Translations under genes and position numbers: made by a program
Part shown: piece after piece, positions 1 through 39,502 of the stretch
Layout: each line of letters starts with the position of its first letter
Position numbering within the stretch: position 1 is the stretch's first letter
Notes under the pieces: generated by a model
The model's database searches: none
The model's input: the letters and a program-made list of their open reading frames with translations, nothing else
Told to the model about the DNA's origin: nothing
NCBI GenBank assembly: GCA_026391975.1
Contig: JAPLDB010000066.1
Location: 1 to 39,502, forward strand
Reading direction: 5' to 3'
DNA: 39,502 nucleotides
From: Bacteroidota bacterium
GTDB taxonomy: Bacteria > Bacteroidota > Bacteroidia > AKYH767-A > 2013-40CM-41-45

Positions 1-606
1 CATGGTGCTTCTGTTACGGCGCTCACAATGTATGATATGCTCAAGCCGATTGATAAGGGAATTGAAATCCTCAACATCAGACTTCTGGAAAAGAGTGGCG
101 GCAAATCTGATTACCTGGATTCATTTGCAACCAACCTGAAGGCTGTTGTGATCGTTTGCTCTGATTCTGTTTCTTCCGGTAAAAAGCAAGAAAAAGCCGG
201 AAAAACAATCCTCGCAAAACTTGAATCATTAAATATCAAAAACGCCGGTTACACCATCATTCCTGATGAACAAAATATCATTCGTGAAAAAGTTGAATCC
301 TTTAGCAAATCAAAAACCGATCTCATAATTCTTACCGGTGGCACAGGAATTTCTCCCCGGGATGTAACGCCGGAATCTGTCCTGCCCCTGCTCGACCGGG
401 AAATCCCAGGCATCATGGAAGCTGCGCGCGAATACGGTCAGGAACGAATGCCGTATGCTATGTTATCAAGGGGAATTGCGGGACTAATCGGAAAAACGCT
501 GGTCCTCACACTGCCCGGCTCTACCCGCGGTGCGGAAGAAACGATGAACGCCCTGTTTCCCTTTGTGCTGCATGTGTTCAGAATTGTGAATCATGAACCG
601 CATTGA
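1..606 (+). CDS. moaCB: Bifunctional MoaC/MogA molybdenum cofactor protein, 5' truncated by window
   Basis: The frame is open from base 1, so the gene starts upstream of the window. The first ~38 codons are the C-terminal end of MoaC (cyclic pyranopterin monophosphate synthase), seen as [20 protein letters not shown] and then KSGGKSDY. From about residue 47 of the visible part a MogA/MoaB-type domain begins ([13 protein letters not shown]), with the molybdopterin-binding signature [14 protein letters not shown], then MPYAMLSRG and LTLPGSTRG. MoaC makes cPMP from the MoaA product; MogA adenylylates molybdopterin before metal insertion. Such MoaC-MoaB/MogA fusions are known in Bacteroidota. The rest of the moa cluster probably lies upstream, outside the window. 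The stop is TGA at 604-606, followed 90 bp later by a tRNA gene. Confidence 0.93.
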
Positions 607-671
607 AAAGTTGCGCTGAATCTCAAGAATTCCAATTAGGGTAATTCATTTCTGAAATTCACTGATTCGAG

Positions 672-679
672 TATCTTTG
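672..679 (+). promoter_or_regulatory. Bacteroidota -7 promoter box upstream of tRNA-Ser
   Basis: TATCTTTG matches the Bacteroidota -7 consensus TAnnTTTG exactly and ends 16 bases before the tRNA. No convincing TTG -33 element is seen 17-23 bases upstream, so the call rests on the box and its position. Confidence 0.5.
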
Positions 680-695
680 CAGCCCAAAAAATTCA

Positions 696-781
<86 letters not shown>

Positions 782-786
782 AGATA

Positions 787-894
787 AATCAATTCAGGCT
801 CCGCAACAGCGGAGTTTTGTTTTTGAAGGAAGCAAGTTGAGTTTTCTCAAACTTGTGAACTGAAAAAACAAAAGCCGAATGGGCTGAATTGATT
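787..894. repeat. Nested inverted-repeat segment between the two copies of the tRNA-Ser 3' end
   Basis: AATCAATTCAG (787-797) pairs with CTGAATTGATT (884-894). Inside it, TTTTGTTTTT (815-824) pairs with AAAAACAAAA (864-873), and near the centre AAGTTGAG faces CTCAAACTT with one bulge. The whole 108-bp stretch could fold as one long imperfect hairpin, with the tRNA terminator as a side stem. It lies between two exact copies of 17 bases that span the tRNA 3' end. No reading frame in it looks real. It may be a small palindromic insertion or an ncRNA; function unknown. Confidence 0.4.
799..824 (+). terminator. Rho-independent terminator after tRNA-Ser
   Basis: The stem CTCCGC (799-804), loop AACA and GCGGAG (809-814) is followed by TTTTGTTTTT. 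It sits 19 bases after the tRNA and is well placed to end its transcript. Confidence 0.65.
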
Positions 895-925
895 CTGACT
901 ATGGGAGAACAAAGGATCATAAAAT

Positions 926-942
926 AATCCCGCCCTCTCCGC
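926..942 (+). repeat. Direct repeat of the tRNA-Ser 3' end (att-like)
   Basis: AATCCCGCCCTCTCCGC is identical to 765-781, which covers part of the T arm, the 3' acceptor strand and the discriminator of tRNA-Ser plus one base. A copied tRNA 3' end is the usual footprint of tRNA-targeted integration. Here the copies are only 161 bp apart with no integrase between them. A decayed second tRNA gene is the alternative. Confidence 0.5.
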
Positions 943-946
943 TTTA

Positions 947-1030
947 TCCTCCGTAGCTTTATCCTCCTTAGCACGCTGAAACCTTAACTTCGGATTCCTA
1001 AAGGAGGATAAAGCGAAGGAGGATTTTTTT
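947..1030. repeat. Left palindromic repeat of the GIY-YIG element
   Basis: Bases 947-969 and 1001-1023 form a 23-bp inverted repeat with two mismatches (14 bp perfect at 956-969/1001-1014) around a 31-base spacer. GCTTTATCCTCC occurs twice in tandem on the left arm (941-952, 956-967). The right arm runs into a T tract, and 1009-1030 is repeated exactly at 1331-1352 after the nuclease gene. The hairpin plus T tract could also act as a transcription terminator. Confidence 0.6.
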
Positions 1031-1068
1031 ATGTCATTTATTCATCGACAATTTACAATTATCAAATC

Positions 1069-1305
1069 ATGCATTTCGTTTACTTGCTCAAATGCTCCGA
1101 CAACACCATTTATACCGGTTGCACGGAAAATCTTGAAGAGCGTAAATCAAGACACGACAATGGATACGTGGCTTCAACTTGTAAAAAATTGCCCGTTGAC
1201 CTGATAAATTATTTTGCTTTTCAGGATAAGCAAAAAGCATTTTTATTTGAAAAATACCTGAAGTCCGGTTCGGGGATTGCTTTTAGGAATAAGCGCTTGC
1301 TTTAG
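1069..1305 (+). CDS. Small GIY-YIG nuclease family protein
   Basis: This 78-residue protein is essentially one GIY-YIG nuclease fold of the URI type. It has VYLLKCSDNTIYTG near the N terminus (the GIY and YIG strands), Arg and His in LEERKSRHDNG, and the metal-binding Glu in LFEKYLKSGSG near residue 62. The length is at the short end for this family. No DNA-targeting domain is attached, so the target, if any, is unknown. The gene is isolated and sits between two related palindromic repeats (947-1030 and 1299-1354); its TAG stop (1303-1305) lies inside the right repeat. It may be the nuclease of a small selfish element, but that is inference. No clear ribosome binding site is seen. Confidence 0.85.
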   Translation: MHFVYLLKCSDNTIYTGCTENLEERKSRHDNGYVASTCKKLPVDLINYFAFQDKQKAFLFEKYLKSGSGIAFRNKRLL

Positions 1306-1354
1306 CCTCCTTCGCTAAAGCTACGGAGGCTAAAGCGAAGGAGGATTTTTTTTT
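1299..1354. repeat. Right palindromic repeat of the GIY-YIG element
   Basis: GCTTTAGCCTCC (1299-1310) pairs perfectly with GGAGGCTAAAGC (1325-1336). An overlapping alternative hairpin pairs CCTCCTTCGCT (1307-1317) with AGCGAAGGAGG (1334-1344). Bases 1331-1352 are an exact copy of 1009-1030, including the T tract. The repeat contains the stop codon of the GIY-YIG gene and ends where the convergent CPBP gene ends, so it may double as a terminator. Confidence 0.65.
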
Positions 1355-1355
1355 C

Positions 1356-2309
1356 TTAATTATCTATTGCACTTATTTCGTCATTGGGTAGTCTGTTTTT
1401 TCTCTCCCGCTGATAAATAAACCAAAGCAGCCCCGCTGTAAGTATTACGCTCACCACTACTGAAGCATAATCGTTGTCTGTCCCTATCGTATCGGGATTC
1501 ACAGAAATTGAATTTTGCTTGTATAAATAGGATGCAATCACTGCCGCCCCATTGTTTATGAAGTGTGCAAGAATCGGCAGCCACAAGGATCCGCTCCATA
1601 AATATAAATAACCGAGCATGACGCCAAGCAACATGCGCGGAACAAATCCATAAAACTGCATGTGCATTGCAGAAAATAAAATTGCTGTTGCCCACACGCC
1701 CGTGTGTTTGCCGCCCGACCACTCCGAAAAAATTCGCTGCAATATTCCGCGGAACAATAATTCTTCTCCTAATGCCGGCAACACTGCAATCATCATCATT
1801 GCATAGACAAATTGAAACGGTGAATTGATAGCCAAAAACTTTTCAGTTATCAGCGCAGCCTGCTCCTCTGTAGCTTTCATCTGCCGCTCAAGTCCTGCAA
1901 GCCATGATGGAAGCACCATCCGTGAGTTCAGGTCTCCGATGAAATTAATCAATGGAACCGCTGCAATTAAAAGGATGAATACAGAAATAACGGAAATCCA
2001 GTTCGGTTTCCTGTTCAGGCTTAGATAATCCGGGGCACTAGAACCAAAGGTGTAAGCCAGAAACAGGGCGGGCAGTATAAAGGTGCCAATCTCACTGATC
2101 GTTTGAATTAGCTTCAAAACATCGATGGCAAGCGGATTGTCCAGGTCATTTAATAGTCCTTCAAGCTGTGTGGGATCAACGCCATAAACAACAGCGGCAA
2201 GCCCAAAAGCCACAATTGAGAACAGAAATCCACCTATGATGGCCATTCCTATCGTCAGTAAAAATTTAGATGAAGGCGAATTGTTCGCCCACATTGCCTT
2301 GAGTTGCAT
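1356..2309 (-). CDS. CPBP family intramembrane glutamic endopeptidase
   Basis: This is a 317-residue polytopic membrane protein. The CPBP (Abi/CAAX-type) motifs are in order: EELLFRG (EExxxR, the catalytic pair of Glu), FSAMH (FxxxH) and HFINN (HxxxN). Hydrophobic segments occur near residues 17-40, 65-85, 100-125, 165-190 and 280-300. The family includes prenyl-CAAX proteases and bacteriocin-immunity-like proteins; the substrate here cannot be inferred. The ATG at 2309 is supported by a TACTTTCG box (2330-2337, minus strand) about 20 bases upstream. It converges on the GIY-YIG gene and shares no operon. Confidence 0.88.
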   Translation of the reverse strand: MQLKAMWANNSPSSKFLLTIGMAIIGGFLFSIVAFGLAAVVYGVDPTQLEGLLNDLDNPLAIDVLKLIQTISEIGTFILPALFLAYTFGSSAPDYLSLNRKPNWISVISVFILLIAAVPLINFIGDLNSRMVLPSWLAGLERQMKATEEQAALITEKFLAINSPFQFVYAMMMIAVLPALGEELLFRGILQRIFSEWSGGKHTGVWATAILFSAMHMQFYGFVPRMLLGVMLGYLYLWSGSLWLPILAHFINNGAAVIASYLYKQNSISVNPDTIGTDNDYASVVVSVILTAGLLWFIYQRERKNRLPNDEISAIDN

Positions 2310-2329
2310 GGCGGGTTATATTTGCAGCG

Positions 2330-2337
2330 CGAAAGTA
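2330..2337 (-). promoter_or_regulatory. Probable -7 box for the CPBP gene
   Basis: TACTTTCG on the minus strand differs from TAnnTTTG by one base and lies 20 bases before the ATG. The same box precedes the lutB-like gene. Confidence 0.35.
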
Positions 2338-2430
2338 ATGTTAGTTGATTAGTTTATTTGTTAATTATGTTGATTGGGAATGCCAATTCTCAATAATTTC
2401 AATTATTCCGCTTCTTTTTGGCTGTTTTAC

Positions 2431-2755
2431 TTCATCATTCAAAATTCCCTGTTCAATATTCGATATTCATTTAACCCATATTTACTACCAATAAACGCTC
2501 AAACATCACATTAGACTATAATAATAATGAATAACGAACAAGGAATATCGAAGGTCGAATCGGCTGTTTCAATTCATCATTCAAAATTCCTTGTTCAACA
2601 TTCGATATTCATTTAACCCATATTTATTATCATCAAACGCTCAAACATTACATGAGACCAAAATAATAATGAATAACGAACAATGAATTACGAAGGTCGA
2701 ACCGGCTGTTTCCTTCTGCATTCAAAATTCCTTGTTCAACATTCGATATTCAATA
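2431..2755. repeat. Tandem 142-bp intergenic repeat, two full copies and one partial
   Basis: The stretch 2310-2762 has no gene. Copies begin near 2431, 2573 and 2714, giving periods of 142 and 141; the third breaks off after about 42 bases, just before dusB. Each full copy starts with TTCATCATTCAAAATTCC and holds a diverged inverted repeat: TTCCTTGTTC near its start faces GAACAAGGAA further on. The family resembles AT-rich repeats that are common between genes in Bacteroidota. There is no spacer variation and no cas gene, so it is not a CRISPR array. Confidence 0.7.
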
Positions 2756-2762
2756 AAAGACC

Positions 2763-3755
2763 TTGGTAAAAATCGCCCACATATCCCTCCCCGACTTCCC
2801 CCTCCTTCTCGCCCCCATGGAGGACGTGAGCGATCCGCCGTTCCGTTATGTCTGCAAGAAAAACGGCGCTGATCTTATGTACACGGAATTTATCAGCAGC
2901 GAAGGACTTATCCGTGATGCAGCGAAGAGCATGAAGAAGCTCGACATCTTCGAGTATGAACGGCCGATTGGCATACAACTTTTCGGCGGGGACATTGAAC
3001 ACATGCGTGAAGCTGCATTGATCGCAGAGCAGGCCAAACCCGATATCATTGACATAAATTATGGTTGCCCTGTGAAAGCCGTTGCCTGCCGTGGCGCCGG
3101 GGCTGCTTTGCTTCAGGATATTCCAAAGATGGTATCCATGACTGAAGAGATCGTAAAAGCGGTAAAACTTCCCGTCACCGTGAAGACACGTCTCGGCTGG
3201 GACGACAATACAAAGAACATTGTGGATGTTGCCGAACGGCTTCAGGATATCGGCATCTCGGCGTTAAGCATTCACGGGCGCACGCGCAAGCAGATGTATA
3301 AAGGACCTGCAGACTGGACGCTGATCGCTGCGGTAAAAAACAATCCGCGAATGCACATTCCGATTTTTGGAAACGGTGATGTAGATTCTCCCGAGCGTGC
3401 ATTGATGATGCGCGAACGTTATGGTGTAGATGGTGTGATGATTGGGCGTGCAAGCATCGGCTATCCGTGGATCTTTAATGAGATCAGACACTTTTTACAA
3501 ACCGGCGAAAAACTTTCAGCACCATCTATTGAACAGCGCGTTGATGTTTGTCGCACACATTTGCTAAAAGCCATTGAATGGAAAGGAACCAAGGGCGGTA
3601 TTCTCGAAACGCGCAGGCACTATTCCAATTACTTCAAAGGACTTGATAATATTAAAGATTACCGGCTGAAGCTGGTGACGTCGGATTCTCTTGATGAGAT
3701 CCTTGCTTTGTTGAATGAGATCCAGGATACGTACAGCGGAGTTTTGAGTGTATGA
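2763..3755 (+). CDS. dusB: tRNA-dihydrouridine synthase DusB
   Basis: This 330-residue FMN enzyme reduces uridine to dihydrouridine in the D loop of tRNAs. The TIM-barrel landmarks are LLLAPMEDVSDPPFR at the N terminus (FMN binding), NYGCPVKAVACRGAGAALL with the active-site Cys around residue 108, HGRTRKQMYKGPADW, FGNGDV and GRASIGYPW. The length is usual for DusB. The only start that keeps the conserved LAPM segment is TTG at 2763; an in-frame TAA (2754-2756) lies just upstream and the next ATG is inside APMED. No good Shine-Dalgarno is seen. The start directly abuts the 142-bp repeat block, which may have replaced the original 5' region. Confidence 0.93.
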   Translation: MVKIAHISLPDFPLLLAPMEDVSDPPFRYVCKKNGADLMYTEFISSEGLIRDAAKSMKKLDIFEYERPIGIQLFGGDIEHMREAALIAEQAKPDIIDINYGCPVKAVACRGAGAALLQDIPKMVSMTEEIVKAVKLPVTVKTRLGWDDNTKNIVDVAERLQDIGISALSIHGRTRKQMYKGPADWTLIAAVKNNPRMHIPIFGNGDVDSPERALMMRERYGVDGVMIGRASIGYPWIFNEIRHFLQTGEKLSAPSIEQRVDVCRTHLLKAIEWKGTKGGILETRRHYSNYFKGLDNIKDYRLKLVTSDSLDEILALLNEIQDTYSGVLSV

Positions 3756-3835
3756 TTTTTTTCTGTTCGGATAACCGATCACAGCTCCGCTTTCTTCTCA
3801 TTAGTAAATTCGAAACCTTTCGATATTCGTACACT

Positions 3836-5875
3836 TCACATCTTCACAATTTTCTCCTGAAACATTTTTCCTTTTGTTTCAAACTGTATAAAGAAAATTC
3901 CTTTGGGTAAAAATGAAAGGTCGATGGACTTATTCGGGTCTGTGATTTTCATTTCAAAAAGTTTTTGTCCCAGGTTGTCAAACACGCGCATCATTCCGGT
4001 TGATGAAATTTTTACTTCTCCCGTGAATGGATTTGGCGCAATGTTGATTCCGTCTTCATTAAACAACGTATTGTTGATCCCTGCGATCACATCAAAAATT
4101 ACGGCTTCCACTTCACAGCTGTTTACATCTGTGCACACCACATTGAAAGATCCGCTTGCCTGAGCAACGTAAAAATAATTTGTCGCGCCGTTGATGATGA
4201 TTCCGTTGAAATACCACTGGTAACTCACGGCTCCCTGGTTGGCAAACAATGTGTCGCCGCTTTGTGAAATTCCCTGGGGCGCAGGATATGGATATACCGT
4301 CACATAATTATTCAGCGTGAGTGTATCGCTGGTATTGGCATTGCTGGCAATGAGCGACACAGAATATGTTCCCGGTGTATTGTAGCAAATGTTTGTCGGA
4401 TACTGGTCTGTACTGGTTGATGGATTTGCTCCTCCAAATGTCCACAGATATGAAGTTGCGCCAATAGAATTATTTACAAAGTCCGTACACGTGCCCGGGC
4501 AAATATGATTCGGCGCAGAGAACAAAGCGATCGGAACCATCGCACATGCTCCGCATGCAGGATCGGGAACATAACGCCAAAGATCATTGATCATAGATCC
4601 GCCCTGGTCATATCCGCCCAACAACCACAGATAACCAAACGAATCTTTATACGCATGTGAACCTTGTCTGCCTCCCGGCACATTCGCCGGAGCAGAAACG
4701 CCTTTTGTTCCGTAGACTGAAAAAGCACCGCCCGCAGAACTTCCGCTCACCCATGTCCACATATCTGTATTCGTGTCGAACCTCCACAGGTCATTTTCCC
4801 AGCCATTTGTCCCATTACCGCCAAAGAGCCAGAAAACTCCGCAGTCGTCAGTCCATGCTGCCCTGGCTTCTGTGCGGGAAGGTGGTCGATTGGCCGGATC
4901 TGCGATACAACCCGTACCATAACTTCCCTGATCAGCCGACCCGCTTGGGCCATTCATCCATGTCCATTCATTGGTAAGAGTAGAGAAACGCCACAAGTCA
5001 TTCTTTGTCCCTGTGCTGCTCGTACCTCCGAAAATCCAGAAGTCATTATTCAAATCTTTAAAGCGCGTATAACACATTCTTGCTCCCGGAAAATTGGTCG
5101 GGCTGCTTACGCCTATTGAACCATAAACCGGTATTGCATTAACGGTGGTGTCGCCTTTCATCCATGTCCATTCATCGGATGAAATATTATATTTCCACAT
5201 GTCGCCGATATATGGTCCGCCGGATGACATGCCACCGTAAAACCAAAGGTCATCGCCTTTTGTCCATGTGCACGAATTCTCTGTTGAAGAAGGTGGTGTG
5301 TTCGTAGGGGAAGGCACTCCCATCACACCGTGATTTCCTGTAAAATTTCCGGCCGTATTTCCGCCCATCCAGGTCCAGAGGTTAGACGCTGGATCATACT
5401 TCCAGAAATCAGAGAGATAGGTCATTGATAAATTTGAATAACCTCCATACATCCAGAAGTTACCGCTATTGTCTACCCAGCTTAACATTCCATATCCGCG
5501 CTCTCCCGGCTGATTTGTTGCCGCTGCAACACCTCGTGTTCCATAAACAGGTGAGCCGCCTGTCCCGCCCGGGCCATTTAACCAAGTCCACTCATTGGCT
5601 GATGGATTATACCTCCACAAATCTGCCTGTGTACTGAAATTATAATCAAGGCCACCATAGAGATAAAAATTTCCTGAAAGATCTGTCCACTCACAGCCCT
5701 CATAGATTCCGCCCGGCTTATTTAGTGGGTCGGGAATCCCCTGTGTTCCGAAAACAGGTGGCTGTCCGACAAGATTATCTCCGCTCATCCACGTCCATTC
5801 ACCGGGTGTTTGTGCTGATATATTTTGCATGGCAGAGAGGCCAATGCACAGGAGGCAGATGATGATTTTTTTCAT
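3836..5875 (-). CDS. Secreted Kelch/PKD protein with T9SS sorting domain
   Basis: Start chosen at 5875 (MKKIIICLLCIGLSAM), which gives a clean signal peptide ending near ISAQ; the frame is open 14 codons further up without one. Residues ~25-430 hold about six Kelch-like blades, each with WTWM, a YGT.GV turn, FWMYGG/FWLFGG and DLWRY/DFWKY, as in a beta-propeller. Next come a PKD-like domain (CTDFVNNSIGATSYLWTFGG), an Ig-like segment (SYQWYFNG) and a type A T9SS C-terminal domain (APNPFTG, ending GKMFQEKIVKM). It is expected to cross the outer membrane by the type IX system and to be attached at the surface or released. Ligand unknown. The gene stands alone, convergent with dusB and divergent from the lutB-like gene. 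Confidence 0.88.
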   Translation of the reverse strand: MKKIIICLLCIGLSAMQNISAQTPGEWTWMSGDNLVGQPPVFGTQGIPDPLNKPGGIYEGCEWTDLSGNFYLYGGLDYNFSTQADLWRYNPSANEWTWLNGPGGTGGSPVYGTRGVAAATNQPGERGYGMLSWVDNSGNFWMYGGYSNLSMTYLSDFWKYDPASNLWTWMGGNTAGNFTGNHGVMGVPSPTNTPPSSTENSCTWTKGDDLWFYGGMSSGGPYIGDMWKYNISSDEWTWMKGDTTVNAIPVYGSIGVSSPTNFPGARMCYTRFKDLNNDFWIFGGTSSTGTKNDLWRFSTLTNEWTWMNGPSGSADQGSYGTGCIADPANRPPSRTEARAAWTDDCGVFWLFGGNGTNGWENDLWRFDTNTDMWTWVSGSSAGGAFSVYGTKGVSAPANVPGGRQGSHAYKDSFGYLWLLGGYDQGGSMINDLWRYVPDPACGACAMVPIALFSAPNHICPGTCTDFVNNSIGATSYLWTFGGANPSTSTDQYPTNICYNTPGTYSVSLIASNANTSDTLTLNNYVTVYPYPAPQGISQSGDTLFANQGAVSYQWYFNGIIINGATNYFYVAQASGSFNVVCTDVNSCEVEAVIFDVIAGINNTLFNEDGINIAPNPFTGEVKISSTGMMRVFDNLGQKLFEMKITDPNKSIDLSFLPKGIFFIQFETKGKMFQEKIVKM

Positions 5876-6034
5876 TGGATTTATAAACCGTTTATTAATG
5901 TGAACTGTCATTACCACGCAAACCTAACAAAACATGGTTTTAAAACCTAGCCCTATTGGGCGATATGTCTTTTTGTGTTGGTGAAAATTGCCTTTTCCTG
6001 ATTCTTCGGGGTTTCCCCGACAAACTATCTTGCT

Positions 6035-6042
6035 TACTTTCG
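6035..6042 (+). promoter_or_regulatory. Probable -7 box for the lutB-like gene
   Basis: TACTTTCG, one base off TAnnTTTG, ends 12 bases before the ATG at 6055. It supports that start over the upstream ATG at 5956, which would put the box inside the coding region. Confidence 0.35.
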
Positions 6043-6054
6043 CCAACGACTTCT

Positions 6055-7434
6055 ATGAGCGACCAAAGCGAAAAGTTTTTACTCGATGCCGAAACAATTG
6101 TGTTCGACAAAGAACACAGGCGCAAACTTGCGTTCAATATCCTACAGTATGATAAGAAGGTAGAGCATGGAAAACACCAGTATGCCGATATGGAACTGGC
6201 GAAACAACGTGCTGCAAATATAAAATGGAAGGTGATTGAAAACCTTGACAAGTACCTGCATGAGTTCGAGCAAAATGTTACGAAGCGTGGAGGAAAAGTG
6301 CTCTGGGCGCAGGATGCAAAAGAAGCGATGGATGAGGTGGTGAATATCCTCAAGCGCATCAATGCACGCACCGTGGTGAAGGCAAAAAGTATGACAACGG
6401 AGGAAATCCATGTCAACGAAAGACTGAAGGAAGAAGGAATCGAATCATTAGAAACGGATCTGGGAGAATACATTGTTCAGTTACGAAATGAAGCGCCATA
6501 CCACATCGTAACTCCTGCCATGCACCTTTCAAAGGAGGATGTGGCAAAAACATTCAATGAAAAATTTGACCTTCCGATAGAAAGTACGCCGAAGGAAATT
6601 ACGGCTTATGTGCGTAAAACTCTCCGTGAAAAATACCTTATGGCAGATGCGGGAATTACGGGTGCAAATTTTTTGGTTGCAGATTGTGGTGGCGTTGCTG
6701 TCACCGAAAACGAGGGTAATGCTTTGATGAGTATGTCTTTTCCAAGAGTACAGATTGCCATTGCAGGAATAGAAAAAATAATTCCATCGATGACGGATCT
6801 GGATCTGTTCTGGCCACTCCTCGCAACACATGGCACCGGACAAAACATCACCGTTTACAATAGCCTTACTACAGGGCCACGACAGGGAGATGAACATGAC
6901 GGACCGGAAGAGTTTTACGTGATACTTCTTGACAACGGCCGCACAAATTTACTCGCCGAACAGGAACAACGTCAGGCGCTCGGATGTATTCGTTGTGGCG
7001 CATGCCTCAATGGTTGCCCCATTTACAAGGGAGTTGGCGGACACGCATATGGTACCACCTACAGCGGACCCATTGGTTCTGTGATCAGCCCGCACCTCAA
7101 TGGAATGAAGGAATTCAAACACCTTAGTTATGCTTCTTCTCTTTGTGGAAAATGTACGGAGGTTTGTCCGGTAAAAATTGAATTGCATAAGCTTTTGTTG
7201 CTGAACAGAGGCGACTCCGTTGAACAAAAGCTGAATTCTAAGAGCGAAAAATTTATTTTCGGTTTTTGGAAAAAGGCAATGCTCAGCAGAAAGCTCATGA
7301 ACCGCGGGGGAGCATCTGCAAAGAATTTTATGCTTCAGAACTTTTTTAAGAAAACCTGGGGTGATAGGCGTGAGTTACCGCGTATTGCCCCGAAGTCTTT
7401 TAATGAGTTGTGGAAAGAGCGGATGGCGAAGTGA
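6055..7434 (+). CDS. lutB: LutB/LldF-type iron-sulfur protein (L-lactate oxidation complex)
   Basis: This 459-residue protein has an N-terminal LUD (DUF162) domain, including KAKSMTTEEIHVNE and ADAGITGANFLVADCGG, and a C-terminal ferredoxin-like region with CIRCGACLNGCPIY and CGKCTEVCP that should bind two [4Fe-4S] clusters. In Bacillus LutB works with LutA and LutC to oxidise L-lactate in the cytoplasm. Neither lutA nor lutC is next to it here, so partners must lie elsewhere. Start at 6055 (MSDQSEKFLL); the 33 codons upstream look non-coding and contain the likely promoter. The cluster cysteines are complete. Confidence 0.88.
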   Translation: MSDQSEKFLLDAETIVFDKEHRRKLAFNILQYDKKVEHGKHQYADMELAKQRAANIKWKVIENLDKYLHEFEQNVTKRGGKVLWAQDAKEAMDEVVNILKRINARTVVKAKSMTTEEIHVNERLKEEGIESLETDLGEYIVQLRNEAPYHIVTPAMHLSKEDVAKTFNEKFDLPIESTPKEITAYVRKTLREKYLMADAGITGANFLVADCGGVAVTENEGNALMSMSFPRVQIAIAGIEKIIPSMTDLDLFWPLLATHGTGQNITVYNSLTTGPRQGDEHDGPEEFYVILLDNGRTNLLAEQEQRQALGCIRCGACLNGCPIYKGVGGHAYGTTYSGPIGSVISPHLNGMKEFKHLSYASSLCGKCTEVCPVKIELHKLLLLNRGDSVEQKLNSKSEKFIFGFWKKAMLSRKLMNRGGASAKNFMLQNFFKKTWGDRRELPRIAPKSFNELWKERMAK

Positions 7435-7453
7435 CCGGTGTGCTGTTTTTTTC

Positions 7454-9325
7454 TCACCGCGACAGATAATCCAGAAAAGATTTTTCTAAAAATATTTCAT
7501 GCTGCCTGCCAAGAAGCCCGGTTACAACCGAATCTTTGCACGACGAAATAAAAACATCTTTCTCGCCTTTCTTTCGGGATATAAAGCAACTGTCTGTTAC
7601 GAAACCGCTTCCGTAATGGTAATCATAGTAAGCAAATGAAGGCGAATAGGGATTCATGATGTTCTTCCCGAAATCATATTCTTCCGAAGAGAGATGAAAC
7701 TGCTTTACCAGCGTTGGCGCAATGTCCAGTTGTGATGTTATTGAACCAATCTTCTTTCCCCGGTATTCGGGTTTAATTACATCTCCATAAAAGAAGGATA
7801 CGATGCGGTGGTATTCCTTGTCTTCTATTCCGATATCCCGCTGACAAAAATGGCTGTGGTCTGATATGAGTACGAAAAGCGTATTGCTAAACCACGCTTC
7901 CTTTTTTGCCATAGAAAAAAAATCTCTAATGGCCTTGTCAGAATAAACAATGGTGTTCATGTAATTATTCTCCCTGCCACTGCTAATTTTTTTCATTGGA
8001 ACAGGAATATCATAGGGTGAATGTGTGCTGATTGTAAACCATGAATATAAAAACGGCTGCTTCGCCTTGCTCAGCTCCGATACTACCAACGGAGCCATGT
8101 CGCCGTCATGAATTCCAAGGTGTCCCGAGGGAACGGATTCCGGAAAGTCATTGTGCTCTAACACTACATCAACCTGCGTATTGTAGAGATAGCTTTTAAT
8201 GTTTCCGTAATTAAGCTGTCCTCCGAAAATAAATCCTGTCTCATAGCCCAATGACTTGAGGTCGCGGCCAACAGACGGAAGGTTTTTTGTTTTGCTCGAC
8301 TGATTGGTGATTGATATTTTAGGTGTTGAGGGATACCCGCTAAGAATTGCAGGAATTCCCTGGTCGGAAGCATAGGCGGCGGCATAACATCTGGTTAGAG
8401 AAATTCCTTCGCGCGAAATGCTGTCGAGAAATGGCGCATAGTTGTCACCATCAAAATTCGGCAACGCATAAGCTGTGAAGCCTTCAAGGATCAGGAAAAC
8501 AATGTTGGGTTTTTCTGTTGTAAGAAAATATACTGTTGTGTCTTTCTCAACAGCCAGCATTTTCTTAAGGCCGGCATCCGCATCCTCCTCGGCCATGAAC
8601 ATATATGGGTTGTTTTCCTGGTGTGTAGTATATTCCAGTATGTTGTGCGCAAGGCTCCACAATGGATTCACTGCTGCATCGTTCAATACTTGGCTGGATG
8701 AATAGTATGCCTCGCTGTCTGAAATCGGAATTGCACTCCATCCTCCCCTGATCATTAAAAAATTAACCGGCGCGAAAACAGTAAGGCTCAGGGTTGTTAA
8801 AATAATTTTTTGTCTGGTTCCGGTCACCAATTCCTTTTCTGAAATCCTTACAGCAACCCTTTTCAGGTAAAACAATATGTAGCCTGTTGAAAAAATAATT
8901 GACAGGAAAAAGAATAGAAATGTTATGTGAGGTTGCGCTGTTCTGAAAACTTCGCCGGGGTGCTTGAAGTGCAGCAGCGCCTGCATGGTGAGCATCGTTG
9001 TCCATTCCTGGTAAAGAAAAAGCTCTCCGAAACAAATCATGCAATAAATCACGATGAACACGGCAACGAAAATGTTACTTAATCGGGTGATCCATCTTAC
9101 AGGAAAGATAACCGAAAGCGTGAAAAGGGCACCGGGCAATGGTAGTAAATACCCTATCGTTGAAAGGTCAAGCAGCCATCCTGATACAAGCGATCTTAAT
9201 ACATGGGAAAATGTTGCTTCTTGAAAAAAAGAAGTGGCACTAAAGAGAAAAACAATTCTGTTAAGAAAAAAAACAACCAGCCAGAAAAAGATGAACCGAA
9301 AAATAAATTTCAGCATCGGCTTCAT
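7454..9325 (-). CDS. LTA synthase family sulfatase-like membrane protein
   Basis: The 623 residues comprise about five N-terminal transmembrane helices (within residues 1-170), a linker and an extracytoplasmic alkaline-phosphatase-superfamily domain. The domain opens with NIVFLILEGF, whose Glu is a metal ligand, and has SDHSHF near residue 490, whose Asp-His are metal ligands. The nucleophile segment reads YASDQGIPAILSGYPS, so Ser probably stands where LtaS has Thr. Bacteroidota make no Gram-positive lipoteichoic acid, so relatives more likely transfer phosphoglycerol or phosphoethanolamine, or act as sulfatases; the substrate is unknown. The ATG overlaps the stop of the upstream MORN-repeat gene by four bases (9322-9325), so the two are translationally coupled. 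Confidence 0.87.
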   Translation of the reverse strand: MKPMLKFIFRFIFFWLVVFFLNRIVFLFSATSFFQEATFSHVLRSLVSGWLLDLSTIGYLLPLPGALFTLSVIFPVRWITRLSNIFVAVFIVIYCMICFGELFLYQEWTTMLTMQALLHFKHPGEVFRTAQPHITFLFFFLSIIFSTGYILFYLKRVAVRISEKELVTGTRQKIILTTLSLTVFAPVNFLMIRGGWSAIPISDSEAYYSSSQVLNDAAVNPLWSLAHNILEYTTHQENNPYMFMAEEDADAGLKKMLAVEKDTTVYFLTTEKPNIVFLILEGFTAYALPNFDGDNYAPFLDSISREGISLTRCYAAAYASDQGIPAILSGYPSTPKISITNQSSKTKNLPSVGRDLKSLGYETGFIFGGQLNYGNIKSYLYNTQVDVVLEHNDFPESVPSGHLGIHDGDMAPLVVSELSKAKQPFLYSWFTISTHSPYDIPVPMKKISSGRENNYMNTIVYSDKAIRDFFSMAKKEAWFSNTLFVLISDHSHFCQRDIGIEDKEYHRIVSFFYGDVIKPEYRGKKIGSITSQLDIAPTLVKQFHLSSEEYDFGKNIMNPYSPSFAYYDYHYGSGFVTDSCFISRKKGEKDVFISSCKDSVVTGLLGRQHEIFLEKSFLDYLSR

Positions 9326-10851
9326 TGTGCACTTTCATCTCCTTCGGGGACCTTGGTTTCATCCCATTTTTTTTCTTCTCCCACCTGGTAGGTGATTTGT
9401 AAAATCAAAGATCCTCCTGTGTCAAATTTTTTCCATATTCCATCCGGGCTTCCAAGTCTGTAATTTCTGATCTCGCTTATCCTGCCATTGGGATAATAAT
9501 ATTTATGCTCCCCTGTTTCTTGCCCCTCCAGGTACTCGCCTTCAAATGCCGGTTTGCCATCATCATAAAACTGTTTCCAGACACCATCCTCTTTCCCTTC
9601 AACAAACTTTCCTTCGGCAGTGTATCCATTCACTTTGTATTTCCATTCCCCCTCCTGCTTTCCGTCTGTATACTGGCCCTCCGCTATTACATTTTCTTCC
9701 TCATCATATTCCTTCATCGCGCCTTCTTCCTTGCCATTCATATATGTTTCTTCTCTGCGCAAAGCTCCGTTAGGGTAATACCATTTCCAGTTGCCATTGG
9801 GTTTTCCTTTTAAGTAGACTCCAATTTGTTCTATTGAATCGTTCTCATGCGAAAACTTCCATTCGCCATCCCGTTTTCCATCAATATAATTCCCTATTGA
9901 TTTTTGATGTCCACTTTCATAAAATTCTTTCCACTCGCCTTGCTCCCGACCCTGACCATCGTATTTACCTTCTCTTAATACGCGGCCCGCTTTATACACT
10001 TTTGCGCCTTCTAGATTTCCGTTCTCATCATACTGGCGAAAGGTTCCTTCCGGAACACCTTTTTTATATGTGCCTACAATTTTTGTTACTCCTGTATTGT
10101 AGTATTGACGCTTAACCTCAAATTTATCTTCTTCCTTTTTCTGAGTAATGATGAGTTCGCCGTTGCGGTATTCCTCCTTGGTAACTACCCTTCCATCCGG
10201 ATCATATTCTTTAAAAGTTCCATCCTTTTTGTCGTCTTTGTAGCTGCCCTCGCTTTTCGGACTGTCGTTATTGTAATATTCCCGGTAAATACCCTGCTTC
10301 AATCCGAGTTTATCAACCCTGTTAATTTTTTCTTCTTTCTGAAAATATCCGTTTCTGTAAGTTGTGATTGTTATCAGTGTGCCGTCGCGGTTAAATTCTT
10401 TGGAAAGCCCATGCTCTACTCCTGCCACAAACGGAATGATCTTCAATAATTTTCCATCCTCGCTGTAAAATTTCTGCAACCCGTTTCTAACTCCCATTGA
10501 GTCGGTTTCTTCGCTTTGACGGTTTCCATTTGGATAGAATATTTTCTGCAGTCCGTTTTTTATCCCTTCCCGATAATTGTACAACGAGGAAATAATACCT
10601 GAGTCAGAATAAAATTTCCACTCCCCGTCGAGTTTAAAATTGAGCCTGTTTCCTTCGCTTTTCAAACGGCCGTTTTCATAGTAACTTTTCCAAAAGCCGT
10701 CCGGTTTTCCATTCACCAGGGTGCCTTCGCTGGAAAGTTTTCCGCCCGGGAAATAGAATTTTGTTTCACCGTCCTTCGCCTCCTGAGCTGTAAGTCCCAA
10801 AACTGTCGCCTGGCTGATGAGGATTAAAAACAAAAATTTTCGCTGGAGCAT
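9322..10851 (-). CDS. Secreted MORN-variant (YwqK-like) repeat protein
   Basis: Start chosen at 10851 (MLQRKFLFLILISQATVLGL), which gives a signal peptide ending near LTAQ; the 30 codons upstream are not protein-like. The remaining ~485 residues are about 20 short MORN-variant repeats of roughly 23 residues, with the pattern G.W..YY.NG.L..EG.Y.. (for example DGFWKSYYENGRLKSEGN). The family is sometimes labelled a toxin-antitoxin component (YwqK) on weak grounds. No enzyme motif is visible, so a beta-rich binding or scaffold role in the periplasm or at the surface is the safest reading. It overlaps the LTA-synthase-like gene by four bases and probably works with it. Confidence 0.85.
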   Translation of the reverse strand: MLQRKFLFLILISQATVLGLTAQEAKDGETKFYFPGGKLSSEGTLVNGKPDGFWKSYYENGRLKSEGNRLNFKLDGEWKFYSDSGIISSLYNYREGIKNGLQKIFYPNGNRQSEETDSMGVRNGLQKFYSEDGKLLKIIPFVAGVEHGLSKEFNRDGTLITITTYRNGYFQKEEKINRVDKLGLKQGIYREYYNNDSPKSEGSYKDDKKDGTFKEYDPDGRVVTKEEYRNGELIITQKKEEDKFEVKRQYYNTGVTKIVGTYKKGVPEGTFRQYDENGNLEGAKVYKAGRVLREGKYDGQGREQGEWKEFYESGHQKSIGNYIDGKRDGEWKFSHENDSIEQIGVYLKGKPNGNWKWYYPNGALRREETYMNGKEEGAMKEYDEEENVIAEGQYTDGKQEGEWKYKVNGYTAEGKFVEGKEDGVWKQFYDDGKPAFEGEYLEGQETGEHKYYYPNGRISEIRNYRLGSPDGIWKKFDTGGSLILQITYQVGEEKKWDETKVPEGDESAQ

Positions 10852-11434
10852 GGGGCTGTTGAAAAATCTGGGTGCAAATGTCGCAATAAATTTTGCTGTG
10901 GAACAAACTTCCGCCGGAAAGGAGAATTTACACCACAACAATGTATTAGTATTATATATTATTTAAAAAGAATCTACTATTAATACTAAGGTGTTCATTT
11001 GGTTGGTAACTCACCCTTGATTTACTTGATAAATAAGATAATCCACAAAATTGCTTGGTTATGAACCGAGCGTTTTATTGTAATGGTCTGAGTACCTAAT
11101 TTATCCGTAGAAATTAACATTGTGTGTATAACCGCCCCTGTTTAAAAATAAAACAAAAACGACTGTTCACTTCTTGTCGAAAAAAGTTCATAAGCCATGA
11201 CAACTTTTTAGATCTTTTTCTTGCTTTAGTGGAATTACGGGTTAACGGACTTAAGTAATGAACTATCCGGAAAAAGATGTTAGTAGTTAGAAACAGAAAA
11301 AATATATATGAACCGGCATTTGGTTGATAAGTACCCAAAAACAGATTCTGATAATGAGGACGTTCCGTGTTGAAAAAGCAGGATTGTTGAAAACAAAAAC
11401 AATATCTTTGAACGCAACAATAAATAATTTAAAA
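10852..11434. other. AT-rich intergenic region with no recognisable gene
   Basis: Nothing coding is supported across these 583 bases. A perfect 9-bp inverted repeat, TTAGTATTA (10946-10954) and TAATACTAA (10981-10989), lies upstream of the minus-strand MORN gene and might be an operator. The last 50 bases contain the rpiB promoter. The 74-codon minus-strand frame at 11114-11338 has no start signal or protein-like composition. Confidence 0.5.
11384..11410 (+). promoter_or_regulatory. Promoter for rpiB (TTG ... TATCTTTG)
   Basis: TATCTTTG (11403-11410) matches TAnnTTTG exactly; a TTG (11384-11386) lies 16 bases before it, one short of the usual 17-23 spacing. The box ends 24 bases before the ATG at 11435 and decides that start over the ATG at 11324. 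Confidence 0.5.
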
Positions 11435-11875
11435 ATGGGTAAGCCAAGAATTTCCGCCGGCTGTGATCATGCGGGTATTGAAGCCAAGGACGCCATTGTA
11501 AAAATGTTGAGAGATGAGGGTCACGAGGTCATCGACAAGGGAACGTTTTCTCCGGACTCAGTTGATTATCCCGACTTCGCCCATGCCGTTGCGAATTCTG
11601 TTGAAACCGCAGAAACCGATTTGGGTGTGTTGGTTTGCGGTACCGCCAATGGCGTTGCAATAACGGCGAACAAACACAGCAAGATCCGCGCTGCTATTGC
11701 ATGGCGAAATGATGTCGCCGCACTTGCCCGGCAGCACAACAATGCCAACGTGATTTGTATTCCTGCGCGTTTTGTAAGCAACGAAGAAGCAATTCAATTT
11801 GTGCAAACTTTTTTGAATAGCTCGTTTGAAGGAGGTAGACACCAGAAGCGGGTTGAGAAAATATCCGCAGTGTGA
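11435..11875 (+). CDS. rpiB: Ribose-5-phosphate isomerase B
   Basis: The 146-residue RpiB/LacAB-family enzyme interconverts ribose 5-phosphate and ribulose 5-phosphate in the pentose phosphate pathway. It shows the phosphate-binding start GCDHAG, PDFAHAVA, the active-site loop LVCGTANGVAITANK with the catalytic Cys, and NVICIPARF near the C terminus. Start 11435 (MGKPRISAGCDHAG) fits the family length and follows a good promoter; the frame extends upstream through promoter sequence. The next gene begins 13 bases after the stop, so the two may share a transcript. Confidence 0.95.
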   Translation: MGKPRISAGCDHAGIEAKDAIVKMLRDEGHEVIDKGTFSPDSVDYPDFAHAVANSVETAETDLGVLVCGTANGVAITANKHSKIRAAIAWRNDVAALARQHNNANVICIPARFVSNEEAIQFVQTFLNSSFEGGRHQKRVEKISAV

Positions 11876-11888
11876 TAGTTTTTTACTG

Positions 11889-13409
11889 ATGTTCAGGACG
11901 CTTGTTTTTATATCGGTATTCTTTTTTGTTTCACTTGCGTCTTTTGCACAAGACACAACCGCATTCAGGTATGCAAGGAGAATTAATGCTGCAGACATGC
12001 GCCCTTACCTTGCGGTGCTTGCGTCCGACTCACTTGAAGGCAGAGAAACAGGAAGGGCAGGACAGAAAAAAGCCGCCTCATTTATTGCCGGAGTTTTTTT
12101 GAAGGAGGGGTTGCAGCCATGTGTGAATGGAGGATATTTTCAACACACGTCTCTCAGCGCGCGCGCAAACAAGGGAAGGAGTTTTCAGGTGAATGAAAAA
12201 TATTTTGTTTTCATGCGAGATTATTTTTATCCGCCGGGAATAGTCGACTCATTATTCGTGGTCAACAGTATCGTTTTTGCCGGACACGGAATTTTACAGA
12301 ACGGGCACAACGACTACAACGGTCTTGATGCTAAGAATAGCGCAGTGCTTTTTTTGGAAAAGGACCCGGGTAATAAGGCACCCGAAAATCTTTCGAAGAA
12401 GATCAGAGACGCAAAAGAAAAAGGTGCGGCGGTGGCATTGATCATAACCGATTCTCTGGAACAAATTATCAATGATTTCAGTTATAGAAATCTTGTGTTA
12501 CCCACAGCGGAAATGCCCTATGCATTCATTACCCGCGAAATGGCAAAAAACTTTTTTGCCGCAGGAAAAGTTCGGGCATTTGAAAAAAAAATAAAAAAGT
12601 GTGAAAGAACCGGAAAGCCTTGCGGGATCGCAGCCTCAACAGAGGCCCTGTTAAGTTTTGTAAAAGAGACCGAACGCCTGCGCGGTGAAAACGTTCTTGG
12701 ATTTCTTCCGGGCACGGATAAAAAAGACGAAGTACTTGTGCTTACTGCGCACTATGATCACCTTGGAACCCACGACTCTCTTATTTATTATGGAGCTGAT
12801 GATGACGGCAGCGGCACCACTGCTGTGCTGGAAATGGCAAAAATATTTTCCGAAGCCGCGAAAGAAGGCTTTCGTCCGCGAAGGAGCATATTATTTATGC
12901 CCGTTTCAGGAGAAGAAAAAGGTCTGCTTGGAAGCAAGTATTATGTAAACCACCCGGTCTTTCCCCTTGACGCCACGGTGGCAAATCTCAACACAGACAT
13001 GATCGGCAGAACTGATGAAAAGCACGACTCGCTTGGCATCCGCGAGTATGTATATATCATCGGTTCAGACAAACTCAGCACTACGCTGCATAGCATCAAC
13101 GAAACCGCCAACGCATCATTCACGCAGCTTGAGCTTGATTACACCTATAACAGGCCGGAAGACCCGAATCGTTATTATTACCGAAGCGACCATTATAACT
13201 TTGCAAAGAACAACATCCCGGTAATATTTTATTTTAATGGCAGCCATGCAGATTACCACAAACCCTCAGACACTATCGACAAGATACAGTTTGATCTTTT
13301 AGCCAAACGAACACAGTTGATATTTCTTACTGCCTGGGAGTTGGCCAACAGGGAGGATCGCATAAAAGTGGATGTAAAGAACGACATGCCGAACAGAAAA
13401 GAGGACTAA
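11889..13409 (+). CDS. Secreted M28 family zinc aminopeptidase
   Basis: The 506 residues start with a signal peptide (MFRTLVFISVFFFVSLASFAQ). A PA-like insert (roughly residues 105-235) precedes the co-catalytic di-zinc peptidase domain. Metal-site motifs appear in order: AHYDHLG (His, ~288), GADDDGSGTTAVLE (Asp, ~302), SGEEKGLLGSKYY (Glu pair, ~340), NLNTDMIGR (Asp) and GSHADYHKPSDT (His). Family members release N-terminal amino acids from peptides in the periplasm or outside. The start at 11889 was chosen for the signal peptide; the longer frame from 11826 would overlap rpiB by 50 bases. Confidence 0.92.
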   Translation: MFRTLVFISVFFFVSLASFAQDTTAFRYARRINAADMRPYLAVLASDSLEGRETGRAGQKKAASFIAGVFLKEGLQPCVNGGYFQHTSLSARANKGRSFQVNEKYFVFMRDYFYPPGIVDSLFVVNSIVFAGHGILQNGHNDYNGLDAKNSAVLFLEKDPGNKAPENLSKKIRDAKEKGAAVALIITDSLEQIINDFSYRNLVLPTAEMPYAFITREMAKNFFAAGKVRAFEKKIKKCERTGKPCGIAASTEALLSFVKETERLRGENVLGFLPGTDKKDEVLVLTAHYDHLGTHDSLIYYGADDDGSGTTAVLEMAKIFSEAAKEGFRPRRSILFMPVSGEEKGLLGSKYYVNHPVFPLDATVANLNTDMIGRTDEKHDSLGIREYVYIIGSDKLSTTLHSINETANASFTQLELDYTYNRPEDPNRYYYRSDHYNFAKNNIPVIFYFNGSHADYHKPSDTIDKIQFDLLAKRTQLIFLTAWELANREDRIKVDVKNDMPNRKED

Positions 13410-13441
13410 GAAAAATTCTTGAATACTATTGTCCTTTACCC

Positions 13442-13449
13442 TATTTTCG
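13442..13449 (+). promoter_or_regulatory. Possible -7 box very close to a start codon
   Basis: TATTTTCG is one base off TAnnTTTG and ends four bases before the ATG at 13454. If real, transcription would start at or next to the ATG and the mRNA would be nearly leaderless. Confidence 0.25.
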
Positions 13450-13453
13450 TAGC

Positions 13454-13975
13454 ATGAAGAAGGGACTGTTATTTCTGGGTTTGCTTGCAGCAATGGCTTT
13501 TTCGGCCACAGCACAGAAGTTCACAACAGAATTTATGTTTCAGGAATATTTTGCAAAGCACCTCGATACGCTGGATGATATTGAAGGCATCTGGCTTGTA
13601 AGTACATCGCAGGAGTTTTACAGATATGATACACTGTATGATGTCATCAAACTTCCGAAAGCAGCGAAGGTGGCTGTCATGAAAAAACAGGGAATATACG
13701 AGTCATATAATCTTACCGGAGAATCATATGACGTTGAATTCACTGTTACAGATGTGAAGGGGGTTTATTTTTATACGATCTCATTTCCGGAAACACAGGA
13801 ACATTCAAAGACCGATGCTGTTATCAGCAAGGACGGAAGCATGGAATATAAATATGAATTCCCTGATAAATACCTCCAGTTTAAACTGGCCGATACTTAT
13901 GAGGAGGGCACACACGTAACCAATGAGGTGAAGTGGACAAAAATTTTTCCGGAGAAGAAGACTAAGAAGAAATAA
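13454..13975 (+). CDS. Secreted protein of unknown function
   Basis: This 173-residue protein begins with a clear signal peptide (MKKGLLFLGLLAAMAFSATAQ). The mature part is soluble and charged, rich in beta-forming aromatic residues (GIWLVSTSQEFYRYDTLYDV, GVYFYTISFPETQ), and ends in a lysine cluster (FPEKKTKKK). No lipobox, T9SS domain or catalytic motif is visible, and I do not recognise a family. It follows the M28 peptidase by 44 bases and may share its transcript or use its own box at 13442. It converges on lspA. Confidence 0.75.
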   Translation: MKKGLLFLGLLAAMAFSATAQKFTTEFMFQEYFAKHLDTLDDIEGIWLVSTSQEFYRYDTLYDVIKLPKAAKVAVMKKQGIYESYNLTGESYDVEFTVTDVKGVYFYTISFPETQEHSKTDAVISKDGSMEYKYEFPDKYLQFKLADTYEEGTHVTNEVKWTKIFPEKKTKKK

Positions 13976-14010
13976 ATTTCGGAGAAACGGGCCCGCAAAC
14001 AAACCCCGGC

Positions 14011-14655
14011 TTATCCTAAAGTTTCAGAAATTTTTTCAGATGCGGATTGTTCATTCATTCCGTGATGCGGAAAGAATCTTTTTTGAAAGAACAGCAAAAG
14101 CATCACGCCCACACTGATACTTGAATCAGCAATATTGAAGACGGGCCTGAAAAACAGGAACGATTCTCCTCCCCATACCGGTACCCAGGAAGGGAACTGT
14201 CCCGAGATTAACGGAAAATACAGCATGTCCACCACCCGTCCATGTAGAAATCCCGCATAGCCTCCTGTTGAAGGAAATAATGTAGAAACCCCTATCGCGC
14301 TCTCAGAGAAGAACATTCCGTAAAACGCACTGTCGATAATGTTGCCGACGGCTCCCGCAAAAATAAGAGAGAAGCAGGCAATCGCCCCAAGTGTTGCTTT
14401 CGATTTAATCAGACGCCAAAGGTACCAGCCAATGCCACTGACAAGTGCAATGCGAAAGACGCTCAGAAACAATTTTCCAAAGGAGCCCCCGAACTCCAGC
14501 CCGAAAGCCATTCCGTTATTTTCAGTAAAGTGAATGATAAACCAATCTCCGACAATATGGAATTCCTGTCCAAGGAACATGTGCGTTTTGATCCAGATCT
14601 TAATCGACTGGTCAATGAGCAGCACCAAAAAAATAATCAGGAGAGATTTTTTCAA
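14011..14655 (-). CDS. lspA: Lipoprotein signal peptidase (signal peptidase II)
   Basis: The 214-residue inner-membrane aspartyl protease removes signal peptides from lipidated prolipoproteins. Conserved signatures are IDQSIKIW near the N terminus, FTENNGMAFG, GAVGNIIDSAFYG with the first catalytic Asp, VVDMLYFPL, and FNIADSSISVGV with the second catalytic Asp. The family is often 150-170 residues; the extra length is a loop before FNIADSS (GQFPSWVPVWGGESFLFF), as in other Bacteroidota LspA. It is the last gene of the ileS/dksA-like/lspA cluster, with a hairpin terminator between it and the dksA-like gene. Confidence 0.95.
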   Translation of the reverse strand: MKKSLLIIFLVLLIDQSIKIWIKTHMFLGQEFHIVGDWFIIHFTENNGMAFGLEFGGSFGKLFLSVFRIALVSGIGWYLWRLIKSKATLGAIACFSLIFAGAVGNIIDSAFYGMFFSESAIGVSTLFPSTGGYAGFLHGRVVDMLYFPLISGQFPSWVPVWGGESFLFFRPVFNIADSSISVGVMLLLFFQKRFFPHHGMNEQSASEKISETLG

Positions 14656-14663
14656 GTTGATTT

Positions 14664-14695
14664 AAAATAAAACAGAACCCCGACAATCATCGGGG
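14664..14695 (-). terminator. Terminator or attenuator between the dksA-like gene and lspA
   Basis: Reading the minus strand, CCCCGA (14695-14690), loop TGATTG and TCGGGG (14683-14678) are followed by TTCTGTTTTATTTT. It lies 23 bases before the lspA start, so either lspA depends on read-through or the hairpin tunes its share of the transcript. Confidence 0.6.
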
Positions 14696-14713
14696 CTGTG
14701 TTTTAATTTTTGT

Positions 14714-15502
14714 TTAGTCGCGGTATTGATTAAGCTTCGCTTCTATGCTCTTGGTGGTGTGTGGAACTGCACGAAGACGCTCTTTCGGGATCAGCTTACC
14801 CGTAACCTGGCAAATGCCATAGGTTTTGTTTTCAATTCGAACCAAAGCATTTTCAAGTTGCTCAATAAATTTCTTCTGACGCGTTGCAAGTTGTCCGGCC
14901 TCTTCTTTTGCAAGACTTTCGCTTCCATCTTCAAGCATCTTAAATGAGCCCGCTGTATCATCTGTGCCGTGATCGTTGGCATTGGTGATCTGCTGGGTGA
15001 GATTATTCAACTCTTTCTTCGCACCTTCAATTTTCTTGTGGATGATTCCACGAAATTCTTCAAGTTCTTTGTCGGAATAACGTGCACGATTCGCCTGCTC
15101 AGGAAGTACATTTCCCATCATCGGCGTTCTGGCCACCTCTTCTCTTCTTCTGATCGGCATTAACGCAGCTGTTGGGATAACAAGTTTATTTCCCTCTTCT
15201 TCCTTTACGGGTTTTATTTTCTTGACCGGCTTCTCAGGATTGTTTCTCGGAGCATACAAAACACTCATTACCGGCTCCTCTTTTTCGGGTGCTGATTTAG
15301 AAACAGGTTTTTTAGCAGGCAGCGTTTTCTTCGCTGCTTTTTTTGCCGGCGTCACTTTTTTTGCAACGGCCTTTTTCTTTACCGGCTTAGCCTTAGCTTT
15401 TTTTGCAGCCGGTTTTTTAGCCGCTTTTTTCTTTGCTACCGGTTTTGCCTTTGCTTTTTTTACCGGCTTTTTAGCGCTCTTTTTTGTAGATTTTTTAGCC
15501 AT
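14714..15502 (-). CDS. DksA/TraR family protein with lysine-rich N-terminal tail
   Basis: Start at 15502 (MAKKSTKKSAKKPVKK) gives 262 residues. Residues 1-75 are Lys/Ala/Pro repeats (AKKPAAKKAKAKP and similar) like histone H1-type tails, which should bind nucleic acid. Residues ~150-262 resemble DksA/TraR: a long coiled-coil-like helix pair (RGIIHKKIEGAKKELNNL onward) and the C-terminal YGICQVTGKLIPKERLRAVP. Only one of the four zinc-finger cysteines of E. coli DksA remains, as in many Bacteroidota relatives. DksA modulates RNA polymerase in the secondary channel; whether this one does is inference. It begins 13 bases after the ileS stop. Confidence 0.85.
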   Translation of the reverse strand: MAKKSTKKSAKKPVKKAKAKPVAKKKAAKKPAAKKAKAKPVKKKAVAKKVTPAKKAAKKTLPAKKPVSKSAPEKEEPVMSVLYAPRNNPEKPVKKIKPVKEEEGNKLVIPTAALMPIRRREEVARTPMMGNVLPEQANRARYSDKELEEFRGIIHKKIEGAKKELNNLTQQITNANDHGTDDTAGSFKMLEDGSESLAKEEAGQLATRQKKFIEQLENALVRIENKTYGICQVTGKLIPKERLRAVPHTTKSIEAKLNQYRD

Positions 15503-15515
15503 AACCCGAAGTGGA

Positions 15516-18500
15516 TTAATTTTTATGAATAGTAACGAGTGTGGAAATAGTATCGTCAACCTCAACCGTAACAGCCCCTGAAGCCTGCATCGTTTCTACG
15601 ATTTCGAAGGAGGTTGCCAAAATTTCCGCGCAAATATAGTCTTTATTGTTTAGGAGGGAATTTTTGAATTCCGGGTGATTTAATACGGTCAGGGCGATCT
15701 TGTCCGTTACCTCAAAACCCTTGTCTTTTCTCAGATTCTGGATCCGGTTTACAAATTCCCTTGCCAGCCCTTCTTCCTTCAATTTTGGTGAAACAGTAAC
15801 GTCCAGGGCTACCGTAATGGCGCCATCATTCGCCACTTTCCAGCCCGGCAAATCAACCGGAATGATCTCAACATCTTCCGGCAGGATCACCACCGCTTCG
15901 TTTTCAATGTTTACCTCATATTGCGAAAGCCTTTCAATGCCGGAAATCAGCGCCTCTGAATTATCGGCTGCATGTTGCTGAATGGCCTTCATGAGTTTGC
16001 CGTATTTTTTTCCAAGCGTCTTAAAATTCAGCTTCAGGTTTTTGGTAATGCTGGTCGTTTTTTCATCAACGAATTCCAGCTCTTTCACATTCACCTCTGT
16101 TAATATAAGGTCTTTAACGCCTTCAATTTTTGTTCTGAATGAAGCATCCAGTACCGGTATTTGTATGCGTTGCAACGGCTGACGAACACGCAGGTTTTCC
16201 TTTTTTCGTATCGAAAGGATCATGGAGGTGATCTTCTGAGCGAGATCCATTTTTTCCTCCAGGTCTTTATTGATGACTGCACTATTTGCTTCTACGAGAT
16301 ACGAAAGATGGACGGAAATATTTTCAGGCGTCTTGCCGGACAGGTTTTTATAAAGCCACTCTGCAAAAAAAGGAGCAATGGGACTCATCAACTGAGCAAC
16401 AGTGAGCAGACACTCATGGAGCGTTTCATACGCAGCCTGTTTGTCTTCGCTCATTTCTCCCCGCCAGAATCTTCTTCTCGACAACCGGACATACCAGTTG
16501 CTTAAATCTTCGGTAACAAATGACTCAATTGCACGGCCCACCGGCGTAGGATCATAATTGTCTAGTCCGGTTGTTACGTTTACAATGAGTGAATGCACCT
16601 TTGAAATGATCCACCTGTCAAGTTCTGTCTTTGGAGCAGGATCACTTTTTAATGAGGGATTGAAACTATCGATGTTCGCATATAGTGCGAAAAATGAATA
16701 AGTATTATACAGTGTTCCGAAAAACGACCGCTGCTTTTCAGCAACACCCTCAAGATCAAACTTGAGATTATCCCATGGAGAAGCATTCGTTACCATGTAC
16801 CAGCGAACAGCATCGGGACCATATTTTTCGATTGTTGAAAAAGGATCAACAGCATTCCCCAGGCGCTTGCTCATTTTATTTCCCGCCTTGTCAAGCACAA
16901 GTCCGTTACTGATCACATTCTTAAATGCGACAGAATCAAAGACCATCGTTGCAATGGCATGCAGTGTAAAAAACCAGCCACGCGTTTGATCTACGCCTTC
17001 GGCGATAAAATCAGCAGGAAAACGAGACCCAGCCCCCAAACCCCCAAAGGGGGCTTTAAATCCTCCAGACTTCGGAACAGTCGGAGTATGAGCAAGTGCT
17101 ATAAATATTTTTTGAAGGACGGATTCGATATCTCCAATTACCTCTTCGTTTCGGAATCGAATAACTTTATAGCCACACAGGTTGAGATATTCGGTGCGTG
17201 CAGCATCTAATTGTTTTTGTTCGTCGGTTGCATGATATCCGCCATCTACTTCAACTACCAAGCGTTTTTGGATGCAGACAAAATCAGGAATAACGTCCCC
17301 AATAATATGCTGCCTTCTGAATTTATAGCCGCTTAGTTTTTTTGCACTTAGCTGCGACCACAAAATTTCTTCTGCTGGTGTAGGATTATTGCGATTTGAT
17401 TTTGCGTGCTCGGAAAGTAATTTATATAAAAGCGGATTTGCTGTTTTCCAGCGCACTGCATTTAGATTTTCTCCCCCTTCGGGATTTGTTCCCCTCTCAT
17501 GATTTGTTCCCCCTTCGGGGGTTAGGGGGCTTGGGCCAAACGGATAATGCCACTGTGCATATGGCATAGCGCCGCTGTCGAACCATACATCGATCAGGTC
17601 TGATTCGCGCTCCATCTTTTTTCCGGATGCTGAAACAAGAATCACATCATCAATAAACGGTTTATGTAAATCAAATTTATCTATGTCAGTAAGAGACACC
17701 GGATTCGATTTCATAAATCCCGCTGCAATGGATTTTTCAATTTCAGAATGCAACTCCTCAACCGAACCAATGCATTTGATTTCATCGTCTGCGCCATCGG
17801 CATTTGGCTTTGTTTCCTCTTCGGGCTTTGTTCCCCCTTCGGGCTGCTTCATTCCCCCTTCGGGTTTTATCCCCCCTTCGGGGGTTAGGGGGCCGGGGTC
17901 GGGGCCGGCTGTTCTCCATATCGGCAATGGTATCCCCCAAAACCGCGAGCGCGAAAGATTCCAGTCTACTAGATTTTCAAGCCAGTTGCCGAACCGCCCC
18001 GTGCCTGTTGATTCGGGCTTCCAGTTGATTGTATTGTTTAACTCGATCATCCGCTCTTTGGCTGCAGTAGTGCGGACAAACCACGAATCCAGCGGATAGT
18101 AAAGAATGGGTTTATCTGTACGCCAGCAATGCGGATAGCTGTGCTCGAACTTTTCTACCTTAAATGCCTTGTTCTCTTTCTTCAGTTTGATTGAGATCCG
18201 TTCATCTACACTTAAATATTTTTCTGTCCCCTGTTTCTTCTTTTCTGTCTCTTTCTCCTCCTCAGTAAGATATTGTTCTTTCACATATTCATTCGCAAAG
18301 TCCGTTACCTCCGGAAGAAATTTTCCGCGTTTATCAACAAGTGTCAGCGAACCGATGCCGTTTTGTTTTGCAACGCGAAAGTCATCCGCACCAAAACTCG
18401 GCGCAATGTGAACGATGCCGGTACCGTCTTCGATGGTTACAAAATCTCCGGCAACAACCCTGAATGCCTTGCCATCTGTGGGTTGTACGTATGGCAGCAA

Positions 18501-19535
18501 TTGTTCGTAGCCGATCCCAACAAGTTCTTTTCCGGCAACTTCACCAACTATAGCAAACGGAATTTGCTTGTCGCCCTGTTTGTAATCTTCTAATTTTAAT
18601 TCAGCATTTTTCTCAGGAAAATATTTTCCCAGCAAATCTTTTGCGAGAATAACATTGATAGCCCGATGCGTATATGGATTGAATGTTTTTACAATTGAAT
18701 ATGTAATTTTCTCACCAACAGCCAGTGCCGTGTTCGAAGGCAATGTCCACGGCGTAGTTGTCCATGCGAGGATGTAGAACTCACCCAAACCATCAACTTT
18801 GTTGAGAACTCCAAATGTACCTGGATTTTCTCCCTTCTCTTTTGGAGAAGGGCCGGGGATGAGGCGGAATTGCGCAACCACACTCGTGTCCTTGATCGGC
18901 TTATACGTTCCCGGCTGATTCAGCTCATGCGAACTAAGCCCCGTACCTGCAGCAGGAGAATATGGCTGTATTGTATAACCCTTGTAGAGCAGATTTTTTT
19001 TATAAAGCTCCTTCAGGATCCACCAGACAGATTCAATGTAACTGTTTTCATAGGTGATGTACGGATGCGTTAGATCAACCCAGTAACCCATGATGCGTGT
19101 TACCTCATCCCACCGCTCTTTGTATTTCATCACCTCGGTGCGACACGCTTTGTTGTAATCTTCAATGGAGATCTTTTTGCCGATGTCCTCTTTCTTAATG
19201 CCTAGCGTTTTTTCAACACTAAGCTCAATAGGAAGTCCATGCGTATCCCAGCCGCCTTTGCGATCTACTTTTTCATCCTTCAATGTATGGTACCGGCAGA
19301 AAATATCTTTGATGGCCCGCGCCATTACATGGTGGATGCCGGGTAATCCATTTGCACTCGGAGGACCTTCATAAAAAATATAAGCAGGCTTACCCTCGCG
19401 CGTAGAAATGCTTTTGTCAAAAACCTTCTCCTTTTCCCAAAAAGCAAGGATTTCCTTTCCAATCTCGGGAAGGTTAAGTTGTTTGAACTCCGGATATATT
19501 TTTTCTGTCGCCACGTCTGTAAAAAAGGAGGGCAA
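15516..19535 (-). CDS. ileS: Isoleucyl-tRNA synthetase with in-frame DUF559 nuclease and two more repeat insertions
   Basis: One uninterrupted frame of 1339 residues. IleRS landmarks are intact: GPPSANGLPGIHH (GIHH at 66-69 in place of HIGH), the editing domain with LAWTTTPWTLPSN, GWDTHGLPIE, SRSRFWGIPLPIWR, DVWFDSGAMPYAQWHYPF, EGVDQTRGWFF, KMSKR (887-891) and an anticodon-binding C-terminal half. It charges tRNA-Ile. About 220 residues are foreign: 225-236 (a small palindrome), 543-577 (PEGG repeats) and 667-838 (a nuclease domain with D751, E762 and D764). Removing them leaves ~1117 residues, close to the expected size. Each insertion keeps the frame and sits where a loop is likely. The layout resembles eukaryotic-type IleRS2. 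Whether the nuclease domain stays in the mature enzyme is unknown. Confidence 0.95.
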   Translation of the reverse strand: MPSFFTDVATEKIYPEFKQLNLPEIGKEILAFWEKEKVFDKSISTREGKPAYIFYEGPPSANGLPGIHHVMARAIKDIFCRYHTLKDEKVDRKGGWDTHGLPIELSVEKTLGIKKEDIGKKISIEDYNKACRTEVMKYKERWDEVTRIMGYWVDLTHPYITYENSYIESVWWILKELYKKNLLYKGYTIQPYSPAAGTGLSSHELNQPGTYKPIKDTSVVAQFRLIPGPSPKEKGENPGTFGVLNKVDGLGEFYILAWTTTPWTLPSNTALAVGEKITYSIVKTFNPYTHRAINVILAKDLLGKYFPEKNAELKLEDYKQGDKQIPFAIVGEVAGKELVGIGYEQLLPYVQPTDGKAFRVVAGDFVTIEDGTGIVHIAPSFGADDFRVAKQNGIGSLTLVDKRGKFLPEVTDFANEYVKEQYLTEEEKETEKKKQGTEKYLSVDERISIKLKKENKAFKVEKFEHSYPHCWRTDKPILYYPLDSWFVRTTAAKERMIELNNTINWKPESTGTGRFGNWLENLVDWNLSRSRFWGIPLPIWRTAGPDPGPLTPEGGIKPEGGMKQPEGGTKPEEETKPNADGADDEIKCIGSVEELHSEIEKSIAAGFMKSNPVSLTDIDKFDLHKPFIDDVILVSASGKKMERESDLIDVWFDSGAMPYAQWHYPFGPSPLTPEGGTNHERGTNPEGGENLNAVRWKTANPLLYKLLSEHAKSNRNNPTPAEEILWSQLSAKKLSGYKFRRQHIIGDVIPDFVCIQKRLVVEVDGGYHATDEQKQLDAARTEYLNLCGYKVIRFRNEEVIGDIESVLQKIFIALAHTPTVPKSGGFKAPFGGLGAGSRFPADFIAEGVDQTRGWFFTLHAIATMVFDSVAFKNVISNGLVLDKAGNKMSKRLGNAVDPFSTIEKYGPDAVRWYMVTNASPWDNLKFDLEGVAEKQRSFFGTLYNTYSFFALYANIDSFNPSLKSDPAPKTELDRWIISKVHSLIVNVTTGLDNYDPTPVGRAIESFVTEDLSNWYVRLSRRRFWRGEMSEDKQAAYETLHECLLTVAQLMSPIAPFFAEWLYKNLSGKTPENISVHLSYLVEANSAVINKDLEEKMDLAQKITSMILSIRKKENLRVRQPLQRIQIPVLDASFRTKIEGVKDLILTEVNVKELEFVDEKTTSITKNLKLNFKTLGKKYGKLMKAIQQHAADNSEALISGIERLSQYEVNIENEAVVILPEDVEIIPVDLPGWKVANDGAITVALDVTVSPKLKEEGLAREFVNRIQNLRKDKGFEVTDKIALTVLNHPEFKNSLLNNKDYICAEILATSFEIVETMQASGAVTVEVDDTISTLVTIHKN
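17031..17053. repeat. Terminal inverted repeat of the DUF559 element (3' end of the insert)
   Basis: AGCCCCCAAACCCCCAAAGG continuing to GGG at 17053. It pairs with 17509-17531 with two mismatches and encodes the tail of the insert. Confidence 0.75.
17509..17531. repeat. Terminal inverted repeat of the DUF559 element (5' end of the insert)
   Basis: CCCCCTTCGGGGGTTAGGGG continuing to GCT at 17531. Its first 22 bases recur exactly at 17872-17893 in the second ileS insertion. Next to it on the nuclease side is a degenerate short repeat with cores CCCCCTTCGGG and GATTTGTTCC. Confidence 0.75.
17805..17909 (-). repeat. Second palindromic in-frame insertion in ileS (PEGG repeats, no nuclease)
   Basis: These 105 bp (35 codons, residues 543-577) separate GIPLPIWRT from NADGADDEIKCIGS. 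They begin with the same 22-bp sequence as the DUF559 element end (17872-17893) and continue with four degenerate copies of an ~18-21-bp unit carrying CCCTTCGGG, translated as PEGGIKPEGGMKQPEGGTK. There is no partner inverted repeat at the other end. It looks like a one-ended or decayed relative of the nuclease-bearing element. Confidence 0.7.
18828..18863 (-). repeat. Third palindromic in-frame insertion in ileS (GPSPKEKGE type)
   Basis: An 8-bp perfect stem, CCCTTCTC (18832-18839) and GAGAAGGG (18845-18852), with a five-base loop is followed by CCGGGGATGAGG. It is translated as LIPGPSPKEKGE (residues 225-236) just before the conserved FYILAWTTTPWTLPSN. Peptides of the form GPSPKE(K/R)GE are a familiar translation of a dispersed bacterial palindromic repeat; here it sits inside the editing-domain region. 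Confidence 0.6.
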
Positions 19536-19571
19536 AAGTAATTTTAATCCGCGAATCAGGAAGCTTTTAGG

Positions 19572-20084
19572 TCAATGACTGAACCAGTCGCTGTACATCC
19601 GGTAGCGGTCGGGCAGCTCATCGAGCAATTTACGCTGTTCTGCGCTTATGGGCTTGATTTTTTTAGCTGGAACCCCGGCATAAATAAACCCGCTTTCACA
19701 GACCATATTCTCCGGAACCAATGCCCCGGCGCCGATAATGGCATATGGCTCAACAACAGCATGATCCATTACAATGGCTCCCATACCGATCAGGACATGA
19801 TCCTTAAGGGTGCATCCGTGTACGATGGCCCTGTGACCAATGCTGACAAAATCCCCGATCTCCGTTTTTGCATATTGGTAGGTACAATGGATAATTGCGC
19901 CATCCTGGATGTTTACCTTCTTCCCTACCTGTATCGAATTCACATCCCCCCTTACCACAGCATTGAACCAAACACTGCAATCATCGCCCATCACCACATC
20001 GCCAATTACAGTTGAATTCTCAGCGAGGAAGCAGTTTTTTCCAAATACCGGAGAAATATTTTTTATCGGAATCAGCAGTGCCAT
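19572..20084 (-). CDS. Gamma carbonic anhydrase family protein (left-handed beta-helix)
   Basis: Start at 20084 (MALLIPIKN) gives 170 residues, the family norm; the frame is open 15 codons further up without support. Hexapeptide repeats form a left-handed beta-helix (VIGDVVMGDDCSVWFNAVVRG, IGDFVSIGHRAIVHG, LIGMGAIVMDHAVV). Zinc-binding histidines are in IIHCTY and SIGHRAIVHG, placed as in gamma carbonic anhydrases and PaaY/YrdA proteins. Activity on CO2 or another substrate cannot be decided. It lies 37 bases upstream of ileS on the same strand and could be the first gene of that transcript. A CATCTTTG box on the minus strand near 20103-20110 may be its promoter. Confidence 0.9.
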   Translation of the reverse strand: MALLIPIKNISPVFGKNCFLAENSTVIGDVVMGDDCSVWFNAVVRGDVNSIQVGKKVNIQDGAIIHCTYQYAKTEIGDFVSIGHRAIVHGCTLKDHVLIGMGAIVMDHAVVEPYAIIGAGALVPENMVCESGFIYAGVPAKKIKPISAEQRKLLDELPDRYRMYSDWFSH

Positions 20085-20187
20085 TGTGTAGTTGTTAAGT
20101 TGATAGCAAAGATGCGCCATTGCCACCAATGTGAGATATGGAACACTTAATTCTTTTCCGTAATTTTACTGACCCATCTTTTAGAAT

Positions 20188-20751
20188 ATGAAAAAGTTAT
20201 TTCTTTTCGGCCTCATCGGACTGCTTTTTTCCGGTTGCAGAAATAAAGACACCTATCCGGATGTCCCTACCCTTGAATTTAAATCAATGGCTTTTGGAAA
20301 TGATGGTGGCATAAAAACATTTATTTTAACGGCAACATTTACTGACGGCGACGGCGACATCGGCTACTACCAGGACAGGCCCAATGATCCGATCTTTGAT
20401 GATTCATCAAGTCAGTACTATTACAATTTTGTGATTGAACTTCAGGTTTATAGAAATGGAATATGGAATGATACCGCCATTACATATTTGGATATCAACT
20501 ATAACTCAGACACAACAGAGGCGGATAATGACACCACGTTTACACTTTACAATGATTTGATCAGCAGTAGGCTTCCATTCCTTACACAGGATGGTCAAAA
20601 CAAAGGGCTGAAGGGAGACATAGACAAGACTGCATATTTGCCTTTTGTTCCTGCCGGTGACACACTTCGTTTCAGGGCATTTATATATGACCGGTCACTC
20701 AACAAAAGCAATGAGATCTATACGCCGGGATATTTTATTCTGAATCCCTGA
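20188..20751 (+). CDS. Lipoprotein of unknown function
   Basis: The 187 residues begin with a lipoprotein signal (MKKLFLFGLIGLLFSGC; Cys17 in the lipobox LFSGC). The mature part is acidic and has an Ig/cadherin-like motif (TATFTDGDGDIGYYQDRP) with clustered Asp, suggesting calcium binding. A second strand pattern, DTLRFRAFIYDRSLNKSNE, is typical of secreted beta-sandwich domains. It is probably outer-membrane anchored; role unknown. Its last 17 bases overlap the 3' end of the convergent glycosyltransferase gene. Confidence 0.8.
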   Translation: MKKLFLFGLIGLLFSGCRNKDTYPDVPTLEFKSMAFGNDGGIKTFILTATFTDGDGDIGYYQDRPNDPIFDDSSSQYYYNFVIELQVYRNGIWNDTAITYLDINYNSDTTEADNDTTFTLYNDLISSRLPFLTQDGQNKGLKGDIDKTAYLPFVPAGDTLRFRAFIYDRSLNKSNEIYTPGYFILNP

Positions 20752-21817
20752 GTTGTTCAACGGCATTCTTTAGAAGATTGCCGCCATCATTTCCGGCTCC
20801 CAGATTGTGAACTGAAAAATCCCCACTCATTTCTGTACCCGCCAAAGAAAATTCCGATTGTAATACACTTTTGAATATTTTATGTGACGTAAGATATTCC
20901 GCAAGGTATTCCTGTTCGGTTTGTCCGGGTGTCGGGATCAACAAAGCGTCCTTTTTCAATGCAACCAGATCCATGATGCTTGAATAACCCGACCTGAAGA
21001 CAACCAAACGTGATGAGACAATTGCTTTTTTCAGGGCCTCCGAAGGAAGGTGTGAAACAATTCTGTGATTGCCGTTTTGTTCATCATGTTTTCTTCCCGG
21101 CCTTCCCTCTATCAGAATGGCTTTGCCGGTATAGGTATCGATTTGTGATAAAACAATTTTTTCAAAAACACTTCGCGAAGGTTCCGGGCCGCTGATCACG
21201 ATGCAGAGGTCGTATTCAATATTTATTTCTTCAGATGAAGGAGTGTAACGCGAAAGAGGATTGATGAAACGGGCATTTGACGGAATCGGATATTTGTGCG
21301 ACAGGTCTCCGGAAATGTTTACACCGCCGCTATAATCAGGGATCCAGCAAAAATTATATTTATTGATAATCCGGCTGTGGAAATAATAAAGGAGCGGCTC
21401 AAACACCCCCAAACCCCGTGGGCACTTGATCATTACCTGGTGGGTCATGTAGACCGAACAAACATTCTTGTTCCACAATCCAAACCTGCCGTCTGAAATA
21501 ACAACATCAATTTTATGCTCGCGGATAATATTCTTGAGATGAGAATGTTCGACCAGCATCCGGAAAATAATTTTAGGGAGCTGGAAAATGATTTTCATCC
21601 ATGCCGGAAAAACGGATGAGTATGAAAGCCCATAACCTTTCAGATAAATAAAACGCAAATCAGGAAACTCTTCGCGCAGTAAATGCTCCATCCTTCCGTC
21701 TGCGGCGATGATCACTTCATGTCCTGCTTTCAGCAATTCCCGGATAATTGGAATGCACCGCGTGGCATGACCAAGGCCCCAGTCAAGGGGAGCGACTAAT
21801 ATTTTTCTTGATGCCAT
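20735..21817 (-). CDS. MurG-like glycosyltransferase (GT-B fold)
   Basis: The 360 residues follow the GT-B/GT28 pattern. The N-terminal domain has KILVAPLDWGLGHATRCIPI, a glycine-rich acceptor loop like that of MurG, and HEVIIAADGRMEHLL. The C-terminal nucleotide-sugar domain has CIVISGPEPSRSVFE and RLVVFRSGYSSIMDLVALKK, close to the donor-binding GxSSxxE region, followed by LLIPTPGQTEQEYLAEYL. It is not MurG itself and sits outside a cell-wall cluster. Donor and acceptor are unknown; glycolipid or surface polysaccharide synthesis is plausible. Confidence 0.85.
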   Translation of the reverse strand: MASRKILVAPLDWGLGHATRCIPIIRELLKAGHEVIIAADGRMEHLLREEFPDLRFIYLKGYGLSYSSVFPAWMKIIFQLPKIIFRMLVEHSHLKNIIREHKIDVVISDGRFGLWNKNVCSVYMTHQVMIKCPRGLGVFEPLLYYFHSRIINKYNFCWIPDYSGGVNISGDLSHKYPIPSNARFINPLSRYTPSSEEINIEYDLCIVISGPEPSRSVFEKIVLSQIDTYTGKAILIEGRPGRKHDEQNGNHRIVSHLPSEALKKAIVSSRLVVFRSGYSSIMDLVALKKDALLIPTPGQTEQEYLAEYLTSHKIFKSVLQSEFSLAGTEMSGDFSVHNLGAGNDGGNLLKNAVEQLRDSE

Positions 21818-21880
21818 GCCGAATTATCCCATCAAATACCGAATCTTGCCTGAGACGAGACGAATATACAAATTGCGAAT

Positions 21881-21888
21881 TAGCTTTG
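21881..21888 (+). promoter_or_regulatory. Probable -7 box for trmB
   Basis: TAGCTTTG matches TAnnTTTG exactly and ends 40 bases before the trmB start. No TTG at the usual spacing. Confidence 0.4.
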
Positions 21889-21928
21889 CACCCCATTTGT
21901 AAATTCGTAAGTATTAGTATTTGGTAGT

Positions 21929-22588
21929 ATGAAGAGAAAGCTTGCCCGTTTTGCAGAAAATGAAACATTTCCCCACTTGTTTCAGCCAAAAATGTTTCCA
22001 CCTGTTGACCACCCGCTGAAAGGCAAATGGCATACAGACTTCTTTAAAAACGAAAACCCCATCGTGCTCGAGTTGGGCTGCGGACGCGGCGAGTACACGG
22101 TGAACCTCGCCGAAAAATTTCCGGAGAAAAACTTTATCGGCGTAGACTGGAAGGGCGCACGGCTCTGGCGCGGAGCCAAAACCGTTCAGGAAAATAAAAT
22201 GACAAACGTGGCTTTCCTGCGCATCATGATCCAGAATATCCTCAACCATTTTTCAAAAGATGAAGTGAGTGAAATATGGATTACATTTCCTGATCCCCAG
22301 CCTCAATCAACCCGCGAACGCAAAAGACTTACCGCTCCCCGCTTTCTTGATCAGTATAAACAAATATTAAAAGCGGGCGGCATCATTCACCTTAAAACAG
22401 ACAACAAACCGTTTTATGAATATACGCTTGGTGTAATTGAAGAAAATAAACATCATAAGATCTATTCAACCGACGACCTGTACCACTCTGATGCCGACAA
22501 TGAAATTTTAGGTATTAAAACTACGTATGAAAAAATATTTCTGGAACAGGGATCTAAGATCTGTTATGTGAAATTTACGCTTGCATGA
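21929..22588 (+). CDS. trmB: tRNA (guanine-N7-)-methyltransferase TrmB
   Basis: The 219-residue SAM-dependent enzyme methylates G46 in the variable loop of tRNAs. It shows the SAM-binding motif LELGCGRGEYTVNLA, then FIGVDWKGARLWRGAK, the signature WITFPDPQP, RLTAPRFLDQY, LKTDNKPFYEYTL and a C-terminal TTYEKIFLEQGSKICY, which carries conserved tRNA-binding positions. The size is normal. Its stop overlaps the next start by four bases (ATGA at 22585-22588), so the two are co-translated. Confidence 0.95.
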   Translation: MKRKLARFAENETFPHLFQPKMFPPVDHPLKGKWHTDFFKNENPIVLELGCGRGEYTVNLAEKFPEKNFIGVDWKGARLWRGAKTVQENKMTNVAFLRIMIQNILNHFSKDEVSEIWITFPDPQPQSTRERKRLTAPRFLDQYKQILKAGGIIHLKTDNKPFYEYTLGVIEENKHHKIYSTDDLYHSDADNEILGIKTTYEKIFLEQGSKICYVKFTLA

Positions 22589-22935
22589 AAAAAGAAAAAA
22601 ACAAACTCGATTCTTTTTTTGAACAGGTTTATGCAGTGGCAAGGCTTGTTCCAAAGGGAAGGGTTACATCTTATGGAGCCATTGGCAAGTATTTGGGAAC
22701 AGCAAAGAGTGCCCGCATGGTCGGCTGGGCAATGAACGGAGCACACCAGGTAAAGCCGAAAGTTCCTGCACATCGTGTTGTTAACCGCACGGGTTTACTT
22801 ACCGGTAAACACCACTTTGGAACACCGACAAGAATGCAGGAATTGCTTGAAAAAGAAGGCATCAAAGTAAAAAATGACCAGGTGCAGGATTTTAAGAAAT
22901 TGTACTGGGATCCAATGGTTGAGCTTAGCATATGA
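22585..22935 (+). CDS. MGMT family alkyltransferase-like (ATL) protein
   Basis: This 116-residue protein corresponds to the DNA-binding C-terminal domain of O6-alkylguanine-DNA alkyltransferase: VYAVARLVPKGRVTSYGAI, ARMVGWAMNGAHQ and PAHRVVNRTGLLTGKHHFG. The active-site PCHR is PAHR here, so the alkyl-acceptor Cys is missing. Such ATL proteins bind alkylated bases and pass them to nucleotide excision repair instead of repairing them directly. It overlaps trmB by four bases. Confidence 0.9.
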   Translation: MKKEKNKLDSFFEQVYAVARLVPKGRVTSYGAIGKYLGTAKSARMVGWAMNGAHQVKPKVPAHRVVNRTGLLTGKHHFGTPTRMQELLEKEGIKVKNDQVQDFKKLYWDPMVELSI

Positions 22936-23083
22936 TCGAAACAAATGTAGGAATCTCTATAAAACAGACAGTTACTCTGCCGCCAAATCAGAAATGGTTC
23001 CGAACGGCGCTAAAGATTACCTTTGCGTCAGATTACCGAATAGATTCATTGAGAATTAAAAGAAGTGTAATCTGAATAAAAAA

Positions 23084-24184
23084 ATGATTACGAAAGAACA
23101 AGTTATAGAAGCATTAAGCAATGTGATCGAGCCTGATCTGGGCAAAGACCTCATCACCCTGAAAATGGTTGAGGACATTGCCGTGGATGGAATGAACGTT
23201 TCCTTCACCGTGGTATTAACCACTCCGGCATGTCCGATGAAGACGATGATTCACAATGCATGCGTCAATGCAATCATCCATTTTGTTGACAAGGACGCTA
23301 TTGTAATTGTAAACATGACAGCGCGTACAACCAGCGGCCGCGTAAAAGAAGACGTGCTATTACCTGAAGTAAAAAACATCATCGCAATCGCTTCCGGAAA
23401 AGGCGGTGTTGGCAAGTCAACTGTGGCAGCAAACCTTGCTGTGGCACTGGCAAAAAAAGGCGCAACAGTTGGATTGATTGACGCCGATATTTACGGACCC
23501 TCTCAACACATTATGTTTGGAGTTGAGCATGAACGTCTTTTTGTAAATGAGCGTGATGGAAAAACATTTATGATTCCCGTAGAAAAATACGGAGTAAAAG
23601 TTTTGTCAATAGGTTTTCTTGTTGATCCCGACCGTGCGATTCCCTGGCGGGGACCGATGGCATCAAAAGCATTGAAGCAATTATTCTCCGATGCAGAATG
23701 GGGAAAACTGGATTACCTCCTCATCGACCTTCCTCCGGGAACAGGAGATATTCACCTCACACTTGTTTCTGCTGTGCCTGTAACCGGAGCCGTAATCGTG
23801 AGCACTCCGCAACATGTAGCGCTGGCAGATGCACGCAAAGGAGTAAGCATGTTTATGCTGGATGCCATCAATGTACCCGTGCTCGGACTCATCGAGAATA
23901 TGGCATACTTCACTCCCGAGGAATTGCCAAACAATAAATATTACATCTTTGGAAAAGAAGGATGTAAAAAGCTTGCAGAAGAATTAAAGGTTCCTTTTCT
24001 TGGAGAAATTCCGCTCGTGCAAAGTATCCGCGAAGGTGGAGACACAGGAATTCCCGTTGCACTTGACGACAACACGATTGTATCAAATGCTTTTATGGAA
24101 GTAGCTGATCAGGTAGTACGACAGGTTTCGATACGGAATGCAACCAAACCGGCAACAAAGAAGGTTGAAGCAATGGCGCATTAA
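23084..24184 (+). CDS. Mrp/NBP35 family Fe-S cluster carrier ATPase
   Basis: The 366 residues comprise an N-terminal MIP18/DUF59 domain (1-90; VIEPDLGKDLITLKMV, TTPACPMK) and a deviant Walker A P-loop NTPase (ASGKGGVGKSTVAANLAVAL, near residue 107; LIDADIYGPSQHIMFG; LLIDLPPGTGDIHLTL). It is thought to carry and deliver Fe-S clusters in the cytoplasm (ApbC/Mrp). The C-terminal CxxC pair of classical ApbC is not obvious; only GKEGCKKLAEE carries a Cys there. The NifU-domain gene 100 bp downstream supports an Fe-S role. Confidence 0.93.
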   Translation: MITKEQVIEALSNVIEPDLGKDLITLKMVEDIAVDGMNVSFTVVLTTPACPMKTMIHNACVNAIIHFVDKDAIVIVNMTARTTSGRVKEDVLLPEVKNIIAIASGKGGVGKSTVAANLAVALAKKGATVGLIDADIYGPSQHIMFGVEHERLFVNERDGKTFMIPVEKYGVKVLSIGFLVDPDRAIPWRGPMASKALKQLFSDAEWGKLDYLLIDLPPGTGDIHLTLVSAVPVTGAVIVSTPQHVALADARKGVSMFMLDAINVPVLGLIENMAYFTPEELPNNKYYIFGKEGCKKLAEELKVPFLGEIPLVQSIREGGDTGIPVALDDNTIVSNAFMEVADQVVRQVSIRNATKPATKKVEAMAH

Positions 24185-24186
24185 TG

Positions 24187-24257
24187 TAATTAGTTGAATA
24201 GTTTAATAGTTGATTTGTATTTACGCAGCGACATCTAATCAACCACTCAACTAATTA
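24187..24257. repeat. Inverted repeat with TTAGTTGA/TCAACTAA modules between mrp and the NifU gene
   Basis: TAATTAGTTGA (24187-24197) and TCAACTAATTA (24247-24257) are perfect 11-bp inverted copies; CAACCACTCAACTAATTAACC then continues as short degenerate tandem units. Similar units recur at 24588-24616 (CAATCAACTAATCAACCC and following) after the NifU gene. It could be a weak terminator or simply low-complexity repeat. Confidence 0.45.
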
Positions 24258-24284
24258 ACCACTCAACCAATTACAATTTTATCG

Positions 24285-24554
24285 ATGAAAACCAATACCG
24301 AACCCAAATTACTATCCCGGATTGAAGAGGCACTCAATCAGCTGCGTCCTTATCTCGAGGCCGACAATGGCAACGTGAGTCTGGTTGAAGTAACGGAAGA
24401 CATGATCGTCAAACTCCGCTTTCATGGCGCCTGCCGCGGCTGCAGCATGAGCACAATGACATTGCGTGCAGGGATCGAACAAACAATTTTGCGGATGGTG
24501 CCAGAGATTAAATCAGTTGAAGCGATTGACCAGGAGGAAGATGAGTTGATATAG
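24285..24554 (+). CDS. NifU C-terminal domain (Nfu-type) Fe-S scaffold protein
   Basis: The 89-residue protein is a single Nfu domain: LNQLRPYLEADNGNVSLVEV, then RFHGACRGCSMSTMTLRAGIE with the CxxC pair that binds a bridging [4Fe-4S] cluster between two subunits. It delivers clusters to apo-proteins in the cytoplasm. The position right after the Mrp-like ATPase suggests a shared Fe-S maturation module. Confidence 0.93.
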   Translation: MKTNTEPKLLSRIEEALNQLRPYLEADNGNVSLVEVTEDMIVKLRFHGACRGCSMSTMTLRAGIEQTILRMVPEIKSVEAIDQEEDELI

Positions 24555-24626
24555 CATGAGACATTTATTGAACGGCTGCTTCCCAATCAACTAATCAACC
24601 CAATCACCTAATCAACAATTTTCAAT

Positions 24627-24634
24627 TAGTTTCG
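24627..24634 (+). promoter_or_regulatory. Probable -7 box for the ABC ATPase gene
   Basis: TAGTTTCG, one base off TAnnTTTG, ends 18 bases before the ATG at 24653. Confidence 0.35.
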
Positions 24635-24652
24635 CAGTCTCAAATAACCCCC

Positions 24653-25414
24653 ATGCCACAAGCCGTAATTACCGTCAAAGACCTAGTAAAACACTACACA
24701 GAAATAAAAGCCGTGAACGGCATCAGCTTCGAGGTTTTTGAAAATGAAATTTTCGGCTTGCTTGGTCCGAACGGCGCAGGAAAAACCACCACACTGGAGA
24801 TCATTGAAACGCTTCGCGAGAAAAGTTCCGGCGAAGTAATGGTGTATGGTTTGAATGTGGAGAAAGACAACAACGAAATAAAAAAAATAATTGGCGTACA
24901 GCTTCAGGCTGCCGGCTACTACCCTGCATTAACACTGAGCGAGTTGCTGGTTCTGTTTTCGGGTTTATACAACGTAAAAGTTGATACACATGAAATGCTG
25001 AAACTTGTCGGCCTTGAAGACAGAAGCAAATCCAAGTACAAGGAGCTTAGCGGAGGACAGAAACAGCGATTCAGCATCTGCACCACACTCATCAATAAAC
25101 CAAAGATTGTTTTTCTGGATGAACCCACAACAGGACTGGACCCGCAAGCCCGAAGAAACCTGTGGGAACTGATCAAACAGATCCGCGCACAGGGAACTAC
25201 AGTAGTCATCACCACACATTACATGGACGAAGCGGAAAACCTCTGCGACAGAGTAGCCATCATTGAGAAAGGAAAAATAATTGCACTTGATACCCCGGAC
25301 AAACTGATCGACGACCTCGTTGAAAAAGGATTTGAACGGAAGAAAAAAGTGAAAGACGCAAACCTCGAAGACGTTTTTCTCTCCCTCACAGGCCAGGAAT
25401 GGCGGGACGAGTAG
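24653..25414 (+). CDS. ABC transporter ATP-binding protein (ABC-2 type)
   Basis: The 253-residue nucleotide-binding subunit is complete: Walker A GPNGAGKTT, Q-loop at GVQLQAAGYYP, signature LSGGQKQR, Walker B VFLDEPTTGLDP and switch His in TTHYMDEAENLCDRV. The CcmA/DrrA-like sequence fits export of a drug, lipid or polysaccharide. The likely permease lies at 26326-27432 on the same strand, with a minus-strand glycosyltransferase gene between them. Substrate unknown. Confidence 0.93.
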   Translation: MPQAVITVKDLVKHYTEIKAVNGISFEVFENEIFGLLGPNGAGKTTTLEIIETLREKSSGEVMVYGLNVEKDNNEIKKIIGVQLQAAGYYPALTLSELLVLFSGLYNVKVDTHEMLKLVGLEDRSKSKYKELSGGQKQRFSICTTLINKPKIVFLDEPTTGLDPQARRNLWELIKQIRAQGTTVVITTHYMDEAENLCDRVAIIEKGKIIALDTPDKLIDDLVEKGFERKKKVKDANLEDVFLSLTGQEWRDE

Positions 25415-25444
25415 ATTAGAGAAAGTATCGGGTAAGTAGTATTA

Positions 25445-25519
25445 AGTACAAAGACAGCACCCAACGGGGTCTTTACTCAATACTAAAATCTCACATCTCA
25501 CTACTCACTACTTTGTACT
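25445..25519. repeat. Inverted repeat spanning the 3' ends of the ABC ATPase and glycosyltransferase genes
   Basis: AGTACAAAG (25445-25453) and CTTTGTACT (25511-25519) are perfect inverted copies; between them are TCTCACATCTCACTACTCAC-like units. The right arm supplies the last codons and stop of the convergent glycosyltransferase gene. Confidence 0.45.
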
Positions 25520-26265
25520 TTCTTCCTCGCCTTCCCGTATTTCATAAACGTATAATCAAAAGCATACTTCGCCAGAATAATTCCGGTGACACCGTCTTTC
25601 CATCCGCCCTTTCCGAAATACCATTTCAGAAATGAAGCAATTGAACTTAGCCACTGCTGAATCACAGACAAGCTTTTATTTTTCTTTAGCAGGGTTTCTG
25701 CCGAGAGCGTAGTATAGCGTTCCAGCTTCTCTTTAATTTCTTGTTTTGATTCAAAAGTATAATGGTGCAGCGCGCCTCCAAATACTGCAATGCTTTGATA
25801 TCCCGATGGCTCTTCATGTACAACAGGTGAGTTTTTAAAATTGCTTTTTCTTCTGTCAAACAGGCGCACAGGAAAATCAGGCGATACAACCGGGTAAAGC
25901 GCATGTATTTTTTTTCCAAGCACATACCAGTCTCGTTTCAACCGGTATGCATCTAAAAGCACTTCGCCATTTTTTAATTTATTTAATGACAAGATCAGTT
26001 CATCGTCGGGGATTTCGTCACTGTCTACCATTAATACCAGGTCGTGCATACAATTATCTACGGCAAAAGTCCGCTGGTTTTTAAAATTGTCAAATGCACG
26101 GAAAAGAAAACGGCAATTGTGTTTTTCGGCAATGGATTTTGTTGAATCGTGACTCCCCGAATCCACCACTAAAATTTCATCACATGTTTTTCCAAGCTGT
26201 GAAATAATTCTGTCGAGGTATTTTTCGCTGTTATAAGTAAGAATGAATGCCGATAACTGTTTCAT
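25501..26265 (-). CDS. Family 2 glycosyltransferase (WaaE/KdtX-like)
   Basis: Start at 26265 (MKQLSAFILTYNSEKYL) gives 254 residues; the longer frame needs a TTG start. The GT-A fold is shown by SAFILTYNSEKYLDRII, ILVVDSGSHDSTKSIAEKH, and the DxD region VLMVDSDEIPDDELI (Asp-Ser-Asp). HEEPSG and the KWYFGKGGWKDG stretch resemble WaaE-type lipopolysaccharide core transferases. It is cytosolic or membrane-associated and uses a nucleotide sugar. The final residues (VQSSE) and stop come from an intergenic repeat. It faces the ABC ATPase gene and lies between the two ABC subunits. Confidence 0.88.
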   Translation of the reverse strand: MKQLSAFILTYNSEKYLDRIISQLGKTCDEILVVDSGSHDSTKSIAEKHNCRFLFRAFDNFKNQRTFAVDNCMHDLVLMVDSDEIPDDELILSLNKLKNGEVLLDAYRLKRDWYVLGKKIHALYPVVSPDFPVRLFDRRKSNFKNSPVVHEEPSGYQSIAVFGGALHHYTFESKQEIKEKLERYTTLSAETLLKKNKSLSVIQQWLSSIASFLKWYFGKGGWKDGVTGIILAKYAFDYTFMKYGKARKKVQSSE

Positions 26266-26296
26266 TGCAGGCAAAGTAAGTACAACTTCTTTTATC

Positions 26297-26304
26297 TACT
26301 TTTG
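26297..26304 (+). promoter_or_regulatory. Probable -7 box for the ABC permease gene
   Basis: TACTTTTG matches TAnnTTTG exactly and ends 21 bases before the GTG start at 26326. Confidence 0.4.
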
Positions 26305-26325
26305 AAACCGTAAAAAACCAGCATT

Positions 26326-27432
26326 GTGAGCGACGAAAAAAAGTATAGCCAGTGGCGGGCCATGTTTGCCATTACAAGAGCGAGTCTGAGATCTATCACC
26401 CGAAGTCCCAGTGCCGTAGTATTCACGCTTGCTTTCCCCTTAATTTTTATTGTTGTCTTTGGTTTTATGGGCGGTGGCAGGTTCTCTGTCGATGTTGCAG
26501 TACGGGAAGGGTGTAATAAGGCTAACCCGATATACATGGCATTGCAGGGCATTGATGTCATCCGTCTTGATACGGCAGAAGGATCCGATAAACTGAATGC
26601 CGACCTTGAAAAAGGAAGAATTGATGCCAGCCTTCTTATCAAGGACAATGGAGTAGATGCCATGCCACGCTACAGTGTTTTTATTGAAACTACTTCTGCC
26701 TCGCCCGAGCGTGGAAATATTTTCAAGTCTGTGCTCAATAATATCTTTTATACTCTGAACGAAGCTTTGATGACGGATGTTCCTGCCATGGCCGAATTAA
26801 AGGAAACCCAGGTAAGTGTTAGACAATACAAAACGATCGATTTTATTCTGCCGGGCCAGCTTGGTTTCTCATTGCTAAGTACGGGTGTATTCGGAACAGC
26901 TTTTGTGTTTTTGAGTTTGCGCCAAACACTTGTGATCAAGCGGTTTTTCGCAACGCCAATCAAACGTCAATTCATAGTTATTGGTGAAGCACTCAGTCGG
27001 CTCATCTTTGCACTTATTGGAGCGTTGATCATTATACTAATTGGTCATTTTGCTTTTGGATTTACATTAATTTACGGTGTAACAACTGTTCTTAATATGC
27101 TTGTTCTTTCGGCACTGGGGCTCATTGTATTTATGGGCTTTGGGTTTGTTGTTTCGGGAATTGCCAAAAATGAAAATGCCGTTCCCCCCATTGCTAATAT
27201 CATCACACTCCCTCAATTTCTCCTCAGCGGAACTTTTTTCCCTATCACAGCATTTCCGGAGTGGCTGCAACCGATTTGTAAAGTATTGCCGCTTACTTAT
27301 CTGAATGATGCCATGCGCAAAGTGGCATTCGAAGGGATGAACCTGGTTGGGGTTAGCCATCAAATTTTAGTCGTTGGCATTTGGGGCGCAGTTATTTACA
27401 TGCTTGCCTTCAAATTTTTCAAATGGGAATAA
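26326..27432 (+). CDS. ABC-2 type transporter permease
   Basis: The 368-residue protein starts with GTG (no in-frame ATG keeps the N terminus). TM1 is near residues 25-47 (VVFTLAFPLIFIVVFGFMGG), followed by a large extracytoplasmic domain (48-175) and five hydrophobic segments (about 180-205, 220-250, 255-285, 290-310, 340-362). Conserved ABC-2 features are IDFILPGQLGFSLLS, QFLLSGTFFPITAFPEWLQ and LPLTYLNDAMRKV. It probably pairs with the ATPase at 24653-25414 to form an exporter. A separate promoter box fits its separation from that gene. Confidence 0.9.
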   Translation: MSDEKKYSQWRAMFAITRASLRSITRSPSAVVFTLAFPLIFIVVFGFMGGGRFSVDVAVREGCNKANPIYMALQGIDVIRLDTAEGSDKLNADLEKGRIDASLLIKDNGVDAMPRYSVFIETTSASPERGNIFKSVLNNIFYTLNEALMTDVPAMAELKETQVSVRQYKTIDFILPGQLGFSLLSTGVFGTAFVFLSLRQTLVIKRFFATPIKRQFIVIGEALSRLIFALIGALIIILIGHFAFGFTLIYGVTTVLNMLVLSALGLIVFMGFGFVVSGIAKNENAVPPIANIITLPQFLLSGTFFPITAFPEWLQPICKVLPLTYLNDAMRKVAFEGMNLVGVSHQILVVGIWGAVIYMLAFKFFKWE

Positions 27433-27564
27433 AAAAAGAGCTTTTTGAATGATTTGTACCTGCATGGTTTTTTGTTGTCTTACACACTGAAAATAACTAC
27501 CTTAGCCCTTGCAATTCACGCAACCTTTGACCATTTTCTTCGATAAAACCTTCACACAATTCAA

Positions 27565-30500
27565 ATGAGAAAAACCTTTATATTCGGACTTGTATTCCTG
27601 ATTTATTTGTTTGGAAATCCATCATTTGCCCAGCGCGGGAAAGATGGTGCAAAAACAATTTCATCGGCGGTAAACGTCAACGAATACACATCATTGACTT
27701 CGAATGCTAGTGCGGGCAGCACAACCATTTCAGTTGCAAACAGTTCCTTGAACAGCAATGGATATTTCTCCGGACCATTGGCGCCGGGAGACCTTGTTTT
27801 TATCATTCAGATGCAGGGAGTGACCATCAGCACGCCCAACGACAGCACCTACGGCAAAATCAATGCTTACAATAATTGTGGATATAACGAATTCGCCGAG
27901 GTATCAAGTGTTCCCAATTCAACTTCAATAAGTTTTGATTGTGGACTGCAGCATGCATATACAGCCGCTTGGAAAGTTCAGATTGTGAGGGTTCCCAGAT
28001 GGAGTTTGCTCACCATAAACAGTGGTGGCCAGATTAGCTGCCCGACATGGTCCGGAACATCCGGGGGTGTTGTTGCAGTGGAAGTTTTGGGCAACATTGT
28101 GATTAATTCCGGCGGAAGCATTAATGTAACCGGAAAAGGTTTTCGCGGAGGCGCCCTGGACAACCAGTCTCAATTCGGAACATATGATTATACCTGGAAT
28201 ACTGCCGTCTCCGGCGCCGAAAAAGGTGAAGGCGTTGGAGGTAATCAGGGCGACTATGATAATCTGACCGGAAGATTTGACAGAGGTGCTCCTGCAAATG
28301 GCGGTGGTGGTGGCAATGGACATACTGCCGGTGGTGGAGGTGGTGCGAATGCGGGCAACATCGTTACATGGAATGGCTATGGAATTCCCGATGTCTCTAC
28401 AGCATCATGGGCAAATGCCTGGAACCTTGAATGGAATGGCTTTGCCAGTAACAATAGTTCCGGCGGCGGGAGAGGCGGATACACGTATTCTTCTACTGAC
28501 AGAAATGCGCTGACCGAAGGCCCCGGCAATACAAATTGGGGAGGAGACTTCAGGCGCAACGTTGGAGGTTTGGGAGGTCGCCCGCTTGATTATTCAACAG
28601 GGAGATTATTTCTCGGTGGCGGTGGCGGCGCAGGAGATCAAAATCAAAATAAAGGTGGCGCTGGTGGTAGTGGCGGCGGGTTGATTTATGTGATGTCGTT
28701 TGCAAATGTTACCGGTGGAGGACAGGTGACTGCAAACGGAAATAATGGACAAAGCACACCTGTAAGAGGTACTGACGCTGCAGGAGGTGCCGGTGCGGGA
28801 GGAACCATCGTGATAAATTCAACCGGGACCATCTCCGGAATTACCCTCAACGCAAGCGGAGGAAATGGTGGTAACCAGATTATCAGAAATGCTTTTGAAC
28901 CTCTGGAAGCAGAGGGAACCGGCGGCGGTGGTGGTGGTGGATACATCTCAATCACCAATGGTAGTCCGGGCAGAACTGCAAATGGAGGAAATAACGGAAC
29001 AACTGACGCAGGCGGACTTCTGGAATTTCCACCGAACGGTGCAACAAAGGGCGCAACAGGCCTTCCTGCCCAAACGTTTAACAGTTATTATCTGACTGCT
29101 ATGGGTGATACAATTTGTCCAAACACAAATGCTACACTAACAGCGTCTATTGTTGGAACTCCGCCAACAGGCGTTACATACTATTGGTACACTTCAGCAA
29201 CGGGCGGAAATGCCGTTGGTACGGGTACAACTTATACTACACCGTCGATTGCAGTTTCTACCACATATTATGTAGAAATTTGTCCCGGCTTTTACAGGGT
29301 TCCTGTTCAGGTTTTTGTTACACCAACCCCCACTCCCACTTTTACGTTTACCAGCACTTGTCTGGGTGACGCTACAGTATTTACCAATACAACAACAGGG
29401 GGCGTTAACTTTGCCTGGAATTTCGGCGATGGGTTTTCATCAGGCCAGCAGAATCCCAGCCATACTTATGCAACAGCGGGTTCTTATGTTGTTTTATTTA
29501 CTGTAGCATTCGGAAACGGTTGTCTTGCAAATGCTTCCCAAACGGTAACAGTAGGAAATACACCACAGGTTAGTTTTACTTCTTCAGGCGCAACAACAGC
29601 TTGCGGATCCTTGACAGTAAATTTTATCAATAACACAACAGGCGGAGGTGCAAATACCTATAGCTGGAATTTCGGTGATGGATCCGGGGCATCGTCTCAG
29701 CAAAACCCCTCACATACATACTCAACACCAGGCACATTTACCGTTACCCTTCTTGCCACTTTAGGTAGCTGCAGTGATGCTGATTCAATTGTAAATTACA
29801 TCACAGTCAACCCAGCACCCAACGCCGGATTTACCGCGTCAAACGTATGTTTGGGAGATGTAATGAACTTCAATAACACATCAACAGGCGCAACGGGTTA
29901 TACCTGGAATTTTGGTGATGGCGGAACCTCAACGGGCGCCAACCCTTCGCATACCTATCTCACAGCAAATACATTTACGGTAACCCTGATTACAACCAAT
30001 GGCCCATGCGCAGATACTGTTGTGCAGAATGTTGTTGTCAATATTGCGCCACAGGTCAGTTTTGCTACTTCCGGTGCAACCACAGGATGTGCTCCTTTTG
30101 CCGTGACTTTCGTAAACAACACAACCGGTGGCGGCGCAAATACCTACAGCTGGAATTTCGGTGACGGCACTTCCGCATCATCTCAGCAAAACCCGTCACA
30201 CACATACATGACCCCGGGCACTTATACAGTTACACTTTCTGCAATACTTGGCTCATGCAGTGATGTTGATTCTATAATCTCATATATAACTGTGAACCCA
30301 TCTCCTGTTGCAGGTTTTTCTGCAACAACAGTTTGCCTGGGTGATACAACGGTATTTACGAATACTTCAACCGGTGGCGTAAGCTATGCATGGAACTTCG
30401 GCGATGGAAACACCTCTGTACAGTCGAATCCGCGCCATGTGTATTCCACTTCGGGATCATTTGTTGTTTTGCTTACTGTCGCCAATAGTTTCGGTTGCCT

Positions 30501-33500
30501 TGCAAACAGCACCCAAACAATTAACGTCAACAACAGCCCTCAGGTTAGCTTCACATCTTCGGGTGCAACCACAGGATGCGGTTCGCTCACCGTGAATTTT
30601 GTAAATAACACGACAGGCGGCGGCGGAAATTCATATACCTGGAATTTTGGAGATGGCACAGGAACCTCTTCCCAGACAAATCCTTCATACACTTACGCAA
30701 CTCCCGGTACATACACAGTAACACTTGCCGCAACACTCGGCAGTTGCAGTGACGCAGATTCAATAGTGAACTACATCACCGTGAATCCCTTTCCAATAGC
30801 AAGCTTCAGCGCTACGGCCGTTTGCCTGGGTGATCCAATAAACTTTAATAACCTCTCCACCGGCGCCACTAGCTATAGCTGGGATTTTGGTGATGGTACT
30901 GGCACATCCACTGCATTGAATCCCTCGTATACTTACGCTACAGCAAATACGTTCACGATTACAATGGTTGCTTCAAATGGACTCTGTACAGATACCGTTA
31001 CAGGGAGCATTTCCGTACTGCCGGCGCCACAGGTGAATTTCACTTCTTCAGGAGCAACCACAGGATGTGGCTCACTCACGGTAAATTTTGTAAACAATAC
31101 AACAGGCGGCGGCGGAAATTCCTATACCTGGAGTTTTGGTGATGGCACAGGAACTTCTTCCCAGTCAAATCCTTCATACACCTATTCAACTCCCGGTACA
31201 TACACCGTAACACTTGCTGCTACACTTGGCAGTTGCAGTGATGCTGATTCAATAGTGAATTACATCACCGTAAACCCTTCGCCAACAGCGGCCTTCAGCG
31301 CTTCCAATGTTTGCCTTGGCGATGTCATGAATTTCACGAACGCCTCAAGCGGAGCCACCGGTTATAGCTGGGATTTTGGCGATGGTTCAGGAACATCAAC
31401 TTCTGCAAGCCCATCTTACACCTATGCGACAGCAAACACTTTTACAGTTACACTGATCGCTAGTGATGGAACCTGTACCGATACAATTACACAAAGCGTT
31501 GTCGTGAACAATGCCCCGCAAGTCAGCTTCACTTCTACTGGAGCAACAACAGGATGTGGTACGCTCACTGTGAATTTTGTAAACAACACTACAGGCGGCG
31601 GCGGAAATTCCTACAACTGGAATTTTGGTGATGGCACTGGAACTTCTTCCCAGTCAAATCCATCATACACCTATTCAACACCCGGTACATACACCGTAAC
31701 ACTTGCCGCAATACTTGGCAGCTGCAGTGATGCTGATTCAATAGTGAATTACATTACCGTGAACCCCGCCCCAACAGCAAGCTTCAGCGCTTCCAGTGTT
31801 TGCCTTGGTGATGTCATGAATTTCACGAACGCCTCAAGTGGAGCCACCGGTTATAGCTGGGATTTTGGCGATGGTTCAGGAACATCAACTTCTGCAAGCC
31901 CATCTTATACCTATGCAACCGCAAATACTTTTACTGTAACACTGATCGCAACAGATGGGACCTGTTCCGATACCATTACACAAAACGTTGTCGTGAACAA
32001 TGCTCCACAGGTTAGCTTTACTTCTACCGGACCTACGACAGCTTGCGGCGCACTTACGGTGAACTTTGTAAATAACACAACGGGCGGCGGCGGAAACACA
32101 TATACATGGAATTTCGGCGACGGCACAGGAAGCTCTTCACAGCAAAACCCAACCTATACATATACAACACCGGGCACCTACACCGTTACCCTCGCAGCTT
32201 CCGTGGGTTCGTGCAGCGATGTTGATTCACTTGTAAACTATATTACAGTTACGCCTGGTCCGGTTGCAAGCTTTACTGCAGGAAGCGTTTGCCTTGGTGA
32301 AACAGTATATTTTGTCAATACCTCCACAGGTGCCACCTCGTATTTGTGGGATTTTGGAGATGGAACCGGAACATCTTCGCTTCTGAATCCAACACACGTT
32401 TACAATGTCGGTAACACCTTTACCATTACGCTGATCTCTACTGATGGAAATTGTTCAGACACCATTACACAAACTGTGACCGTGAATCCCGCACCGGTCG
32501 TGTTGTTCAGCGCAAGCGCCACTTCAGCATGTGATTCGCTCACAGTAACATTTACCAACAGTACAACAGGTGCTACAAGTTACAACTGGGATTTTGGAGA
32601 TGGATTTTTCTCCACCGATGTAAATCCTACCCACACATACAATGTTCCGGGAGTCTATTCAGTTACGCTGAATGGTATTTTAGGGATATGCATCTCTTCT
32701 CAGACATCCGTGAATATGATCTCCATTTATGAGACTCCTCAGGCTACGGTCTCTGCGTCGTCATTGTTTCTTTGTCCAAACGACTGTGTGAACTTTACAT
32801 CAACTTCAACCGGCTCTCCGGTTACCTGGACATGGAATTTTCCAGGAGCATCAACATCAATTTCATCTGCCGAAAACCCGCAGAATATTTGTTACCCGTC
32901 TGCCGGATCATTCAATGTTCTGCTAAGTGTTTCAAACGGAAATTGTTCCTCTTCTCAAGCGTTGTCAGGATACATTGTCGTGAACCCGTGTACATCACTC
33001 GTGGCGGGTTTTTATTCTAACGACACCGTTCTGTGTAAAGGCTCCTGCATCAACTTCACAAGCACATCTCAAAATGCGTCTTCATATCAGTGGTTGTTCC
33101 CGGGTGCATCGCCGTCTTCTTCAACACAGCCTAACCCGGGTAATATTTGCTATCCAATATCAGGCAACTATGATGTAACCTTGATCGTGTCTGATGGAAA
33201 TACATACGACACACTCACAATTACCAGCTTCATTCAGGTTGCTGCACCTCCTGTACCTCCGACCTTTACTCAAAATGGAGATACGCTTACCAGCTCTTCG
33301 GCAACAACCTACCAATGGTTTTACGGAAACTTTCAAATTTCCGGAGCAACCGACCAGACCTATATTGCATCTGCATCCGGAAACTATTATGTAGTCACCA
33401 CCGATGCAAATGGTTGTCAGGCAACATCGCAGCCGGCATGGGTTTCATTGATTGGAATAGATGAAGTAGATGGCGGAATTTTGATCAGCCTGTTCCCGAA

Positions 33501-33726
33501 TCCGACTTCATCCCAACTGACCTTGCTGCTTGCAACTGACTTAAGATCGATGATTCATATTGGCTTGACTGATGTTCTCGGTAAGCAAATGCTTTCCGAT
33601 GAATTTATGCTTTCTCAGTCCCCATTCAGAAAAGAACTCGACCTGACGATCCTTGCCCCGGGGGTTTATTTTATCAGTATTGAATTACAGGGCAAAGTGG
33701 TGGTAAAAAAGATTGTAAAGCAGTAA
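27565..33726 (+). CDS. Giant secreted PKD-repeat protein with T9SS sorting domain
   Basis: The 2053 residues comprise a signal peptide (MRKTFIFGLVFLIYLFGNPSFAQ), an N-terminal domain to ~170, a Gly-rich region (~170-510, with GGGGGAGDQNQNKGG-type runs), an Ig-like domain (VTYYWYTSATGG) and 16 PKD-like domains. Fourteen carry W(N/D/S)FGDG; the last two have FPGAS instead. After an SYQWFYGN-like Ig segment comes a type A T9SS domain (SLFPNPTSSQ, ending VVVKKIVKQ). PKD domains alternate in A/B type, and the pair repeats with a 489-bp period. It should be exported by T9SS and displayed as a long stalk; adhesion or gliding-type surface roles are plausible. Ligand unknown. Confidence 0.92.
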   Translation: MRKTFIFGLVFLIYLFGNPSFAQRGKDGAKTISSAVNVNEYTSLTSNASAGSTTISVANSSLNSNGYFSGPLAPGDLVFIIQMQGVTISTPNDSTYGKINAYNNCGYNEFAEVSSVPNSTSISFDCGLQHAYTAAWKVQIVRVPRWSLLTINSGGQISCPTWSGTSGGVVAVEVLGNIVINSGGSINVTGKGFRGGALDNQSQFGTYDYTWNTAVSGAEKGEGVGGNQGDYDNLTGRFDRGAPANGGGGGNGHTAGGGGGANAGNIVTWNGYGIPDVSTASWANAWNLEWNGFASNNSSGGGRGGYTYSSTDRNALTEGPGNTNWGGDFRRNVGGLGGRPLDYSTGRLFLGGGGGAGDQNQNKGGAGGSGGGLIYVMSFANVTGGGQVTANGNNGQSTPVRGTDAAGGAGAGGTIVINSTGTISGITLNASGGNGGNQIIRNAFEPLEAEGTGGGGGGGYISITNGSPGRTANGGNNGTTDAGGLLEFPPNGATKGATGLPAQTFNSYYLTAMGDTICPNTNATLTASIVGTPPTGVTYYWYTSATGGNAVGTGTTYTTPSIAVSTTYYVEICPGFYRVPVQVFVTPTPTPTFTFTSTCLGDATVFTNTTTGGVNFAWNFGDGFSSGQQNPSHTYATAGSYVVLFTVAFGNGCLANASQTVTVGNTPQVSFTSSGATTACGSLTVNFINNTTGGGANTYSWNFGDGSGASSQQNPSHTYSTPGTFTVTLLATLGSCSDADSIVNYITVNPAPNAGFTASNVCLGDVMNFNNTSTGATGYTWNFGDGGTSTGANPSHTYLTANTFTVTLITTNGPCADTVVQNVVVNIAPQVSFATSGATTGCAPFAVTFVNNTTGGGANTYSWNFGDGTSASSQQNPSHTYMTPGTYTVTLSAILGSCSDVDSIISYITVNPSPVAGFSATTVCLGDTTVFTNTSTGGVSYAWNFGDGNTSVQSNPRHVYSTSGSFVVLLTVANSFGCLANSTQTINVNNSPQVSFTSSGATTGCGSLTVNFVNNTTGGGGNSYTWNFGDGTGTSSQTNPSYTYATPGTYTVTLAATLGSCSDADSIVNYITVNPFPIASFSATAVCLGDPINFNNLSTGATSYSWDFGDGTGTSTALNPSYTYATANTFTITMVASNGLCTDTVTGSISVLPAPQVNFTSSGATTGCGSLTVNFVNNTTGGGGNSYTWSFGDGTGTSSQSNPSYTYSTPGTYTVTLAATLGSCSDADSIVNYITVNPSPTAAFSASNVCLGDVMNFTNASSGATGYSWDFGDGSGTSTSASPSYTYATANTFTVTLIASDGTCTDTITQSVVVNNAPQVSFTSTGATTGCGTLTVNFVNNTTGGGGNSYNWNFGDGTGTSSQSNPSYTYSTPGTYTVTLAAILGSCSDADSIVNYITVNPAPTASFSASSVCLGDVMNFTNASSGATGYSWDFGDGSGTSTSASPSYTYATANTFTVTLIATDGTCSDTITQNVVVNNAPQVSFTSTGPTTACGALTVNFVNNTTGGGGNTYTWNFGDGTGSSSQQNPTYTYTTPGTYTVTLAASVGSCSDVDSLVNYITVTPGPVASFTAGSVCLGETVYFVNTSTGATSYLWDFGDGTGTSSLLNPTHVYNVGNTFTITLISTDGNCSDTITQTVTVNPAPVVLFSASATSACDSLTVTFTNSTTGATSYNWDFGDGFFSTDVNPTHTYNVPGVYSVTLNGILGICISSQTSVNMISIYETPQATVSASSLFLCPNDCVNFTSTSTGSPVTWTWNFPGASTSISSAENPQNICYPSAGSFNVLLSVSNGNCSSSQALSGYIVVNPCTSLVAGFYSNDTVLCKGSCINFTSTSQNASSYQWLFPGASPSSSTQPNPGNICYPISGNYDVTLIVSDGNTYDTLTITSFIQVAAPPVPPTFTQNGDTLTSSSATTYQWFYGNFQISGATDQTYIASASGNYYVVTTDANGCQATSQPAWVSLIGIDEVDGGILISLFPNPTSSQLTLLLATDLRSMIHIGLTDVLGKQMLSDEFMLSQSPFRKELDLTILAPGVYFISIELQGKVVVKKIVKQ
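29566..32496 (+). repeat. 489-bp higher-order tandem repeat encoding paired PKD domains
   Basis: Equivalent points (the CAGGT or CAAGT that opens each A-type PKD) fall at 29566, 30052, 30541, 31030, 31519 and 32008. Spacings are 486, 489, 489, 489 and 489 bases, i.e. 162-163 codons for an A+B domain pair. The units starting at 31030 and 31519 are nearly identical over long stretches, which points to recent duplication or gene conversion. Confidence 0.85.
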
Positions 33727-33744
33727 TTATTTCTTTTTTCGGGG

Positions 33745-33779
33745 TATTCTGTAAGGTCTTTGTAAGAAAGGACAGAATA
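33745..33779. repeat. Stem-loop between the PKD giant gene and the TonB receptor gene
   Basis: TATTCTGT (33745-33752) pairs with ACAGAATA (33772-33779), with further CTTT/AAAG pairing inside the 19-base spacer. It lies about 20 bases after the PKD gene stop and may stop or protect its transcript, though there is no T tract. Confidence 0.35.
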
Positions 33780-33858
33780 TACATTTAACAAACATTTGTA
33801 AGGTTAGTATAATTTTTTCAGCAGGAAGTGGCTGTTTGCCATACCCGAACAAAAGCTG

Positions 33859-35847
33859 ATGAAAAAAATTGTACTTACACTACTGGTTGTAACCCGTGGT
33901 TTCTTTGCATTTTCCCAGGAAGCAATTCCTGAAAATCCGGATTCAGCATCATTCTTCAATCTTTCTCTCGAAGAACTTTTGAATGTTGAGATTTCGGTTG
34001 CGTCCAAAAATGCGTTGACGCTTAGAGAATCTCCCGGCATTGTAACGTTGATTACCGAAGACGAAATCAGGAATTCCGGCGCGAATGACCTGATTGAAGT
34101 GCTTAGCATGGTTCCCGGTCTGCATTTCGGTGTGGATGTTGAAGGTGCTGTAGGTATTGGCGTACGCGGAAATTGGGGGCATGAAGGAAAAGTACTGCTA
34201 TTGATTGACGGACAGGAAATGAATGAGCCGCTTTATTCTACGGTTCAGTTCGGACAACACTACCCGATCGATCAGATCAGGAAAATTGAAATTATCAGAG
34301 GGCCGGGATCAAGCGTGTATGGAGGCAATGCCGAATATGCAGTGATCAATATCATCACCAATAATCATCTCGAATTTCAGGGGCTGGCAGTTACCACTGC
34401 ATATGGACAAATGTCAAGAACATTTGCATCCCGCAGTATTTCTGTCAGCGGAGGTCACCACGTGGGTAAGATGGCAGTCAATCTTGGTTTGCATGCCGGA
34501 GAAGGAAACCGGAGCGAAAGGACGTTTGAAGATTATTCCGGAAATAGCTACGACATGGCAGGTCAGTCAGGCTTAAAAAACCTGATGTTGAACTTCTCAA
34601 CAGAATTTAAAGGATTGAATTTTCGTTTGCTCACAGATTATTACGAGATTGAAAACAAGGATGGATATGATAAAGTGTTGCTTGAAGCAGAGCCGGTAAA
34701 ATTTAATTCAACTTTTTTGGATCTCAATTATAACTGGAAGATTACAAACAAATTATCAATAGCTCCACAGTTAAAATACAAAACACAGAGTCCATGGAAA
34801 GTATACGGAAAAATATCCCCTGATGATGATGAGTATTTTAAAGAATTAAAAAGGCCGTCTGCCGGAATCAGTGCACACTATGATGCAAGGAGAAACTTCA
34901 ATTTAGATGGAGGCGCCGAATATTACCTCGATCAGGCAATTGATCATTCCGAAGGCGGAACTTTCAGCAATGGCGAATCTGCAATCAGTTATCATAATTC
35001 GGCATTTTATCTTCAGGGATTGTGGAGCAATAAAATTTTCAACCTAACGGTTGGCGCACGCTACCACGTAAATAATTATTACTCTCCGATTTTTGTGCCG
35101 CGCATTGGAATAACCAAGGTGATCAGGAAGGCGCATTTCAAACTTCTATACAGTGCCGCTTACAGGACACCGTCAATTGAGAATATTCGTCTGGGTGAAA
35201 ATATTGATCCGGAAAAAACCAATGTTGCTGAATTTGAAACCGGTTATCAGTTCGCCGAAAACTCTTACCTCACGGCAAATGTATATGACATTACTACCTA
35301 CAATGCCATCGAATATTTTTATATCAATGGCGAAGAAGGGTATCATAATTCCGGAAGCACAGGTACAAGAGGATTTGAGATCGATTATAAATTCAAGAAC
35401 AGTTTTGGTTATGCCGACCTGAACGTGGCATACTATTCGGCACGGGGAAAGGACAAATCCGATAGCTACAGGGTTAACAATGACGATATGCTACTTGGCT
35501 TTCCGGGTTTTGTCGCCAATTGTGTGCTCAACATTAAACTGAATGATAAGATAAATATCAGTCCGTCTTTTTCAAGGATTGGAAGAAGGTATGAAGTGAG
35601 TGGCGTGGATGCAGAGGGATTGAGCATCTACACAAAACTCAAACCGGAAGTATTGGCTAATCTCTTTCTGGGATTGCAGCACTTAAAAATAAAAGGATTG
35701 AATGCTTCGATTGGATGTGCAAATATTTTCGATGCGCAGTCAAAATTCATTCAGCCTTACAATAGTAATCATGCGCCTTTACCGGGCCGGTCAAGGGAAT
35801 TCAGGATCATCTTGAGGTACCTTTTGGAAAATAATAATAAGAAATAA
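33859..35847 (+). CDS. TonB-dependent outer-membrane receptor
   Basis: The 662 residues have a signal peptide (MKKIVLTLLVVTRGFFAFSQ) and a plug domain (~40-160: SPGIVTLITEDEIRNSGAND, LLIDGQEMNEPL, IEIIRGPGSSVYGGNAEYAV). A 22-strand-type beta-barrel follows and ends in REFRIILRYLLE. There is no N-terminal carboxypeptidase-like (SusC-type) extension and no SusD gene nearby, so it is not a classical glycan uptake system. Ligand unknown. The next gene, a YfiR family protein, follows within 40 bases, and a hybrid kinase follows that; the three look like an operon. Confidence 0.92.
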   Translation: MKKIVLTLLVVTRGFFAFSQEAIPENPDSASFFNLSLEELLNVEISVASKNALTLRESPGIVTLITEDEIRNSGANDLIEVLSMVPGLHFGVDVEGAVGIGVRGNWGHEGKVLLLIDGQEMNEPLYSTVQFGQHYPIDQIRKIEIIRGPGSSVYGGNAEYAVINIITNNHLEFQGLAVTTAYGQMSRTFASRSISVSGGHHVGKMAVNLGLHAGEGNRSERTFEDYSGNSYDMAGQSGLKNLMLNFSTEFKGLNFRLLTDYYEIENKDGYDKVLLEAEPVKFNSTFLDLNYNWKITNKLSIAPQLKYKTQSPWKVYGKISPDDDEYFKELKRPSAGISAHYDARRNFNLDGGAEYYLDQAIDHSEGGTFSNGESAISYHNSAFYLQGLWSNKIFNLTVGARYHVNNYYSPIFVPRIGITKVIRKAHFKLLYSAAYRTPSIENIRLGENIDPEKTNVAEFETGYQFAENSYLTANVYDITTYNAIEYFYINGEEGYHNSGSTGTRGFEIDYKFKNSFGYADLNVAYYSARGKDKSDSYRVNNDDMLLGFPGFVANCVLNIKLNDKINISPSFSRIGRRYEVSGVDAEGLSIYTKLKPEVLANLFLGLQHLKIKGLNASIGCANIFDAQSKFIQPYNSNHAPLPGRSREFRIILRYLLENNNKK

Positions 35848-35885
35848 GAAAAGTGCCATTCACAGGGACACATAAGCATTTGTTG

Positions 35886-36398
35886 ATGAGGGCGAAGCTG
35901 GTTTTGCTTCTCCTGGCTTTTGTATTCACTGCATTCAGGCCGGGCATTGATGGAAATGAAGGCAACGAGTACCAGATCAAAGCGATGTTTGTATTTAATT
36001 TTATTAAGTACGTAGAATGGCCCACAACAAATCCAAGTACTGAATTTACGATTGGCGTCATAGGTGAATCAGAAATAACCGAACCGCTTGAAAGGATTGC
36101 AGTGCAAAAGAAAGTCGGTGAGAAGAAAATTATTATAAAGAAACTTGCACTGGAAGATGACACCTATTGTGATATCATCATTGTTTCAAGGTCACGCTCC
36201 AATAAGCTAGTGATGCTTGAAAAGAGATATGCGAACAAGGGTATACTTATTATCTCCGACGAAGCACCGAATCCCGCTACCATCAATCTTATTACCAGGG
36301 AAAGCAAGGTCAGATTCGAAATAAATGTTGCTTTGGCGAAAAACTGTGGCGTAAAAATATCAAGCCAGCTATTGACACTTGCAGTGGCAGTTCATTAA
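35886..36398 (+). CDS. YfiR family (DUF4154) periplasmic regulator
   Basis: Start at 35886 (MRAKLVLLLLAFVFTAFRPG) gives a signal peptide and 170 residues; a GTG at 35853 would add 11 charged residues in front. The YfiR/DUF4154 core is recognisable: YQIKAMFVFNFIKYVEWP at the mature N terminus, FTIGVIGES, CDIIIVSRSRSNK, ILIISDEAP and RFEINVALAKNCGVKISSQL. In Pseudomonas, YfiR is a periplasmic repressor that holds the diguanylate cyclase YfiN inactive. Here no cyclase is present and the next gene encodes a histidine kinase with a periplasmic domain, the probable partner. Twelve bases separate this stop from the next ATG, with AAGGAAGGAA as a likely ribosome binding site. Confidence 0.88.
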   Translation: MRAKLVLLLLAFVFTAFRPGIDGNEGNEYQIKAMFVFNFIKYVEWPTTNPSTEFTIGVIGESEITEPLERIAVQKKVGEKKIIIKKLALEDDTYCDIIIVSRSRSNKLVMLEKRYANKGILIISDEAPNPATINLITRESKVRFEINVALAKNCGVKISSQLLTLAVAVH

Positions 36399-36409
36399 GG
36401 AAGGAAATT

Positions 36410-39400
36410 ATGAAAAGGAATTCTACAAAGATCGATATTGAAATTTACCTCGTGTTTATCGTGCTCATCGGAGTATCGGTTTTCAATGCTATTTACAGCA
36501 CGGTGGTTATTTCAAGGAATCAGGATGCCTCCACAAGAATCATGACTGTTGACCTTCCTTCTTTACAAATGCTTGAAAACGTGAATCTCCTGGCTGTGCA
36601 TTCTAAGATGTTGTCGACAAACTGGGTCTATCTTCCGGGTGCCAGAGAAGATAAAGACAAGCTGCAGAAACTACACGAATCAGAATACCCTCAGCTCAAA
36701 GGAGAGTTACTTGCAACCATGACTTTATGGGAGAATAACAAGGAGCAGGACACACTGATTTCACTTTTTAAAAGATTCGATGAATTAATCGTTTTTGAAA
36801 AACGGATTATGAAGTCTCTGGTGCGGTTCGACGACTATGAAGACCCTGTCAAAAAATTTGGCGCCGAGGAAATTCTTGAAGCAGAGATTTTGCCGCGTAG
36901 CGCAGCAATCATTACAACACTGAATAAGGTTATCACCAGCCGCCGGATGCAGGTTGATGGATCGCACAACACAATGACAAAGGCTTCGCGTAACCTGATG
37001 TGGAGTGTACTGGGAATCGCAATCATGATCATCATCGTTGTTTTGTTGGCCGGGTTTTATTTATCAAACAGCATTATTGTGCCCGTAATGAAACTGAAGA
37101 ATTATATTAAACTGATAGGGAAAGGTGAAATACCGGAAATAGATGTAGTAGTCAGGGATAATGCAGTGGGGCAAATGACAGAAGCTGTAAAAACGCTTGT
37201 TGGAAGTGTAGAACGGACCGCACAATTTGCGAATAACATCGGAGATGGGGATTTTGAATCGGAATTTCAACCATTAGGCAAGAAAGACAAGCTTGGGAAT
37301 GCATTGATACAAATGCGCGATAGTCTGAAAAAAGCTGACCAGGAAAACAGGTTGCGGAACTGGGAAGCTACCGGTATTGCCGAGATAAACCAGGTATTGC
37401 GTGAGAATACCGATGGAATAGAAAAATTGTCGGGTGGCTTGTTGAAGACACTAACGGAATATATTCACGCAAGCTGTGGCGGATTCTATCTCTTCGAGGA
37501 AAACACAATTACAAAACAACGCAGGATCAGACTCATTGCCGGATATGCATTGCCTGCAATTCACAAGACATCACTGGAGATTGGTGAAGGTTTTGTAGGC
37601 CAGGCCATCAGGAATGAAGGCATCATTCACATCAAGGACGTTCGACAGGAGAATTTTAAAGTGGAATCAGGTCTGGGAGGATTTGTTACTTCGCAATTGC
37701 TGGTGGTTCCGGTAATGCACCAGGGTACTGTCTATGGAGCGATCGAGTTCAGTTCTTTCAGTGCTTTCGAGTCTTATGAGATTTCTTTTATGAGCCGAAT
37801 CGGCGAGATCATCGGTTCTGTAATGGCCTCTTCCATTACCAACTCTCTGACTAAAAATTTATTGGAAGAAACACAATTGCAGGCCGTGCAATTAAAAACA
37901 CAAGAGGAAAAACTGAGAAAAACCAATGATGAACTATCTTCACAGGGGGAATTGCTGCGCGCATCAAAAGAAGAATTAAAATCAAGAAATGAAGACCTGA
38001 AGATAAAGGCCGAACTCTTGCAATCACAAAATGAACGCCTCGAAGATGCTACAGCGGCACTGGAGATCAAAGCAGAAGAATTGGAGCAAAGCAGCAAATA
38101 TAAATCGGAGTTTCTTGCCAATATGTCGCATGAGCTGAGAACTCCATTAAACAGCGTCCTGATCCTTGCAAAGCTTTTGTCAGAAAATAAAAATAAATCC
38201 CTGACAGAAAAAGAAATGGAATACGCAAAGGTAATTCATAAATCAGGAAATGATTTGCTTTCTCTTATCAATGACATCCTTGACCTTTCAAAAATTGAAG
38301 CAGGAAAAGTTGAACTTGAGGTCGGGAAAGCAAACATCAGGCAAATTAAATACAACATGCTTGACCTGTTCTCCCCTATTGCCGGAGAACGAAAAATAGA
38401 ACTTCAGACGGAGTTGCATTCAGATTTACCCGAGGAATTTTTAACGGATCAGTTTAAGCTGGAACAGGTACTCAAGAACCTGCTCTCGAATGCATTAAAG
38501 TTTACGAGTGCCGAAGGGACTGTTACATTAAGAATGAAACAAGCTGACCGCAAGACAGAGTTCAATTCAAAATCTTTACTTGAAGCTGCCAATGTTATCG
38601 AGTTTTCTGTAAGCGACACCGGAATCGGAATACCTCAGGAAAAGCAAAACGACATATTTGAAGCCTTTCAACAAGCGGATGGCTCTACAAGCCGCAAGTA
38701 TGGCGGCACCGGGCTCGGCTTATCAATTTCAAAAATGATTGTTGGTTTGCTCGGTGGCGAGATGAAGCTAAAAAGTGAATCGGGAAAAGGAAGCACATTT
38801 TATCTGTTCCTTCCGCTCACCCCCGCTAATGCAGAGGTTCCCGGAAAGGAAACAACTGTTATCGAAACAGAAAAGGAATCCAGGAAGGTTACGCAATCAC
38901 AAATACCATTGCTTCTAACCAAGCCCTTATTTTCAGTTCATGATGACAGAGATAACCTGCGACCCGATGACAGAATTTTACTCATCGTTGATGACGATGA
39001 AAACTTTGCAAAGGCCCTTGTGAATTTTTCACACGAACACAACTTTAAAACAATAGTTACAAATCAGGGGGATATCGCTTTGAATTACGCTTCCATTTAT
39101 CATCCCGCAGCCATTCTGATGGAAATGCAGTTACCCGTAATGGATGGATGGACTGTTTTAAAAAAACTAAAAGAGAATGCAACATTGAGCAACATTCCTG
39201 TACATGTAATGTCTGTATTGGATAAAGGCAGCCTGGGTATTAAACTTGGAGCACTTACCTATTTGAGAAAACCACCTGATAAACGGGATATTGAAAATGT
39301 GTTTTTGGATATTGAAAAAACATTGTCCGGAACAGTGAAGAATCTGCTGATCGCCCAAATCGACGGGGGCAATTCAGGATTGGTGTTAGATGTAATTTCA

Positions 39401-39502
39401 AAGTCTGTTAATTGTAAATACAGAGATGTTGAAAATATTGACAAGGCTAAAAATATTCTGAATAGCAGGGAACATTTTGATGGGATCATTGTGTCATTGG
39501 CC
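36410..39502 (+). CDS. Hybrid sensor histidine kinase (HAMP-GAF-HisKA-HATPase-REC), 3' truncated by window
   Basis: The frame is open from ATG 36410 to the window end (1031 codons). Order: TM1 (~15-35), periplasmic four-helix-type sensor (~36-195), TM2 (~198-222), HAMP (~222-275), GAF (~325-480), long coiled coil (~480-560), HisKA with MSHELRTP (His574), HATPase_c with N box LKNLLSNALKF, G1 DTGIGIP and G2 GTGLGLS, then a receiver starting LLIVDDDENF. In that receiver the phospho-acceptor position reads ILMEMQLPVMDGW, with Glu905 instead of Asp. A second receiver-like domain starts near LLIAQIDGG and is cut off. It lies 12 bases after the YfiR gene and probably shares its transcript. Confidence 0.92.
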   Translation, partial: MKRNSTKIDIEIYLVFIVLIGVSVFNAIYSTVVISRNQDASTRIMTVDLPSLQMLENVNLLAVHSKMLSTNWVYLPGAREDKDKLQKLHESEYPQLKGELLATMTLWENNKEQDTLISLFKRFDELIVFEKRIMKSLVRFDDYEDPVKKFGAEEILEAEILPRSAAIITTLNKVITSRRMQVDGSHNTMTKASRNLMWSVLGIAIMIIIVVLLAGFYLSNSIIVPVMKLKNYIKLIGKGEIPEIDVVVRDNAVGQMTEAVKTLVGSVERTAQFANNIGDGDFESEFQPLGKKDKLGNALIQMRDSLKKADQENRLRNWEATGIAEINQVLRENTDGIEKLSGGLLKTLTEYIHASCGGFYLFEENTITKQRRIRLIAGYALPAIHKTSLEIGEGFVGQAIRNEGIIHIKDVRQENFKVESGLGGFVTSQLLVVPVMHQGTVYGAIEFSSFSAFESYEISFMSRIGEIIGSVMASSITNSLTKNLLEETQLQAVQLKTQEEKLRKTNDELSSQGELLRASKEELKSRNEDLKIKAELLQSQNERLEDATAALEIKAEELEQSSKYKSEFLANMSHELRTPLNSVLILAKLLSENKNKSLTEKEMEYAKVIHKSGNDLLSLINDILDLSKIEAGKVELEVGKANIRQIKYNMLDLFSPIAGERKIELQTELHSDLPEEFLTDQFKLEQVLKNLLSNALKFTSAEGTVTLRMKQADRKTEFNSKSLLEAANVIEFSVSDTGIGIPQEKQNDIFEAFQQADGSTSRKYGGTGLGLSISKMIVGLLGGEMKLKSESGKGSTFYLFLPLTPANAEVPGKETTVIETEKESRKVTQSQIPLLLTKPLFSVHDDRDNLRPDDRILLIVDDDENFAKALVNFSHEHNFKTIVTNQGDIALNYASIYHPAAILMEMQLPVMDGWTVLKKLKENATLSNIPVHVMSVLDKGSLGIKLGALTYLRKPPDKRDIENVFLDIEKTLSGTVKNLLIAQIDGGNSGLVLDVISKSVNCKYRDVENIDKAKNILNSREHFDGIIVSLA

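Follow-up and report, generated by a model that had tools for sequence, protein, structure and literature searches.

Introduction

Genes of the I-TevI/Seg type are free-standing GIY-YIG homing endonuclease genes, in which a single nuclease gene is polymorphic at a defined conserved site. Tyrosine-integrase islands insert at tRNA and tmRNA 3′ ends, restore the tRNA 3′ end, and leave a displaced tail, and REP/REPIN sequences with RAYT have inverted hairpin termini around a small nuclease gene and a GTAG-like hairpin motif. Group I introns with LAGLIDADG endonucleases, also parasites of structured RNA genes, occur in tmRNA at the T-stem/loop (PMC11915505) and in CPR rRNA (PMC11270868). GIY-YIG proteins are found as well in short non-intron insertions of CPR rRNA genes, where they were reported to be sparse and outside homing (PMC11270868). 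Among open-access papers, no account of tRNA-attached GIY-YIG elements was found.

The window, the whole 39,502-nucleotide stretch of a Bacteroidota draft genome analyzed here, contains a short GIY-YIG gene behind tRNA-Ser. The locus is probably an old copy of a mobile element of ∼0.4 kb, with a GIY-YIG nuclease as its sole gene and tRNA and tmRNA 3′ ends as its target. The element shares with the I-TevI/Seg type the features given above and the catalytic fold, but it has no separate DNA-binding domain, uses several tRNA 3′ ends as targets, leaves the target gene whole, and carries hairpin termini and an internal copy of its target. The group I introns self-splice and encode LAGLIDADG enzymes, whereas the element needs no splicing and encodes a GIY-YIG protein. 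An Rfam scan returned tRNA and tmRNA only: no family matched the leader and no group I or group II intron core was found, the element sitting after the RNA gene. The CPR rRNA insertions, which come from the same phylum as some of the copies described below, are possibly kin of the element, but they lie inside rRNA, and no hairpin terminus or tRNA site is described for them (PMC11270868).

The tRNA-Ser Locus in the Window

The host gene of the element is a tRNA-Ser(GGA) at positions 696–781 of the plus strand (ARAGORN). Its last 17 nt (765–781) recur as an exact copy, AATCCCGCCCTCTCCGC, at 926–942 of the same strand, as found by repeat search and checked base by base, and the left hairpin starts within the next few bases. 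This displaced tail, which the original prediction overlooked, is the decisive feature of the locus, and it sets the true left boundary of the element at 942/943. The tRNA and its tail copy are parted by a structured spacer of 144 nt (782–925, plus strand; fold z −5.5, with 0 of 200 shuffles as good), in which a terminator-like hairpin at ∼798–815 is followed by T-rich DNA. The first 19 nt of the spacer are also present 3′ of the tRNA on contig C100. Tail copies of like kind occur at L011, L057, L064, L065, L109, and L040, the last two with an order of spacer and tail similar to that in the window. The best interpretation of the order tRNA, spacer, tail copy, element is an old insertion that was afterward parted from its tRNA, the spacer being probably the product of the later event that pushed the element off.

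The left terminus of the element (943–1030, plus strand) was located by folding and by a motif common to 48 of 68 relatives. It consists of a hairpin (946–952 paired with 1018–1024) followed by seven T residues; the stem has a GTA/GAA internal loop and GC inner pairs, and a nested hairpin enlarges the loop. Beyond the gene, the same motif is inverted in a right terminal hairpin (1305–1330, minus strand), which reads GCCTCC-GTA-GC-TTTA-GC-GAA-GGAGGC. The inverted right hairpin occupies the equal position in L011 and L065 and is visible too in L057 and L064. Inverted repeats had been predicted on both sides of the gene, and they are indeed present (946–969/1001–1024, 1299–1316/1319–1336, and 1306–1321/1329–1344), with folding beyond that of dinucleotide shuffles for the left region (943–1030; z −6.9) and the right region (1296–1352; z −4.3), neither being equaled by any of 200 shuffles. 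The right repeat can form two mutually exclusive hairpins, as had been proposed, and the TAG stop at 1303–1305 does lie within it; the latter is particular to the window copy and no family feature.

The 22-mer TAAAGCGAAGGAGGATTTTTTT is exact at 1009–1030 and at 1331–1352 (plus strand), by repeat search and base check, as originally noted, with no third copy in the whole window. It represents the 3′ arm of the left hairpin with its T-run, recurring beyond the right hairpin. The second copy pairs with 1307–1321 to give an alternative, terminator-like hairpin, and it stands where sister elements carry a second 20-bp tRNA tail, which the window copy has probably lost. The original prediction of a mobile cassette holds as to mobility. 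The reasons given for it do not, since the 22-bp copies are not insertion-site duplications; as read from the sequences compared here, the real signature is attachment to tRNA 3′ ends, together with tRNA-tail repeats and a terminal hairpin that covaries. The same prediction had named absence of the repeats elsewhere, together with conservation of the gene in place, as what would speak against it. The first half was found, the 22-mer core GCGAAGGAGGAT being present in the 3.6-Mb draft genome at the two window positions only; the second was not, as described below for the CPBP–tRNA-Ser pair. As a family-wide terminus the 22-mer is ruled out by this same count of its core.

A Domain-Only Nuclease

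The ORF at 1069–1305 (plus strand), taken from the ORF list, encodes 78 residues that match the Pfam GIY-YIG family at 8.9e-12. Nearly the whole protein is the domain, in agreement with its earlier description as the nuclease fold alone, and the AlphaFold model (pLDDT 97.4) likewise comprises the nuclease domain only. Residues Y5, Y15, G17, R25, H29, and E61 are invariant across 45 sequences and are all present in the window protein, which thus has both the fold and the Tyr/Tyr/Arg/His/Glu residues that define the GIY-YIG superfamily. The nearest solved folds are UPF0213 (1zg2), Slx1 (7cq3, rmsd 1.9), and the catalytic domain of I-TevI. Slx1 has extra domains and a partner, and, in contrast to the element, neither UPF0213 nor Slx1 is tRNA-linked in the present data.

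The GIY-YIG ORF is the only gene in the unit; no transposase such as an insertion sequence would carry was found in the window's unit, in sister units, or at occupied tmRNA sites. Searches of NCBIfam, PHROGs, PADLOC, and plasmids gave no match. Viral contigs contain distant relatives only (≤44% identity), and phages are therefore no obvious vehicle.

Attachment to tRNA and tmRNA 3′ Ends

An alignment of six close homologues (A2) served to gather relatives, and a genome scan gave 80 loci from Bacteroidota and many Patescibacteria; Niastella and Roseivirga pacifica are cultured carriers. A tRNA or tmRNA gene lies on the same strand at most 700 bp upstream in 62 of them; among loci with at least 600 bp of upstream sequence, the count within 700 bp is 59 of 70. 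The RNA genes are mostly tRNA-Ser, tmRNA, and tRNA-Ala, and rarely tRNA-Trp, -Val, or -Pro. In most of the other loci the terminus is immediately preceded by the tail of a tRNA or tmRNA (L042, L043, L052, L054, L060, L071, L080, L103, and L116). Adding the window and five loci from the relatives search to the 62 gives 68 A2-clade loci, in which the median gap from the RNA gene to the start of the match is 160 bp. The same association was seen in a class-wide sample drawn from a separate genome set. It was seen in 0 of 10 loci of another GIY-YIG clade (L016–L024 and L036) that the same search for relatives had returned. The distant clade A3, ∼33% identical to the window protein, is tRNA-adjacent in 22 of 29 loci, next to other tRNAs (Arg, Met, Asp, Asn, Leu, and Pro), and the association therefore extends past the clade of the window.

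The Terminal Hairpin

At the start of the element, CTCC[A/G]CC of the tRNA is followed directly by TTCG and then by a 6-bp stem, a GNA/GNA internal loop, GC pairs, and a loop. The full motif stands 3–5 nt past the tRNA end in 48 of the 68 loci, compared with 62 of 13,600 random positions (0.46%), and 7 of 39 other tRNA genes within the same loci bear it as well. The sequence of the stem is highly variable yet remains paired, with double changes at 8 of 8 pairs. The covariation score is 0.585, against 0.212 for shuffled and ≤0.146 for slid alignments; complete pairing here is partly by construction, the hairpins having been picked for full pairing, and the fixed-offset control is the unbiased test. 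When 295 genomes were searched with the terminus pattern only, 18 matches were obtained and the reversed pattern gave none. Most of the 18 lie exactly on the ends of tRNA-Ala, tRNA-Ser, or tmRNA, and more than half have a nuclease gene nearby. The genome of the window itself contributes one, at its tmRNA (L169), on a short contig in which no nuclease gene was detected.

In Bacteroidota the hairpin is often followed by a T-run, and both window hairpins end in one. This, and the restriction of the 22-mer to the window, is what would be expected of an ordinary small gene flanked by strong terminators. Such an explanation is hardly credible, given the tRNA-tail copy at 926–942, the tRNA or tmRNA gene in front of 62 of 80 loci, and the hairpin at a fixed offset in Patescibacteria even where the T-run is missing; it is also contradicted by the occupied and empty tmRNA and CPBP–tRNA-Ser sites described below.

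Two Architectures and a Copy of the Target

Two arrangements of the element were recognized. In architecture A, seen at tRNA-Ser in Bacteroidota (L011, L057, L064, L065, and the window), a left hairpin is followed by the ORF and an inverted right hairpin, and the unit ends with a 19–20-bp tRNA-tail repeat that begins in the T-loop, in place of which the window has its 22-bp repeat. L064 carries two such units in tandem. In architecture B, which includes most copies at tmRNA and tRNA-Ala and in Patescibacteria, the left hairpin is followed by a second hairpin (GGYGGAC-N-GTCCRC) and the ORF, and the end of the element lies close to the stop codon; a second leader begins within ∼3–10 nt of the stop in L186, L192, L195, and L081. 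Inverted right hairpins together with a 20-bp tail repeat are found in L011, L057, L064, and L065, and the right end of most others is without them.

The 3′ strand of the second hairpin equals the last bases of the element's own tRNA (TCCAC, TCCGC, ACCGC, or CCCGC) in 49 of 52 cases, against a mean of 26.8 and a maximum of 37 in 20,000 permutations; the rows are partly related, so that the observed count is inflated and the permutation values are not strict probabilities.

It could be asked whether the hairpins themselves are the mobile unit, similar to REP or MITE sequences, with the GIY-YIG protein mobilizing them by cutting single-stranded hairpins and the attachment to tRNA arising from structural similarity between tRNA and hairpin. 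Hairpin-only tandem arrays (L057 and L084), gene-less termini (L187, L181, and the own tmRNA terminus L169), hairpins inside displaced tRNA copies (L210 and L236), and the Slx1-like fold would all agree with this. We consider it unlikely, because the element starts almost always exactly at the tRNA end and no scattered copies of the window's repeat were seen in its own draft genome. The element also differs from REP/REPIN in having a GIY-YIG protein rather than a Y1 (RAYT) transposase and in its tRNA-specific site.

Two loci have further repeats next to the RNA gene. In L057, several terminal hairpins stand in tandem (period ∼34 bp) behind the displaced tail, ∼390–640 past the end of tRNA-Ser. 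Just past the tmRNA in L199 and L200, hairpin-bearing units of ∼80–100 bp, which in L200 are repeated, separate copies of the tmRNA tail, and the DNA directly between these copies contains no nuclease gene. Other elements can therefore make tails, a point against the main reading, and these units are possibly a second kind of tRNA-tail element.

Occupied and Empty Sites

Within one genus (g30), leader and ORF are present at the tmRNA 3′ end in six genomes, and most others have an ordinary terminator there; in one genome (L187) the leader is present without a detectable ORF. Comparison of L186 with L196 shows that the gene downstream of tmRNA is shifted by ∼0.57 kb, the segment consisting of leader and GIY-YIG gene only.

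The second site lies beside the window element. The molybdopterin-type gene upstream (28–606, plus strand; ORF list), inside which the contig starts, has no homologue with an adjoining tRNA-Ser in relatives, and synteny was therefore followed on the side of the CPBP (Rce1-like) gene (1356–2309, minus strand; Pfam PF02517). This gene adjoins tRNA-Ser(GGA) also in G004, G005, G007, and G009. The pair is occupied in G009; in G004, G005, and G007 it has no nuclease gene, with ordinary sequence after the tRNA. The empty syntenic site sought by the original prediction thus exists, and the gene is not conserved in place. Both the tmRNA genus and the CPBP–tRNA-Ser pair provide occupied and empty alleles at one site in related genomes, as is characteristic of homing genes. 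In the window the CPBP gene is turned the other way with respect to the tRNA, and a rearrangement therefore happened there. The occupied tRNA-Ser(GGA) genes of the window and of G009, a different genus, are identical at 86 of 86 positions, whereas the empty one of G007, from the same genus as G009, is ∼80% identical; the nuclease genes of the window and G009 are only ∼62% identical. Identity of the tRNA across two occupied genera would fit transfer or co-conversion.

Two copies stand at unrelated sites of a single genome (L086 and L103), and their homology starts at CTCCGCC. On a protein tree of partly related rows, the target label requires 26 changes, compared with a minimum of 10 and with 39.3 under shuffling, and rows from Patescibacteria and Bacteroidota are interleaved, with few well-supported forks. 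After insertion the tRNA or tmRNA is complete, and only the sequence just downstream is separated from it. Taken together, these comparisons make mobility of the element well supported.

The tail repeats begin in the T-loop, a classic crossover region of integrases, and tail copies without a nuclease gene exist. The element might in that case be the leftover of a tyrosine-integrase island, integrases using tRNA genes and duplicating their 3′ end, with the GIY-YIG gene as a passenger. This is very improbable, considering that occupied and empty tmRNA sites differ by ∼0.57 kb of leader and GIY-YIG gene only, that the terminal hairpin is constant across two phyla, and that a copy of the target lies inside the element. 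No integrase was found in the inserted segment of L011, L057, L065, or the occupied g30 genomes, which is again leader and GIY-YIG only. Compared with such islands, the element is small (∼0.4 kb), its inserted segment is without integrase, and its terminal hairpin is constant.

Where dS was estimable, dN/dS was 0.01–0.18, indicating that the protein is under strong purifying selection. Analogous values would be given by a stable, useful function, and this counts against a mobile element. Such a host function would have the nuclease act on tRNA or tmRNA transcripts, either in processing of the 3′ trailer or in damage control of tRNA-Ser and tmRNA, the hairpin being a processing or termination signal. 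The constant orientation behind the RNA gene, the T-run often following the hairpin in Bacteroidota, and stems that stay paired through G-T/G-U changes are consistent with it, as is the selection itself. Occupancy, however, varies within one genus, several copies may occur per genome, some copies have a tRNA tail but no tRNA, and the intact tRNA genes of most relatives work without a nuclease gene; a host-type function is therefore doubtful.

A Homing-Like Reading

The best reading of these sequences is that the element is homing-like, a GIY-YIG nuclease acting on tRNA 3′ ends together with hairpin termini. We infer a mechanism of cleavage and copying. The nuclease, perhaps recognizing DNA structure like its relative Slx1, would cut or nick the tRNA gene close to the 3′ end, and repair would then, as homing does, copy the element in behind a tRNA whose 3′ end is restored. 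The hairpins may serve in recognition or as termini of replication. At the locus in the window, 144 bp and a new tail would have come between tRNA and element in a later event, resulting in the displaced copy.

Three further points count against this interpretation. The enzyme has no DNA-binding domain beyond its fold, which is unusual for a homing enzyme. Immunity to self-cleavage is left unaccounted for, because insertion leaves the tRNA target uninterrupted. Most copies are without a clear right terminus or tail repeat.

A more specific and tentative proposal is that the element's own structured leader aims the minimal nuclease at tRNA 3′ ends. The second hairpin holds the last bases of the target (XCCRC) and, on its other strand, their complement, and pairing of RNA or single-stranded DNA, instead of a DNA-binding domain, might guide insertion, which would make this a new class of mobile element. 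More readily, the element is seen as a novel form of the homing type; that it makes up a class by itself is the less likely view. The target copy within the element makes guided insertion directly testable.

If the mobile-element reading is true, the element would be among the smallest autonomous mobile elements known, consisting of one 78-residue enzyme and hairpins, and would parasitize the tRNA and tmRNA genes of Bacteroidota and Patescibacteria while leaving them unbroken. It would give meaning to many genes annotated just as GIY-YIG nuclease and offer a minimal system for site finding by a domain-only nuclease. It may also account for the short copies of tRNA tails, the tandem palindromes, and the diverged tRNA genes of the two groups.

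Flanking Sequence and Other GIY-YIG Loci

Contig C100 of the same draft genome (G000; contig positions 1–1100; L167) carries a ∼90% variant of window positions 1–800, including tRNA-Ser, and the copy of the molybdopterin-type gene there, likewise adjoining tRNA-Ser(GGA), is 95% identical. This left-flank variant points either to mixed strains in the assembly or to duplication of the region. The contig breaks off 19 nt past the tRNA, which makes it unusable as an empty site. Among related genera, tRNA-Ser(GGA) falls into two clearly distinct sequence types (G000, G009, and G015 versus the other relatives), the genes of G000 and G009 being identical. Past the CPBP gene's coordinates, at 2380–2760, the window has an AT-rich intergenic region with repeated blocks (TTCAAAATTCC..TTCGATATTCATTTAACCCATATTTA), partly as inverted copies.

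In the second, distant GIY-YIG clade (L210, 140–640; L236, reverse strand, 1380–1900; L026; and L039), the gene lies between two copies of one tRNA (Arg or Pro). A palindrome inserted in the D-arm, or replacing it, disrupts the downstream copy, and in L039 the anticodon arm is disrupted in this way as well. In the genome of the window itself, other GIY-YIG genes stand directly behind tRNA-Leu(TAA) and tRNA-Met(CAT) on contigs C57 (L006 and L007) and C122 (L005), and the neighborhood of the tRNA-Leu contains palindrome-broken tRNA copies.
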